A stretch of 64,000 nucleotides of DNA from an uncultured Collinsella sp. (GTDB lineage Bacteria; Actinomycetota; Coriobacteriia; Coriobacteriales; Coriobacteriaceae): positions 1-64,000 of the forward strand of contig CANNOC010000015.1 of the NCBI GenBank assembly GCA_947507155.1, read 5' to 3'. Position 1 is the first letter of the stretch; each line of letters begins with the position of its first letter. The position numbers and the translations under genes are program-made. Positions 1 through 64,000 of the stretch are shown one piece after another. Below the pieces are notes generated by a model. The model saw nothing but the letters and a program-made list of their open reading frames with translations, was not told the origin of the DNA and made no database searches.

Positions 1-9
1 TCTTTTCAT
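1..9 (-). CDS. start of a minus-strand gene, cut by the window edge
   Basis: On the minus strand an AAGGAG ribosome site (15-20) lies 5 bases before an ATG at 9-7, followed by Lys-Arg codons before the window ends. Only three codons are visible, so no function can be named. The call rests only on the ribosome site and start codon. Confidence 0.45.
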
Positions 10-32
10 GGCTGTCTCCTTACTCTTTAACA

Positions 33-73
33 AAAACCACCACAAAGGTGCCTGTCCCCTTTGTGGTGGTTTT
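33..73. repeat. REP-like GGAC palindrome, family 1
   Basis: A 16-bp perfect inverted repeat (33-48 with 58-73) encloses a short loop that reads GGGGACAGG on the minus strand. A diverged copy lies at 46651-46689. On the minus strand the hairpin is followed by TTTTTG, so it can also act as a Rho-independent terminator for the ABC transporter operon ending at 82. Confidence 0.8.
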
Positions 74-81
74 CTAGATCG

Positions 82-876
82 TTAGCTCAGCAGCATGCGG
101 TCGTTGGCGAGCTCGCCGCCCGAGACCTCCTCGAACTTCTGCAGCAGGTCGGCCACGGTGAGCGACTTCTTCTCGTCGCCTGCCACGTCGTAGATTACGT
201 GGCCCTCGTGCATCATGATCAGGCGATTGCCCAGACGGATGGCGTCATTCATGTTGTGCGTGACCATGAGCGTGGTCAGGTGGTTCTCGTCGACGATCTC
301 CTCGGTCAGGTTGAGCACCTTAGAGGCCGTCTTGGGGTCGAGGGCCGCGGTGTGCTCGTCGAGCAGCAGCAGGCGTGGCTTGGTGAGCGTGGCCATGAGC
401 AGGGTGAGTGCCTGGCGCTGGCCGCCCGAAAGCAGGCCGACCTTGGCGTTGAGGCGCGTGTCCAGACCGAGGTCTAGGCGTTTGAGCAGCTCAACGTACT
501 CGTCCTTCTCGGCCTTGGTGACGCCCCACGAAAGACCGCGACGCTGGCCGCGGCGCTTGGCGAGGGCCAGGTTCTCGGCAATCTGCATGTCGGCTGCGGT
601 GCCGCGCATGGGGTCCTGGAACACGCGACCCAGATACTTGGCGCGCTGCGACTCGCTCAGACGCGAGATGTCGGTGCCGTCGAGCTCGATGACACCCGAA
701 TCGAGCGGATACACGCCGGCGATCATATTGAGCAGCGTGGACTTGCCGGCGCCGTTGCCGCCGATCACGGTTACAAAGTCGCCGTCGTTAAGGGTGAGGT
801 CGACGCCGGTGAGCGCGCGCTTCTCGGTGACGGTGCCCTTGTTAAAGGTTTTCTTGACGTGTGAGAGCTTAAGCAT
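82..876 (-). CDS. ABC transporter ATP-binding protein (TrpX/COG2984-type system)
   Basis: This is the cytoplasmic ATPase subunit of an importer, 264 residues. It shows Walker A GGNGAGKST at residues 39-47, the ABC signature LSGGQ, Walker B LLLLDEHTAALD and the switch His in VTHN. An in-frame ATG at 885 directly abuts the AAGGGGG ribosome site, so the ATG at 876 (9-base spacing) is the better start. It overlaps the upstream permease gene by 8 bp, which indicates translational coupling. By family, partners of this type carry tryptophan or other aromatic or small organic substrates. The substrate cannot be read from the sequence. Confidence 0.9.
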   Translation of the reverse strand: MLKLSHVKKTFNKGTVTEKRALTGVDLTLNDGDFVTVIGGNGAGKSTLLNMIAGVYPLDSGVIELDGTDISRLSESQRAKYLGRVFQDPMRGTAADMQIAENLALAKRRGQRRGLSWGVTKAEKDEYVELLKRLDLGLDTRLNAKVGLLSGGQRQALTLLMATLTKPRLLLLDEHTAALDPKTASKVLNLTEEIVDENHLTTLMVTHNMNDAIRLGNRLIMMHEGHVIYDVAGDEKKSLTVADLLQKFEEVSGGELANDRMLLS

Positions 877-1792
877 CTGCCTCATCCCCCTTCGTGTAGG
901 AGCTGCGGAGCTTATAGCGCTCCCAAACCACGGGCACGCACAGGGCTACGGCGACGATCACAGCGGAGAGCAGCTTCATGTCGTTGGCGTCCATGCCCAG
1001 CTGCAGCACGATGGCGCGGATGAGGAAGTAGACCACGGAGCCAAAGACGGCGGAGGCCAGGCGAACGCTAAACTGCGTGAGACCGCCGGGCAGCAGGCGG
1101 CCGAGCACCTCGCCGATAACAATGGCGGCAAGACCGATAACGATGGCACCGGTGCCCATGCCAATGTCGGCGTACTTCTGGCTCTGGCAGATGAGCGCGC
1201 CCGAAAGGCCAATGAGGGCGTTGGAGAGCACGAGGGCGATCATCTTGGTGGAGTTGGTGTTGACGCCCAGGGCGCGGATCATGTACTCGTTGTTGCCGGT
1301 GGCGCGCAGTGCCGAGCCGATCTCGGTGCCAAAGAACCAATACAGGATGGCAACGATAGCCACAGCGAGCAAGATGCCCAGGATGATGGCGACGGTGGAC
1401 TGCGGCAGGCCCGTCATGTTGCTGACAGACGAGAAGATGGTGCCTTTGGCAAGGATGGGCGTATTGGATTTGCCCATGATGCGCAGGTTGATGGACCACA
1501 GGCTGATCTGGGTGAGGATTCCGGCGAGGATCGCGGGAATCTCAAAGACCGTGGTCAAAATGCCCGTGACCGCGCCCGCGATGGCGCCGGCGCACATGCC
1601 GGCCAGCACGGCGAGCAGCGGGTCGACGTTGTTATTGACGATGAGTACGGCGCAGACGCAGCCGCCGAGGGCAAAGCTGCCGTCGCAGGTCATATCGGGG
1701 ATGTCGAGCAGGCGGAACGTGATAAACACGCCAAGCACCATAATGCCCCAGAGGACGCCCTGCGAAACGGCGCCCTGCAATGCAATAAGCAT
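869..1792 (-). CDS. ABC transporter permease (COG4120 type)
   Basis: A 307-residue integral membrane protein with about eight to nine hydrophobic segments, resembling the permease that accompanies TrpX-type binding proteins. AGGAGG at 1801-1806 places the ATG at 1792. It lies between the binding-protein gene and the ATPase gene on the same strand and overlaps the latter. A hairpin at 1897-1925 in the gap upstream may let the binding protein be made in excess over the membrane parts. Confidence 0.88.
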   Translation of the reverse strand: MLIALQGAVSQGVLWGIMVLGVFITFRLLDIPDMTCDGSFALGGCVCAVLIVNNNVDPLLAVLAGMCAGAIAGAVTGILTTVFEIPAILAGILTQISLWSINLRIMGKSNTPILAKGTIFSSVSNMTGLPQSTVAIILGILLAVAIVAILYWFFGTEIGSALRATGNNEYMIRALGVNTNSTKMIALVLSNALIGLSGALICQSQKYADIGMGTGAIVIGLAAIVIGEVLGRLLPGGLTQFSVRLASAVFGSVVYFLIRAIVLQLGMDANDMKLLSAVIVAVALCVPVVWERYKLRSSYTKGDEADA

Positions 1793-1896
1793 GCTTCATA
1801 CCTCCTAGGATAGGGTGGACACGTGAGTCACCATGATAGCGGTAACAATGCATAAAAGAGCTGCGGCCGGATGTTTTGTCTCATCCGTAACAAGCA

Positions 1897-1925
1897 GGGC
1901 GAACGCCGGTCTTTGGCGTTCGCCC
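1897..1925 (-). promoter_or_regulatory. intercistronic hairpin between binding-protein and permease genes
   Basis: A perfect 11-bp stem (1897-1907 with 1915-1925) with a 7-base loop. No T-tract follows on either strand, so it is more likely an mRNA-stabilising or partial read-through element than a full terminator. Confidence 0.6.
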
Positions 1926-1996
1926 CTGTGGCTCAGATATTGAATAACGCAGCTATGGCGCGAGTGCGGGTCCTAGATGCGTTACCGCGCATGGCG

Positions 1997-2977
1997 CTAC
2001 TCGTCCAGAGCGGAAAGGTCGATGCCCAGCGCCTCGGCCATCTCGTCGTTCTTGACGACGACCAGGTCCTTGCTAGAGAGGTGCTTGATCGGCATATCCT
2101 CGGGCTTGGCCTCGCCCTTCAGGATCTTAACGGCCATCTCGCCCGCGGCGTAGCCCAGGTCCTCATAGTTGATGGAGAGGGTGAACAGGCCGCCGGCCAT
2201 GCACATGCCCTCCTCGCCGGTTACGAAGGGGAGCTTATTCTCCTTGCAGATCTGGCCGACCTGCGAAGCGCCCGCGGCGATGGTGTTATCGGTGGGGGAG
2301 TACAGCGCGTCGACCTTGCCCACGGCAGATTCGACGACGGACTGGATCTCGTTGGAGCTCGAGACGGTGAAGTCGGTGTAGTCCAGGCCCAGCTTGTCGA
2401 GCTCCTTCTTGGCGGCCTTGATCTGGACGTCGGAGTTGGACTCGGCGGTGCAGTAGAGCAGACCGACCTTCTTTACGTCGGGCAGGACCTTCTGCATCAT
2501 CTCGAGCTGCTCGGCGACCGGGGTGAGGTCGGAGGCGCCAGTGACGTTGGTGCCGGGCTTTTCGTTGTCCTGGACCAGGCCCGAGGCGGCGTAGTCGGTG
2601 ATGGCGCAACCCACGATGGGGATATCGGCGGTGGCGCCGGCGGCGGCCTGCGCGGCGGGCGTAGCGATGGCATAGATCAGGTCGACGCCATCGCCCACGA
2701 ACTTGTCGGCGATGGACTTACACGTGGACTGGTCGTTCTGGGCGTTCTTCTGGTCGATTTTGACCTTAAGGCCGCTCTTCTTGATGGCCTTGACGAAGCC
2801 GTCGTTGGCGGCGTCGAGTGCGGAGTGCTCGGTGAGCTGCAGAATGCCGACGGTGTAGTCGGAACCGGCGGCAGCAGAGCCGGAACCAGAGTTGCCGCCG
2901 CATCCGGCGAGCGGAGCGAGCGCGAGCAGGCCGGCAGAGACCAGAAGGCTTCTGCGGCTGATGGTGATGTCCTTCAT
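1997..2977 (-). CDS. ABC transporter substrate-binding lipoprotein (COG2984)
   Basis: A 326-residue lipoprotein precursor that captures the substrate outside the membrane. The N-terminus has a charged RR stretch, a hydrophobic core and a lipobox ending in LAGC, with Cys26 as the lipidation site. The body has the periplasmic-binding-protein pattern of the TrpX-like family (TVGILQLTEHSALD near the start, two alpha/beta lobes). The start at 2977 follows GGGGGT with good spacing. An upstream in-frame ATG at 3025 lacks a ribosome site and would add 16 residues before the signal peptide. First gene of a three-gene minus-strand operon. Confidence 0.9.
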   Translation of the reverse strand: MKDITISRRSLLVSAGLLALAPLAGCGGNSGSGSAAAGSDYTVGILQLTEHSALDAANDGFVKAIKKSGLKVKIDQKNAQNDQSTCKSIADKFVGDGVDLIYAIATPAAQAAAGATADIPIVGCAITDYAASGLVQDNEKPGTNVTGASDLTPVAEQLEMMQKVLPDVKKVGLLYCTAESNSDVQIKAAKKELDKLGLDYTDFTVSSSNEIQSVVESAVGKVDALYSPTDNTIAAGASQVGQICKENKLPFVTGEEGMCMAGGLFTLSINYEDLGYAAGEMAVKILKGEAKPEDMPIKHLSSKDLVVVKNDEMAEALGIDLSALDE

Positions 2978-3137
2978 ATCGTTACCCCCAGTATAGAAAT
3001 GGCTGGAAACACTGCACTCAAACAAAGTGCAAGTGGAACTATAGTAGCGCGGATGTCCATTTTTACAATAACCTGGCGGGTTTTTTAATACAGAACCGGA
3101 TGGGCGGTACGGGTAGTCGAATGGACGGCGGAGGTTC

Positions 3138-3920
3138 TTATGCGGCGGAGGCGTCGTCCTCCTCCAGGGCGGCGAAGAGCTTCTTGCCGTCGAGGAGACG
3201 CGTGGTGACGTTTCTCATGCGCCCGATCTCTACGGTACGCAGCGTGTCATCGGCGCCTCGGGCGTCATAGACCGTTCCCAGCAAATACGAGATGCCGTCT
3301 CGTTGCTTGATGGCAAAGGGGCGGAGTGTCATCCGTGCTACTTCGGTTTCGCCACGTGTCGTGACGCTCGAAATATCAAAACTCACCGTGGTTCCGTGGT
3401 CGATGGCTTGCTCGATGAGCTCGCAGGTGTCGATGCGCTTGACGGGCGTGCGCGTGGCCTTGGTGGATTTGCCACCGGCGCTTGGAGCGGGCTCGGGCGC
3501 ATCGAGGTAGCCGCGAACGTCGGCACTCGCCATGGCGACCAAGTGCTGCGCCATGCTTTTTCGAATGGCGATGGGCGTAGAGCGGTTACGCATGACCATG
3601 CCGTGGAGCCGGATGATCTCTTCGTCGGTGAGCGGACGGGTCAAGAGCCGATACCCCACGCCGCGTTTGTACTCAATTTCGTATCCGGCATGGCGAAGTG
3701 CGGAGATGGCGGTGTAGATGCTGCGCCGCGCCGCCGAGATGGGCATGCGGGCGGGGTCGTCGGGATGGGCGAGGCGCTGGATCAACTCATCGGAAAGCAT
3801 GGCCTTGTCCTCGCCGGTGTTCTCGCTTAATAGTTGCAAGATGCGAACGGCGCGATAGGCTGCCATCGAGGCGGCGCCCCTAGTCGTGGACTCGTAAGTT
3901 TCAACAGCGGTTTCGGTCAT
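3138..3920 (-). CDS. winged-helix transcriptional regulator, WYL-like
   Basis: A 260-residue probable DNA-binding regulator. Residues 15-110 form a helix-turn-helix module (ISAARRSIYTAISALRHAGY) with a wing (YEIEYKRGVGYRLL). The C-terminal half resembles the ligand-sensing WYL region (ITYLLG/VEIGRM-like segments). The ATG at 3920 has AAAGGA 10 bases upstream. An in-frame GTG at 3929 sits almost on the ribosome site and is less likely. Its target is unknown; it lies alone between the ABC operon and asnS. Confidence 0.72.
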   Translation of the reverse strand: MTETAVETYESTTRGAASMAAYRAVRILQLLSENTGEDKAMLSDELIQRLAHPDDPARMPISAARRSIYTAISALRHAGYEIEYKRGVGYRLLTRPLTDEEIIRLHGMVMRNRSTPIAIRKSMAQHLVAMASADVRGYLDAPEPAPSAGGKSTKATRTPVKRIDTCELIEQAIDHGTTVSFDISSVTTRGETEVARMTLRPFAIKQRDGISYLLGTVYDARGADDTLRTVEIGRMRNVTTRLLDGKKLFAALEEDDASAA

Positions 3921-4096
3921 GGTGCCCACGTCCTTTCCGTTTTGGGTGGCGACGGTATGGAGCCTAGGGCGCGGGGTTTTCCCAGGGGCGCAGGGCGCTC
4001 TGGGCGGTCGGTAGTCGTCGGCAAACGGCGGGTCGAGTTTTCAACAGCCCTGCTCAACTGACCAAAAACTTGCCAAAAGCTTGACGAATGCTGTTG

Positions 4097-4133
4097 AAAA
4101 AAAGCGTCTCTCGACCGATATCGGGAGACGCTT
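4097..4133 (-). terminator. Rho-independent terminator of asnS
   Basis: A 9-bp stem (4102-4110 with 4125-4133) that, read on the minus strand, is followed by a run of seven T. It lies just downstream of the asnS stop codon at 4180. Confidence 0.9.
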
Positions 4134-4179
4134 GTGCGATGAGCGTTGGCGTGTGGCGACGCGAGCTAGCGTCAGACGA

Positions 4180-5583
4180 TTAGAAGTCGGCGTTGCCCAC
4201 GGTGCGCGGGTGCGGCAGGACGTCGCGGATGTTGCCCACGCCGGTCAGATACATGACCAAGCGCTCGAAGCCCAGACCGTAGCCGGCGTGCTTGCAGGAA
4301 CCGTAGCGGCGCAGGTCAAGGTAGTACTTGTACTGCTCGGGATTCATACCCAGATCCTTGATGCGGGCCTCGAGCAGATCCAGGCGCTCCTCGCGCTGGG
4401 AGCCGCCGATGATCTCGCCGATGCCCGGCACCAGGCAGTCGGCGGCGGCGACGGTCTTGCCGTCGTCGTTCATGCGCATGTAGAAGGCCTTGATCTCTGC
4501 CGGGTAGTCGGTCACGAAGGTCGGGCGCTTAAAGTGCTCCTCGGTCAGGAAACGCTCGTGCTCGGTCTGCAGGTCGATGCCCCAGCTGACGGGGTAATCA
4601 AACTGGTGGCCAGCAGCGACTGCCTGCTCCAGGATCTCGACGGCCTCGGTGTAGGTAACGCGGGCAAAGTCGGAGTTTGCCACGTGGTCCAGGCGCTCGA
4701 TCAGGCCCTTGTCCACAAACTTGTTGAGCATGTTGAGCTCGTCGGGGCAGGTGACCATAACGTCCTTAAGGACGTACTTGAGCATGGCCTCGGCGTTATC
4801 CATGTAGTCGTTCAGATCGGCAAAGGCCATCTCGGGCTCAATCATCCAAAACTCGGCGGCGTGGCGCGTGGTGTTGGAGTTTTCGGCGCGGAAGGTGGGG
4901 CCAAAGGTGTACACGTCGCCAAAGGCCATGGCAAAGTTCTCGGCATTGAGCTGGCCGGACACGGTGAGGCTCGCATGCTTGCCAAAGAAGTCCTGGCTCC
5001 AGTCGATCTCGCCGGACTCGGTGAGGGGCGGATTTTTGGGGTCGAGCGTGGTCACGCGGAACATCTCGCCGGCGCCCTCGCAGTCACTCGTGGTGATGAT
5101 GGGGGTGTTGACGTAGACAAAGCCCTGCTCCTGGAAGAAGCGGTGGATGGCGGCAGCCGCGACAGAGCGGATGCGGAACACGGCTCGGAACAGATTGGTG
5201 CGCGGGCGCAGGTGCTGCTGGGTGCGCAGGAACTCGACGGTTGCGCGCTTCTTCTGCAGCGGGTAATCCGGGGCGCTGACGCCCTCGACCTCGATGGAGG
5301 TGGCAGAAAGCTCGAAAGGCTGGGGCGCATCGGGGGTCAGCTTGACGGTGCCGGTGCAGATGAGGGCAGCCGAGACGTTTTGATGGGCGATCTCGTCGTA
5401 GTTGTCGAGCGCCTCGCGGTTCATGACGACCTGCAGGTCGCGGAAGCAGCTGCCGTCGTTGAGCGTAACAAAGCCAAAGTTCTTCATGTCGCGGACGGAC
5501 TTGACCCAGCCGGCGACGGTGACGGTCTGGCCGCCGAGCGACTCGGCGTCGGCGTAGAGCTGCGCGATTTTGGTGCGGTTCAC
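4180..5583 (-). CDS. asnS: asparagine--tRNA ligase
   Basis: Charges tRNA-Asn with asparagine in the cytoplasm. The 467-residue product has the usual AsnRS length, an N-terminal OB-fold anticodon domain ([19 protein letters not shown]), class II motif 2 ([20 protein letters not shown]) and motif 3 ([14 protein letters not shown]). The GTG at 5583 follows GGGAGG by 4 bases and gives the family-typical beginning [15 protein letters not shown]. Upstream ATGs at 5595 and 5619 lack ribosome sites. A monocistronic minus-strand unit closed by the terminator at 4097-4133. Confidence 0.95.
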
Positions 5584-5693
5584 GTATCCTCCCATAACGG
5601 TTGAATGATAGTTATCCATACAGTTCGATATTCTAGCAGCTCGGCTCATTTGGGCTATACAGATAAGGCATTGGCGGGACGGTTTTTCAAACG

Positions 5694-5727
5694 AAAAGCG
5701 CCCGCGGCCAAATGGTCGCGGGCGCTT
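5694..5727 (-). terminator. terminator of the PTS IIA gene
   Basis: An 11-bp perfect stem (5696-5706 with 5717-5727), read on the minus strand into TTTTCG followed by a further T-rich stretch. It separates crr from asnS. Confidence 0.8.
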
Positions 5728-5764
5728 GACGAGGTGCCTTTTGGCTGTGTGGCGCGGGGCCTGA

Positions 5765-6328
5765 CTACTTGGTCTTGGCCACCAGCAGCGGGTCGCCCAG
5801 CTTGACGAGCGGGTTGCCGCCGATAAGCGTTCCAGACTCGCCGACATGGTCGATGCTCTTAAGACGATCGAGCTCGGAGACGATGACGGTCACGATGTCC
5901 TCGTGGCCAGCGGCCTTAATGGCCTCGCGGTCGAAGCTGATGAGCGGCTGGCCTGCCTTGACCACATCGCCCATCTCGACAAAGCGGGCAAAACCCTTGC
6001 CGTTCATTTCCACGGTGCCCAGGCCAACATGGATGAACACGCGAAGACCGTCCTCGGTGATCATGCCAATGGAGTGGTTGGTGACGGTGGTGGCGCCGAT
6101 GCGGCCGTTGGCGGGCGCATAGATGGTGCCGGTAATGGGCTCGATGCCATAGCCCTGGCCAAGCATGCCCGAGGCGATCGTCTCGTCGGGAACCTCGTCC
6201 AGGTTGACGAGCACGCCGTTGACGGGGGCATAGATGACGCCTTCGCGGGTGGCGAAGCTTGCTGCGGGCGGAACGGACGCCTCGCCGGCCGAGGTGAAGG
6301 TGGACTTAAGCGAATCGAGCAGACCCAT
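5765..6328 (-). CDS. crr: glucose-type PTS enzyme IIA component
   Basis: A soluble phosphocarrier that takes phosphate from HPr and passes it to a membrane IIB domain during sugar uptake. The 187-residue product has the EIIA-Glc signature, with His85 in TNHSIGM and the phosphorylated His100 in [24 protein letters not shown] precedes the ATG at 6328 by 5 bases. No IIB/IIC gene lies nearby, so it must serve permeases encoded elsewhere. A perfect GAAACGTTTC palindrome lies 48 bp upstream (6376-6385) and suggests LacI/CcpA-type control. Confidence 0.9.
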
Positions 6329-6375
6329 AGTTGCCTCCAACTTAAATAGGCGCATATCGCGCGTTTGGTTTGCCG

Positions 6376-6385
6376 GAAACGTTTC
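6376..6385. promoter_or_regulatory. LacI/cre-like operator upstream of crr
   Basis: Perfect 10-bp palindrome GAAACGTTTC in the crr leader. The same core, extended to TGAAACGTTTCA, occurs at 51241-51252 before the xanthine/uracil permease. It fits the CpG-centred operators of LacI-family regulators. Confidence 0.5.
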
Positions 6386-6572
6386 ATATGTGTTTCGCGG
6401 CTTGGTCAACGCCCCCTATTCTACGCTGCTCAGCGATACCTCTGAGCTGGGATTATGTGATATATCAGTTGAAGGGAAACTTATTGCTGGTGTGTTTCTG
6501 CGCCATGAGTTCAAGTGGGGTACGCTTGAAGGCGAAAAACAAGGGCGCTTAATTTGCGCGAAGGGAGCACAT

Positions 6573-7475
6573 ATGATTGTCGAGAACCATGCGCTGTGGG
6601 GCGAGGAGCCGACCGAGGAATATCCAGCGACGTTTACGTATTTGGGTGCCGAGCCGCTGCCCGATAAACCGAATGGCCGCCGCCCTGCCGTGATTATCTG
6701 CGGCGGAGGTGCGTTTACGCATATCGCCCCGCATGAACAGGATCCCGTGGCGTTTGCGTTTTTGGATCACGGTTACCAGGCCTTTGTGCTCAACTATGTG
6801 ACGAGTGGCACGGGTGACGTGAGCTTTCCGCACCCCCAGGCAGATCTTGCCAAGATGGTCGCCACGGTTCGTGCGAATGCCGACGAGTGGCATGTCGATC
6901 CTAAGCGCGTGTGCGTCGTGGGCTTCTCGGCAGGCGGCATGATCAGCGCTTCGCTGGCAACGCAATGGAAGACTGGTCCCTTCGCGGGCCTGGCAGGGGC
7001 GCGTCCGGACGATATTCGTCCCGATGCCGTGGTGCTGGGCTATCCGCTGCTCGACTTTGCCTATGTGCGCGACATGCAGACGCGCGACCCGCGTATCGAT
7101 CTGCGCGTTCCCAAGACGGGCGGCAAGACGGGGCGCGATTTGCTCAACGACTATCTGTCGATGGTGACGGGCGGCGAGGCGACCGACGAGCACCTGGCCG
7201 ACATCTGCCCCACCACGCACGTTTCGCGCCAGATGCCCCCGACCTTTGTGTGGGGCGTGTCCGATGACAAGACGGCGCCGATCGCACAGGTCTATCCGTT
7301 TGCGCAGCGCATGGCCGAGGAGGGCGTCGCTTGCGAGATGCACGTCTTTGACCAGGGCGGTCACGGCCTTTCGCTCGGCAACGCCAACACCGCGGTCGAC
7401 AACGAGGATAAGCAGGTGGCGGTCCGTCCTTGGATTCGCCTGGCCTTCCGTTTCCTGGAGCGCCACGGGTTTTAG
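6573..7475 (+). CDS. alpha/beta hydrolase, acetyl-esterase-like
   Basis: A 300-residue cytoplasmic esterase of the acetyl-xylan-esterase/BD-FAE-like group. It has an oxyanion segment CGGGAFTHIAP (43-53), the nucleophile elbow GFSAGG with Ser119, an acid segment GVSDDKTAP and a catalytic His in GGHGLSLG. AAGGGAG precedes the ATG at 6573 by 5 bases. No signal peptide is seen. Likely substrates are acylated sugars or small esters. It is divergent from crr and carries a stem-loop straight after the stop codon. Confidence 0.82.
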   Translation: MIVENHALWGEEPTEEYPATFTYLGAEPLPDKPNGRRPAVIICGGGAFTHIAPHEQDPVAFAFLDHGYQAFVLNYVTSGTGDVSFPHPQADLAKMVATVRANADEWHVDPKRVCVVGFSAGGMISASLATQWKTGPFAGLAGARPDDIRPDAVVLGYPLLDFAYVRDMQTRDPRIDLRVPKTGGKTGRDLLNDYLSMVTGGEATDEHLADICPTTHVSRQMPPTFVWGVSDDKTAPIAQVYPFAQRMAEEGVACEMHVFDQGGHGLSLGNANTAVDNEDKQVAVRPWIRLAFRFLERHGF

Positions 7476-7502
7476 TTACGGCGTTTTACCAAACGCCGTA
7501 AC
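7475..7502. terminator. stem-loop after the esterase gene
   Basis: A 9-bp perfect stem (7475-7483 with 7494-7502) overlapping the stop codon. It has no clear T-tract, so its terminator role is uncertain. Confidence 0.45.
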
Positions 7503-7635
7503 CACTTGACGCTGCAAGCCCGCCAGGCCGGCAATCTGCCTTTCAACTTCGGCGGCATGACCAGAAGGTCAATGCCGCCTCGTTTCAAGGCACCTTGCTC
7601 GCTCTGACGGGCTTTCGCTGTCGTTGCCAAAAGAA

Positions 7636-7666
7636 TGATCCCTTGGGGACGGAGGAAAACGGATCA
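7636..7666 (+). repeat. 31-bp REP-like GGAC element, family 2, copy 1
   Basis: An exact 31-bp sequence with TGATCC/GGATCA ends and a central TTGGGGACGG. It is identical to 44368-44398 and to the reverse complement of 50362-50392. It lies in a gene-free gap between two convergent genes. Confidence 0.85.
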
Positions 7667-7721
7667 GTTTGGGCGGTGCTGGCGCCAAGGTTTAAGACCG
7701 ACGTTGTCCCTTGTTGCCTCC

Positions 7722-8372
7722 CTACCAGACGGTGAACTGGGCGTTTTCTGTGTTCCAATGGACATCGCGAACGTAGTCGCGCACGCCCGTCGCATCTCGT
7801 GCTTCGAACAACTCAAGAATATGGGCATGTTCGTTGTTGGCTTTATTGAGCAGTTTGCACGCCGTCTCCTGGTCGACAGTCTCGTAATCGCGCTTGATAA
7901 AGCAGCGCTCGAGCTGCGAGATCATATCGCGCAGACGGTCGTTGCCGCAGCGGTTGAAGTACGTCAGATGAAAGTCTCGCTGAATGTCGTCGTACTTTCG
8001 GATGAGACCGCCTTGGATCGCGAGGTCCATAGAGCCGACGAGAAATTTCAGCTGCGTAATGTCATCGTCGGTTAGGTTCGGACAGGAGAGATATGCGGCC
8101 TGCCCGTCGAGCGGTCCCATAATCTCAAAGACTTCAACGGCGTTTTGCTGATCGAACCCACGGACGCGGAATCCGCGGCGGGGGAGATTGTCCAGGTAGC
8201 CATCGCTTGCCAGCTGGATGAGCGCTTCGCGGACCGGCGTGCGCGACACGCCCATGGCATCGCAGATCGTCTGCTCGCTCAGCCGGTCGCCGGCGGACAA
8301 CTCGCCGGCGTCAATACGGCTCGAAATATAGTCGTATACGTGGTCCTTCAGGGGCCTTCTGAGCGTTTCCAT
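7722..8372 (-). CDS. GntR-family (FCD) transcriptional regulator
   Basis: A 216-residue repressor-type protein. Residues 5-75 are the GntR winged helix (SEQTICDAMGVSRTPVREAL) and the rest is an FCD ligand-binding domain with the metal-type residues of the family (DFHLTYF, NEHAHILE). AAGGAAC lies before the ATG at 8372. It is divergent from the dimethylargininase-antiporter pair, and the intervening region contains a perfect TTGTATACAA-type palindrome. I infer that it controls that pair and itself. Confidence 0.88.
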   Translation of the reverse strand: METLRRPLKDHVYDYISSRIDAGELSAGDRLSEQTICDAMGVSRTPVREALIQLASDGYLDNLPRRGFRVRGFDQQNAVEVFEIMGPLDGQAAYLSCPNLTDDDITQLKFLVGSMDLAIQGGLIRKYDDIQRDFHLTYFNRCGNDRLRDMISQLERCFIKRDYETVDQETACKLLNKANNEHAHILELFEARDATGVRDYVRDVHWNTENAQFTVW

Positions 8373-8517
8373 GAGCTTATGTTCCTTAACTGTATATTTC
8401 TAAAATTAAATACGTTTCGCTTGAATAGCTCAATTGAATTATAGAACGACCAGCTAAATCGTGCTACTTTGCGCCGATACGTAAGAATACGCTTACCGAT
8501 GAATATCTACCGTTCAG

Positions 8518-8531
8518 TATTGTATACAATA
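8518..8531. promoter_or_regulatory. GntR/FCD-type operator
   Basis: Perfect 14-bp palindrome TATTGTATACAATA in the divergent region between the GntR gene and the dimethylargininase gene. It has the size and TTGTATACAA core typical of FadR-subfamily operators. Confidence 0.65.
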
Positions 8532-8627
8532 TACAAAACAGGAAAACCGCACTAAGATAAAGCCATCGAAAGGAAGGCGGGCGCGAAGAAGTCCCGCTCT
8601 CTGCTAAGAGATCCAAGGAGGATCATC

Positions 8628-9404
8628 ATGACCAAGTTCAGCCACGTCATCATCCGCCGCCCCGGCAAGTCCCTGAGCAATGGCATCACGAGTGCCCCCG
8701 AGCTTGGCCAGCCCATCTACGAGCGCGCCATCGAGGAGCACTACGATTACGAGCATGCGCTCGAGCAGTGCGGCGTGGATGTCTCGGTGCTGCCGGCACT
8801 CGAGCAGTATCCTGACAGCTGCTTCGTCGAAGATCCGGCCGTTATCACTCGCTGCGGCGCCATCATTACCAACCCCGGCGCCGATAGCCGCAACGGCGAG
8901 AAGGACGAGATCGAGCCGGCCGTCCGTCGCTTCTTTGACGACGAGCATGTCAAGCACATCGTTTCTCCGGGCACGCTCGACGGCGGCGACGTCATGATGG
9001 TCGGCGACCATTTCTACGTCGGTCGCTCCGCTCGCACCAACGAAGAGGGCATCCGCCAGTTCTGCGAGATTCTCGAGGGCTGGGGCCTCGAGGGTTCCGA
9101 GGTTCCGCTGGAGGAGGTCCTGCACCTCAAGACGGGCGTCAACTACATCGAGGACAACAACATGCTCGTCTCCGGTGAGTTTATCGATAAACCCGACTTT
9201 GCCCAGTACAACAAGATCGTCGTGCCCGAGGACGAGGCTTACGGCGCCAACTGCATCTGGGTCAACGGTACGGTCATCGTCGCCGAGGGCTATCCGACCG
9301 TGCTCAAGGCCGTGCAGGATCTGGGCTACAAGACGCTCGTCGTCGATACCTCCGAGTATCGCAAGGTCGACGGCGGCCTTTCTTGCCTGTCGCTGCGCTT
9401 CTAA
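8628..9404 (+). CDS. dimethylarginine dimethylaminohydrolase-like enzyme
   Basis: A 258-residue amidinotransferase-superfamily hydrolase. By family it converts N-methylated arginine to citrulline and methylamine or dimethylamine. It has the substrate Asp/Glu region DSCFVEDPAV, the GTLDGGDVMMVG segment, the catalytic His region LHLKTGVNYI and the nucleophile Cys253 in GGLSCLSLRF. AAGGAGG precedes the ATG. It is followed by an amino acid antiporter and faces a GntR regulator, which suggests a small inducible arginine-derivative catabolic unit. A related arginine or guanidino substrate cannot be excluded. Confidence 0.88.
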   Translation: MTKFSHVIIRRPGKSLSNGITSAPELGQPIYERAIEEHYDYEHALEQCGVDVSVLPALEQYPDSCFVEDPAVITRCGAIITNPGADSRNGEKDEIEPAVRRFFDDEHVKHIVSPGTLDGGDVMMVGDHFYVGRSARTNEEGIRQFCEILEGWGLEGSEVPLEEVLHLKTGVNYIEDNNMLVSGEFIDKPDFAQYNKIVVPEDEAYGANCIWVNGTVIVAEGYPTVLKAVQDLGYKTLVVDTSEYRKVDGGLSCLSLRF

Positions 9405-9439
9405 CGCGATAGCTGTAACAGTCTGATGATCGCTTGACC

Positions 9440-9479
9440 GATGGCCCGGCACCCGATTCGGGACGTCCGGGCCATCTTT
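9440..9479 (+). terminator. stem-loop between dimethylargininase and antiporter genes
   Basis: A 10-bp stem (9440-9449 with 9467-9476) followed by a short TTT. It may give partial termination within the two-gene unit. Confidence 0.5.
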
Positions 9480-9513
9480 CGTTCGATCACATGATGAAGG
9501 GGGTGCACATACA

Positions 9514-10977
9514 ATGGCCTCTAAAGCTCAAAACGACGAGATTATCGACCCTAATGGCCTCGATCTCTTTCGTCTGACCATGATGGTCATTACCGCCAGT
9601 ATTTGTGGCGGCATCTTCTCGCTTGCCGGCGATATGGCAGCGGGCGGGGCAAATACCGGTGCAGTTATCGTCTCGTGGGGAATTTGCTTTATTGGCGTCT
9701 TTGCGCTGATGATGGTGTTCAACGGTTTGTCTCAGGCCCGTCCCGACCTGACCGGCGGCATCTATGCATACGCTGCGGCCGGTTTTGGCGATTACATTGG
9801 ATTCAACTCCGCCTGGGGCTACTGGATCAGCGCATGTCTTTCCAACGTGAGCTTTGCGCTCTTGCTGTTTAGCGCGCTGGGCTATTTCTTCCCTGCGTTT
9901 GGCGCGGGCAACAACTTGCTTTCCATCGTCTGCGCCAGTGTGTTTTTGTGGTTCCTTACCGCCCTTGTGCTTCGTGGCGTTAAGGAGGCTGCGGGCATTA
10001 ACACGATCGTTACGTTGGCGAAGCTGGTGCCGCTGGGACTCTTTGTGCTGAGCATCGTGCTCCTGGGCAAGTTCAACGTCGATATCTTTATGGACAACTT
10101 CTGGGGAGAGCCGGCTGGTCCTGGCTTTGGCGAGCAGGTTGTCTCGACCATGATCGCCCTTGTCTGGGTCTTCACGGGCATCGAGGGCGCTGTCGTTATC
10201 TCGGGCCGTGCAAAGTACGTGCGTGACGTCGGCCGCTCGACGGCACTTGGATTCGCGGCTGTGTTCACGCTGTATCTGATCATCTCGATGCTGTCACTCG
10301 GCATTATGCCGCGCGAGGAGATGGCACAGCTCGCAACGCCCTCCATGGCGGGAATTCTCGAGTGCGCAATCGGTCCTGTTGGCGCTGCCATCGTAAACCT
10401 TGGCGTTATTCTCTCGCTGGTCGGCGCGATGCTGGGCTACGTCATCATTGCATCCGAGACGCCGTTCGAGGCAGCGCGCCAGGGGTCCTTCCCTCTGGCG
10501 TTTGCCAAGACGAACAAACACGATGCCCCGGTGGTAACGGTTCTCGTGAGCTCCGGCATCACGCAACTCTTCTTGATCGTGTCGTATGTGGCGGCGAGCA
10601 CCTACCAGTTCTTCTACAGCTGCGCAGTCAATACGATCCTAGTTCCGTACGTGTGCTCGGCAGCCTATTACATGGTGATCGGCTGGAAGAACGAGCATCT
10701 GGACGGGCCGCATGCGCCAAGCGTCGGCAAGGCGCGCTTCTTCGGTACGCTCGGCTTCATCTACACATTGTTCCTGGTGTGGTCGACGGGTCTTCAGGGC
10801 GTTATGATCACGACGATCCTTTTTGCTCCGGCCATTCCCGTCTATATGCTGGGCGAGCGAGGTCGCGGTAAGCCGGTGCTTCCGCACCTGCACGACAAGC
10901 TGATCGCAGCGGTGGTCATTGTCGTGGCAATCATTTCGCTGTATCTGCACTTTGCCGGCATTGCGCCGATTGTCTAA
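9514..10977 (+). CDS. APC-family amino acid permease/antiporter
   Basis: A 487-residue membrane protein with about 12 transmembrane segments. The first helix carries the APC substrate-backbone motif (ITASICGGIFSLAGDM) and the rest aligns with basic amino acid antiporters such as arginine/ornithine exchangers. GAAGGGGG precedes the ATG at 9514. It sits 109 bp behind the dimethylargininase gene, so it likely imports the methylated arginine or swaps it for citrulline or ornithine. The specificity is inferred from context only. Confidence 0.88.
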   Translation: MASKAQNDEIIDPNGLDLFRLTMMVITASICGGIFSLAGDMAAGGANTGAVIVSWGICFIGVFALMMVFNGLSQARPDLTGGIYAYAAAGFGDYIGFNSAWGYWISACLSNVSFALLLFSALGYFFPAFGAGNNLLSIVCASVFLWFLTALVLRGVKEAAGINTIVTLAKLVPLGLFVLSIVLLGKFNVDIFMDNFWGEPAGPGFGEQVVSTMIALVWVFTGIEGAVVISGRAKYVRDVGRSTALGFAAVFTLYLIISMLSLGIMPREEMAQLATPSMAGILECAIGPVGAAIVNLGVILSLVGAMLGYVIIASETPFEAARQGSFPLAFAKTNKHDAPVVTVLVSSGITQLFLIVSYVAASTYQFFYSCAVNTILVPYVCSAAYYMVIGWKNEHLDGPHAPSVGKARFFGTLGFIYTLFLVWSTGLQGVMITTILFAPAIPVYMLGERGRGKPVLPHLHDKLIAAVVIVVAIISLYLHFAGIAPIV

Positions 10978-11090
10978 GGCTATGGCGAGTTTCATTGCTA
11001 GGTAAGCCGGCGGGCATCGCGTATCGGTGCTACTTGGCATTCCATAGCTGATGTGGGTCTCTATAACGTGCCTATGTGAGCGCCCACCAA

Positions 11091-11124
11091 GCCCGCGCAG
11101 GTGACATTTGTTGCCAGCGCGGGC
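11091..11124 (+). terminator. possible terminator of the antiporter gene
   Basis: An 8-bp GC-only stem (11091-11098 with 11117-11124) followed by CTTTGCTGTTG. The T-tract is weak. Confidence 0.45.
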
Positions 11125-11306
11125 CTTTGCTGTTGCGGCGAAATGCTGCCGGCAGCTGGGGACGTTCCTGTTGTGCCGGCGCCTTGGGACACTCCTTGGT
11201 TGTTTTGCATGCGACGAAGGGAATGGATCATTTTGTCGAGGGGGCGGGCGGCTTTCGGTCCTCGGGGAAACCACGGCCCGGAATCCCCCTTGCACCAATC
11301 TGTCGA

Positions 11307-11336
11307 TTGAACATCGGTGTGTGTTCGCGCTATCAT
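11307..11336 (+). promoter_or_regulatory. feoB promoter
   Basis: TTGAAC (11307-11312), an 18-base spacer and TATCAT (11331-11336). It lies immediately before the tandem GGTTAGCC sites. Confidence 0.6.
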
Positions 11337-11341
11337 GCGTG

Positions 11342-11382
11342 GTTAAATGGTTAGCCATGGCAAACGGTTAGCCAAGTTAAAC
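11342..11382. promoter_or_regulatory. tandem DtxR/IdeR-type iron boxes
   Basis: Two overlapping copies of GGTTAGCC with AT-rich flanks span the predicted transcription start of feoB. The half-site matches the TTAGGTTAGSCTAACCTAA consensus of actinobacterial iron regulators in its left part. I infer repression by Fe(II)-bound DtxR/IdeR. Confidence 0.55.
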
Positions 11383-11423
11383 AAAATGCAACGCCCTGTG
11401 GGCGCCGGGGGAGGAACGCGGAC

Positions 11424-13784
11424 GTGAGACTCGATACACTCGAGATTGGAAAGGATGCCGTTGTCGCATCGGTGGCATCGGACGATCAGGCACTCCGACA
11501 GCATATTTTGGACATGGGCCTAACGCCGGGCACCGAAGTCACCATGATGAAGTACGCCCCTATGGGCGACCCGCTCGAGATTCGCCTGCGTGGCTATGAG
11601 TTGACGCTGCGCAAGGACGATGCCGCTCGCATCGAGCTCGTGGGCATTCACGACACCGATACGGGTCCGCGCGCTAACGCCGCAATCGGCACGACGGAGC
11701 ATCCGGCCCTGGGCGAGGGGACGTATTCGCCCCGCGCGGCAAAGACGGCCGTGCCCGAGGGCGCACCGCTGCATTTTGCCCTCGCCGGCAACCAAAACTG
11801 CGGCAAGACCACGCTGTTCAACCAGCTGACGGGCTCCAACCAGCATGTCGGTAACTTTCCTGGCGTGACGGTCGACCGCAAAGATGGCGCCATCCGCAAC
11901 CACCCCGAGGCAAGCGTTACCGATCTGCCCGGCATTTACTCTCTGTCGCCGTACACGGGCGAGGAGATCGTAAGCCGCCAGTTTATCCTGGATGAGCACC
12001 CCGACGCCATCATCGATATCATCGACGCCACCAACATCGAGCGTAACCTTTACCTGACGCTGCAGCTTATGGAGCTCGATCGACCCATGGTCATCGCGCT
12101 CAACATGATGGACGAGGTGACGGCCAACGGCGGCGCCGTGGACGTCAACCTGCTCGAGAGCCTGCTGGGCGTGCCTGTTGTTCCCATTAGTGCTGCCCGC
12201 AACGAGGGTATTGGCGAGTTGGTGGATCATGCCTTGCACGTGGCGCGGTTCCGCGAGCGTCCCGGTCGCCTGGACTTCTGCGCGCCCGATGGTCCGGACG
12301 GCGGCGCGCTGCATCGCTGCATTCACGGCATCGCCAACCTTATCGAGGACCATGCCGCGACGGCGCACATTCCCGTGCGTTTTGCGGCGACCAAGCTGGT
12401 TGAGGGCGACGAGCTGGTGACCGAGGCGCTTCACCTGGACCGCAACGAGCTCGACGCCATCGAGCACATCATTAGCCAAATGGAGGGCGAGGCCGGCACC
12501 GACCGTCTATCTGCGCTGGCTGACATGCGCTTCGGCTTTATCGGCGACGTGTGCGGGCGTTGCGTCGTCAAGCCGCACGAGAGCCGCGAGCACGTGCGCT
12601 CCGTCAAGATTGACCGCATCCTGACGGGTCGCTACACGGCTATCCCGGCGTTCCTGGTGATCATGGGTCTCGTCTTTTGGCTGACGTTTGGCGTGATCGG
12701 CGCGGCGTTGCAGGGACTTATGGAGGACGGCATCGCTGCCATCATTGCCTCGGCCGATGCGGGTCTCAAGGCGTTCGGCACCAACGACGTAGTGCGCTCG
12801 CTGGCTGTCGACGGCGTGCTTACGGGCGTGGGCAGCGTGCTGACCTTCCTGCCGATTATCGTCGTGCTCTTTTTGTTCCTCTCCATTCTGGAGGACTCGG
12901 GCTACATGGCGCGTGTTGCCTTTGTCATGGATAAGGTGCTGCGCCGCTTTGGCCTTTCGGGCCGCAGCTTTGTGCCCATGCTCGTCGGGTTTGGCTGCAC
13001 CGTGCCGGCTATCATGTCGACCCGTACGCTCCCATCCGAGCACGACCGCAAGATGACCGTCATGCTCACGCCGTTCATGAGCTGCTCGGCCAAGCTGCCG
13101 GTTTACGGCTTGCTGTGCGGAGCATTCTTCCCGCAGGCGACGGTCCCCGCCATGGTCTCGCTCTATCTGATTGGCATTGCGGTCGGCTGCATTGCCGCTC
13201 TGGTGCTCAACCGCACGGCATTTAAGGGCGACCCGGTGCCGTTTATCATGGAGCTCCCCAATTACCGCCTGCCGAGCGTCAAGACGACGGTGATGCTGGC
13301 ATGGGATAAGGCCAAGGACTTTATTACCAAGGCCTTTACCATTATCTTTGCCGCTACCGTGGTTATCTGGTTCCTTCAGACGTTCGACATTCGCTTTAAT
13401 GTGGTCGCCGATCAGTCGCAGAGTCTACTTGCCGGTTTGGGTAGCATTATCGCGCCGGCGCTGGCGCCGCTTGGCTTTGGCGACTGGCGTGCATCCACGG
13501 CGCTCGTCACCGGACTTATCGCCAAGGAGAGCGTCATCTCGACCCTCACGGTGCTTTTGGGTGCAACGTCGCCCGCGGCACTGTCGACCATGTTTTCGCC
13601 GTTCACCGCCTACGTGTTCTTGGTCTTTACGCTGCTGTACCCGCCTTGCGTGGCGGCAATCGGCGCCGTCAAGAGTGAGCTGGGCGCGCGCTATGCCGTT
13701 GCCGTGTTCGCGTTTCAGGTGACGGTCGCCTGGATCGTGGCGTTTGTCGTGCATTCGGCAGGTATATTGCTGGGGTTGGCTTAG
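11424..13784 (+). CDS. feoB: ferrous iron transporter, FeoA-FeoB fusion
   Basis: Imports Fe(II) across the cytoplasmic membrane. Residues 1-75 are a FeoA (SH3-like) domain, normally a separate protein. Residues 115-280 are the FeoB G domain with G1 GNQNCGKTT (122-130), G3 DLPG (167-170) and G4 NMMD. Two Gate domains and about eight membrane helices follow, including the conserved GFGCTVPAIMSTR segment. The 786-residue length fits FeoA plus FeoB. The start codon follows GGGGGAGGAACGCGGAC and begins the FeoA domain. It is transcribed alone from a promoter overlapped by iron boxes. Confidence 0.95.
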   Translation: MRLDTLEIGKDAVVASVASDDQALRQHILDMGLTPGTEVTMMKYAPMGDPLEIRLRGYELTLRKDDAARIELVGIHDTDTGPRANAAIGTTEHPALGEGTYSPRAAKTAVPEGAPLHFALAGNQNCGKTTLFNQLTGSNQHVGNFPGVTVDRKDGAIRNHPEASVTDLPGIYSLSPYTGEEIVSRQFILDEHPDAIIDIIDATNIERNLYLTLQLMELDRPMVIALNMMDEVTANGGAVDVNLLESLLGVPVVPISAARNEGIGELVDHALHVARFRERPGRLDFCAPDGPDGGALHRCIHGIANLIEDHAATAHIPVRFAATKLVEGDELVTEALHLDRNELDAIEHIISQMEGEAGTDRLSALADMRFGFIGDVCGRCVVKPHESREHVRSVKIDRILTGRYTAIPAFLVIMGLVFWLTFGVIGAALQGLMEDGIAAIIASADAGLKAFGTNDVVRSLAVDGVLTGVGSVLTFLPIIVVLFLFLSILEDSGYMARVAFVMDKVLRRFGLSGRSFVPMLVGFGCTVPAIMSTRTLPSEHDRKMTVMLTPFMSCSAKLPVYGLLCGAFFPQATVPAMVSLYLIGIAVGCIAALVLNRTAFKGDPVPFIMELPNYRLPSVKTTVMLAWDKAKDFITKAFTIIFAATVVIWFLQTFDIRFNVVADQSQSLLAGLGSIIAPALAPLGFGDWRASTALVTGLIAKESVISTLTVLLGATSPAALSTMFSPFTAYVFLVFTLLYPPCVAAIGAVKSELGARYAVAVFAFQVTVAWIVAFVVHSAGILLGLA

Positions 13785-13904
13785 TTATTTATTGACGGCG
13801 CAACCTCTGTGTATCGAATTGTTTTCGGCCCCGCATCTGTTGCTGACGGATGCGGGCCGTTGCTATATAATCGCCTCCGCTCAAAACGATTGGAGACGTT
13901 ATAT

Positions 13905-15101
13905 ATGACTCAGGCAAGGCAAGACGGCATCACGCTCAGGCAGTGGCTCCCGCTCATCGGGCTCACCTGCTGCGCGTTCGTGTTCAACACGTCGGAGTTC
14001 ATGCCCATCGGCCTGCTGACCGACATCGCTGCATCGTTTTCGCTCACCGAGGCCCAAGCTGGCATCATGATCTCGGTCTATGCCTGGGGCGTCATGCTGC
14101 TGTCGTTGCCGCTCATGGTGTTTGCCTCGCGCTTCGAGTTCAAGCGGATGCTGCTGGGCGTGCTGGCCGTGTTCTCGCTCGGTCAGTTCCTGTCCGCTGT
14201 GGCGCCGACCTATCCCATCCTGGTCTGCGCGCGCCTGGTGGTCGCTTGCGCACATGCCGTGTTCTGGTCAGTCGCCTCGATTATGGCCTCGCGCCTGGTC
14301 GACACTCGCCACGGCGCGCTCGCCATCAGCATGATCGCCACGGGCTCGTCCATCGCGCAGATCTTTGGCCTGCCTCTCGGTCGCGCCATTGGCTTGGCCG
14401 TGGGCTGGCGCATGACGTTTGCCGTGGTCGGGGGCCTCTCAGCCATCGCGGTCGTCTACCAGGCAGCGGTGTTCCCGGCCATGCCGGCGGGTGAGCGCTT
14501 TACCGTCAAACAGCTGCCCGAGCTGCTCAAGAACCCTCTCCTCATCGCGCTCTACGCAGTCACGGTCTTCATGGCGACCGGCTATTACGCAAGCTACAGC
14601 TATATCGAGCCATTCCTGGCGCAGGTCGCGCACGTCGATGCGGGCGCCATCACCATGACGCTGACGGCGTTTGGCTGTTCCGGCTTGGTGGGCAGCTGGC
14701 TGTTCAGCCGCCTGTTCGACGGGCACCGTTTTCCGTTCCTTGCTATCACGCTTTCCGGCGTGCCGGTGGCTCTGCTGCTCATGGGGCCGGCCGCATCGTC
14801 GCTCGTGACAGTGCTTGCCGTCTGCGCACTGTGGGGTTGCTGCGCCACGGCCTTTAACGTGGCGTTTCAGGCCGAGCTCATCAAGCACACGCCGGCAGAT
14901 TCGTCGGCCGTCGCCATGTCGATCTTCTCGGGCCTGTTTAACCTCGGTATTGGCACGGGCACCGCAATCGGCGGCGCCGTGGTTTCGGGTCCCGGTATCG
15001 CTTGGATCGGCTTCGCGGGCGGGGCGATTGCCGTCGTGGGCGTCATCCTCGCCATCACGGTGATGTTCCCAGCCATACGCCGCGCAAAGCCCGTCGCCTA
15101 G
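13905..15101 (+). CDS. MFS efflux transporter, SotB/AraJ-like
   Basis: A 398-residue major facilitator protein with 12 predicted membrane helices. The start (LIGLTCCAFVFNTSEFMPIGLL) matches the sugar-efflux/multidrug DHA1 group, in which NTSEF(V/M)P(I/V)GLL is characteristic. GGAG lies before the ATG at 13905, and TATATAAT at about 13864 is a likely -10 box. An upstream in-frame start at 13809 would cross a hairpin and promoter and is rejected. The substrate is unknown: export of sugars, arabinose-like compounds or drugs is typical. Confidence 0.85.
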   Translation: MTQARQDGITLRQWLPLIGLTCCAFVFNTSEFMPIGLLTDIAASFSLTEAQAGIMISVYAWGVMLLSLPLMVFASRFEFKRMLLGVLAVFSLGQFLSAVAPTYPILVCARLVVACAHAVFWSVASIMASRLVDTRHGALAISMIATGSSIAQIFGLPLGRAIGLAVGWRMTFAVVGGLSAIAVVYQAAVFPAMPAGERFTVKQLPELLKNPLLIALYAVTVFMATGYYASYSYIEPFLAQVAHVDAGAITMTLTAFGCSGLVGSWLFSRLFDGHRFPFLAITLSGVPVALLLMGPAASSLVTVLAVCALWGCCATAFNVAFQAELIKHTPADSSAVAMSIFSGLFNLGIGTGTAIGGAVVSGPGIAWIGFAGGAIAVVGVILAITVMFPAIRRAKPVA

Positions 15102-15117
15102 CCACATCCTCCTCATC

Positions 15118-15184
15118 AGTTGCGGTGAAATACGGACTGCTGGGCCCAATAAACCCGGCAAACAGTCCCTATTCCACCGCAACT
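15118..15184. repeat. near-perfect 22-bp inverted repeat, terminator-like
   Basis: The arms 15118-15139 and 15163-15184 pair with two mismatches, enclose GGGCCC-rich loop sequence and are followed by TATTTT on the + strand. The outer arms include GGGACTG/CAGTCC. It probably ends the MFS transcript and resembles the other GGAC-bearing palindromes of this genome. Confidence 0.7.
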
Positions 15185-15255
15185 TATTTTGGGGGAGGGG
15201 ATGCACGGCAGGCATACAATGGATGGCGTTGTGTTGAGCTTACCGGGAGGCTGTT

Positions 15256-16632
15256 ATGTGGGCATACGAGACGACGTTCTATCAGATCTATCCGCTGGGC
15301 TTTTGCGGGGCTCCGCGCGAAAACGCTGCACCCGTTGCCGAGGATGAGCTCGCCCAGGCTGCCAACGCCGCGCCCAACCCCGATGCGCCCATCATGAAAA
15401 TCGCCCAATGGGCCGACTACCTGCAAGAGCTCGGTATTGGCGCTGTGCTCATCAACCCGCCGCTCGAGTCTGATAGCCACGGCTATGATACGCGCAGCCT
15501 GCGCCATATCGACCGCCGCCTGGGTGGGGATGCCGATTTTGCCGCCGTATGCGAGACGCTGCACGCCCATGGCATCCGCGTGGTGCTCGATGCCGTCTTC
15601 AACCACGTCGGTCGCGGCTTTTGGGCCTTCCGCGATGTGCAGGAGCGCAAGTGGGACTCGCCCTACAAGGACTGGTTCCACATCAGTTTTGACGGCGACT
15701 CCTGCTATGGCGACGGCTTTTGGTACGAGGGCTGGGAGGGTCATTTTGAGCTTGTGAAGCTCAACCTGCAAAATCCCGCTGTGGTCGATTACCTGCTTGA
15801 GTCCGTGCGCCGCTGGGCCGAAGTCTTTGGCGTCGACGGTCTGCGCCTGGACGTCGCCTATATGCTCGATCGCGATTTTATGCGCCGCCTGCATACTTTT
15901 ACCCGTGAGCTCAAGTCCGACTTTGTGCTGATTGGTGAGACGCTCCACGGCGACTACAACCAGATCGTCAACGACGAGATGCTCGACTCCTGCACCAACT
16001 ACGAGTGTTACAAGGGCCTTTACTCCAGCTTTAATTCGGTCAACATGTTCGAGATTGCCCATTCGTTGCATCGCCAGTTTGGCGGCGATCCGTGGTGCAT
16101 CTACCGCGGCAAACACCTGCTGTCGTTTGTCGACAACCACGATGTGCCGCGCCTGGCGAGCATCCTTACCGACAAGTCTTGCCTACGCCCCGCCTATGGC
16201 ATGCTGTTTGGCATGCCAGGCATTCCGTGCGTCTATTACGGTAGCGAGTGGGGAATTGCTGGCGAAAAGGGCGGCCCCGATGGCGACTGGGCGCTGCGAC
16301 CTGCGCTCGATGAGCCTGCGCCCAACGAGCTGACGGCCTTCATCAAGCAGCTCACGCACCTGCGCTCGGCCGACGACGCGGCGGCCCGTGCTCTCAACTA
16401 CGGTGCCTATCGCAACGTGGTGATCCAGAACAAGCAGCTGCTGTTCGAGCGCGCCTGCGACGACGCGACGGTGCTTGTGGCGGTCAATGCCGTGAACGAG
16501 CCCTATACCTTTGGAGCCGGCGAACTCAACGGCTCCTTCGTCGACCTACTTGCCGACGATGCTCCCACGGTCGAGCCGACGGGTACCCTTGAGCTTGCAC
16601 CCTACGAGGTGCGCTATCTGCTGAGGGCCTAG
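15256..16632 (+). CDS. GH13 alpha-glycosidase
   Basis: A 458-residue cytoplasmic alpha-amylase-family enzyme acting on alpha-glucosidic bonds. The (beta/alpha)8 barrel carries conserved region I DAVFNHVG (112-119), the nucleophile Asp199 in GLRLDVAYM, acid/base Glu228 in LIGETLHG and Asp296 in FVDNHD. GGGAGG precedes the ATG at 15256 by 5 bases. No signal peptide is present, so it likely handles imported maltodextrins or trehalose/sucrose-like sugars. It is shorter than secreted amylases and lacks starch-binding modules. The stop is 3 bp before the next gene. Confidence 0.9.
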   Translation: MWAYETTFYQIYPLGFCGAPRENAAPVAEDELAQAANAAPNPDAPIMKIAQWADYLQELGIGAVLINPPLESDSHGYDTRSLRHIDRRLGGDADFAAVCETLHAHGIRVVLDAVFNHVGRGFWAFRDVQERKWDSPYKDWFHISFDGDSCYGDGFWYEGWEGHFELVKLNLQNPAVVDYLLESVRRWAEVFGVDGLRLDVAYMLDRDFMRRLHTFTRELKSDFVLIGETLHGDYNQIVNDEMLDSCTNYECYKGLYSSFNSVNMFEIAHSLHRQFGGDPWCIYRGKHLLSFVDNHDVPRLASILTDKSCLRPAYGMLFGMPGIPCVYYGSEWGIAGEKGGPDGDWALRPALDEPAPNELTAFIKQLTHLRSADDAAARALNYGAYRNVVIQNKQLLFERACDDATVLVAVNAVNEPYTFGAGELNGSFVDLLADDAPTVEPTGTLELAPYEVRYLLRA

Positions 16633-16635
16633 CTC

Positions 16636-17199
16636 GTGGCCGCGCCGGACGAGGGCTATCAACATATTGAGCATGGGTTTGAACCCGTGTTTGACGAGCA
16701 CTCGCGCGTTTTGGTGCTCGGGTCGTTTCCCTCGGTGCTTTCGCGTGCCAATGCCTTTTATTACGGTAACCCTCAGAATCGCTTTTGGCGCGTGATGGCC
16801 GCATGCCTCGGTGTGCCCGTGCCGCCCAACGAGGGCGACCCTTTGGCAAGCGGTGAGCCTGCGACGCTCGACGCCTCGATTGTCGCCAAGCGCTCCATGC
16901 TGCTGAACGGCGGCGTGGCCCTGTGGGACGTGATCGAGAGCTGTGACATTAAGGGCTCGAGTGACGCGAGCATTCGCAACGTTGTGCCGGCACATATCGA
17001 GCGCATTGCGGGCAATGCGCCTATTGAGCAGGTGGTATGCAACGGAGGTACAGCTGGCCGGCTCTACAAGCGCTATCTACAAGAACGCACCGGGCTGCCC
17101 GCCATCGTCCTGCCCTCGACGAGTCCCGCCAATGCCGCCTGGCGTCTGGAGCGTCTTGTTGAGCGTTGGCACGAAGCCGTTGACTGGGCCGCTCTCTAA
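16636..17199 (+). CDS. DNA glycosylase, deoxyinosine/uracil type (UDG superfamily)
   Basis: A 187-residue repair enzyme that removes deaminated bases. It shows the family-6-like motif 1 LVLGSFPSVLSRANAFYYGN (near 27-46) and the motif 2 region LPSTSPANA. The start is GTG at 16636, only 3 bp after the glycosidase stop; no in-frame ATG precedes the conserved core. It is co-transcribed with the unrelated glycosidase gene, probably by chance. Confidence 0.82.
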   Translation: MAAPDEGYQHIEHGFEPVFDEHSRVLVLGSFPSVLSRANAFYYGNPQNRFWRVMAACLGVPVPPNEGDPLASGEPATLDASIVAKRSMLLNGGVALWDVIESCDIKGSSDASIRNVVPAHIERIAGNAPIEQVVCNGGTAGRLYKRYLQERTGLPAIVLPSTSPANAAWRLERLVERWHEAVDWAAL

Positions 17200-17200
17200 T

Positions 17201-17860
17201 TTAGATATCTGATTGGGCGCGGGCGCCGAGGCGTTTCAGAACGCCTCGCCAGATTGGCGCGGGCACGGCTGGCTCGGCGCAAACCATGCCGTCGACGTTG
17301 ACGTTGACGGCATTGCCGCCGCCAAGTCGCTGCGCATGCTCGACGGAGCAGCCCATGCGCACAGCGCCCACAAGCTTATCCATCGCTTCGGAAAATGGCC
17401 GGCGCAAGAGGCCCATACGCGGGGAGTGGCGAAGCGCCGCAATACCGCTGCCGGCACAGACGACAACGCCGCCACACCACAATTGGTCATGGCGCTCACA
17501 TGCCTTGTGCAGACGAACGGCGGTCCCGCGCGCCTGCTTAGCGCCCTCTTGTGCGGCTCGAATCGCGGCATAGACGCGCGTTCCCGTACCGCCAAAGCGT
17601 TCAAGCGCCTGCTCGATAGCTGTCAACGTCTCATCGTCAGCCATATCTTCAATGGCCAGCACGATGCCATCGACTGCACCGGCATCATCCGCCTCCAAAT
17701 CGACCGGGCGGGGGAGCGCGGTGCCGGAAAGCCGGGCATAGGCCGCGATGGCATCCTGCAGGTCCCAGAGCAAAAACTCAAGATCGGCGCTATTGGGAAT
17801 GCTGATATACGCAATGGTCTGCAACGTTTTTGGTACATCGCCGCGCGCGATCGTCTCCAT
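17201..17860 (-). CDS. conserved-looking protein of unknown function
   Basis: A 219-residue soluble protein that I do not recognise. It has an alpha/beta look, with a hydrophobic strand GGVVVCAGSGIAAL at about 130-143 followed by RHSPRMGLLRRPFSEAMDKL, and no signal peptide or membrane segment. AAAGGAGG four bases before the ATG strongly supports this strand. A 230-codon frame on the + strand across the same bases has no comparable start signal. It converges with the glycosylase gene (1 bp apart) and is divergent from the aminotransferase gene. Confidence 0.75.
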   Translation of the reverse strand: METIARGDVPKTLQTIAYISIPNSADLEFLLWDLQDAIAAYARLSGTALPRPVDLEADDAGAVDGIVLAIEDMADDETLTAIEQALERFGGTGTRVYAAIRAAQEGAKQARGTAVRLHKACERHDQLWCGGVVVCAGSGIAALRHSPRMGLLRRPFSEAMDKLVGAVRMGCSVEHAQRLGGGNAVNVNVDGMVCAEPAVPAPIWRGVLKRLGARAQSDI

Positions 17861-17953
17861 GCCGCCTCCTTTCCGGTTGGTTTCCGTTTAGGTTACACCG
17901 TCTGACGGCGCCCCGCCGCGCTATCCTAGTGCAACCCTTACGAAAGGAATGCC

Positions 17954-19090
17954 ATGCGTCTGCCCATGAATACCTCGCTTGCCACGCTTAAGCCCTCCGG
18001 CATCCGTCGGATTAACGCGCTCGCTGCCCAGCACCCAGGGTGCATCGCGCTTGCGCTTGGCGAGCCCGATTTTCCCACGCCCGATGTGATTAGCGCCGAG
18101 GTGACCGCCGCGCTGGGCCGCGGCGACACGCACTATCCGCCCAACAACGGTCGCCCCGCCCTGCGCGAGGCGCTGTCTGCCTACATGGGGAACGCGGGCC
18201 TGGCGTTTTCGGCCGACGAGGTCATCCTGACCGACGGCGCGACCGAGGCCCTGTCGGCAGCATTCATGGCTATGCTCAACCCCGGCGACGAGGTCATCAT
18301 CCCCACGCCGGCCTTTGGCCTATACGAGAACATCGTCGTGGCCAACCACGCCAAAGCGGTCTTTTTGGATACGGAGCCTGCGCAATTCCAGATTGACGAG
18401 GGCGCACTACGTGCTTGCGTGACGCCGGCGACCAAGGCCATCGTCATCTGCACGCCCAACAATCCTACGGGCTGCATCCTCAACGCGGCATCGCTCGACG
18501 CCGTGGCGCGCGTAGCAGAGCAGGCGGGCATCTACGTGGTCTGCGACGACGTATATAACCGCCTGGTCTACGTGGACGGCTACGAGCGATTTGCCCAGCG
18601 CCACCCGGAGCTGCGCGAGCAGACGGTCGTTATCGAGAGCTTCTCCAAGCCCTGGGCCATGACCGGCTGGCGCTTGGGCTGGCTCGCAGCCGCAGCCCCC
18701 GTCATCGCCGAGATCGCAAAGGCCCACCAATACTTAGTATCGAGTGCCGTCTCCTTTGAGATGGACGCCGCAGCGCGAGCCCTGACCGTCGACCCAACCC
18801 CCATGCTCAAAGTCTACCGAGCCCGTCGCGAACGCGTGCTCGCAGCCTTAGACGCCATGGGCCTCGACGTAGTGGAACCGGCAGGAGCCTTCTACGCTTT
18901 CCCGAGCATCAAACAATTCGGCCTAACAAGCGAAGACTTCTGCATCAAAGCCATCAAAGAAGCCAACGTAGCCCTAGTCCCGGGCGACTGCTTCGGCACC
19001 GAAGGCCACATCCGCCTCAGCTACTGCGTTTCCGACAAAGATCTGGACGAAGGCCTAAATCGCCTGTCCACCTTCATTTCAACCTTATAG
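17954..19090 (+). CDS. PLP-dependent aminotransferase, class I/II
   Basis: A 378-residue fold-type I transaminase of the aspartate/alanine group. It has the substrate and PLP residues of the family: NNPTG (169-173), CDDVY (197-201), the PLP-binding Lys232 in ESFSKPWAMTGWRLGW, and the C-terminal Arg in HIRLSYC. GAAAGGAATGCC lies before the ATG. Codon use changes from about 18730 onward (GAA, CAA, AAA, CTA and GTA replace GAG, CAG, AAG and CTC/CTG), right up to the palindromic element that follows. The amino acid substrate is not evident. Confidence 0.9.
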   Translation: MRLPMNTSLATLKPSGIRRINALAAQHPGCIALALGEPDFPTPDVISAEVTAALGRGDTHYPPNNGRPALREALSAYMGNAGLAFSADEVILTDGATEALSAAFMAMLNPGDEVIIPTPAFGLYENIVVANHAKAVFLDTEPAQFQIDEGALRACVTPATKAIVICTPNNPTGCILNAASLDAVARVAEQAGIYVVCDDVYNRLVYVDGYERFAQRHPELREQTVVIESFSKPWAMTGWRLGWLAAAAPVIAEIAKAHQYLVSSAVSFEMDAAARALTVDPTPMLKVYRARRERVLAALDAMGLDVVEPAGAFYAFPSIKQFGLTSEDFCIKAIKEANVALVPGDCFGTEGHIRLSYCVSDKDLDEGLNRLSTFISTL

Positions 19091-19159
19091 CCCAACGGGA
19101 CGCAATACATCAGCCCACCGACCCAAGCATTATGAGTGGGGCGCGTCGCTCAACGGACA

Positions 19160-19343
19160 CGAGGATTCGCAGCAAAGGCAACGTAGCTCCGGCCGGGAGG
19201 GGCAGGGCAAGTTTTCCGTAGATTCCGCACGAGCCGAAGGCCACTTAATGTGGCCTTCGTGCGAGCCCAGGACTTGACCGAGCGGAAAACTCGCCCTGCC
19301 CCTCCCGGCCGGAGCGTATGCAGGGTTTGTGTACGAATCCTCG
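19160..19343 (+). repeat. large palindromic element, copy A
   Basis: Nested inverted repeats. The outermost pair is 10 bp (19160-19169 with 19334-19343). The main arms are 22 bp and perfect (19187-19208 with 19293-19314), extended by about 10 near-paired bases. A 64-nt core (19219-19282) contains the hairpin GGCCACTTAATGTGGCC. The core is a diverged relative of copies B, C and D. It lies between the aminotransferase stop and the rplJ promoter. Confidence 0.85.
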
Positions 19344-19349
19344 CGCCCG

Positions 19350-19378
19350 TTGACCGACGCCGGGGTCCCCGCCATAAT
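19350..19378 (+). promoter_or_regulatory. rplJ-rplL promoter
   Basis: TTGACC (19350-19355), 17-base spacer, CATAAT (19373-19378), about 10 bases before the L10 leader. The outer arm of palindromic element A ends only 7 bp upstream. Confidence 0.75.
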
Positions 19379-19385
19379 ACTTTCG

Positions 19386-19529
19386 GTTCACGCACGAATC
19401 CGCTGCCAGAGACAGCCGGTGCAAACGGGCATCGCCCGCGAGCTTAATGGGATATCCCGCCAGCCGAGGTGGTCGAGTAGATATGTCTTCTCGCCCCCGT
19501 CGCTCATGCAGCGCGGGGGCTTTCTTTTT
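19386..19529 (+). ncRNA. ribosomal protein L10 leader with attenuator hairpin
   Basis: Contains the L10-leader signatures GCCAGAGACAGCCGGTG and GCTTAATGGGATATCCCGCC followed by GCCGAGG. It ends in a terminator-like hairpin (7-bp stem 19493-19499 with 19514-19520) and TTTCTTTTT. By family the L10-L7/L12 complex binds this RNA and lowers expression of its own operon. Confidence 0.85.
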
Positions 19530-19594
19530 GGACATGCCCCCGTCACGTCCTTGTGGCGGACCGTGCCCGGAAAGAATTCGAGGAGGTGTAATTC

Positions 19595-20116
19595 ATGCCC
19601 CAGCAGTACAAAATCGACAAGGTTGCAGAGATCGAGTCCCGTATCGCCGAGAACGCCGGTCTGTTCGTCGTCAACTACAACGGTCTGACGGTTAAGCAGG
19701 CTCAGGAGCTGCGTCATCAGCTTCGCGAGTGCGGCGCCGAGATGAAGGTCTACAAGAACAACCTGGTCAAGATCGCTCTCAAGAACCAGGAGCAGCCCGA
19801 GCTCGACGAGATCCTCGCCGGCCCCGTCGCTTATGTGTTCTACGAGACCGAGCCGGTCGAGGCCGCTAAGACCCTTAAAGACTTCTCCGCTAAGTCCAAG
19901 GGCGTCCTTGAGATCAAGGGCGGTATCTCCGACGGCAAGGTCGTTTCCGCTGATGATGTTAAGGCTATCGCCGAGCTGCCCACCAAGGACCAGCTTCTCG
20001 GCCAGATCGCCGGTCTCATCTCCGGTTTCGCTCGCGACATCGCTGTCTGCGTCAACGGCGTTTCCTCTGGTCTCGCTCGTTCGATCCAGCAGGTCTCCGA
20101 GCAGAAGGCAGCCTAG
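19595..20116 (+). CDS. rplJ: 50S ribosomal protein L10
   Basis: A 173-residue protein that anchors L7/L12 dimers on the 50S stalk. It has the typical start (PQQYKIDKVAEIESRI), the LFVVNYNGLTVKQAQELR region and an amphipathic C-terminal helix that binds L7/L12. GAGGAGG lies 8 bases before the ATG. It is separated from rplK-rplA, which are not in this window. It lies downstream of the L10 leader and is co-transcribed with rplL. Confidence 0.97.
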   Translation: MPQQYKIDKVAEIESRIAENAGLFVVNYNGLTVKQAQELRHQLRECGAEMKVYKNNLVKIALKNQEQPELDEILAGPVAYVFYETEPVEAAKTLKDFSAKSKGVLEIKGGISDGKVVSADDVKAIAELPTKDQLLGQIAGLISGFARDIAVCVNGVSSGLARSIQQVSEQKAA

Positions 20117-20218
20117 TCGCTGTTTTCACCCGCGGCGGCAACGCCGCACCCCTGACGCATTCGCGTCGTGTTTTAACTGATCTCCGTGCACAGACACGGA
20201 AACCGAAAGGACTTAGAA

Positions 20219-20596
20219 ATGGCTAAGCTTACCACCGATGAGATCATCGATGCTCTTAAGGAAATGACCCTTCTCGAGGCTTCCGAGCTCGTTAAGGCTA
20301 TCGAGGACACCTTCGGCGTTTCCGCCGCTGCTCCTGCCGCCGTTGTCGCCGCTCCCGCTGCTGGCGCTGCTGAGGCCGAGGAGAAGACCGAGTTTGACGT
20401 CGTGCTCGAGGGCTTCGGCGACAACAAGATCCAGGTCATCAAGGCCGTCCGTGAGCTCACCAACCTTGGCCTGAAGGAGGCCAAGGAGGTCGTCGAGGGC
20501 GCTCCCAAGGCTGTTCTCGAGGGTGCCAAGAAGGAGGACGCCGAGGCTGCCAAGGAGAAGCTCGAGGCTGCTGGCGCTGCTGTCACCCTCAAGTAA
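20219..20596 (+). CDS. rplL: 50S ribosomal protein L7/L12
   Basis: A 125-residue stalk protein that recruits GTPase factors. It has an N-terminal dimerisation region ([20 protein letters not shown]), an Ala-rich hinge (about 36-55) and the C-terminal factor-binding domain ([32 protein letters not shown]). GAAAGGACTTAGAA precedes the ATG at 20219. An upstream in-frame start at 20186 has no ribosome site. A strong terminator follows. Confidence 0.97.
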
Positions 20597-20623
20597 TCAG
20601 GCTTTCTCGCCAGATTTCTTTGC

Positions 20624-20656
20624 AGACGGGGTTCGCATTGCGAACCCCGTCTTTTT
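20624..20656 (+). terminator. terminator of rplJ-rplL
   Basis: A 12-bp perfect stem (20624-20635 with 20641-20652) followed by TTTT. Confidence 0.95.
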
Positions 20657-20910
20657 CGTTTTGATCCCTCTATTTTGTTGGCTCGGCATACAAATTGCTG
20701 CCGCTTGCGGTGCTTTGGCGTTGCTACCGTTGGGCGATAAAATTGCACCATTCGAGCAATAATTTGCGTTGACCTGCTGAAGAATGGCGCTTGCCTTACG
20801 GCGACGTATGTCTCCGGCGGTAAGATACTTCAGTATCGCAATTTGGTCTGCGGCCGCCGTGCCGCACGCACAGGGCGCATCCTGCGCCTGCGAAAGGATC
20901 CTTGAATAAC
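20657..20910. other. intergenic region between rplL terminator and galU
   Basis: The whole rplL-galU gap is 314 bp. Beyond the terminator it holds a GATACTTCAGTATC hairpin near 20824-20837 and GC-rich sequence before galU. TTGACC near 20769 could be a -35 box but no convincing -10 box follows. No gene is seen. Confidence 0.5.
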
Positions 20911-21819
20911 ATGAAGGCAATCATCCCCGCCGCCGGTCTTGGCACGCGTTTTCTGCCTGGCACCAAGTGCACGCCTAAAGAGATGCTGCCGGTGCTCGAC
21001 AAACCGGTCATCCAGTACGTCGTTGAGGAGGCGCTCGACCCCGATGAGGTCGACGATGCTATTATCGTCACCTCTCCTGGCAAGCCTGAGTTGCTGAGCT
21101 ACTTCCAGCCCGATCGCTCGCTCGAGAACCTGCTTCGCGAGCGTGGCAAGGACGCCTACGCCGACGCCGTCGCCCATGCTGGTGGTATGCCGGTCGACTT
21201 CCGTTATCAGTACGAGCCCAAGGGCCTTGGCCACGCCATTCGCTCTGCCGCCGACGCTGTGGCAGGGGAGAACTTCCTGGTTCTTCTGGGCGATTACGTT
21301 GTGCCCAACCGTGACATCTGCGACAAGATGCTTGCCGTCTCCAAGGAACACGGTGGCGCTTCTGTTATCGCCGTTGCCGCGTGCGCTCCCGAGGAAGTCA
21401 GCCGCTATGGCGTTATCGCCGGCGATCGCGTGGGCGCTCTCGAGGGCTTCGAGAATGCTGCCGACGACGAGCCTGGTGCCGTTTGGCGTATCGGCGGTCT
21501 GGTTGAGAAGCCCGCTCCCGAGGCGGCTCCGTCCAACCTGTACATCGTCGGTCGCTACCTGCTGAGCCCGCTGGTCATGGACCTGCTGGCCGATCAGCAG
21601 GCCGGTAAGGGCGGCGAGATCCAGCTGACCGACGCCATGGCCCGCTCGCTCGACCGCGAGGCCATGTATGCCGTCGTCATCGACCCGCTGTCGGGCTACG
21701 ATACCGGTACCCCGTCTGGCTGGATGGCTACCAACGCCCTCATGGCTGCAAGCGATCCTCGCTTTGCCGGCGCCTTCTGGGATGCCATCGACGAGCGCGG
21801 CGGTTTGATGCGCAAATAA
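20911..21819 (+). CDS. galU: UTP--glucose-1-phosphate uridylyltransferase
   Basis: Makes UDP-glucose from UTP and glucose-1-phosphate for cell-envelope sugars. The product (302 residues from the ATG) begins MKAIIPAAGLGTRFLPGTK, the nucleotide-binding G-x-G-T-R-F-L-P motif. It also shows the KPVIQYVVEEAL segment and the EPKGLGHAI active-site region. A TTG at 20902 would add three residues and lies only 3 bases after AAAGGA; the ATG lies 12 bases after it. Either may be used. Monocistronic, with its own terminator. Confidence 0.93.
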   Translation: MKAIIPAAGLGTRFLPGTKCTPKEMLPVLDKPVIQYVVEEALDPDEVDDAIIVTSPGKPELLSYFQPDRSLENLLRERGKDAYADAVAHAGGMPVDFRYQYEPKGLGHAIRSAADAVAGENFLVLLGDYVVPNRDICDKMLAVSKEHGGASVIAVAACAPEEVSRYGVIAGDRVGALEGFENAADDEPGAVWRIGGLVEKPAPEAAPSNLYIVGRYLLSPLVMDLLADQQAGKGGEIQLTDAMARSLDREAMYAVVIDPLSGYDTGTPSGWMATNALMAASDPRFAGAFWDAIDERGGLMRK

Positions 21820-21840
21820 GCCTTTCGGGCATCGACATTT

Positions 21841-21875
21841 ACGGGTGCGGACTTCGGTTCGCGCCCGTTTTTTTA
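21841..21875 (+). terminator. galU terminator
   Basis: A 9-bp stem (21841-21849 with 21860-21868, one G-T pair) followed by seven T. Confidence 0.92.
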
Positions 21876-22007
21876 TAAGAGCTGCGATTGCCAGCCCTCT
21901 GTTCACAGAAAATATATGAACAGGTGTTCGATACACATACATTTACCTGCGCATTTTTTGTCGAAAAATTTTGCTACTCCAAAAACTCAATCGCGTCAAG
22001 GCTTTTC

Positions 22008-22035
22008 TTGCTCAACGGTCGGTACCTGATAAACT
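22008..22035 (+). promoter_or_regulatory. possible rpoBC promoter
   Basis: TTGCTC (22008-22013), 16-base spacer, TAAACT (22030-22035), 73 bp before the rpoB start codon. The match is moderate. Confidence 0.45.
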
Positions 22036-22108
22036 ATTAGGTTGCGATAACTGGCGAAGCTATGCCTCGCCAATCCACCGAGCATTTCCGTGAAGGAGGA
22101 AAAACCTG

Positions 22109-25600
<3,492 letters not shown>

Positions 25601-25606
25601 TTGACT

Positions 25607-30082
<4,476 letters not shown>

Positions 30083-30109
30083 TTTCCTAGTACGTTAACC
30101 GTTCTTCCA

Positions 30110-30146
30110 AAGACCCGCTTCCCAACAGGGGAGCGGGTCTTTTTTG
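30110..30146 (+). terminator. rpoBC terminator
   Basis: A 10-bp perfect stem (30110-30119 with 30132-30141) followed by TTTTT. Confidence 0.95.
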
Positions 30147-30154
30147 GTGAGGAA

Positions 30155-30344
30155 CGTTGCCCCGACGAGCACGTCGGATTCCCGGAACGGGCCGCCCGCT
30201 GTTTAAGTTTGTCGCGAGTTCCGCACGCAAAGGAAAGCACTTAATGTGCTTTCCGTCTTGCGCAGGACTGTAGAGCAGCAAACTTAAACAGCGGGCGGCC
30301 CGTTCCGGGAATCTGCCCCCGCGCACAGAAGGGGGTTCCTTTTG
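30155..30344 (+). repeat. large palindromic element, copy B
   Basis: Perfect 34-bp inverted arms (30178-30211 with 30279-30312) enclose a 67-nt core (30212-30278). The core has conserved ends GAGTTCCGCACG and CAGGACTGTAGAGCAG and an inner hairpin with loop TTAAT. Flanks 30155-30180 and 30311-30344 are shared with copy C. It follows the rpoBC terminator directly. With REP copy 30344-30377 it fills the gap before the sigma-factor gene. Confidence 0.9.
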
Positions 30345-30377
30345 CCAAAAAGGGACAGGTTTATTTTGGTGGGTTTT
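30344..30377 (-). repeat. REP-like GGAC element, family 3, copy 1 (reverse)
   Basis: Contains AAAGGGACAGGTTTATTTTGG, the reverse complement of the core of copies at 32289-32326 and 47042-47083. It can fold through its CCAAAA/TTTTGG ends. Confidence 0.8.
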
Positions 30378-30466
30378 CCTGCTTGAATTTGAAACATTTC
30401 GTCCGGCCAGAGCGTATCTATGGTGAGGACCTCATCAAGAATCAGTACCGTCACCGGGAGGTGATT

Positions 30467-30985
30467 ATGGAAGAACAAACATTTAGACAGGCGGTCGAAG
30501 ATCACCGAGATGTCGTGTTTCGAATCGCATTGACGTATCTGCGCGATCGCGCCGATGCCGATGATGTTGCCCAAGATGTCTTTCTTAAGCTGCTCAAAAG
30601 CGATACGCAATTTGAGAGTTGGGAGCATCTTCGCCGCTGGCTTATCCGGGTCACGATCAATGAATGCAAATCGCTCTTTCGAAAGCCATGGAGGCGTGTG
30701 GAGGATATTGAGAACCTGGCCGATTCGCTTTCGACGGCGCAGGAGGAGACCAAGGCGGTCCTGTCAGACGTTATGCGACTTCCGGAGCGATTCCGTGTTC
30801 CCATCGTGCTCTATTACTATCTGGGCTTTTCGACCTCAGAGATTGCCGAGTTACTGCATGTGCCAGCCGCGACCGTTCGAACGCGTTTAGCTCGTGGTCG
30901 ATCGAAGCTCAAATTCATCCTAGAGGAGGGCGACCGTGAAATCCAATCAAATCAAGCAGGCCTTCGAGTCCATCCAAGCCGATAG
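30467..30985 (+). CDS. ECF-type RNA polymerase sigma factor
   Basis: A 172-residue alternative sigma factor. Region 2 is at about 10-75 (YLRDRADADDVAQDVFLKLL) and region 4 at about 105-155 (LPERFRVPIVLYYYLGFSTS, EIAELLHVPAATVRTRLARG). GGGAGGTGATT precedes the ATG at 30467. The next gene starts inside it, the usual layout of a sigma/anti-sigma pair. Codon use is more AT-rich than that of the rpo and ribosomal genes around it, consistent with a later insertion between rpoC and rpsL. Confidence 0.9.
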   Translation: MEEQTFRQAVEDHRDVVFRIALTYLRDRADADDVAQDVFLKLLKSDTQFESWEHLRRWLIRVTINECKSLFRKPWRRVEDIENLADSLSTAQEETKAVLSDVMRLPERFRVPIVLYYYLGFSTSEIAELLHVPAATVRTRLARGRSKLKFILEEGDREIQSNQAGLRVHPSR

Positions 30986-32012
30986 CGATCTTGCCGACCG
31001 TGTTATTGATGCTGCGGCTGGAAAGCCGCTTCGTCGAAAGGGTCACGCGAAACCTCTGTATGTTGCCGTAATCGGATGTCTTGCCGGAGTGTTGGCGACC
31101 GGAGGGGTCGCCTACGCCGTTGTCAATTCCAGCTATTTTGCCTCAGCCTGGGGAAACCACGGCAATGGGGATTCCATTACCTGGACCAACGGTGGCTCAT
31201 CGGGGACTAAATATACCTACACCAGAGAGTTTGGTGATGGCATCGCGCCCCAAAGCCTGGAGGGTGCAGTCCAGGAGGTTAATCTGTCCGTCGAGGGTAA
31301 CGGCTATACGCTTGATATCCATGAGATGGCTATTGACCAAAACGGCTGCGGAGCCGTGACGTTTACGTTGTCCAATCCAAATGGCGTTAACTACTACAAG
31401 CCGGCAGCAGAGACAGGCGAACTTGTTCTCTATGGTGAAGAAGAACAAGGAATCGGCACGCCCAGCATGAACTTCGGCGAGGAATGGGCTGACACACGCT
31501 GCACAATTGATAAGGACACATCAAGCGACACGGTCATTAATGGCACGATGTACTTTGCCTCGTGGGATCGCGAGCGAGATTTGGGACATGCGGTCACCTG
31601 GAATATCAGCTGGACGGAGGGCAAAGGTGAGGATGCGAAGGTGATCGAGGTATCGACGCCAGAGTTTAACGTCGGAGCGCACGTCGATATAAAGGAACTC
31701 CGCTCCGATGACTCGTCTCTTGAGATTAGCCCGTTTTCCATCCAGACGCACATCGATGATCTGGGCTATGAAGCAGTTGATCATAAACTGACCGTCAGCT
31801 ACAAGGATGGATCGGAGCAGATTATCGAAGATGACGACGCAGGGGCGTACAATTTCTATGTTTCGATGGCACGCAATAGCGGGGAGAACATTTGGGTGCC
31901 AACGAAGTTGATTGATGTCGACCAAGTGGTCTCAGTAACGCTTGAGGGCACACGCTGCACTTCAACAGGGGACGCCGAAACGTCGGAACCCTTTACCATT
32001 GTCTATTCGTAA
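30936..32012 (+). CDS. membrane anti-sigma factor-like protein (DUF4179 type)
   Basis: A 358-residue single-pass membrane protein. A short cytoplasmic N-terminus (residues 1-38) is followed by one membrane helix at about 40-63 (PLYVAVIGCLAGVLATGGVA) and a large extracytoplasmic domain with beta-strand character. GTG at 30936 follows AGAGGAGGGCGACC and overlaps the sigma-factor gene by 50 bp. By context it holds the ECF sigma factor inactive until an envelope signal is sensed. The DUF4179 assignment is from general resemblance and is less certain than the topology. Confidence 0.78.
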   Translation: MKSNQIKQAFESIQADSDLADRVIDAAAGKPLRRKGHAKPLYVAVIGCLAGVLATGGVAYAVVNSSYFASAWGNHGNGDSITWTNGGSSGTKYTYTREFGDGIAPQSLEGAVQEVNLSVEGNGYTLDIHEMAIDQNGCGAVTFTLSNPNGVNYYKPAAETGELVLYGEEEQGIGTPSMNFGEEWADTRCTIDKDTSSDTVINGTMYFASWDRERDLGHAVTWNISWTEGKGEDAKVIEVSTPEFNVGAHVDIKELRSDDSSLEISPFSIQTHIDDLGYEAVDHKLTVSYKDGSEQIIEDDDAGAYNFYVSMARNSGENIWVPTKLIDVDQVVSVTLEGTRCTSTGDAETSEPFTIVYS

Positions 32013-32018
32013 GATTTG

Positions 32019-32052
32019 GGGCCGCTTCCTACTAGGGGAAGCGGCCTCTTTT
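32019..32052 (+). terminator. terminator of the sigma/anti-sigma operon
   Basis: A 10-bp stem (32020-32029 with 32037-32046) followed by TCTTTT. Confidence 0.88.
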
Positions 32053-32092
32053 GCGTTAAATGGGCTGTTGGAGCAAGGGATATTCGTCTGAA

Positions 32093-32223
32093 TTTCGGAA
32101 GTATGCGGCAAAATCCCGATAGGCCGAACACACCGCATATGCTCAAGCGCTCTACCTGCGGGTTTGTTATCGCAAAACCTCGGCGTGCTCGGCAGGTCCA
32201 GAATTTACCGCATACTTTCGAAA
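32093..32223. repeat. nested imperfect palindrome E
   Basis: Arms 32093-32114 and 32203-32223 pair over about 21 positions with few mismatches (core GAAGTATGCGG / CCGCATACTTTC). Between them are further inverted pairs ACCTGC/GCAGGT and GGTTT/AAACC. It lies in the gene-free 32013-32694 stretch. No second copy is seen in the window. Confidence 0.65.
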
Positions 32224-32288
32224 GCGCCGCCGATTTCCATGCGACAGGTGAGAGCAGATCACCGCTGGAGCGCGACATTTTCCCAGAT

Positions 32289-32326
32289 AAAACCGACCAA
32301 AATAAACCTGTCCCTTTTTGGCAGGT
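32289..32326 (+). repeat. REP-like GGAC element, family 3, copy 2
   Basis: Forward copy of the family at 30344-30377 (reverse) and 47042-47083. The central part AAATAAACCTGTCCCTTTTT is identical to the last. Confidence 0.8.
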
Positions 32327-32328
32327 GG

Positions 32329-32518
32329 CGTTGCCCCGCCGAGCACGTCGGATTCCCGGCCCGGGCGGCGCGGGGGTTAAGTTTGTCGCGAGTTCCGCAC
32401 GAGCCGGAGGCCACTTAATGTGGCCTCCGTGCGAGCCAGGACTGTAGAGCAGCAAACTTAAAACCTGGGCCGCCCGGGCCGGGGATCCGCCCCCGCGCAC
32501 AGAAGAAGATTCCTTTTG
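32329..32518 (+). repeat. large palindromic element, copy C
   Basis: A 67-nt core (32386-32452), same length and same conserved ends as copies B and D, with an inner GGCCACTTAATGTGGCC hairpin. The arms (about 32355-32385 with 32453-32485) pair imperfectly. Both flanks are near-identical to those of copy B in direct orientation. Confidence 0.88.
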
Positions 32519-32572
32519 TGTAGGGTTTGCGGAAATGTGCCTATTTTGGGATACGCCCGGCGGCGTGGTCTG

Positions 32573-32601
32573 TTGACGGCACAGCTAACGCCACGTATCC
32601 T
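32573..32601 (+). promoter_or_regulatory. rpsL (str operon) promoter
   Basis: TTGACG (32573-32578), 17-base spacer, TATCCT (32596-32601), about 94 bp before the rpsL start. GGATACGCCCGG at 32549-32560 just upstream recurs before rplC and rplB. Confidence 0.7.
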
Positions 32602-32694
32602 AACGAACTGCGTGTTTCGTAGGGGGATGCTGACCCCTCGATTCAAGCCGTTGCACTTTACAGAAAGCTGGAATCATTCGAGAAGGAGTACGCT

Positions 32695-33072
32695 TTGCCT
32701 ACTATTAACCAGCTGGTTCGCCAGGGCCGTCGTTCCGTGCCCAAGAAGTCCAAGAACGCTGCTCTGCAGCACAACTCCCAGAAGCGCGGCGTGTGCACCC
32801 GCGTCTTCACCACGAGCCCCAAGAAGCCGAACTCGGCTCTTCGTAAGGTTGCCCGTGTTCGCCTTGTCAACGGCATCGAAGTTACTGCTTACATCCCGGG
32901 TGAGGGCCACAACCTGCAGGAGCACTCCATCGTGCTCGTCCGCGGCGGTCGTGTCCGTGACCTCCCTGGTGTCCGTTATCACGTCATCCGTGGCGCCTAC
33001 GACGCTGCTCCGGTCCAGAACCGTATGCAGGCCCGTTCCAAGTACGGTGCTAAGCGCCCCAAGGCCAAATAA
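32695..33072 (+). CDS. rpsL: 30S ribosomal protein S12
   Basis: A 125-residue decoding-centre protein. The TTG start at 32695 follows GAAGGAG and gives [18 protein letters not shown]. It contains the [13 protein letters not shown] loop with the usual Lys43. The second loop reads [14 protein letters not shown]: residue 88 is Arg (codon CGT at 32956-32958) where most bacteria have Lys. First gene of the str cluster rpsL-rpsG-fusA. Confidence 0.97.
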
Positions 33073-33145
33073 GCCAGATAACGTTTTGATACTTTCGCCG
33101 TGTGCCGCCTAAGCGCCGCACGGTAGACACTTAAGGAGATTTCAC

Positions 33146-33619
33146 ATGCCGCGTCGTGCAGCAGCTAATCGTCGTGAGGTTCAGCCTGACGCCGTTTACA
33201 ACAACCGCCTGGTGACCCAGCTCATCAACAAGGTCCTTCTTGACGGCAAGAAGGCCACCGCTGAGCGCATCGTTTACACCGCTTTCGAGATCGTTGCCGA
33301 GAAGTCCGAGGGTGGCGACGCTCTCGCTACCTTCAAGAAGGCTATGGACAACGTCAAGCCCACGCTCGAGGTTAAGCCCAAGCGTGTCGGTGGCGCTACC
33401 TATCAGGTCCCGATGGAGGTCAACTCCCGTCGTTCCACCGCTCTGGGTATCCGCTGGATCGTCAACTTCTCCCGCGCTCGCAAGGAGAAGACCATGGCCG
33501 AGCGTCTCGCCAACGAGATCCTCGACGCTTCCAACGGCCTGGGCGCTTCCGTCAAGAAGCGTGAGGACGTCTTCAAGATGGCCGAGGCCAACCGCGCGTT
33601 CTCTCACTATCGTTGGTAA
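33146..33619 (+). CDS. rpsG: 30S ribosomal protein S7
   Basis: A 157-residue primary 16S rRNA-binding protein that organises the 30S head. It starts [20 protein letters not shown] and shows the conserved [15 protein letters not shown] and [12 protein letters not shown] segments. AAGGAGATTTCAC precedes the ATG. It lies between rpsL and fusA in the standard order. Confidence 0.97.
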
Positions 33620-33638
33620 GTTAAGGTAAGGAACTAAC

Positions 33639-35738
33639 ATGGCTAAGCCTAAGTACAAGCTTTCCGATACCCGTAACATCGGCATCATGGCTCACATCGA
33701 TGCCGGTAAGACCACCACGACCGAGCGTATTCTTTACTACACCGGTAAGACCCACAAGATCGGTGAGGTCCATGAGGGCGCTGCCACCATGGACTGGATG
33801 GTTCAGGAGCAGGAGCGCGGCGTAACAATTACCTCCGCTGCTACCACGTGCTTCTGGAAGAAGGACGGTACCGACTACCGCATCCAGATCATCGACACCC
33901 CGGGCCACGTTGACTTCACCGCCGAGGTTGAGCGCTGCCTGCGCGTCCTCGATGGCGCTGTCGCCGTCTTCGACGCCGTTGCCGGCGTACAGCCCCAGTC
34001 TGAGACCGTTTGGCGTCAGGCTTCTACCTTCAACGTCCCCCGCATCGCCTTCATCAACAAGTATGACCGCGTGGGCGCTGACTTCTTCAACGCTATCGAG
34101 ACCATGAAGGATCGTCTCGACGCCAACGCCGTGGCCGCTCAGGTCCCGATGGGCGCCGAGGACAACTTCTGGGGCGTCATCGACCTGGTCACCATGACTG
34201 CTTGGGACTTCAAGGCCGACGACAAGGGCATGACCTACCCCGAGCCGATGGACGAGATCCCGGCTGAGTTCGCCGACATCGCTGCCACCAAGCGCGAGGA
34301 GCTCCTCGACGCTGCTGCCAGCTTTGACGACGAGCTCATGGAGAAGATCCTCATGGAGGAGGACTTCACCGTCGAGGAGCTCAAGGCTGCTCTGCGCAAG
34401 GGCGTTCTGGCCAACGAGCTCAACCTCGTCTTCGTGGGTTCCGCCTACAAGAACAAGGGCGTTCAGGAGCTGCTCGACGCTGTCGTCGACTACCTGCCCA
34501 GCCCGCTCGACGTCGAGGCCGTCACCGGTACCGATCCGGACACCGGCGAGGAGATTCAGCGTCATCCTTCCTTCGATGAGCCCTTCTCCGGCCTGGTCTT
34601 CAAGATCATGACCGACCCGTTCGTCGGTAAGCTCACCTATGTCCGCGTTTACTCCGGCCGCGCCGAGTCCGGTTCCTACGTGGTCAACGCTTCCAATGGT
34701 CAGCGCGAGCGCCTCGGTCGCATCCTCGAGATGAACGCTGCCGAGCGTATCGACCGTGACGACGCTGCCGCCGGCGACATCGTCGCTTGCGTTGGCTTCA
34801 AGAACTCCACCACCGGTGACACCCTGTGCGAAGAGGGCAAGGAGATCGTCCTCGAGAAGATCGAGTTCGCTAAGCCCGTTATCGACGTTGCCATCGAGCC
34901 CAAGACCAAGGCCGAGCAGGACAAGATGTCCCTGGCTCTGACCAAGCTCGCCGAGGAGGACCCGACCTTCCAGGTGTCCACCAACCACGAGACCGGCCAG
35001 ACCATCATCGCCGGCATGGGCGAGCTGCACCTCGAGATCATCGTCGACCGTCTGCTCCGCGAGTTCAAGGTTGACGCTAACGTTGGTAAGCCCCAGGTTG
35101 CCTACCGCGAGACCGCTGGTCACGACGTCGAGAAGGCTGAGGGCAAGTTCGTCCGTCAGTCCGGCGGTCGCGGCCAGTACGGCCACGCCGTCATCAAGCT
35201 CGAGAAGATGGAGGAGGGCTTCGGCTACGAGTTCGTCAACGCTATCGTCGGCGGCGTCGTGCCCAAGGAGTACATCCCGTCCATCGACAAGGGCATCCAG
35301 GAGGCCCTGAACACCGGTGTTATCGCCGGCTTCCCGGTCCTCGACGTTAAGGTCACCCTGTTCGACGGTTCTTACCACGAGGTCGACTCCTCCGAGGCCG
35401 CCTTCAAGATCGCCGGTTCCATGGCTATCAAGGACGCCCTCAGGAAGTCCGATCCGCAGCTGCTCGAGCCGATCATGGCTGTCGAGGTCGAGACCCCCGA
35501 GCAGTACATGGGCGACGTTATGGGCAACCTCTCCGGTCGCCGCGGCAAGATCGAGGGCATGGAGGATCGCAAGAACAGCAAGCTCATCCGTGCCAAGGTG
35601 CCGCTGGGCGAGATGTTCGGTTACGCTACCGACCTTCGCTCCCAGACCCAGGGCCGTGCATCCTACACGATGCAGTTCGACTCTTATGAGCCCGCGCCCA
35701 AGTCCATCGTGGACGAGGTCATGAGCAAGAACGCCTAA
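33639..35738 (+). CDS. fusA: elongation factor G
   Basis: A 699-residue translocase GTPase. G1 is AHIDAGKTT, switch II is DTPGHVDF and the G4 box is NKYD (most EF-G have NKMD; Tyr at this free position is tolerated). Domains II-V follow, including domain [26 protein letters not shown] precedes the ATG, 19 bp after rpsG. The usual downstream tuf gene is absent here; rpsJ follows directly. Confidence 0.97.
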
Positions 35739-35799
35739 GTTCGAGCTCCCTGTTACGTAATCCTGCGAGAACACTTCTCGCACTCTTTGGAGGTTTAAG

Positions 35800-36108
35800 T
35801 TGGCTACCCAGAAGATCCGCATTCGCCTCAAGGGCTATGATCACGAGGTCGTCGATCAGTCCGCGAAGCTCATCGTTGAGACCGCTCAGAAGACCGGCGC
35901 TCGCGTTTCCGGTCCTGTCCCCCTGCCCACCGAGCGCAACCTGTACACGGTTATCCGCTCGCCGCACGTGAACAAGGACTCCCGTGAGCAGTTCGAGATG
36001 CGCACCCACAAGCGTCTCATCGACATCCTCGACCCCACCTCGGGCACCGTTGATTCGCTTATGCGTCTCGACCTCCCCGCTGGCGTCGACATCGACATCA
36101 AGCTCTAA
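35800..36108 (+). CDS. rpsJ: 30S ribosomal protein S10
   Basis: A 102-residue protein ([20 protein letters not shown] start), also known as NusE in antitermination. The TTG start at 35800 follows TTTGGAGG by 6 bases. Normally it heads the S10 operon and is followed at once by rplC. Here a strong terminator follows and rplC is 2.4 kb away, so it is transcribed as the end of the str unit. Confidence 0.97.
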
Positions 36109-36134
36109 GCTTTTTGCTCGATAGTGCGATTTGC

Positions 36135-36167
36135 AAGGCCGCAGCCCTAAGGGTTGCGGCCTTTTTT
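36135..36167 (+). terminator. terminator after rpsJ
   Basis: A 14-bp stem with one G-T pair (36135-36148 with 36150-36163) running into six T. It splits rpsJ from the rest of the S10 cluster. Confidence 0.92.
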
Positions 36168-36248
36168 GTGCCGATGGGATAAAGGGTCTACACTACTGAG
36201 CTATTCGACAAACGGGTGTATGAGTAAAACTGTTGGGGGCAGATATAG

Positions 36249-37403
36249 ATGGTCGAGTGGATCGTTCGTCGTGCGCAGGGCGACCGTGCGCGCGTGGGCA
36301 CGTTGACGGGCGTGGTGTGCATTCTCGCCAATGTGGCACTTTGCGCTGCGAAGGGTGCAATTGGCGTGCTGTCGGGATCGGTTTCGATTGTGGCGGATGC
36401 TATGAACAACTTATCCGACGCAAGCTCAAACATCGTGAGCGTGCTGGGCTTTAAACTGGCGAGCAAGCCGGCAGACCCCGAACATCCTTACGGCCATGGC
36501 CGCTACGAGTATCTCTCGGGTCTGGTCGTGGCGGCGCTCGTGCTGCTGATCGGACTCGAACTGGTTAAGTCTTCGTTTGAGCGTATCATCCACCCCGAAC
36601 CTGTCGAGTTCTCGCTTGCCCTGGTGGCAGTCCTGGCGCTTTCGATGGTTGTAAAGCTGTGGATGGCGGCCCTCAACCAAAAGCTCGGTGACCGTATTGA
36701 GTCCGATACGCTGCATGCGACGGCTCAAGACTCAAAGAACGATGTCCTGGCCACGGGTGCCGTGCTGGCGTGCGCGATTGTTTCCCAGGTGACGCATATC
36801 AATCTTGATGCCTGGGTTGGACTTGCCGTTGGCGCCTATATTGGCTGGAGCGGCTTTGAGCTCATCCAGGATACGGTGAGCCCGCTTTTGGGCCAGGCGC
36901 CCGATCCTAAGCTGGTCAAGCACATTCGAGACAAGATCATGAGTTATCCCGGCGTTTTGGGCGTTCACGATTTGATGGTCCACGACTATGGCCCGGGCAG
37001 GAAGTTCGCAAGCGCTCACGCCGAGATGGCGGCCGAGGCCAGCCCGCTGGAAAGTCACGACACGCTCGATAACATCGAGCAGTCGTTTAGGGACGAGGAC
37101 GGCATGATCGTCACGCTCCATTACGATCCCATCGTGACCGACGATTCAAATGTGGCGAGCATGCGCCTGCGCATCAACGCTATGGCCCACGAGATTGATA
37201 GCCGCCTTTCGATTCACGATCTGCGCTGCGTGCCGGGTCCCACGCACACCAACGTGATCTTTGACTGCGTGCGTCCCTCGGATCTGCAGATGAGTGCCGA
37301 TGAGCTCAAACACGCGCTGGCCCAGAGGGTCGAATCGGAATACCCCAAGTCGATTGCCAAGATTACGATCGACGAAGACTACGTAGGGCATACCCACGAA
37401 TAG
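36249..37403 (+). CDS. cation diffusion facilitator (metal efflux) protein
   Basis: A 384-residue membrane protein exporting divalent metal such as Zn, Mn or Fe by proton exchange. Six membrane helices span about residues 18-200, with the metal-site motifs SIVADAMNNLSDASSN and HATAQDSKNDVLATG and the GHGRYEYLSGL signature. A cytoplasmic ferredoxin-like domain (VHDLMVHDYGPGRKFASAHA) follows, plus an extra C-terminal portion with a second such region to 384. GTTGGGGGCAG precedes the ATG. It lies between rpsJ and rplC, an unusual location. Confidence 0.9.
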   Translation: MVEWIVRRAQGDRARVGTLTGVVCILANVALCAAKGAIGVLSGSVSIVADAMNNLSDASSNIVSVLGFKLASKPADPEHPYGHGRYEYLSGLVVAALVLLIGLELVKSSFERIIHPEPVEFSLALVAVLALSMVVKLWMAALNQKLGDRIESDTLHATAQDSKNDVLATGAVLACAIVSQVTHINLDAWVGLAVGAYIGWSGFELIQDTVSPLLGQAPDPKLVKHIRDKIMSYPGVLGVHDLMVHDYGPGRKFASAHAEMAAEASPLESHDTLDNIEQSFRDEDGMIVTLHYDPIVTDDSNVASMRLRINAMAHEIDSRLSIHDLRCVPGPTHTNVIFDCVRPSDLQMSADELKHALAQRVESEYPKSIAKITIDEDYVGHTHE

Positions 37404-37442
37404 GATTGAGCCACGCAAGCTATTGATGCAGAAGGGGAGAGC

Positions 37443-38069
37443 ATGAAGAAGCTGTATCTACTCCGTCACGGTCAGACGGAATTCAACGTTAAAAAGCTCG
37501 TCCAGGGTCGCTGTGATTCACCGTTGACCGACCTGGGCCGCAAACAAGCGGGAATGGCGGCCGCATGGCTCAAGGCCCACAGCGTCGTCCCCGACAAAGT
37601 GGTTTCTTCGCCCTTAGGTCGAGCCATGGACACAGCTCAGCTCGTCGCATGCGAACTCCTGGGTCCGGATGCAGCAGTCGAGCCCTGCGAAGGCATCATC
37701 GAGCGCTGCTACGGCTCCTTCGAAGAAGGCCCGCACGACGCTCTACCCACCGACGTCTGGGATCCAGGCGAGGACTTGGTCCCCTTCGGAGGAGAAGGAA
37801 GCCGCGCGCTGCAAGAGCGCATGGTAGACACCCTCACCAATCTCATAGGCGCCGAGGGCATCGAAACCCTCCTAGCAGTAAGCCACGGCAGCGCCAGCCG
37901 CCAATTCATCAAGGCTGCAGCCCCAGAGGGCTTCGAGCTCCCAACAAAACTCCCCAACTGCGCCATCATGATCTTCGATTTCGACGAGGAAAAGTCACAA
38001 GCAGAGGGCGAGCCAATGCAATGCAAGTTCACTCTCCAGCAAATAGCGGACCCCCAACAAAGTAATTAG
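37443..38069 (+). CDS. histidine phosphatase (phosphoglycerate mutase-like)
   Basis: A 208-residue cytoplasmic phosphatase of the RHG superfamily. LLRHGQTEFNVKKLVQGRCD contains Arg8-His9-Gly10 with His9 as phospho-acceptor, and VSHGSASRQFIKA carries the second catalytic His. AGGGGAGAGC lies before the ATG, 39 bp after the metal-efflux gene. As with the aminotransferase gene, the last two-thirds use many GAA, CTA and CCA codons, unlike the start and the neighbours. The gene ends 45 bp before palindromic element D. The substrate is unknown. Confidence 0.87.
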   Translation: MKKLYLLRHGQTEFNVKKLVQGRCDSPLTDLGRKQAGMAAAWLKAHSVVPDKVVSSPLGRAMDTAQLVACELLGPDAAVEPCEGIIERCYGSFEEGPHDALPTDVWDPGEDLVPFGGEGSRALQERMVDTLTNLIGAEGIETLLAVSHGSASRQFIKAAAPEGFELPTKLPNCAIMIFDFDEEKSQAEGEPMQCKFTLQQIADPQQSN

Positions 38070-38113
38070 CTGAGCGAGCAGGGTTAAGCAGACATCAACG
38101 TGTCGTCTCCCGA

Positions 38114-38250
38114 GCACGGCGGAGGGCCGGAGAAATATATTAAGGTCATCGCGAGTTCCGCACGCAAAGGAGAGCACTTAATGTGCTCTCCGTCTTGCGC
38201 AGGACTGTAGAGCAGGGACCTTAATATATTTCTCCGGCCCTCCGCCGTGC
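38114..38250 (+). repeat. large palindromic element, copy D
   Basis: Perfect 34-bp arms (38114-38147 with 38217-38250) with no similarity to the arms of copy B. They surround a 67-nt core (38149-38215) almost identical to that of copy B, including the GCACTTAATGTGC hairpin and the CAGGACTGTAGAGCAG end. It lies between the phosphatase stop and the rplC leader and may also end the phosphatase transcript. Confidence 0.9.
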
Positions 38251-38308
38251 CCAGGAGCCATCCACGCACTTTACCTGCGTAAACAATGTGAGTGAAATAT
38301 GAATCTCG

Positions 38309-38334
38309 ATGGATACGCCCGCACCCGTGTATAC
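38309..38334 (+). promoter_or_regulatory. GGAYACGCCCG box and -10 region of the rplC operon
   Basis: Contains GGATACGCCCG followed by CCGTGTATAC. The 26-bp stretch matches 40174-40199 (before rplB) with three mismatches, and its first part matches 32549-32560 (before rpsL). TATACT (38330-38335) could be the -10 box; no good -35 box is seen. Confidence 0.5.
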
Positions 38335-38446
38335 TAAACAGCTGTGTGTAACCAGGGGAGTATTCTGGCTGGACAAAATGCCTGCTTAATAGGGTTGTCA
38401 GGTAGTCCGGACGCAATACAAGACTGGGGAGCACGTCGTGTAAGTA

Positions 38447-38498
38447 GTGGTCCTCTAGGGGCGTACGCTCGGTGGTGTACGCATTGTCCCAAGACCAC
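38447..38498 (+). ncRNA. structured leader of the rplC operon
   Basis: The outer helix GTGGTC/GACCAC (38447-38452 with 38493-38498) encloses a hairpin GCGTAC/GTACGC (38461-38466 with 38477-38482). It ends 21 bases before the rplC start and may serve as an autoregulatory site for L3 or L4. It does not match a leader I can name. With element D it accounts for the 449-bp gap upstream of rplC. Confidence 0.45.
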
Positions 38499-38518
38499 GC
38501 GAGAGTTGGGATCATATC

Positions 38519-39139
38519 TTGATCAGCATGATTCTCGGCCGCAAGATTGGCATGACCCAGGTTTGGGACGAGGACGACAACGTCGTTCCCGTCACGGTCA
38601 TCCAGGCTGGCCCCTGCGCTGTCTCGCAGGTTAAAACTCAGGCAACCGACGGCTATGACGCCGTCCAGATCGGTTTCGGCGACATCAAGGCCAAGAACGT
38701 GAACAAGCCCATGGCTGGTCACTTCGCCAAGGCCGGCGTCGAGCCTGTCCGCTTCCTTCGTGAGGTCCGCGTCGAGAACGGCGAGGAGCACAAGGTCGGC
38801 GAGGTCGTCACCGTCGCTGATTTCGCTGATGTCGAGAAGGTCGACGTTATCGGTACCTCCAAGGGTAAGGGCTTCCAGGGTCGCATCAAGCGCTGGGGTC
38901 AGCGCCGCGGTCCTATGACGCATGGTTCTCACTTCCAGCGTCACCCCGGTTCTATCGGTCAGTGCGCCTATCCTGCGCGCGTCCTGAAGGGCGTCAAGAT
39001 GGCCGGTCACATGGGTAACGAGCGCGTTACCGTCAAGAACCTTTCCGTTGTCCGCATCGATGCCGAGCAGAACCTCATCTTGGTCAAGGGCGCTGTCCCG
39101 GGTGCCAAGAATGGTCTCGTTGCCATCCGTATGGCCTAA
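38519..39139 (+). CDS. rplC: 50S ribosomal protein L3
   Basis: A 206-residue early-assembly protein near the peptidyl transferase centre. It starts with TTG at 38519 to give [20 protein letters not shown], the family-typical beginning. An ATG at 38528 would remove three residues. It has the conserved central loop [20 protein letters not shown]. It now heads the S10-type cluster because rpsJ is separated. Confidence 0.96.
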
Positions 39140-39185
39140 GGGCCCAGCCCATTTAGCCCAGCGTCATACCAAGGAGAACACTTAA

Positions 39186-39812
39186 ATGGCAAAGTTTGAA
39201 GTAAAGAACAGCGAGGGCAAGAAGGTCACCGAGGCCGAGCTCGCCGCTGAGGTGTACGGCATCGAGCCGAACATCCACGTTATGCACCACATCGTCAAGT
39301 GCCAGATGGCCTCTTGGCGTCAGGGTACCCAGTCCGCTAAGGGCCGCTCTGAGGTTTCCGGTGGCGGCAAGAAGCCTTGGCGCCAGAAGGGCACCGGCCG
39401 TGCCCGCCAGGGTTCCATCCGTGCTGCCCAGTGGCGTCACGGTGGCGTTGTCTTCGCCCCCAAGCCCCGTTCCTACGCTAAGCGTATGAACAACAAGGAG
39501 GTCAAGCTGGCTATGCGCTCCGCGCTGTCCGCCAAGCTGGCCGATGGCGAGCTCGTGCTCGTCGACGACTACGGCTTCGAGAAGCCTTCCACCAAGGCTG
39601 CCGTTGCCATGCTCAAGGCTCTCGGCCTTGAGGGCAAGCGTCTGACCATCATCGTTCGCGATGAGGACGTCAACGCCTACCTGTCGTTCCGCAACATTCC
39701 CAAGACGTTCATCATCACTGCCGACGAGGCCAACACTTATGATCTCGTCAACAACAACGCTGTGCTGATGCCCGCCGACATCGCCGCTCACTTCGGGGAG
39801 GTGCTTGCATAA
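39186..39812 (+). CDS. rplD: 50S ribosomal protein L4
   Basis: A 208-residue protein with a long loop lining the exit tunnel ([20 protein letters not shown]). AAGGAGAACACTTAA precedes the ATG. By family it can also repress its own operon. Its stop codon is immediately followed by the rplW start. Confidence 0.96.
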
Positions 39813-40100
39813 ATGACCGCCCACGAGATCATCATCCGTCCGATCGTGTCCGAGCGTTCCTTCTCCGGCATGGAGCAGAACAAGTACACGTTCGAGGTCG
39901 CCAAGGATGCTAACAAGTATCAGATCAAGGACGCTGTCGAGGAGATCTTCGGCGTCAAGGTCGTTCGCGTGAACACCATGACGGTCAAGCCCAAGACCAA
40001 GCGCGTGCGCTATGTCGCCGGCAAGACCCGTTCTTGGAAGAAGGCCATCGTCACGCTGGCCGAGGGCGACACCATCGAGGTCTTTGGCAACCAGGCCTAA
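39813..40100 (+). CDS. rplW: 50S ribosomal protein L23
   Basis: A 95-residue exit-tunnel protein that docks trigger factor and SRP (TAHEIIIRPIVSERSF start; KPKTKRVRYVAGKTRSWKKA loop). The ribosome site GGGGAGG lies in the end of rplD. An unusually long 179-bp gap with a hairpin follows before rplB. Confidence 0.96.
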   Translation: MTAHEIIIRPIVSERSFSGMEQNKYTFEVAKDANKYQIKDAVEEIFGVKVVRVNTMTVKPKTKRVRYVAGKTRSWKKAIVTLAEGDTIEVFGNQA

Positions 40101-40118
40101 GACTCGCTGCTGTTGAGT

Positions 40119-40154
40119 GAGCTCATGCCTCCCAAATAGGGGAGGCGAGAGCTC
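40119..40154 (+). terminator. terminator-like hairpin between rplW and rplB
   Basis: GAGCTC pairs (40119-40124 with 40149-40154) outside a GCCTCCC/GGGAGGC stem (40127-40133 with 40140-40146), followed by AAGGTTTT. It may cause partial termination inside the ribosomal cluster. Confidence 0.55.
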
Positions 40155-40173
40155 AAGGTTTTGGGCGTATAAA

Positions 40174-40199
40174 ATGGACACGCCCGGAACCGTGTATAC
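40174..40199 (+). promoter_or_regulatory. GGAYACGCCCG box before rplB
   Basis: 23 of 26 positions match the element before rplC (38309-38334), including GTGTATAC at the end. It follows the hairpin at 40119-40154, suggesting an internal promoter for rplB onward. Confidence 0.5.
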
Positions 40200-40279
40200 G
40201 TCCGGTGTCATCGCACCCGAGGCAGAACCTCGAATCCCTGTCTGCGATGGCTAACGGATTCCTATTGAAAGGGATTGTA

Positions 40280-41110
40280 ATGGCTGTAAAGCACCTTAAG
40301 CCGACCTCCGCTGGTAGGCGTTGGCAGACGATCTCCGACTTCTCCGAGATTACCTGCACCAAGCCCGAGAAGTCTCTTCTCGAGCCCCTGCCCAAGAAGG
40401 CCGGTCGTAACAACAACGGCCGCATCACCACCCGCCACCAGGGCGGCGGCGTGAAGCGTCGTTACCGCGTGATCGACTTCAAGCGCAACAAGGACGGCGT
40501 GCCCGCCAAGGTTGCCACGATCGAGTACGATCCGAACCGTTCCGCTCGCATCGCTCTGCTGCACTACGCTGACGGTGAGAAGCGCTACATCCTGGCCCCC
40601 AAGGGCCTCGAGGTCGGTCAGACCGTCATGTCCGGTTCTGACGCCGACATCAAGCCGGGCAACGCTCTGCCCCTCGCCGACATCCCCGTCGGTACGCTCA
40701 TCCACGCCGTCGAGTTCCAGCCGGGCAAGGGCGCCGCTATCGCCCGTTCCGCCGGTAACTCCTGCCAGCTGATGGGTAAGGAGGGCAAGTACGCTATCGT
40801 CCGTATGCCTTCCTCCGAGATGCGCCGCATCCTCGTTACCTGCCGCGCCACCGTCGGTGAGGTCGGCAACGCCGATCACGCCAACATCGTCATCGGCAAG
40901 GCCGGCCGTAAGCGTCACTTGAACGTGCGCCCGACCGTCCGCGGTACCGTCATGAACCCTGTCGACCACCCGCACGGCGGTGGCGAGGGCAAGAACCACA
41001 CCTCTGGTCGTCCCTCTGTTACCCCCTGGGGTAAGCCGACGAAGGGCCTTCGTACGCGCAAGAAGAAGAAGGTCTCGAACCAGCACATCATTCGTCGTCG
41101 TAAGAAGTAA
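40280..41110 (+). CDS. rplB: 50S ribosomal protein L2
   Basis: A 276-residue primary 23S-binding protein needed for peptidyl transfer and subunit joining ([20 protein letters not shown] start; [20 protein letters not shown] near the active centre). The ATG at 40280 has AAAGGG upstream; an in-frame start at 40205 would add 25 non-homologous residues. Confidence 0.96.
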
Positions 41111-41142
41111 TTTCGGATACCGAGTTTTAGGAGAAAGCACTT

Positions 41143-41403
41143 ATGAGCAGAAGTCTCAAAAAGGGCCCGTTCGTGGAGACTCGCCTTCTCTCGCGTATCA
41201 CCGCGATGAACGAGGCTGGCAAGAAGGACGTCGTGAAGACCTGGTCCCGCGCGTCCACCATCTTCCCCGAGATGGTTGGTCACACCATCGCCGTCCACGA
41301 CGGCCGCAAGCATGTGCCCGTGTATGTTACCGAGTCCATGGTTGGTCACAAGCTCGGCGAGTTCGCGCCGACTCGTACGTTCCGTGGCCACAAGGCCAAA
41401 TAG
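41143..41403 (+). CDS. rpsS: 30S ribosomal protein S19
   Basis: An 86-residue 30S-head protein ([18 protein letters not shown] start; [20 protein letters not shown] end). TAGGAGAAAGCACTT precedes the ATG. Standard position after rplB. Confidence 0.96.
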
Positions 41404-41417
41404 GGGGTTAACCGTAA

Positions 41418-41789
41418 ATGGCAACTAAGTCTATTGAAACTGAGGCCACCGAGGTTCGCGCCGTCGCTAAGTACGTGCGTGTTTCCCCCAGCAAGGCCCG
41501 CCTGGTGGTCGATCTGATCCGCCGCAAGCCTGTCGCTCAGGCCTTCGACATCCTCCACTTCTGCGACCGCGCCGTCGCCGTGGATGTCGAGAAGGTTCTC
41601 CGTTCCGCCGTTGCGAACGCCGAGAACAACAACGGTCTGCGTGCCGACAACCTGGTTGTCGCCGCTGCCTATGTTGACGAGGGTCCGACGCTTAAGCGCA
41701 TCCGTCCCCGCGCCAAGGGTTCCGCTTCTCGCATTCTGAAGCGTACTTCCCACATCACCGTCGTCGTTGCTCCTCGAAAGGAGGCGTAA
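41418..41789 (+). CDS. rplV: 50S ribosomal protein L22
   Basis: A 123-residue tunnel protein. It has the [20 protein letters not shown] signature and the beta-hairpin [20 protein letters not shown] that reaches the macrolide site. The ribosome site is GGGGGTTAACCGTAA. The ribosome site of rpsC lies inside its end. Confidence 0.96.
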
Positions 41790-41795
41790 AGCTGT

Positions 41796-42506
41796 ATGGG
41801 TCAGAAAGTCTACCCCACCGGCTTCCGTCTTGGCATCACCGAGAACTGGCGCTCCCGCTGGTTCGCAGAGAAGGATTACGCTAAGACCCTCGGTAACGAT
41901 CTCGAGATCCGCAAGTACCTCGAGAAGCGTCTTTCCCGCGCAGCTGTCTCCCGCGTCGAGATCGAGCGCGCTGGCGACAAGGTGAAGGTCATCATCCTCA
42001 CCGCTCGCCCCGGCGTTGTCATCGGTAAGAAGGGTGCCGAGATCGATACCCTCCGCACCGAGCTCGAGAAGGTTGCTGGCGTCTCCAAGGGCCAGCTCTC
42101 CGTCGACGTTGTCGAGATCAAGCGCCCCGAGCTCGACGCCAACCTCGTTGCTCAGTCCATCGCTGAGCAGCTCGAGGGCCGCGTTGCCTTCCGTCGCGCT
42201 ATGCGCAAGGCTGTCCAGTCCGCCCGCAAGGCCGGCGCCAAGGGCATCCGTATCCAGTGCTCCGGTCGTCTCGGCGGTGCCGAGATGGGCCGTCGTGAGT
42301 GGTACCGCGAGGGTCGCGTGCCTCTGCACACCCTCCGTGCCAAGATCGACTACGGCACGGCTGTCGCCAGCACCACCATGGGTGCCTGCGGCGTGAAGGT
42401 CTGGATCTACCTGGGCGAGAAGCTCCCGGGTCAGCCCGTTCCCAACCCTGCACTCGAGGGCTCTTCCCGTCCTCGTCGTCGTAACTCCGAGAGGAGGGGT
42501 CAGTAG
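41796..42506 (+). CDS. rpsC: 30S ribosomal protein S3
   Basis: A 236-residue mRNA-entry protein with a KH domain ([20 protein letters not shown]) and the conserved [20 protein letters not shown] region. AAAGGAGG lies upstream inside rplV. Its TAG stop shares one base with the GTG start of rplP. Confidence 0.96.
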
Positions 42507-43009
42507 TGCTTGCCCCTAAGCGTATTCTTCACCGCAAGGTGCAGCGTGGCTCCATGAAGGGCCAGGCCAAGGGTAATACCGAGCTGCATTTCGGCGAGTT
42601 TGGTATCCAGGCTCTCGAGGCCCATTGGATCACCAACCGTCAGATCGAGGCCGCTCGTATTGCCATGACCCGCTACATGAAGCGTGGCGGTCGTGTCTAC
42701 ATCACGATCTTCCCCGATAAGCCCATCACCAAGAAGCCTGCCGAGACTCGCATGGGTTCTGGTAAGGGTAACCCCGAGGAGTGGGTGGCCGTCGTCAAGC
42801 CCGGCCGTATCATGTTCGAGGTCAAGGGCGTGCCCGAGGAGGTCGCTCGCGAGGCTCTGCGTCTTGCACAGCACAAGCTTCCCATCAAGACCAAGATTGT
42901 TGCTGCCAAGAACGCTGAGCAGCGCATCGAGAAGGAGATGGCTGAGGAGGCCGCTCTCGAGGCCAAGTGGGCTGCTGAGGACGCCGCCGCCGCCAAGGAG
43001 GAGAACTAA
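42506..43009 (+). CDS. rplP: 50S ribosomal protein L16 with C-terminal extension
   Basis: A 167-residue protein, about 25-30 longer than usual L16. The core ([40 protein letters not shown]) is normal. After residue about 138 comes an Ala/Glu/Lys-rich helix-like tail ([20 protein letters not shown]) that ends KEEN. GTG start overlaps rpsC by one base; the stop overlaps the rpmC start. Confidence 0.95.
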
Positions 43010-43224
43010 TGAAGCCCGCAGAGATTCGTGAGCTCTCGGACGCTCAGCTCGTTGAGAAGCTGAAGGAAATGCGCGCCGAGCTCTTTAACCTTCGTTTCCA
43101 GATGGCCACCAGCCAGCTGGACAACACCGCTCGCGTCAACACCGTGAAGAAGGACATCGCTCGCGTCCTCACGGAGCAGCGCGCCCGCGAGATCGCAGCG
43201 GAGAAGTCCGCTGTCGCCGAGTAG
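43009..43224 (+). CDS. rpmC: 50S ribosomal protein L29
   Basis: A 71-residue helical-hairpin protein near the exit tunnel ([39 protein letters not shown]). Overlaps the rplP stop as TAATG; GGAGGAG lies just upstream. Confidence 0.95.
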   Translation: MKPAEIRELSDAQLVEKLKEMRAELFNLRFQMATSQLDNTARVNTVKKDIARVLTEQRAREIAAEKSAVAE

Positions 43225-43240
43225 GACCTAAGGAGAGAAC

Positions 43241-43501
43241 ATGACTGATTCGCGTAACTCGCGTAAGGTCCGTACGGGTGTCGTTACCTCCGTCTCCGGT
43301 GCCAAGACCATTGTTGTCACCATCACCGAGCGTAAGCGTCACCCCAAGTACGGCAAGATGATGACCAGCTCCAAGAAGCTGCACGCTCACGACGAGGAGT
43401 GCACGGCTGGCGTGGGCGACACCGTCCGCGTTATGGAGACCCGTCCTATGTCCAAGATGAAGCGTTGGCGCCTCATCGAGGTCGTCGAGCGCGCTAAATA
43501 A
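43241..43501 (+). CDS. rpsQ: 30S ribosomal protein S17
   Basis: An 86-residue primary 16S-binding OB-fold protein (RTGVVTSVSGAKTIVVTITE; GDTVRVMETRPMSKMKRWRL). AAGGAGAGAAC precedes the ATG. Confidence 0.96.
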   Translation: MTDSRNSRKVRTGVVTSVSGAKTIVVTITERKRHPKYGKMMTSSKKLHAHDEECTAGVGDTVRVMETRPMSKMKRWRLIEVVERAK

Positions 43502-43528
43502 GCAGTCGCTCTTACGACTTGTACGTTT

Positions 43529-43594
43529 CCGAAGATGTGCGTATGCCTGGCTTGCATACCACGGGCCGCATAAAGGCTGCGCACCTCTCTTCGG
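43529..43594 (+). ncRNA. structured RNA between rpsQ and rplN
   Basis: Outer helix CCGAAG/CTTCGG (43529-43534 with 43589-43594), a second helix GTGCG/CGCAC (43537-43541 with 43580-43584) and an inner hairpin GTATGC/GCATAC (43541-43546 with 43554-43559) form a junction-like fold. It lies in a 118-bp gap in an otherwise tightly packed cluster. Confidence 0.5.
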
Positions 43595-43619
43595 TTCTTA
43601 GTTCGGAGGAACATCTACC

Positions 43620-43988
43620 ATGATTCAGATGCAAACCATGCTGAACGTCGCCGACAACTCCGGCGCTCGCAAGATTCGCTGCATCAAGGTGCTTGGCGGT
43701 TCCAAGCGTCGTTATGCAGGCATCGGCGATGTGTTCATCGGTGCTGTCCAGGAGGCTACCCCTGGCGCCAACGTCAAGAAGAAGGACGTTGTCCGTTGCG
43801 TCGTCGTTCGCACCGTTAAGGAGATCCGCCGCAAGGATGGCTCCTACATTCGCTTTGATGAGAACGCCTGCGTTGTCATCAACAACGATGGTTCGCCCGT
43901 CGGCACCCGTATCTTCGGGCCCGTCGCTCGCGAGCTTCGTGACAAGAAGTACATGAAGATCGTCTCGCTCGCTCCCGAGACCCTGTAG
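43620..43988 (+). CDS. rplN: 50S ribosomal protein L14
   Basis: A 122-residue subunit-interface protein ([40 protein letters not shown]). CGGAGGAACATCTACC precedes the ATG. It follows the structured gap after rpsQ. Confidence 0.96.
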
Positions 43989-44001
43989 TTAGGGGAGATA
44001 T

Positions 44002-44307
44002 ATGTATATCAAGAAGGGCGATAAGGTCCAGGTTCTCTCTGGTAAGGATCGCGGCAAGCAGGGCGTTGTCCTGCGTGCTCTCCCCGCCGAGAACAAGGTC
44101 GTTGTCGAGGGCGTTTCGGTCGTCAAGAAGGCCGTCAAGCCCAACGCTGCCAACCAGCAGGGCGGCATCGTTTCGCAGGAGGCTCCCATCGACGCCTCCA
44201 ACGTCAATCTCGTTTGCCCCGAGTGCGGTAAGGTTACCCGCGTCGGTCACGAGAAGGACGGCAAGAACAAGCTGCGCGTCTGCAAGAAGTGCGGCCACAA
44301 GTTCTAA
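44002..44307 (+). CDS. rplX: 50S ribosomal protein L24, zinc-ribbon form
   Basis: A 101-residue assembly-initiator protein with the KOW motif ([20 protein letters not shown]). It has a C-terminal four-cysteine ribbon, CPEC at about 73-76 and CKKC at about 94-97, that can bind zinc. GGGGAGATAT precedes the ATG. It is the last gene of the cluster here; rplE, which normally follows, is absent. Confidence 0.95.
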
Positions 44308-44334
44308 GCTGCCCGCAACATCAAGTTGCTAGCA

Positions 44335-44368
44335 AAGGCCCGGATGCTACGGCACCCGGGCCTTTTTT
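44335..44368 (+). terminator. terminator of the ribosomal protein cluster
   Basis: A 9-bp stem (44335-44343 with 44356-44364) followed by TTTT. Confidence 0.92.
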
Positions 44369-44398
44369 GATCCCTTGGGGACGGAGGAAAACGGATCA
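44368..44398 (+). repeat. 31-bp REP-like GGAC element, family 2, copy 2
   Basis: Identical over 31 bp to 7636-7666. It begins in the last T of the rplX terminator. Confidence 0.85.
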
Positions 44399-44399
44399 T

Positions 44400-44485
44400 T
44401 ACTCATTGGGTACTCATTGGGGACGGGCTTAAATGAGTGGTCGTTGTTTGGCAGTCATTGGGGACAGACTTAAATGAGTGGTCGT
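44400..44485 (+). repeat. two tandem REP-like GGAC hairpins, family 4
   Basis: Two copies about 51 bp apart of ACTCATTGGGGAC, two variable bases and CTTAAATGAGTGGTCGTTG. Each copy folds through CTCATT/AATGAG. They stand directly behind the family-2 copy. Confidence 0.75.
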
Positions 44486-44802
44486 TGGGAACGTCCCTAT
44501 GTGCCGGCAGTTTGGTACGGTCCTTTGATGCCTGATGCTTCTATAGGTGTGGAGTAAAACGACCTACTCTGTCTTTTAGGGCTTTGGTGTTCCGTCCCTT
44601 TATGTTTAACAAGGATCGTTGCATGCGCATTTACGCGCATGTCATTGCGTGACATTGCGTGTAACCGCGCAAACATGTGCAAATTATGGCTATATGATGA
44701 CCGTTAAGCACCTAAATACGCATATACGTGCATATACGCGCGCATTTGTGCGAATATAGAGCTGTCAGAAATGAAAGACTTTTCACGACGCAGGAGGCAC
44801 AT
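44486..44802. promoter_or_regulatory. upstream region of the oxidoreductase-DeoR operon
   Basis: About 300 bp with no gene. It holds the perfect inverted repeat ATGCGC/GCGCAT (44623-44640), a direct repeat of CATTGCGTG, and a purine-pyrimidine run with ATACGCATATACGTGCATAT near 44716-44735. These are candidate sites for the DeoR protein encoded two genes on. Confidence 0.45.
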
Positions 44803-45882
44803 ATGGCAGATTCCAAACAGGCTCCGCTCGACGCTGCGGCAGCCGCAAAGGCAGCGTTCGCTTCGGTCCAGAACAAGCCGTTCCCCGATGATATCTTTAC
44901 GGCACCCGAGCTTCGTTGGGCTGTGATCGGGTGCGGCGTTATCGCCAACCAGATGGCCCAGTCTCTCGCTCTTGCTGGCCGCAAGCTTGCGGGCGTCGCC
45001 AACCGCACGCTGTCAAAGGCTCAAGCTTTTGCCGAGCAGTATGGCATCGGGAAGGTCTATGAAACGGTCGAGGACCTCTATGCCGATCCGAACATTGACG
45101 CAGTCTATATCACCACTCCGCATAACAAGCATATCGCCTATCTTCGCGCCGCTCTGGCAGCTGGCAAGCACGTGCTCTGCGAGAAGGCCATTACCCTCAA
45201 CTCTGCCGAGCTCGACGAGGCACGTGCCATTGCCGACGAGCATAACGTGGTCCTTATGGACGCCACTACGGTGTTCCACATGCCCCTGTATCAAGAGCTG
45301 CGCCGCCGCATGGATGCCGGCGAGTTTGGCCGCATGAACCTCGCCCAACTCAACTTTGGCAGCTATAAGGAGTACGGCGATCTGACCAACCGTTTCTATA
45401 ACCGCAACCTCGCCGGCGGCGCTATGCTCGACATTGGCGTCTATGCGCTTTCCGTTATGCGCCTCATTATGGCAAGCCAGCCCGCTGAGGTCGTTTCGCT
45501 GGGTAACACCTGTGAGACCGGTGTCGACGTTGCGGGCGGCATCGTCTGCCGTAATGCAGAGCAACAGCTGGGTGTTGTGAGCCTTACGCTTCACTCCAAG
45601 CAGCCCAAGCGCTCGGTCATCAGCTTTGACAAGTGCTATATCGAGGTCAACGAGTACCCGCGTGCCGATCATGCGACCATCGTGTGGACTGCGGACGGCC
45701 ACCGCGAGGAGGTCCACGCCGGCACCGAGGCTTACGCTCTGTGCTACGAGATGGCCGACCTCGAGAAGGCCGTTGCCGGCGACGACTCCAAGCGCGAACT
45801 GCTGGATTATGCTTCTGATGTTATGGAACTTATGACCAAGCTTCGCGCCGACTGGGGAGTCGTGTACCCCGAGGAGGAGTAA
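44803..45882 (+). CDS. Gfo/Idh/MocA-family oxidoreductase
   Basis: A 359-residue NAD(P)-dependent sugar or polyol dehydrogenase. The Rossmann motif is VIGCGVIANQMAQSL at about 45-59. The conserved segment reads CEKAITLNSAE, where most members have EKP. A C-terminal GFO_IDH_MocA domain with AGGAMLDIGVYALSVM follows. AGGAGGCACAT precedes the ATG at 44803; an upstream in-frame start at 44728 has no ribosome site. It is co-transcribed with a DeoR regulator, so the substrate is likely a carbohydrate derivative. Confidence 0.88.
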   Translation: MADSKQAPLDAAAAAKAAFASVQNKPFPDDIFTAPELRWAVIGCGVIANQMAQSLALAGRKLAGVANRTLSKAQAFAEQYGIGKVYETVEDLYADPNIDAVYITTPHNKHIAYLRAALAAGKHVLCEKAITLNSAELDEARAIADEHNVVLMDATTVFHMPLYQELRRRMDAGEFGRMNLAQLNFGSYKEYGDLTNRFYNRNLAGGAMLDIGVYALSVMRLIMASQPAEVVSLGNTCETGVDVAGGIVCRNAEQQLGVVSLTLHSKQPKRSVISFDKCYIEVNEYPRADHATIVWTADGHREEVHAGTEAYALCYEMADLEKAVAGDDSKRELLDYASDVMELMTKLRADWGVVYPEEE

Positions 45883-45885
45883 ACG

Positions 45886-46632
45886 ATGCTAGTGGAAGAT
45901 AGGCTCAATGCGATTGTGTCGATGGTGCAGCAGGCTGGCTCGGTTACTGTGCCAGAGCTTGCTGAGGCCTTGGGCGTGACGGCGTCCACCATTCGGCGCG
46001 ACCTGCAGACGCTCGATCGCGCACACCGCATCGCCAAGGTCCACGGCGGAGCGACGAGTCTTGAGCGCGCGCACGTGACGCGTGACCTAACGCTCAACGA
46101 GCGCAGCGACCTCCATAACGACGACAAGGAGCGTATCTGCGCCCGTGCGGCGGCGCTTGTGGAGCCCGAGAGCTTTGTATACATCGACTCGGGCTCGACG
46201 ACGCTCAAGCTCATCGAGCATCTTCCACACCTTGAAGATGTCACCTATGTGACTGACTCCGTGCTCCATGCTCAGCATCTCGCCCTGCGCGGCATGCGTA
46301 CCGTGGTGCTGGGCGGCGAGCTCAAACCCGAGACCGAGGCGCTCGTTGGCCCCGATGCCTTGGCAACCCTAGACCGCTACAACTTCAATTGTGGCTTTTG
46401 GGGTTCTAACGGCATTGCCGCCGAGCAGGGCTTCACGGCACCCGATATCGAGGAGGCGCAAGTAAAGCGTATCTCGATGCGCCATACGGCCAAACGCTTC
46501 GTAATCTCGGACGCCAGTAAATTTGGCATGGTGGCGCCCGTCAAGTTCGCGGACTTCCGCGACGCAACGATTATTACTGCGGGCGAGGTTCCCGCCAAGT
46601 ACCGGGCAACGGACAACGTCATCACGGTCTAA
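45886..46632 (+). CDS. DeoR-family transcriptional regulator
   Basis: A 248-residue repressor. It has an N-terminal helix-turn-helix (VPELAEALGVTASTIRRDLQ) and a C-terminal sugar-phosphate sensor domain with the DSGSTT motif (about 102-107) and a GPDALATLDRYNFNCGFWGS segment. It starts 3 bp after the oxidoreductase stop, with GAGGAGTAAACG as ribosome site. It probably senses a phosphorylated sugar and controls this operon. Confidence 0.9.
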   Translation: MLVEDRLNAIVSMVQQAGSVTVPELAEALGVTASTIRRDLQTLDRAHRIAKVHGGATSLERAHVTRDLTLNERSDLHNDDKERICARAAALVEPESFVYIDSGSTTLKLIEHLPHLEDVTYVTDSVLHAQHLALRGMRTVVLGGELKPETEALVGPDALATLDRYNFNCGFWGSNGIAAEQGFTAPDIEEAQVKRISMRHTAKRFVISDASKFGMVAPVKFADFRDATIITAGEVPAKYRATDNVITV

Positions 46633-46650
46633 CAGCAGGGGGCTAAGGCC

Positions 46651-46689
46651 AAAACCACCACGAAGGTGCCTGTCCCCATTGCGGTGGTT
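46651..46689. repeat. REP-like GGAC palindrome, family 1, copy 2
   Basis: A diverged relative of 33-73, with the same AAAACCACCAC arm and GGTGCCTGTCCCC centre but changed stem bases. Confidence 0.75.
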
Positions 46690-46722
46690 AGTAACGAAAA
46701 CCGAGTAGTTTTCTCAATAGAA

Positions 46723-46760
46723 AAGCGGCAACGTCCATCACGGGCGTTGCCGCTTTCGTT
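46723..46760 (+). terminator. terminator of the DeoR operon
   Basis: An 11-bp stem (46723-46733 with 46745-46755) followed by TCGTT. It lies 90 bp after the deoR-type stop codon. Confidence 0.75.
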
Positions 46761-46780
46761 GTCTGCCGGTTTGTCTAAGT

Positions 46781-46982
46781 CTGTAACAACTGGACCGTTA
46801 AAAGTGGGCTAGATGTTACAGATTGAGATACTTCCGAACCTTGCCGTCCCTTTGTCTCGATCTGTAACAGCTGGGACGGATTTTGCCGAGTTACTGTTAC
46901 AGATTGAGATTTTCCCTTGAGGGAGATTCGAATGTCTCTCTCTGTAACGGATAGACCGGAAAATGGGCTCTAACTGTTACAG
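46781..46982. repeat. three tandem hairpins with 80-bp period
   Basis: CTGTAACA/TGTTACAG hairpins, each exactly 41 bp long, lie at 46781-46821, 46862-46902 and 46942-46982 (the last with CTGTAACG). Each is followed by GATYGAGA and the loops vary. The array fills most of the 448-bp gap between two convergent operons. Confidence 0.85.
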
Positions 46983-47041
46983 ATCGAGACGTTTTGGCGC
47001 CGCGGCTGAGCTATCGTGGTGGTTTTGACGTTTGACCAGAT

Positions 47042-47083
47042 AAAACCTGCCAAAATAAACCTGTCCCTTTTTGGCAGGTTTTA
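47042..47083. repeat. REP-like GGAC palindrome, family 3, copy 3, acting as terminator
   Basis: Arms TAAAACCTGCCAAAA (47041-47055) and its complement (47069-47083) flank a loop with CCTGTCCC. On the minus strand it contains the TAA stop codon of the pseudouridine synthase gene, so it probably ends that transcript. Confidence 0.8.
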
Positions 47084-47740
47084 GGGCTCCCAGGGGCAGG
47101 GGGCTTCGATGTGGACGTGCTCGCCGGTAACGGGATGCGTGAAGGACACACTGTGAGCGTGGAGCATCAATCCACAGGGGCGCGGCGTGCCGTACAGGTC
47201 GTCACCGACCAAGGGGTGATGCTCGCTGGCCAGATGCACACGGATCTGATGTTTGCGGCCGGTGAGCAGCTCGACATCGATATAGGAACGCGCGGGCAGG
47301 CCTCGGCGGCTCTTAAGGCGCTTGAGCACCTTGACGCGCGTCTGAGACGGCTTGCCGCTGGCGCCGACGCGCATCTTGCGGCTGTCGTGGCGGTCGCGGG
47401 CGATGGGCTTGTCGATGAGCTTTTCGTTCCAGTCGATCTTGCCCTCGGCGAGCGCCAGGTAGTGCTTTTCGAAAGCGTGGTCGATGACCATCTGGTCAAA
47501 GGCGGGCTGTGTCTGTTTGTCGAGCGAGAACAGCACCACACCGGTGGTGTTGCGGTCCAGGCGGTTGAGCGGCTGCATGTCGGTCGCGGCAAAGCCGTCG
47601 CCCATCGCCAGCAAAAGGTCGCTGGCGTAGTCGGTAAGTGTGCGCTCGCCGGTGCCGTCGCCGTGGACGATCATGCCGGCGGGCTTATCGATGGCCATGA
47701 GCCAGGCGTCGCAGTAGAGGACTTGAGGTTCTTTGTTCAC
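47081..47740 (-). CDS. RluA-family pseudouridine synthase
   Basis: A 219-residue RNA-modifying enzyme converting uridine to pseudouridine. The catalytic Asp lies in LNRLDRNTTGVVLFS, and RKHQIRVHLA and HPLVGDDLYG are family motifs. No N-terminal S4 domain is present. The stop codon lies in a palindrome. It is 15 bp after the U32-family gene on the same strand, so the two are co-transcribed. The rRNA or tRNA target site is unknown. Confidence 0.9.
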   Translation of the reverse strand: MNKEPQVLYCDAWLMAIDKPAGMIVHGDGTGERTLTDYASDLLLAMGDGFAATDMQPLNRLDRNTTGVVLFSLDKQTQPAFDQMVIDHAFEKHYLALAEGKIDWNEKLIDKPIARDRHDSRKMRVGASGKPSQTRVKVLKRLKSRRGLPARSYIDVELLTGRKHQIRVHLASEHHPLVGDDLYGTPRPCGLMLHAHSVSFTHPVTGEHVHIEAPCPWEP

Positions 47741-47755
47741 GTGAAAGCCTTTCGG

Positions 47756-50251
47756 TTAGCTAATTCCCACAAACATGCAGCCCGAGGTGGCGCCGCGCAG
47801 GCGGGCGGCGGGCTTGCGACCTGCCTGCGCTGCCTCAATGGCGCGGCGGACACGAGCGACGGCACGGCCCACCTCTTCGGCTTCGAGCAGTGTGCCGTCC
47901 ACCATGAGACGACGGACGCCGGCGTCGAGCAGCTGTGGTACCTGCGGTGTGAGGTCGATGGGGTAGGCATCGTACAGGCGCGAGCGGCCGTGGATGTCGG
48001 TACGCACCGGCATGACCTTACCGTCGATATTCTTGAGCGACAGCTTGCGGGCGCGCAGGCGGCAATTGGCGCAATCGTGGATACAACCGTTGGCCACCTG
48101 CAGGATGCAGTGCTCGCTCGTCATAACGCGCGGGCGGCCGAACACGGTGATGCCCAGGGCTGCGGGCGCGGAGGTGCCGAGCGAGATAATCTCGTCGAGC
48201 GTGATCTCGGGCGAGAGCCAAAAAGCGCCGGTTCCGCGCTCGGCAAGTGCCTCCATGCAAGGCGTATTGTGCACCGGCAGGCAAGAGCGGACCTCCGCCG
48301 TGGCGCCAACCTGGGCGGCCAGCGCGAGCTCAGAGATGTTGCCTATAGCGACCGTGGCTCCGGCATTGATCCAGGGGTCGACGCGTACGTGGTCAACGGC
48401 ACGGCAGACCTCGTCGAGTACGGGTACGATGCCCTGCTCAAACGCATCGGCGGGGGAGACACCGGCGGCCTCGAGCGCGTCGGTGGTCATGTAGATGCGC
48501 GTTGCACCCTCCGCGCGGGCTGCCTCGGCGGCCTCGAGCGAGGTGACGGTGGCGCAGATCTGCGGCTCGTCGCGGTAATGCTCGGGCGCGGGGCGGGAAT
48601 CACTGGTTACAATCGCCGGCAACTCGAGCGTTTTCGCGCGCTCCTCGTGCGGCGCCAGAATGGCCTCTTCCAGCGTCTTGCAAGCGGCGGCACGCACCTT
48701 GTGCACGGCGGAAAAGCCCATGCCGCAGCCTTCATCGAGCGCCACATCAAAGCTCGCAGCCTCAAAGGGCGAGGAGCCCATGCGGCCCACATGCTCAACC
48801 AGATCGGACGCCTCGACGGCGCGGGTCTTGGCGGCCTCGACGGTAAAGCCGGTAGCGGTGGCGGTGAGCGTGGGGTCGTCGCAGCAGGTGAGCGTCACGG
48901 TAAACGGCTCGCCCAGACGCGCCGCAACGGACACGTCTACGGCGCGGCGGCGCAGCACGTCGCGCTTGAGCGCAGCCCCGGCGGCGTCGATGGCGCGCTG
49001 GCTGCGAATCACGCGCACGCGGCAACCCTCGGGCATGCTGCGGGGCACGCGGCACTCGATGACGTCGCCGGCGGCGGCATCATCGGCGGCGATGGTGGTC
49101 AGGAACTGGTCAAACTCGTCGTCATGACGAAGCTCCAGCAGGTCGCCCTTGCCCACGGGCTCAAACAGCTCAATGCGGGCGATGGCGGCGCGGCGACGGC
49201 GGTCGTCGGGCTTGAGGCCGCGCACATCGCGGTTGGCCAGGCGGCTGCCGAGCACCGTGCCCACGATCTGGCCGCGGTTGTTGGAGCGCTCGTAGCTCAT
49301 CATCTCGTCACCCGAGGTACCGTCTTGATAGGCGTGCGTAAAGTCGCGGTTAAAGCAGCGTTTGAGCTGGCGCTGGCGGGCGGCCTCTTCATCCTTAGAG
49401 GTCGAAACATCGGCCAGCATGTCATCAATCTGATGACGATACACGTCGACGATGGAATACACGTAATCGGGGGCCTTCATGCGGCCCTCGAGCTTGAGCG
49501 ATGCGGCGCCGGCGTCATACAGACGACGAACGAGCTGCGAGGTATTGGTATCGCGCGGGCATAGAGCGCGCTCGCGACCGGCAGGGGAGAGCGAGCGGCC
49601 GTTCTCGTCAATCAGCTCGTAGGGCAGGCGACAGGGCTGAGCGCACATGCCGCGGTTGGCCGAGCGGCCCGCCATGGCAAAGCTCGACAGCAGGCACAGG
49701 CCCGAGTAACAAAAGCAGATGGCGCCGTGGCTAAAAACCTCCAGGTCAACGTCGGGCGCGGCGTCGTGGATGGCGGCGATCTCGTCAATGGAGAGCTCGC
49801 GCGAGAGGGTCACGCGGTCGGCGCCCTGCTCGCGGCACCAGATGGTCCCACGGTCATCGTGGATGTTCGCCTGGGTCGAGATGTGCGTCTCGATGCCGGG
49901 CATGGTGCGCTTGACCTCAAAGAACAAGCCCCAGTCCTGGATAATGAAGGCATCGGCGCCCAGCGTGGAGCAGCGATGGATGAGCTGCAGCGCATCGCTC
50001 ATCTCGGACTGCTTGATGACGATGTTGACCGTGACGTAGACGCGCGAGCCGGCCAGGTGCGCGGCGCGGCAGGCCTGCTCAAAGGCCTCATCGGTAAAGT
50101 TGGTTGCCTTGCGGCGGGCGTTAAAGCTGCCCATGCCACAGTAGATGGCGTCTGCCCCGGCAGCGAGCGCGGCGGCAAAGGGCTCCGGGCCTCCGGCGGG
50201 GGCCAAGAGCTCGGGTCTGCGGTTGGTGGTTCGACTGGCGGTTGCGGTCAT
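47756..50251 (-). CDS. U32-family peptidase-like protein (RNA hydroxylation type)
   Basis: An 831-residue cytoplasmic protein. The N-terminal U32 domain (ELLAPAGGPEPFAAALAAGA; GADAIYCGMGSFNARR) is followed by the conserved Cys-bearing SHGAICFCYSGLCLLSS and GMCAQPCRLPYEL segments, and then a long C-terminal region of about 400 residues with a further CANCR cluster. By family, such proteins (RlhA, TrhP/YegQ) hydroxylate RNA bases and may bind iron-sulfur. It forms an operon with a pseudouridine synthase, which supports an RNA-modification role rather than protease activity. Confidence 0.87.
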   Translation of the reverse strand: MTATASRTTNRRPELLAPAGGPEPFAAALAAGADAIYCGMGSFNARRKATNFTDEAFEQACRAAHLAGSRVYVTVNIVIKQSEMSDALQLIHRCSTLGADAFIIQDWGLFFEVKRTMPGIETHISTQANIHDDRGTIWCREQGADRVTLSRELSIDEIAAIHDAAPDVDLEVFSHGAICFCYSGLCLLSSFAMAGRSANRGMCAQPCRLPYELIDENGRSLSPAGRERALCPRDTNTSQLVRRLYDAGAASLKLEGRMKAPDYVYSIVDVYRHQIDDMLADVSTSKDEEAARQRQLKRCFNRDFTHAYQDGTSGDEMMSYERSNNRGQIVGTVLGSRLANRDVRGLKPDDRRRRAAIARIELFEPVGKGDLLELRHDDEFDQFLTTIAADDAAAGDVIECRVPRSMPEGCRVRVIRSQRAIDAAGAALKRDVLRRRAVDVSVAARLGEPFTVTLTCCDDPTLTATATGFTVEAAKTRAVEASDLVEHVGRMGSSPFEAASFDVALDEGCGMGFSAVHKVRAAACKTLEEAILAPHEERAKTLELPAIVTSDSRPAPEHYRDEPQICATVTSLEAAEAARAEGATRIYMTTDALEAAGVSPADAFEQGIVPVLDEVCRAVDHVRVDPWINAGATVAIGNISELALAAQVGATAEVRSCLPVHNTPCMEALAERGTGAFWLSPEITLDEIISLGTSAPAALGITVFGRPRVMTSEHCILQVANGCIHDCANCRLRARKLSLKNIDGKVMPVRTDIHGRSRLYDAYPIDLTPQVPQLLDAGVRRLMVDGTLLEAEEVGRAVARVRRAIEAAQAGRKPAARLRGATSGCMFVGIS

Positions 50252-50361
50252 ATCCTGCCTTTCAAAATGCTCAGATACTCAAAAGTATAGTGGCGCCGTC
50301 GCGATGGGCGATGCCCGCAGCCTAAGCAGGACAAAGTCTTCAGCAGCCTCTCGGGCAAAAA

Positions 50362-50392
50362 TGATCCGTTTTCCTCCGTCCCCAAGGGATCA
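50362..50392 (-). repeat. 31-bp REP-like GGAC element, family 2, copy 3
   Basis: Exact reverse complement of 7636-7666 and 44368-44398. It ends 6 bp before the stop codon of the YheO-like regulator on the minus strand. Confidence 0.85.
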
Positions 50393-50397
50393 GTGGG

Positions 50398-51054
50398 TCA
50401 GCCCTCCTTGCGGACCTTTTGCAGATAGCGGTAGACGCTGGGCTCAGAGATGCCAAGCGCGGCGGCGGCGCAGGCAACGGCACCCTTGAGCATAAATACG
50501 CCGTTGCCGTTAAGGTGGCGGATAACATCGACGCGGTCGGCCTGGCCGAGCGAGGCGACATCCTGCCCGCGGCTTTCGAGCAGCTCGGAAATACTGCGGT
50601 CGATGAGCTCCTGTGTGGACTCCGAAAGACTTTCGACCTCGATGGGGGAGGGCTCCGTGCGGACCGGCGCGGCGTCGAAGCAGGCCATAAGCTGCTGGGC
50701 CATGGCATTAATGTTGCGCACGGCCGAAAGATCGGTGTTGACGCACAGCATGCCGACGATCTTGTCGTCCTCGCGGATAAAGTACGTTGCGGATTCCAGC
50801 GTCTTGCCACCGGCGCCGCGCCCCTCGTAGCCCGTAATAAACGGCAGGTCGCGATACTTGGGGTCGTGCATAATCTTGAGCACGAGATCGGTGGCGGGTC
50901 CGCCAATCTTGCGGCCGCTCACGATACCGTTGCGAATATCGACGATGGCGTGGTCGGGATCCGAGAAATCGTGCAGCACGATTTCGCTGTTTTTGCCGAG
51001 TATCTGCTCCAGGAAATCGACCATCGGCAAAAAGCGACGTACGGTCTCGTTCAC
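50398..51054 (-). CDS. YheO-like PAS/helix-turn-helix regulator
   Basis: A 218-residue DNA-binding protein. The N-terminal YheO-type PAS domain (EIVLHDFSDPDHAIVDIRNG; GRKIGGPATDLVLKI) is followed by a C-terminal helix-turn-helix (ACAAAALGISEPSVYRYLQK). The GTG at 51054 has AAAGGAG 6 bases upstream; a longer frame to 51195 lacks a ribosome site. It is divergent from the xanthine/uracil permease gene and likely regulates it. Confidence 0.87.
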   Translation of the reverse strand: MNETVRRFLPMVDFLEQILGKNSEIVLHDFSDPDHAIVDIRNGIVSGRKIGGPATDLVLKIMHDPKYRDLPFITGYEGRGAGGKTLESATYFIREDDKIVGMLCVNTDLSAVRNINAMAQQLMACFDAAPVRTEPSPIEVESLSESTQELIDRSISELLESRGQDVASLGQADRVDVIRHLNGNGVFMLKGAVACAAAALGISEPSVYRYLQKVRKEG

Positions 51055-51240
51055 GGGCAACTCCTTTGGGTGAAATCGGAAATGTTCATAACAATTTTTT
51101 CTCATGGTAACACGGTATCTATTGAGTCGCATATTCGCAGGTACATCGCGTAATATAGACGGGCGATAGGAATGCGGCGGTAAACGGTCGACCAAAAGAA
51201 AAGTTAGATGTTATTTTGACTAGGCACTTTCGTTACCTGC

Positions 51241-51252
51241 TGAAACGTTTCA
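51241..51252. promoter_or_regulatory. TGAAACGTTTCA palindrome, cre/LacI-like
   Basis: A perfect 12-bp palindrome inside a longer GCTGAAA...TTTCAGC pair, upstream of the permease promoter. It shares its core with the site before crr. Confidence 0.55.
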
Positions 51253-51290
51253 TTTCAGCTGAAGAATAGTCTGATAACAAAAAATTATTA

Positions 51291-51319
51291 TTGAGAATGA
51301 GAAAAATCTTCAATACGAT
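51291..51319 (+). promoter_or_regulatory. promoter of the xanthine/uracil permease
   Basis: TTGAGA (51291-51296), 17-base spacer, TACGAT (51314-51319), in an AT-rich stretch 87 bp before the start codon. The 352-bp divergent gap contains nothing else I can name. Confidence 0.6.
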
Positions 51320-51406
51320 ATGCAACGAAGGCACAACCTCAGCCCCGCACTGCGTCACAATAGGACGCTAGATGCGAAAACAACTACTTCTAGGATTGGT
51401 GGTCAA

Positions 51407-52801
51407 ATGGCCCAGGAGACGGTTACGAACGGCACTGAAGCCTTGTTCACTCGCGAAGGCATGCCTCCCGTTAAGGAAATGATCCCGTGTGCCCTTCAGC
51501 ACGTACTGGCATCGTTTGCCGGCATCATTACCCCAGCGGTCATCATGGCCGGCGTCTACGGCTTTAATAGCCAGCAGAGCACCGACATCATTCAGGTTGC
51601 GCTCATTCTTTCGGCACTCGACACGGCCCTTCAAGCCTTCGCTCCCTTCCGTCGCATCGGCGGCGGCCTGCCCATCGTCATGGGCGTCTCGTTCGCGTTC
51701 CTTCCGGCCCTGCAGGCCATGGGTGCCTCAGGCTTTAGCTTTGGTGCGCTGCTGGGCGGCGAGATTGTCGGCGGTGCCGTCGCGGCCCTCTTTGGTCTGG
51801 CCTACAGCAAGATCAAGTGGCTGTTCCCGCCCGTCGTGACCGGTACGGTCATCTTCTCCATCGGCGTTTCGCTGTATCCCACGGCCGTCAAGTATATGGC
51901 CGGCGGTATGGGCACGCCGCTGTGGGGCACCCCGCAGGCCTGGTGCGTCGCTCTTATCACCTTCGCCGTGGTCTTTGCGCTCGCCAACTTTGGCAAGGGT
52001 ACGCTCAAGCTGGGATCCGTGTTCTTTGGCATGATCGTTGGCATGATCGTTTCGATCCCCTTTGGCATGATCGATTTCTCGAGCGTCGCCACCGCTCAGG
52101 TCTTCGCCCTTCCCAAGCTCATGCCCTACGCGCTCGAGTTTGATCCCGAGGTCTGCATTACCCTCGCCGTCGTGTTCCCCATGGTTGCCATCCAGGTTAT
52201 CGGTGACGTCTCCGCCGCCTGCCTGGGCTCTATCGACCGTATGCCCACCGAGCGCGAGCTCTCCGGCGCTATCGTGTCTCAGGGCCTTACCTCTATGGTT
52301 GGCGGCCTGCTGGGCGGTCTTCCCACCAGCGCCCTTGGCCAGAACGTGGGCATCATCTGCTCCAACAAGGTCGTTAACAAGTGGGTCTTTGTGACCATCG
52401 CGGCCGTCTTTGCCATCGCCGGTCTGTTCCCGCAGCTCTCTGCCGTCCTTTCCGCTATCCCGCAGCCCGTCATCGGCGGCGCGACCGTCGGTGTCTTTGG
52501 CACCATCACCATGAACGGCGTGCGCATGTTCACCCGCGAGGGCCTGACGCAGCGCACTACCACCATCGTCGGCACCTCGGTCGTCTTTGGCCTGGGTATC
52601 TGGATGGCCAGCGGTTGCCTTGCCGGCGAGGGTATGCCCACCTGGGTGTCCACCGTCATCGGCTCCAATGCCGTAACCCCCACCGCCATCATGGCCATTG
52701 TCCTTAACCTGATCCTTCCGCAGACGCCGGTCGTGGCCCAGCACATCGATGCCGCCAAGGACGCTGCCGTGGATCTGGTCTTGCCCGAGAGCAAGAAGTA
52801 A
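51407..52801 (+). CDS. NCS2-family uracil/xanthine permease
   Basis: A 464-residue nucleobase:cation symporter with about 14 membrane segments (LQHVLASFAGIITPAVIMAG; IGDVSAACLGSIDR). It has the family GGLPTSALGQNVGIICSNKV segment in place of the NxGxxxxT signature. The ATG at 51407 is family-typical; an earlier in-frame start at 51320 would lie on the promoter. The YheO-type regulator and the cre-like site suggest control by purine and carbon status. The substrate is a purine or pyrimidine base, more likely xanthine or hypoxanthine. Confidence 0.9.
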   Translation: MAQETVTNGTEALFTREGMPPVKEMIPCALQHVLASFAGIITPAVIMAGVYGFNSQQSTDIIQVALILSALDTALQAFAPFRRIGGGLPIVMGVSFAFLPALQAMGASGFSFGALLGGEIVGGAVAALFGLAYSKIKWLFPPVVTGTVIFSIGVSLYPTAVKYMAGGMGTPLWGTPQAWCVALITFAVVFALANFGKGTLKLGSVFFGMIVGMIVSIPFGMIDFSSVATAQVFALPKLMPYALEFDPEVCITLAVVFPMVAIQVIGDVSAACLGSIDRMPTERELSGAIVSQGLTSMVGGLLGGLPTSALGQNVGIICSNKVVNKWVFVTIAAVFAIAGLFPQLSAVLSAIPQPVIGGATVGVFGTITMNGVRMFTREGLTQRTTTIVGTSVVFGLGIWMASGCLAGEGMPTWVSTVIGSNAVTPTAIMAIVLNLILPQTPVVAQHIDAAKDAAVDLVLPESKK

Positions 52802-52817
52802 CCAATTCGGTGCTATT

Positions 52818-52849
52818 CGTCGGCGGACGCATCGCCTCGTCCGCCGACG
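52818..52849 (+). terminator. stem-loop after the permease gene
   Basis: A perfect 12-bp stem (52818-52829 with 52838-52849). No T-tract follows. Confidence 0.55.
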
Positions 52850-52905
52850 TCATGCGGCGCCAAGCCGCACTTCAACCGCCCCTTTTGCGTGCGCCGCTTG
52901 TCGAA

Positions 52906-52961
52906 TTACGTTATAGCTAGCTATATTATAGGAAGGTATAATATAGCTAGCTATAACGTAA
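52906..52961. repeat. perfect AT-rich 25-bp inverted repeat before the ATPase gene
   Basis: Arms 52906-52930 and 52937-52961 are perfect reverse complements around a GGAAGG spacer. Each arm itself contains the 14-bp palindrome TATAGCTAGCTATA. A TATAAT lies at 52937-52942 and the AAAGGAGG ribosome site of the next gene begins at the end of the right arm. GC content is far below the surroundings. Confidence 0.9.
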
Positions 52962-52976
52962 AAGGAGGATGGCCCT

Positions 52977-54356
52977 ATGTTTATCGGAAGAACAGCGGAA
53001 ATGTCCGAGCTCAATCGACTGTATGGCACGGACTCCTTTGAGATGCCTGTGATTTATGGCCGTCGTCGTGTGGGCAAAACGCGCCTTATCACAGAGTTCA
53101 TCCAAGGCAAGAAGGCTATTTACTTTCAAGCTCGTCGTACCAATGCGGGGGCAAACCTGCACGGCTTTAGCCAGGCGATACTTGCGGGTTCGGTTGGTGC
53201 TGCAGGTGTGTCGTTTCGTAGTTTTGACGAGGCGTTCGATGCATTGGCCACCATGGCTCGCACGGAACGTTTGATTGTCGTGATTGACGAGTACCCCTAT
53301 CTCGCCCAATCGAATCCCGAGATCAGCTCGTTGCTGCAAGACAAGATCGACCACTTGTACAAAGAGACCAAGCTCATGCTTATCCTGTGCGGGTCGTCGC
53401 TTTCGTTTATGGAAGAGCAGGTGTTGGGCTACGAGAGCCCACTATACGGTAGGCGTACAGCCCAGTTTAAGATCATGCCGCTCGATTTTACGACGACCCT
53501 CGACCTGTGGCAGAGCATGGGTCGCGAAGACGCTGCGGTTTGCTATGGCATGACGGGCGGCATTCCTGCATATATCGAGAAAGTCGATCCCGCCGCACCG
53601 CTCAAGGACAACATCAAACGTCTTTTTCTTACTCCTACGGGCTATCTCTTTGAGGAGCCGAGTAACCTGCTGTTGCAAGAGTGCCGCAATCCCGAGCAAT
53701 ATGATGCGATCGTGCAGGCAATTGCCCAGGGGCGCTCGAAGATCTCGGAGATTGCGAGCTCCACGGGAATCCCTGCGAGCAACGTAAAGAGCTATGTGGA
53801 TAAGCTGGCGTCGCTTGGGATTGTCGAGCGCGAGCTGCCCCTAAACGAGACGAGCAATAAGCGAGCCGTGTATCTGCTGAGCGACCAGATGTTTAGGTTC
53901 TGGTACAAGTTTGTGCCGCAGAACATCGGGCTGATTCAAAACGATATGGCCGAGATGGCGTATAAGCGCATTGAGCCGCACGTATCGGATTACATGGGCA
54001 CGGTCTTTGAGCTTATATGCAGGCAATACGTTTACGAACTCGCGCGGGCGGGCCAGCTCGATGTGGTTCCGGCGAGCGTCGGGCGCTGGTGGGGGACGGA
54101 TAATCGCACGCATACGCAGGAAGAAATCGACTTGATTGTTGACGATGGCGAGGGCACTGCGCTGTTTGCGGAGTGCAAATGGCGCAATGAACCGGTGGGC
54201 GAAGACGTGCTGCAAAAGCTCGTGCACCGAAGCGAGCTCTTTAGACGGCAACGAAAAAGCTATGCACTATTCTCAAAAAGCGGCTTTACGCAGGGATGTC
54301 AGGAAGCTGCGGCGAACAGGGGAGATACCAAGCTGATTTCGTTTGCCGAGATGTGA
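52977..54356 (+). CDS. P-loop ATPase of the DUF234 (COG1672) family
   Basis: A 459-residue STAND-like ATPase. Walker A is GRRRVGKT (28-35) and Walker B is LIVVIDEYPYL. A winged-helix region (KISEIASSTGIPASNVKSYV) follows. The C-terminal DUF234-type domain has a restriction-nuclease-like pattern, EIDLIVDD followed by FAECKWRNE. AAAGGAGG lies 8 bases before the ATG. The promoter region is the perfect palindrome at 52906-52961. Its role is unknown; such ATPases are common in mobile or defence regions. It ends 98 bp before the exonuclease gene. Confidence 0.87.
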   Translation: MFIGRTAEMSELNRLYGTDSFEMPVIYGRRRVGKTRLITEFIQGKKAIYFQARRTNAGANLHGFSQAILAGSVGAAGVSFRSFDEAFDALATMARTERLIVVIDEYPYLAQSNPEISSLLQDKIDHLYKETKLMLILCGSSLSFMEEQVLGYESPLYGRRTAQFKIMPLDFTTTLDLWQSMGREDAAVCYGMTGGIPAYIEKVDPAAPLKDNIKRLFLTPTGYLFEEPSNLLLQECRNPEQYDAIVQAIAQGRSKISEIASSTGIPASNVKSYVDKLASLGIVERELPLNETSNKRAVYLLSDQMFRFWYKFVPQNIGLIQNDMAEMAYKRIEPHVSDYMGTVFELICRQYVYELARAGQLDVVPASVGRWWGTDNRTHTQEEIDLIVDDGEGTALFAECKWRNEPVGEDVLQKLVHRSELFRRQRKSYALFSKSGFTQGCQEAAANRGDTKLISFAEM

Positions 54357-54453
54357 GGGCCCGTCCTGTGTTTGTGTCCGCGCGGGCGTCTATCCTTACG
54401 GCAATGTAGCCGCCTGTGTAGTAAGCGGCCAGCAATGGAGAAAGGCCCTAACC

Positions 54454-55188
54454 GTGTCAGCTGAAAAGACGCCGGGTATCTCGGCTATCGATACGACAAA
54501 CTTTGCGCGCCAGATTGTGCTGGACTATGAGTTTGCGCCGGTGCCAAAACAGCGCCAGCGCCGTGGACTGCGCAACGAGATTATCGAGGTCGGCGCCGTC
54601 AAGCTCGATTACCACGGCAACGTTATGGGCGAGTTCTCGCAGTTTGTGCAGACGGAATTTACCGAAGGCGTTGCGTTCTCCGTCCGCGAGCTTACAGGGA
54701 TATCGGCCGTGGACACCGCGATGGCCGATCCGCTCTATGTGGTGATCAAAAGGCTCGGCGATTGGATCGGTCGCTACTCCGCCCAGATAGTTTGCTGGAG
54801 CGGGGCGGATCGTCGACAGCTTTTGACCGAGTGCCAGGCAAAGCGCATCGACCTTTCCGCGTTTCCTACGGACTGGGCCGACCTGCAGGCGTTTTACACC
54901 TCAATCATGGACGTGGGCAGCCACGGGCGCGTCTCGCTGGGCGACGCGGCGACGTGGTTTGGCATCGAGTTCGACGAGTCGACGGGACACGCCCACAGCG
55001 CTCTGGCCGATGCGCGCGTAACCGCCAAGTTGCTCAAGCAGATGATGGACGGGGACTACCGCGTGAGTCCGCACGCCCAGGAGATCCGCCAGCGGTGGGG
55101 GATGGGCGAGCGACCCCAGACGCGCCTTTCCAACAAGTGTCCCGAGCTGGGTGACCTGCTGCTGAAGCTGAAAGCGGAGGGGAGGTAG
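54454..55188 (+). CDS. DEDDh-type 3'-5' exonuclease
   Basis: A 244-residue nuclease of the DnaQ/RNase T superfamily. Exo I acids are Asp24 and Glu26 in VLDYEFAP. The segment NEIIEVGAVKLDYHGNVMGE follows and exo III is HAHSALADARVTAKLL. The spacing resembles the KapD/ERI1-like group that acts on RNA or DNA ends. GTG at 54454 has AAAGG upstream and starts after the ATPase gene; a longer frame from 54343 would overlap that gene and has no ribosome site. Confidence 0.85.
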   Translation: MSAEKTPGISAIDTTNFARQIVLDYEFAPVPKQRQRRGLRNEIIEVGAVKLDYHGNVMGEFSQFVQTEFTEGVAFSVRELTGISAVDTAMADPLYVVIKRLGDWIGRYSAQIVCWSGADRRQLLTECQAKRIDLSAFPTDWADLQAFYTSIMDVGSHGRVSLGDAATWFGIEFDESTGHAHSALADARVTAKLLKQMMDGDYRVSPHAQEIRQRWGMGERPQTRLSNKCPELGDLLLKLKAEGR

Positions 55189-55220
55189 GCGGCACCGTCC
55201 GCCCATGCTGGTGCGGCGCC

Positions 55221-57077
55221 TTACTGCCTGGCAGTTCCTGATGTTGGCAAATGACTTCCGCAGTGGCCTATTACGATTAACTGTGCCTCGTCATCAAAAC
55301 AAAAGTGCAGACGGAATGGGTCGCGGCGGTTGCGACCGTTGCCCTTAATGTGCGGCAAGATGCAAACCTGCTTACCGTTGTAGGTGCGTTGGCGGAGCCG
55401 CATGAGCTCGGTGTCGTTTTTAGTCAGCTTGGTCTCGGTCGGCGCGGCGTCAAACGAGGTCTGATTTCTAAACTCGCTATAGAGGTCTCCGGTCGTCGGG
55501 CGCTCCCCAAACTTGAGTTGCCACATAACGGTCGCTACGGATTTAAGGATCCGCCATTCCTCGTCAAGATCGGCAAAATCATAGCGGCGTGCCGAGTCGT
55601 ATGCCTCGGGCAAAACGAAAATGCGCGAGGGCCAGAGGTTCGCGGCAAATCTAAGCTCGTCCTCAAGGGTGCGCGGAAATGCCTCGAGCCCCTCGACAAA
55701 GCATGCTTCCGTCCTGAGTGCGGCTACCTGCTTTTCCGAGCGGTCGGCTCGCTCCAGCGCCTCTTGGAGTCGATACTTTAAGTTGGAGATCGTGTTCTCG
55801 GATTCATCCAGCTCGAGCAGGCTGTTTTCCAGTTGCTCAATACGCTGCTCATACGCGGCGTTGCTGTCGGCGTAATCGTTGGCCAGCCCTTCCCAGAGCT
55901 GCCTGTCGGCAGTCTCTTGTGACAACAACTCTTTAAGGTTGTCCATGGCCTCTTGGCTGTACGAGGCGGCAAGCGCTTCGGTGCGTTTTGCCTCGGCTAC
56001 GGTTTCATTCTCTGCGTGGCGTTTCATCTCTGCCATGCGGCTGCGTAGCGCCCCGATTGATTGGCGCGATTTGTACCAGGCAATATCGCTCGTGTCTACA
56101 ATATCGCCCCTGCCGCGCAAGAACGAGCGCCCCAGGCTCCGGTTAAGTATCGTGGATGTCTGGTTGCCGTACTCGCTCAGCCTATCGCGCCTGATGCAGA
56201 GGTGTCGACGTGCGTCTTCTTCGTCAGACAGATTGATGCTCGGTTGGTAAATACGAAGTGACGACTTGGGGCAATTGTATCGATAGGCAGGTGTATCGTA
56301 GAGAAAAAGATTGAACAGCTTTGATTTGAGCCGACCATCGGATTCGTCGGCGGCAAACACGTTGGCTAGGCCCATAAGGTTATTGGCGAGCTTGCCGGGA
56401 TCTTTGACGGGATATCGACCGGTATCATCGCTGGTTATTAGAATCAGAGGGAGCTCGCGCTGGCTGCTCAGAAGGTTGTCGGAGAACTCGGCGTCAAAGT
56501 TCTCAAACGTCAGGCGCGTGCACGATGTGTTGACGACAGTCTCTCCAACGCACGCCTGATGATTGGGAAGCGAAAACAGAACCTTTGCGATGCGGGGAAT
56601 ATTGAGGTCCGGTTCTGGCAGTGGCCAGCCCACATATTCGGGCAGTGTCGCATAGGTGACTTTAATATTGACTAGGCAGGAGTTGTCATCGGCCGTTTCA
56701 AGGCCAATGCAAGTGTGCCAGTGACGATACGAATAATGACTGTCGGGCTCGTCATATTCAAAGGCCCAAGCGACGGGAATCTTGCCTCGCTTGTCGTTAA
56801 AGGCTGCACGAGTGCAAATGCTCACACGGCTGCCTGTGGTCATGCCTCCAGAATAGCCAACGGGATAGCTGAGGTTTCCAAATACAAAGTCGGAGGCAAC
56901 GTCTTTATTGCTTGATAAAAACTCAAAGGCGCTCTGCTCATGGCGCTTGCGCTGCTCTTTGTCGCGCACCCAGGTGTAGATCTGGCGATACGCATCGACG
57001 ATTGAGGGCGTGGTGGTCGAATAGGGCGAAAGCCTGAACTTTGCTCGGTAATGAATCTGTTCGTTTTCGGATCGCAT
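55221..57077 (-). CDS. unknown 618-residue coiled-coil protein
   Basis: I do not recognise a full-length family. Residues 1-340 form a globular region (YRAKFRLSPYSTTTPSIVDA; WVRDKEQRKRHEQSAFEF), about 346-459 a long coiled coil rich in Glu/Lys/Leu, and about 522-618 a compact C-terminal domain (RRDPFRLHFCFDD; LIVIGHCGSHLP) that recalls RelE/ParE-like toxin folds, a weak inference. GAGG lies 5 bases before the ATG at 57077. It converges with the exonuclease gene and is divergent from the helicase gene, so it sits inside the defence-like island. Confidence 0.75.
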   Translation of the reverse strand: MRSENEQIHYRAKFRLSPYSTTTPSIVDAYRQIYTWVRDKEQRKRHEQSAFEFLSSNKDVASDFVFGNLSYPVGYSGGMTTGSRVSICTRAAFNDKRGKIPVAWAFEYDEPDSHYSYRHWHTCIGLETADDNSCLVNIKVTYATLPEYVGWPLPEPDLNIPRIAKVLFSLPNHQACVGETVVNTSCTRLTFENFDAEFSDNLLSSQRELPLILITSDDTGRYPVKDPGKLANNLMGLANVFAADESDGRLKSKLFNLFLYDTPAYRYNCPKSSLRIYQPSINLSDEEDARRHLCIRRDRLSEYGNQTSTILNRSLGRSFLRGRGDIVDTSDIAWYKSRQSIGALRSRMAEMKRHAENETVAEAKRTEALAASYSQEAMDNLKELLSQETADRQLWEGLANDYADSNAAYEQRIEQLENSLLELDESENTISNLKYRLQEALERADRSEKQVAALRTEACFVEGLEAFPRTLEDELRFAANLWPSRIFVLPEAYDSARRYDFADLDEEWRILKSVATVMWQLKFGERPTTGDLYSEFRNQTSFDAAPTETKLTKNDTELMRLRQRTYNGKQVCILPHIKGNGRNRRDPFRLHFCFDDEAQLIVIGHCGSHLPTSGTARQ

Positions 57078-57519
57078 GTTAGCCTCGCTTGCCTGGTGGC
57101 GTAATTGACCTGTAATGCTCAAGTGTAGGCGTTTGAGTAAAGTTCATGCATCGCACAACGGGCATTAGGTGCCAAAGCGTCTGTAAGCGTGCTAATGGGC
57201 GCTGGTGACGCGGGAGTGATCACAAGGCATTCACGCTATTCGCAGCATTGTTGAGCAACAAACCGCGCGAGGTAAAAACGATTCCTTTTGCAGAAAACCC
57301 CATGACACGGCAAGCTGATTGAAAGACAATAGATAGAGCTGCAACAAGGGTGATTTATCGTTCACCCCGGTATCAATAAAACCCAGGAGATTTTTCGTGG
57401 CCATTCAGACGAAAACTCTTCGGGGGAAGGGCGCTCGCCAGCGAGTGTCTTCCTTCGATAGACAATCCTAGCGTTACCTTGCGACACGCATTTTCGCTTC
57501 TCGTAAAGCGGGGCGCGTG
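57078..57519. other. 442-bp divergent region before the helicase gene
   Basis: No gene seen. A GGGTGA/TCACCC hairpin (57348-57367) and a CGCTCG/CGAGTG stem-loop near 57430-57450 are possible regulatory sites for the operon that follows. Confidence 0.5.
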
Positions 57520-60500
57520 ATGGCAAAGCTAGCAGAGATAACGCCCGGTACGCGCGTTCGCGGTATCGTGGGGGATTCGCCCGTGACCATTAAGGCTGTC
57601 GAATGGCATGGCGATTCCATCTTAAACGTAATCTACAAGACGGACCAGGGCGTACTGGGTGACCAACCTCTCTTCGATACAGACGAGGATAAATACATCA
57701 TCGAAAAGTCCAGCGCCTGGGCGTTCGATGCCGACCCCGATGACCTGCGACTCGTGTCCGAAGCGTATCGCATAGGCTTGGCTCATCTGTTCGATCCCTA
57801 TCTGGCTATTCGTACGTCGTCTATCGAGCCGCTGCCGCACCAGATCTCGGCCGTCTACAAGGAAATGCTGCCGCGCTTGCCGCTGCGTTATGTGCTGGCG
57901 GACGACCCCGGTGCAGGCAAGACCATCATGACAGGCCTCCTAATAAAAGAAATGATTGCTCGCGGCGATCTTAGGCGTTGCCTTATCGTGGCCCCCGGTA
58001 ATCTTGTGGAACAGTGGCAAGATGAGCTATGGCAAAAGTTTGGGCTCAGATTCCGCTTGCTTACAAATGATGTTCTGGAGTCTTCTGCCACCGGAAACCC
58101 CTTCGATGAGGTCGATTTTTGTATCGGCCGCCTAGATAAGCTGGCTCGCAACGACGAGATCCAAAAGAAGCTAAGGGCAACTTCGTGGGATCTCGTTGTA
58201 TGCGACGAGGCCCACAAGATGAGCGCGACAAACTTTGGCGGCGAGTTCAAGCCGACCAAACGCTATAAGCTCGGTCAGCTCTTGGGCGACACAGCCGAAA
58301 ACTTGTTGCTTCTGACGGCTACGCCCCACAACGGCAAGCCTGCTGACTTCCGCTACTTTATGGCGCTTGTGGACAAGGACCGGTTTGCGGGAGGCAACCG
58401 CGTTAAGAATCCTGCGGCGCGCTCCACTGCCGGCCAGGCTCAGGGCCTTCCGCCCGCACCTTCGCTTGACTGCGATGTTTCCGATGTGATGCGTCGCCTC
58501 GTGAAAGAGGAGCTGCTCAAGTTCGATGGGCGCCCGCTATTCCCCGAACGCTGCGCCTACACAGTCGAATACGACCTATCTCCTGCCGAGCAGGAGCTCT
58601 ATGACTCGGTGGCTCATTACGTCACCGAGGAGTTTAACCGTGCGGAGCGCTTGGGTGGCAAGCATAAGAACAGCGTCGGCTTTGCTTTGACTATCTTGCA
58701 GCGTCGTCTTGCGTCGAGTCCCGAGGCCATCTACCAGTCGCTTCAGCGTCGTCGCATACGGCTTGAGTCCAAGCTCGCCGAGGCAAAAAGCGTTGCGAGC
58801 GGCAAGGTCGCCTATACAGATAAATGGGGCATCGATTCCAGAGATTTTGACGAGGACGATTACGACTCCGAAGAGTACGAACAAATGGAAGATGACGTCG
58901 TAGACACCGCTTCTGCGGCGGCGACTGCGGCTGAGCTCGATGCCGAGATCGCGATTTTACGCACGCTCGAGCGCAAGGCAAACGATGTTCGCATTAGTGG
59001 CGAGGACCGTAAGTGGGAGGAGCTTTCGCGACTGCTACAAGACGATTCCAATATGTTTGGCATGGACGGTCGACGTGAGAAACTGATCATCTTTACCGAA
59101 CACAAGGACACACTGAACTACCTTGCAGGGAAGATTGGCTCCCTCCTGGGTGACCGTACTGCCGTGCTCACCATTAAGGGCGGTATGACGCGCGACGAGC
59201 GCCATCGTGCCGAGGAAATGTTCAAGCAGGATGCGAACTCGCGCATCCTTGTTGCCACGGATGCCGCCGGCGAGGGCATTAACCTACAGCGTGCGCACCT
59301 TATGATCAACTACGACCTGCCGTGGAATCCCAATCGACTCGAGCAGCGCTTCGGTCGTATTCACCGCATCGGTCAAACCGAAGTATGTCATCTGTGGAAC
59401 CTTGTCTCCACGCAGACGCGCGAGGGAGAAGTATTCCAACGCCTGTTCAGCAAGCTCGAGGTGGAACGTGCCGCACTGGGCGGCAAGGTTTTCGACATCT
59501 TGGGCAGGGTTACCTTTGAAGGCAAGACGCTCCGTGACTTGCTCCTCGATGCGATTCGCTATGGCGATGACCCCGAGGTACGGGCGCGGCTCAACCAGGT
59601 GGTCGATGCATCGCTCGACACGAGCTCCATTAAACGGCTTCTCAAAGAGTATGCGCTTACCGATGACGTCATGGACGCTCGCGGCGTAAGCGCTATTCGC
59701 GAGGACATGGAACGCATGGAGGCTCGCAAGCTCGAGCCGCACTTTATCCAGGCATTTTTCATGGCGGCAATGAAGCGCTTGGGAGGACGCGTGGCATCTC
59801 GCGAGCCTGGCAGGTTCGAGGTGCTCGAGGTGCCGTTCTCGGTTCGCTCGATGAGCATGGACGGCGAATGCGGCCACGTGCTTGCCTCCTATGAGCGTAT
59901 TTGCTTTGACAAAGAATCTAAAGAGGGTCCTGGACTCGTTCCCGCGGAGTTGGTATGCCCCGGTGAGGCGCTTTTGGATGCAACGGTGAAGGTGCTGATT
60001 GGCCAAATGGGCTCGGCGCTTAAGCGGGGCTGTGTGCTCGTGGACGATAGAGATTTTGGAGACAAGCCGAGGCTCTTGCTCTATATCGAGAACTCCGTCC
60101 AGGACGACACGACGCTGGCCGACGGCACCAAACGTACGGTATCCAAAGAGTTTAGGTTCGTTGAAGTTGACGCTGCGGGCGAAGCCCGTGATGCGGGCTA
60201 TGCGCCCTATTTGGACTATCGCGGTCCTCGTCCGTCCGAGGTATCTGCCGCGCACACTATCGCTTCTGAGCAGGAGTGGCTTACCGGCGACATTGATGCG
60301 CTTGCCATGGATTTCGCCATTCGCGAGATCCTCCCTGTGAGCCTCAAAGAGGTACGCAATCGTCGTATTCCGCAGGTCGAGAAGATCGAGCGAGCCGTTG
60401 ACGCGCGTCTTACCGACGAGGCCAATTATTGGGATGGTCGCGCGTGGGAGCTGGAGGAGAAAGAAAAACAAGGCAAGAAGACACGCCTGAGCTCTCTGAA

Positions 60501-61086
60501 TGCTCGTCGTCGCGCCGACGATCTGCGCGACCGTAGACAAATGCGCTTGGCGGAGCTGCAGCGCGAAAAGACCATCACTCCCGCGACTCCGAGGGTGCTG
60601 GGCGGCGCGCTTGTGATTCCAGTTGGCATGCTGCCCCACGACTCGCATGCTACCACCGAATCCAGTGCGGCAGGCAGGCGCGAGGTAGAGCTTGCCGGCA
60701 TGCGTGCCGTCATGGCTATCGAGCGGGAGCTGGGATTTACGCCGCGGGATCGAAGCGCAGATAACTGCGGCTACGACATCGAATCCGTGGTGCCCGATGA
60801 GCTTTATGCCAAGGGGCCGGCACTGCGAATGATCGAGGTCAAGGGTCGCACCGCGGGCGCCACTACGGTCACCGTCTCGCACAACGAAGTGATGTGTGCG
60901 CTCAACAGGCCAGATGCCTTTGTGCTTGCACTGGTCGAGGTCGATGGAAACACGACCCGAACTTCTTACATCGCACATCCGTTTACAAGTCCGCCGGATT
61001 ATGCCGCGGCAAGCACGAATTACGACATCGCGCGTCTCAAGGAGGCAGGCGACGTGATACTAGAGAGGGAGCAGGAATGGCAGTAA
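57520..61086 (+). CDS. SNF2-type helicase with DUF3883 nuclease-like domain (defence system)
   Basis: A 1188-residue ATP-dependent DNA translocase. Walker A LADDPGAGKT is at about 126-135, the DEAH box at about 229-232, and LLLTATPHNGK is motif III. The C-terminal helicase lobe contains VATDAAGEGINLQRA and FGRIHRIGQTE. Residues about 1060-1170 form a DUF3883-type domain with the MIEVKGR core expected of a PD-(D/E)XK-like nuclease. The ATG at 57520 is preferred over a GTG three bases earlier. It overlaps the methyltransferase gene by 10 bp. Confidence 0.9.
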   Translation: MAKLAEITPGTRVRGIVGDSPVTIKAVEWHGDSILNVIYKTDQGVLGDQPLFDTDEDKYIIEKSSAWAFDADPDDLRLVSEAYRIGLAHLFDPYLAIRTSSIEPLPHQISAVYKEMLPRLPLRYVLADDPGAGKTIMTGLLIKEMIARGDLRRCLIVAPGNLVEQWQDELWQKFGLRFRLLTNDVLESSATGNPFDEVDFCIGRLDKLARNDEIQKKLRATSWDLVVCDEAHKMSATNFGGEFKPTKRYKLGQLLGDTAENLLLLTATPHNGKPADFRYFMALVDKDRFAGGNRVKNPAARSTAGQAQGLPPAPSLDCDVSDVMRRLVKEELLKFDGRPLFPERCAYTVEYDLSPAEQELYDSVAHYVTEEFNRAERLGGKHKNSVGFALTILQRRLASSPEAIYQSLQRRRIRLESKLAEAKSVASGKVAYTDKWGIDSRDFDEDDYDSEEYEQMEDDVVDTASAAATAAELDAEIAILRTLERKANDVRISGEDRKWEELSRLLQDDSNMFGMDGRREKLIIFTEHKDTLNYLAGKIGSLLGDRTAVLTIKGGMTRDERHRAEEMFKQDANSRILVATDAAGEGINLQRAHLMINYDLPWNPNRLEQRFGRIHRIGQTEVCHLWNLVSTQTREGEVFQRLFSKLEVERAALGGKVFDILGRVTFEGKTLRDLLLDAIRYGDDPEVRARLNQVVDASLDTSSIKRLLKEYALTDDVMDARGVSAIREDMERMEARKLEPHFIQAFFMAAMKRLGGRVASREPGRFEVLEVPFSVRSMSMDGECGHVLASYERICFDKESKEGPGLVPAELVCPGEALLDATVKVLIGQMGSALKRGCVLVDDRDFGDKPRLLLYIENSVQDDTTLADGTKRTVSKEFRFVEVDAAGEARDAGYAPYLDYRGPRPSEVSAAHTIASEQEWLTGDIDALAMDFAIREILPVSLKEVRNRRIPQVEKIERAVDARLTDEANYWDGRAWELEEKEKQGKKTRLSSLNARRRADDLRDRRQMRLAELQREKTITPATPRVLGGALVIPVGMLPHDSHATTESSAAGRREVELAGMRAVMAIERELGFTPRDRSADNCGYDIESVVPDELYAKGPALRMIEVKGRTAGATTVTVSHNEVMCALNRPDAFVLALVEVDGNTTRTSYIAHPFTSPPDYAAASTNYDIARLKEAGDVILEREQEWQ

Positions 61087-63854
61087 AGAAGAAGCTCATC
61101 GAGGTGGCTCTGCCGCTCGACGATATCAATGCGGCGTCTGCGCGTGAGAAGTCCATCCGCCATGGGCATCCCTCGACGCTGCATCTCTGGTGGGCCCGTC
61201 GCCCGCTGGCCGCGGCACGCGCCGTCATCTGGTCGTCGCTGGTGGACGACCCGTCGGCGCATCCCGAGGAGTTCCCCACCGTGGAGGAGCAGGCTGCCGA
61301 GCGCGAGCGCCTGTTCGGCATCCTGCGCGAGCTCGTGGTGTGGGAAAACTCCAATAACGATCGTGTGCTTAATGCCGCCAAGGCTGAGATTAAAAGGTCG
61401 ATGGGCGACGACTTGCCGCCCCTGTTGGATCCTTTTGCAGGTGGAGGCGCCATTCCGCTGGAAGCCCAGCGTCTGGGCCTTAAGGCCTATGCGCAGGACC
61501 TCAACCCGGTGGCCGTTACCATCAATAAAGCAATGATTGAGATTCCGCCGTTGTTTGCGAACAATCCTGCCGTTAACCCTGAGGCCCGCGGCAAGCTGAC
61601 CAACGGAGGTTGGAGCGGCAACGCTGGCCTGGCTGCCGACGTTAAGTACTATGGCGCCTGGATGAAGGAAGAGGCTCAGCATCGTATCGGTGACCTGTAC
61701 CCTAAGGTGCAGGTCCCGGCCGAGCAGGGTGGCGGCGAGGCCACCGTCATTGCGTGGCTCTGGGCGCGCACGGTTAAGTGCCCCAATCCCGCGTGTGGAC
61801 ACGAGGCGATTCTCGTGCGTTCGTTCGACTTGTCCAAGAAAAAGGGAAAGGAATGGCACGTCGAGCCTCATTGCGAAGGCGGTGAAGTTCATTTTAAGGT
61901 TGAGCCCGGAAAGGCAACACAAGATGGCACAGTGAACCGACGTGGTGCGACCTGCGTGCACTGTGGTACACCCATAGATCTCAAGTACGTTAAGGAAGAG
62001 TCCAAAGCTGGTCGAATGGGCGCAAAGCTTATGGCTGTTGTTGCCGAAGGTAAGCGTGGACGCATTTACATTGCGCCAGATTCAGCCCAGATTGAGGCCT
62101 CCCAGGTCGAGAAGCCAGAGGACTACCCTACGGGCAAGTTGGCGACGCACTTCACGGGTGGTTCATGTGTGCCCTATGGACTTGACGAGTTCGATAAACT
62201 CTTCACAAATCGCCAGCTGACGGCACTGACGACGTTCTCGGCACTCGTCGGCGAGGTCCAGAGGAAGGCGGAGGCGGACGCCGTCGCTGCCGGTCTTGCC
62301 GACGACGGCGTGGGCCTGGCAGACGGCGGCACCGGCGCCCGCGCCTATGGCGAAGCCGTCGGTGTGTATCTGGCGTTTGTTGTCGACAAGCTCGCTGACC
62401 TTGGCAATGCGCTAAATCGTTGGGAGCCTGTCGCCCAGTGCCCCCGGCAGCTATTTGCACGTCAGGCAATCCCCATGGTTTGGGACTTTGCTGAAGCCAA
62501 CGCTTTCAGCGAGAGCTCTGGTTCTTGGAAGGTACTGGTTAATAATGAAATCAAATCGCTCGTTGCTGGATCTTTTAATTTTGCAAGAGACCACAGCGGA
62601 ACCGCAAAACAGCTCGATGCCCAAAGCGACAACGGCATGCGCGGCATCCTCGTGTCGACGGATCCTCCTTACTACGACAACATCGGCTACGCTGACCTCT
62701 CGGACTTCTTCTACGTGTGGCTGCGCCAATCGCTTAGGCACACTTACCCCAAGCTCTTCAGCACCATGCTCGTGCCCAAGCACGAGGAGCTGGTTGCCAC
62801 GCCCTACCGCGAGGGCCGCGGCAAGGACGGTGCGCGCGAGTTCTTCGAGGAGGGTATGTTCAGCACCTTCAAACAGGTGAACAAGTACGCCCGCGAGGAC
62901 GTACCCGTGACCATCTACTACGCCTTCAAGCAGAGCGAGACCGAGACATCAAACGACGTGGAGTCCACGGCGTCGACCGGCTGGGAGACGATGCTCTCCG
63001 CCATCATCCGCGCGGGGTTCTCAATCACAGGCACCTGGCCGATGCGCACTGAAATGGCTTCGCGCATGATTGCGTCTGGCACTAACGCCCTCGCATCCTC
63101 CATTGTGCTCGTGTGCCGCAAGCGCCCCGAGGGCGCGCCCATGGGGACGCGGCGCGACTTCGTAATGGCGCTCAAGCGCGAACTGCATGCGGCACTCGAC
63201 GAGCTGCGATCCTCAAACATCGCGCCGGTGGATCTTGCGCAGTCTGCCATCGGCCCGGGTATCGGGGTGTACTCGCGCTTCTCGCAGGTGCTCGAGGCCG
63301 ACGGCAGCCCCATGACGGTGCGTGCGGCGCTGCAGCTTATCAACCAAGAGGTGGATGCGTACTTTAGCGACCAGGATGGCGAGCTCGATCGCGAGAGCCG
63401 CTTCTGCGTCGATCTTTATACGCAGAAAGCCTTTGACACCATTAAGTTTGGAGAAGCCGACGTGCTTGCTCGCGCTAAGAACGTTTCCATCGAAGGGCTG
63501 GCAGCCCAAGGGCTCCTTGCTTCCGTTAAGGGAAATGTGCACTTGCTCGATCGTAGCGAGGTGTCGGAGCGCGTTGACTTTAAGGCGCCTACTTGGCTTA
63601 CGACCCAGCAGCTTACGCATGCGCTCGAGGAGGGCGGTGTTACGGCTTGCGCCAAGATCGTTAGCCAGACGCTCGGTGGCCGTGCGGATGGTGCCAAGGC
63701 GCTGGCGTATCGCCTCTTTACCATTGCGGACAAGCGCAACTGGCAGCAGGAGGCCTTCGCGTACAACTCGCTTGTTACGGCATGGCCCGAGATTCAGTCA
63801 AAGGCTGCGCAGCTTGCTGTCGAGCGTCCCATGCAAGACTCGCTTTTCGATTAA
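61077..63854 (+). CDS. DUF1156 adenine-type DNA methyltransferase (defence system)
   Basis: A 925-residue modification enzyme. The N-terminal DUF1156 region has KSIRHGHPSTLHLWWARRPL. The SAM-binding motif I is DPFAGGGAIPLEAQRLG (from about 118), a zinc ribbon with CPNPACGHEA and CVHCGTP follows, and the catalytic motif is DPPYYD at about 529. The DPPY form indicates an N6-adenine or N4-cytosine amino-methyltransferase. GGGAGCAGGA precedes the ATG inside the helicase gene, so the two are translationally coupled. Confidence 0.9.
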   Translation: MAVKKKLIEVALPLDDINAASAREKSIRHGHPSTLHLWWARRPLAAARAVIWSSLVDDPSAHPEEFPTVEEQAAERERLFGILRELVVWENSNNDRVLNAAKAEIKRSMGDDLPPLLDPFAGGGAIPLEAQRLGLKAYAQDLNPVAVTINKAMIEIPPLFANNPAVNPEARGKLTNGGWSGNAGLAADVKYYGAWMKEEAQHRIGDLYPKVQVPAEQGGGEATVIAWLWARTVKCPNPACGHEAILVRSFDLSKKKGKEWHVEPHCEGGEVHFKVEPGKATQDGTVNRRGATCVHCGTPIDLKYVKEESKAGRMGAKLMAVVAEGKRGRIYIAPDSAQIEASQVEKPEDYPTGKLATHFTGGSCVPYGLDEFDKLFTNRQLTALTTFSALVGEVQRKAEADAVAAGLADDGVGLADGGTGARAYGEAVGVYLAFVVDKLADLGNALNRWEPVAQCPRQLFARQAIPMVWDFAEANAFSESSGSWKVLVNNEIKSLVAGSFNFARDHSGTAKQLDAQSDNGMRGILVSTDPPYYDNIGYADLSDFFYVWLRQSLRHTYPKLFSTMLVPKHEELVATPYREGRGKDGAREFFEEGMFSTFKQVNKYAREDVPVTIYYAFKQSETETSNDVESTASTGWETMLSAIIRAGFSITGTWPMRTEMASRMIASGTNALASSIVLVCRKRPEGAPMGTRRDFVMALKRELHAALDELRSSNIAPVDLAQSAIGPGIGVYSRFSQVLEADGSPMTVRAALQLINQEVDAYFSDQDGELDRESRFCVDLYTQKAFDTIKFGEADVLARAKNVSIEGLAAQGLLASVKGNVHLLDRSEVSERVDFKAPTWLTTQQLTHALEEGGVTACAKIVSQTLGGRADGAKALAYRLFTIADKRNWQQEAFAYNSLVTAWPEIQSKAAQLAVERPMQDSLFD

Positions 63855-63872
63855 GTCCCAAGGAGATAAACC

Positions 63873-64000
63873 ATGGAGAACAACGCTAATAACTGCGATC
63901 TTCTCAATAAGGGCTTTGACCTTTTGCTCGAGGCCCTTGATCCTTATGTGATGCGCGAGCTTACCCAGGCATACGGCAATGATTTTTGGCAGGTCGGTGT
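63873..64000 (+). CDS. HEPN/DUF499-type ATPase, N-terminal part (cut by window end)
   Basis: Only 42 residues are visible. The stretch LLNKGFDLLLEALDPYVMRE resembles the Swt1-type HEPN domain found at the N-terminus of DUF499 ATPases. AAGGAGATAAACC precedes the ATG, 18 bp after the methyltransferase stop, so it belongs to the same operon. The assignment leans on context: helicase, DUF1156 methylase and DUF499 ATPase genes commonly occur together. Confidence 0.7.
   Translation, partial: MENNANNCDLLNKGFDLLLEALDPYVMRELTQAYGNDFWQVG

Follow-up and report, generated by a model that had tools for sequence, protein, structure and literature searches.

REP and REPIN sequences with their RAYT transposases, together with CGTC repeats, are small dispersed intergenic palindromes, often located near gene ends, that form inverted pairs and are mobilized in trans. 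A REP is defined by a GTAG or CGTC tag at one end and a palindrome of 20-40 bp (PMC3733652). MITEs and other palindromic repeats (ERIC/RU-1, YPAL/RU-2, NEMIS/Correia, BOX/RUP) are non-coding, intergenic and shorter than 200 bp, and they display presence/absence polymorphism; their transcripts would form long hairpins, and the terminal repeats of MITEs are the conserved recognition sequence. Integron attC sites are hairpins with conserved unpaired features, whose stems are conserved in structure and variable in sequence. Two other comparisons are closer in host or in mutational pattern: the Rfam motif Collinsella-1 (RF01700), a structured-RNA candidate known from Collinsella and human gut sequences, and the hairpins generated by quasipalindrome correction or template switching. 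Template switching makes and keeps perfect stems, the two arms acquiring compensatory changes simultaneously and as blocks (PMC8794818).

The hairpin family described here shares the general features listed above for REPs, MITEs and related repeats, with a mobility in trans that is putative. Contrary to REP/REPIN elements, however, its arms of 25-50 bp are nearly unique to each copy and conservation is confined to an asymmetric core inside the hairpin; neither a GTAG/CGTC tag nor a linked RAYT was found. Whereas MITE ends are conserved, these GC-rich arms vary freely and undergo concerted change. Copies did not have terminal inverted repeats in common, apart from a few shared pairs and the homologous arms of one genome (G223, see below). 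Likewise, a search of two complete genomes with the core half GCGAGTTCCGCACG yielded no autonomous version and no relative with a transposase sharing the ends: each occurrence lay at a full copy already recorded, with one exception, which was joined to another hairpin. In attC sites the conserved boxes flank the stem ends, while here they are inside. Quasipalindrome correction is a mutational mechanism and does not itself constitute an element; its substrate in the present case would be a dispersed family sharing a conserved core. The family is thus REP- or MITE-like in behaviour, yet without their defining sequence features. If mobile, it would be a hairpin element reversed with respect to MITEs and REPs, constant inside and variable outside.

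No description of the element was found in the literature, and the family matched no catalogued element found. The comparison with Rfam proposed in the first-pass annotation gave no gathering-score match to any family in the window (the whole 64,000-nucleotide stretch analysed) and none at E<=1 over the core of copy 2; Collinsella-1 was excluded since its covariance model did not match. HMP2_254 was rejected as an equivalent of copy 1 on account of its position, said to be directly upstream of rplL in Collinsella (PMC8040213).

The window contains four copies, all on the forward strand, as had been proposed from the sequence alone. The core pattern TTCCGCACG-N22..50-CAGGACT occurred exactly four times (0.01 expected), and arm pairing scores were 24-36, whereas none of 500 shuffles scored above 12. 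The copies and their surroundings are as follows.

19186..19315, forward strand: copy 1, arms 19186-19218 and 19283-19315 (97% paired); variant core GATTCC...CAGGACTTGACC, inner stem GAAGGCCAC/GTGGCCTTC with TTAAT loop
19350..19378, forward strand: putative rplJ promoter downstream of copy 1, consensus-like TTGACC-17-CATAAT (from the consensus)
30177..30313, forward strand: copy 2, perfect 35-nt arms 30177-30211 and 30279-30313 (100% paired) around 67 nt; CAAA-type core, inner stem GGAAAGCAC/GTGCTTTCC
30216..30278, forward strand: conserved core of copy 2, GAGTTCCGCACG ... CAGGACTGTAGAGCAG, folding as helix AGU(U)CC/GGACU with asymmetric internal loops and a free-sequence hairpin as cap
30345..32321, no strand assigned: cassette with an ECF sigma factor and a DUF4179 protein, between copies 2 and 3
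32349..32489, forward strand: copy 3, arms 32349-32385 and 32453-32489 (86% paired); AGCC-type core
32573..32601, forward strand: putative rpsL promoter downstream of copy 3, consensus-like TTGACG-17-TATCCT (from the consensus)
38107..38257, forward strand: copy 4, arms 38107-38147 and 38217-38257 (95% paired); CAAA-type core, GGAGAGCAC/GTGCTCTCC

Copy 1 is enclosed in a larger imperfect palindrome (about 19146-19347), and copies 2 and 3 have in common an outer conserved domain (about 30150-30344 for copy 2). The inner-stem triplets read as first annotated. A core of exactly 67 nt had been attributed to three copies; this spacing between the arms holds for copies 2 and 3. Copy 1 displays a variant core. 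Similarly, the TTAAT loop described as invariant is present in the window copies and is not universal, since CAGTGG and GAA were encountered elsewhere.

Comparison with distant copies revealed a constant part common to the whole class, organized as 5' arm - GCG - AGU(U)CC - RCA - inner hairpin - GA - GGACU - GUYUGA - GC - 3' arm. The core is thus a helix of five pairs with one bulged U, lying between two asymmetric internal loops. It stayed invariant while the inner hairpin could be as short as about 3 bp (GGC-GAA-GCC) or exceed 20 bp (L473). Part of this invariance was ascertained by the search pattern itself, a concern that is relaxed by the distant covariance-model matches. Whole elements measured about 130-190 bp, and both the outer arms and the inner stem were free in sequence with pairing kept. 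Collinsella copies displayed additional CACG/GTG-type modules, and their cores fell into three internally covarying subtypes (AGCC, CAAA and AACA). Arm similarity between most sites was at background level; a few arms were common to different sites of one genome beyond shuffles (scores of 21, 21 and 20 versus a maximum of 15).

Exact copies numbered 23 in the assembly from which the window was taken (2.22 Mb in 50 contigs), a lower bound for this genome; 16 of them are forward and 7 reverse. Exact-pattern copies were recorded in 40 of 45 genomes of the genus, typically 20-30 in each genome of the C. aerofaciens-like clade. With a covariance model built from 48 sequences, along the lines suggested in the first-pass annotation, further copies were uncovered throughout the class, in 166 of 298 sampled Coriobacteriia genomes and 60 of 125 genera. 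Among the named carriers are Collinsella, Enorma, Adlercreutzia, Gordonibacter, Ellagibacter, Slackia and Parvibacter. Among 198 sampled genomes of the phylum, one outside the class gave a match, and a weak one. In distant genomes some model matches were weak and about 95-107 nt long; they carried the family core with a tiny inner hairpin, and their assignment to a different family was rejected because the core is the same. Viral contigs gave 120 pattern matches, none with palindromic arms, and phages gave no match. The sole plasmid match was in a large C. aerofaciens replicon, probably chromosomal since it holds rpoBC and ribosomal-protein genes. Many sites were common to many strains, indicating that most copies are old. 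Several copies lay tens to a few hundred bases from contig ends (drafts G004:C58, G005:C45, G013:C2, G033:C23 and G033:C53), so that short-read assemblies may be interrupted at long palindromes and drafts may contain more copies than were counted.

The first-pass annotation had read compensated changes in the inner stem as a sign of a folded RNA or single-stranded DNA. The covariation itself is real and recurred across the class, where 30 of 38 pairs varied on both sides; in the outer arms, all 22 aligned pairs displayed changes on both sides. The covariation score reached 0.690, versus 0.199 in shuffles (attained in none of 500) and at most 0.21 in slid controls. The outcome named beforehand as speaking against the proposal, namely no further copies in related genomes or copies that do not covary, was therefore not the one observed. 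The RNA part of this reading was weakened by a second set of comparisons, in which elements were paired by their flanking DNA and not by their arms (28 site clusters, 139 comparisons). This set displayed 411 compensated pair changes against 139 single and 23 other double changes, and divergence per site was 0.119 in arms versus 0.060 in flanks. In extreme cases 12-23 pairs differed, with 0-4 single differences and nearly identical flanks; L019 and L499, one of these cases, did not differ over 199 flank bases. At site L022, genomes G001 and G002 had common flanks; they were distinguished by an 11-nt indel placed symmetrically in the two arms, by some twelve compensated substitutions and by the core subtype. 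When alignable (related) arms were considered alone, 71 compensated changes were recorded against 97 single ones, with about 7 compensated expected by chance.

Compensated changes were rich in transversions (256:155) compared to flank changes (1017:1622), a ratio inflated by unrelated arms in the flank-matched set; in the related-arm set they were still richer in transversions than flank changes (40:31). Isolated mismatches did not display a significant wobble bias, with 41 GT versus 33 AC among 93 independent copies (if every related copy is included, the counts become 94 and 66, p=0.03). Recombinant alleles composed of the left arm of one type and the right arm of another occurred at L296, L348 and L403, and copy 3 of the window, the outer arms of which are the least perfect there, looks like such a recombinant of two arm alleles. 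Since recombinants with mismatched arms persist, arm repair is not instant. Taken together, the absence of significant wobble bias, transversion-rich compensation and block changes of the arms point to concerted change at the DNA level. They favour DNA-level concerted rewriting over slow compensation at the RNA level, with selection as a possible cause as well. A functional RNA stem is normally proven by compensatory change; in this family, the arms co-change as blocks and faster than flanks. Whether selection or template switching is responsible, a long-standing question, is directly testable, as common human gut bacteria provide many natural replicates.

Presence and absence of copies between close genomes was also observed. 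Downstream of rpoC, three kinds of alleles occurred, with no element, with an element or with an unrelated hairpin. At L022, two genomes carried a copy and a third, without it, kept a short GCCCC...GGGGC hairpin, a state that may result from a deletion. More generally, the "empty" alleles could be deletions rather than pre-insertion sites: those at rpoC and L022 displayed no obvious target-site duplication, and no clean pre-insertion allele was found. Sites S14, upstream of thrB, and S6, downstream of a uvrD-like gene, were occupied by unrelated hairpins or by none, depending on species or strain. Amplification of a single arm lineage was seen in G223, where at least 15 loci displayed homologous arms in different flanks, with 38 compensated versus 19 single changes between paralogues. 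Many of these loci were nested, the core occurring two to three times along one hairpin, about 45 nt apart (L546, L549, L551, L554 and L564). At L580, another hairpin type was joined at the inner loop of a family copy. Dispersal, gain and loss, homologous arms at many loci of G223 and nesting support an element that carries its own arms, spreads and frequently lands in hairpins.

With a probability of about one half, we thus consider that these sequences form a Coriobacteriia-wide family of non-autonomous, dispersed mobile hairpins, whose arms are carried along and kept complementary by concerted change at the DNA level, and whose core is a putative recognition site. Among the roles initially listed (structured RNA, terminator or processing site, or a hairpin moved by an enzyme encoded elsewhere), the mobile hairpin fits best, owing to dispersal, gain and loss, block replacement of arms and nesting; the postulated enzyme was not found, neither the Y1_Tnp phyletic pattern nor the split-core search having yielded a candidate. 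Points against this reading are, besides the missing enzyme, the "empty" alleles that could be deletions, the age of most copies and the persistence of recombinants with mismatched arms. The conserved asymmetric core would likely be bound, as single-stranded DNA or RNA, by a trans-acting protein, and copies would spread by transposition in trans in which the whole hairpin is moved, hairpin tips being the preferred targets. Complementarity would be maintained mainly by DNA copying at the hairpin, through template switching or hairpin-primed synthesis during movement, by which one arm is rewritten from the other. More speculatively, and with clearly greater reserve, these elements may represent a new class of selfish hairpins in which only the small core is recognized. 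Such hairpins would copy into hairpin tips, those of their own kind included, and obtain their own perfect arms because each move or replication re-synthesizes one arm with the other as template; at least one family with a different core and the same architecture would share the niche.

A class-wide invariant core could equally be compatible with a cellular function, and the main rival, which we hold to be possible but rather doubtful, is a cis-acting structured RNA at operon ends: an mRNA processing site, 3'-end stabilizer or insulator, with pairing under selection and the core as a putative binding site, probably the target of RNase III or of another protein factor. Strong covariation of the stems around an invariant unpaired core is what such an RNA would display, and copies separate transcription units, many of them following a stop codon immediately or closely preceding a promoter or RBS, at sites conserved within the genus. 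In addition, 5' arms are G-rich (41% G, 28% C), so that the element is oriented; this bias is accounted for by none of the explanations considered. Yet, the wobble bias was not significant on either strand, compensated changes were transversion-rich, arm pairs were swapped as blocks with unchanged flanks, and the element was missing from the same site in close relatives. Orientation relative to neighbour genes was mixed as well, both in the window's own genome and in 37 copies of two other genomes, where every combination was encountered: (-,-) 12, (+,-) 10, (+,+) 9 and (-,+) 6. Covariation is the only one of the features expected from a structured RNA that was found.

Mobilization of REP/REPIN-type elements by an IS200/IS605-like (RAYT) tyrosine transposase is improbable. 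It would be in line with palindromes dispersed in intergenic regions, some as inverted pairs 200-280 bp apart, the bulged base in a conserved helix and the IS200/IS605 transposases of some hosts. However, alignments displayed no GTAG/CGTC terminal tag, element size is far above 20-40 bp, and no transposase gene was seen flanked by elements. Y1_Tnp was absent from carriers G108, G078 and G019 and present in G095, G106, G110 and G138, where the covariance model gave no match; its phyletic pattern was without correlation to copy number, and it was rejected as the mobilizer.

Intrinsic or bidirectional terminators, also among the roles initially suggested, are even less probable: very stable hairpins at operon 3' ends would suit them, but TTTT followed the arm in none of the 23 copies of the window's own genome (AAAA preceded it in one), a separate ordinary terminator precedes the element at rpoC, and at thrB the element lies between the hairpin of the preceding gene and the thrB RBS. 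Least probable of all is that arms are target DNA, the core being inserted and the flank copied into an inverted repeat (snap-back) or the insertion occurring in a pre-existing palindrome; arms nearly unique per site and a palindromy that sometimes extends a few bases into the flank are in its favour, while same-flank alleles with unrelated arms, which contradict both sources in the cases tested, and homologous arms at different loci of one lineage indicate that arms travel with the element.

Family copies occupied intergenic positions. Those of the window sit between transcription units, which bears out the operon-boundary location first proposed: copies 1 and 3 closely precede the apparent promoters of rplJ and rpsL, an arrangement conserved in relatives, copy 4 is upstream of rplC and copy 2 is downstream of the rpoC terminator. 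In the whole genome, 11 of the 23 copies had on their 3' side, about 50 nt from the core, the stop codon of a gene running towards the element; on this side of the remaining ones lay the start region of the next gene. No preference for a class of neighbour genes was found. Throughout a bacterial class, operons for ribosomal proteins and RNA polymerase have long palindromes next to them, which may affect assembly, replication and transcript processing.

The ECF sigma/DUF4179 cassette is bounded by the inverted sequence CCAAAAAGGGACAGGTTTATTTTGG (30345-30369 and 32297-32321). It is absent, or placed differently relative to the hairpins, in some relatives, and its sigma and DUF4179 anchors were not found at the equivalent place in close relatives L293, L301, L304 and L312. 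In C. aerofaciens TSDC17.2-1.1 (L579, 6907-8684), two genes without Pfam match lie inside an inverted element pair after manA.

Other hairpins were recorded during this study. One family, built like the main one with long paired arms but around another core, GAAAGAGGAG ... CGACGATTGA (L348 near 1421, L356 near 1420, L081 near 5906 and L101 near 7678), occupies or adjoins the same intergenic sites as the main family in some genomes. Another type, with core GTGAAACAAGG ... CGAAGTTGAACG, was found at L580 (about 1256-1500) and at site S11 in L373, L374 and L382, and is often followed by the small palindrome CCGCCGTTCGTTAGAACGGCGG. The latter also occurs inverted beside another hairpin after rpoC (L294, L298, L303, L305, L310 and L311). 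Hairpins of the GTGAAACAAGG type and those of the rpoC 3' end replace part or all of the main-family element. At site S6 in genome G014 (L350), the core is interrupted at the contig start by a sequence ending in ...CTCCACCCGCATAGCGGGTGG...AGTCTTGAA, possibly an insertion-sequence end. Finally, two palindromic sequences of the window bear no relation to the hairpin family: a perfect 25-nt A+T-rich palindrome with a 6-nt loop at 52906-52961 (TTACGTTATAGCTAGCTATATTATA), and a 61-nt inverted repeat, 72% complementary with a 15-nt spacer, at 46854-46990.
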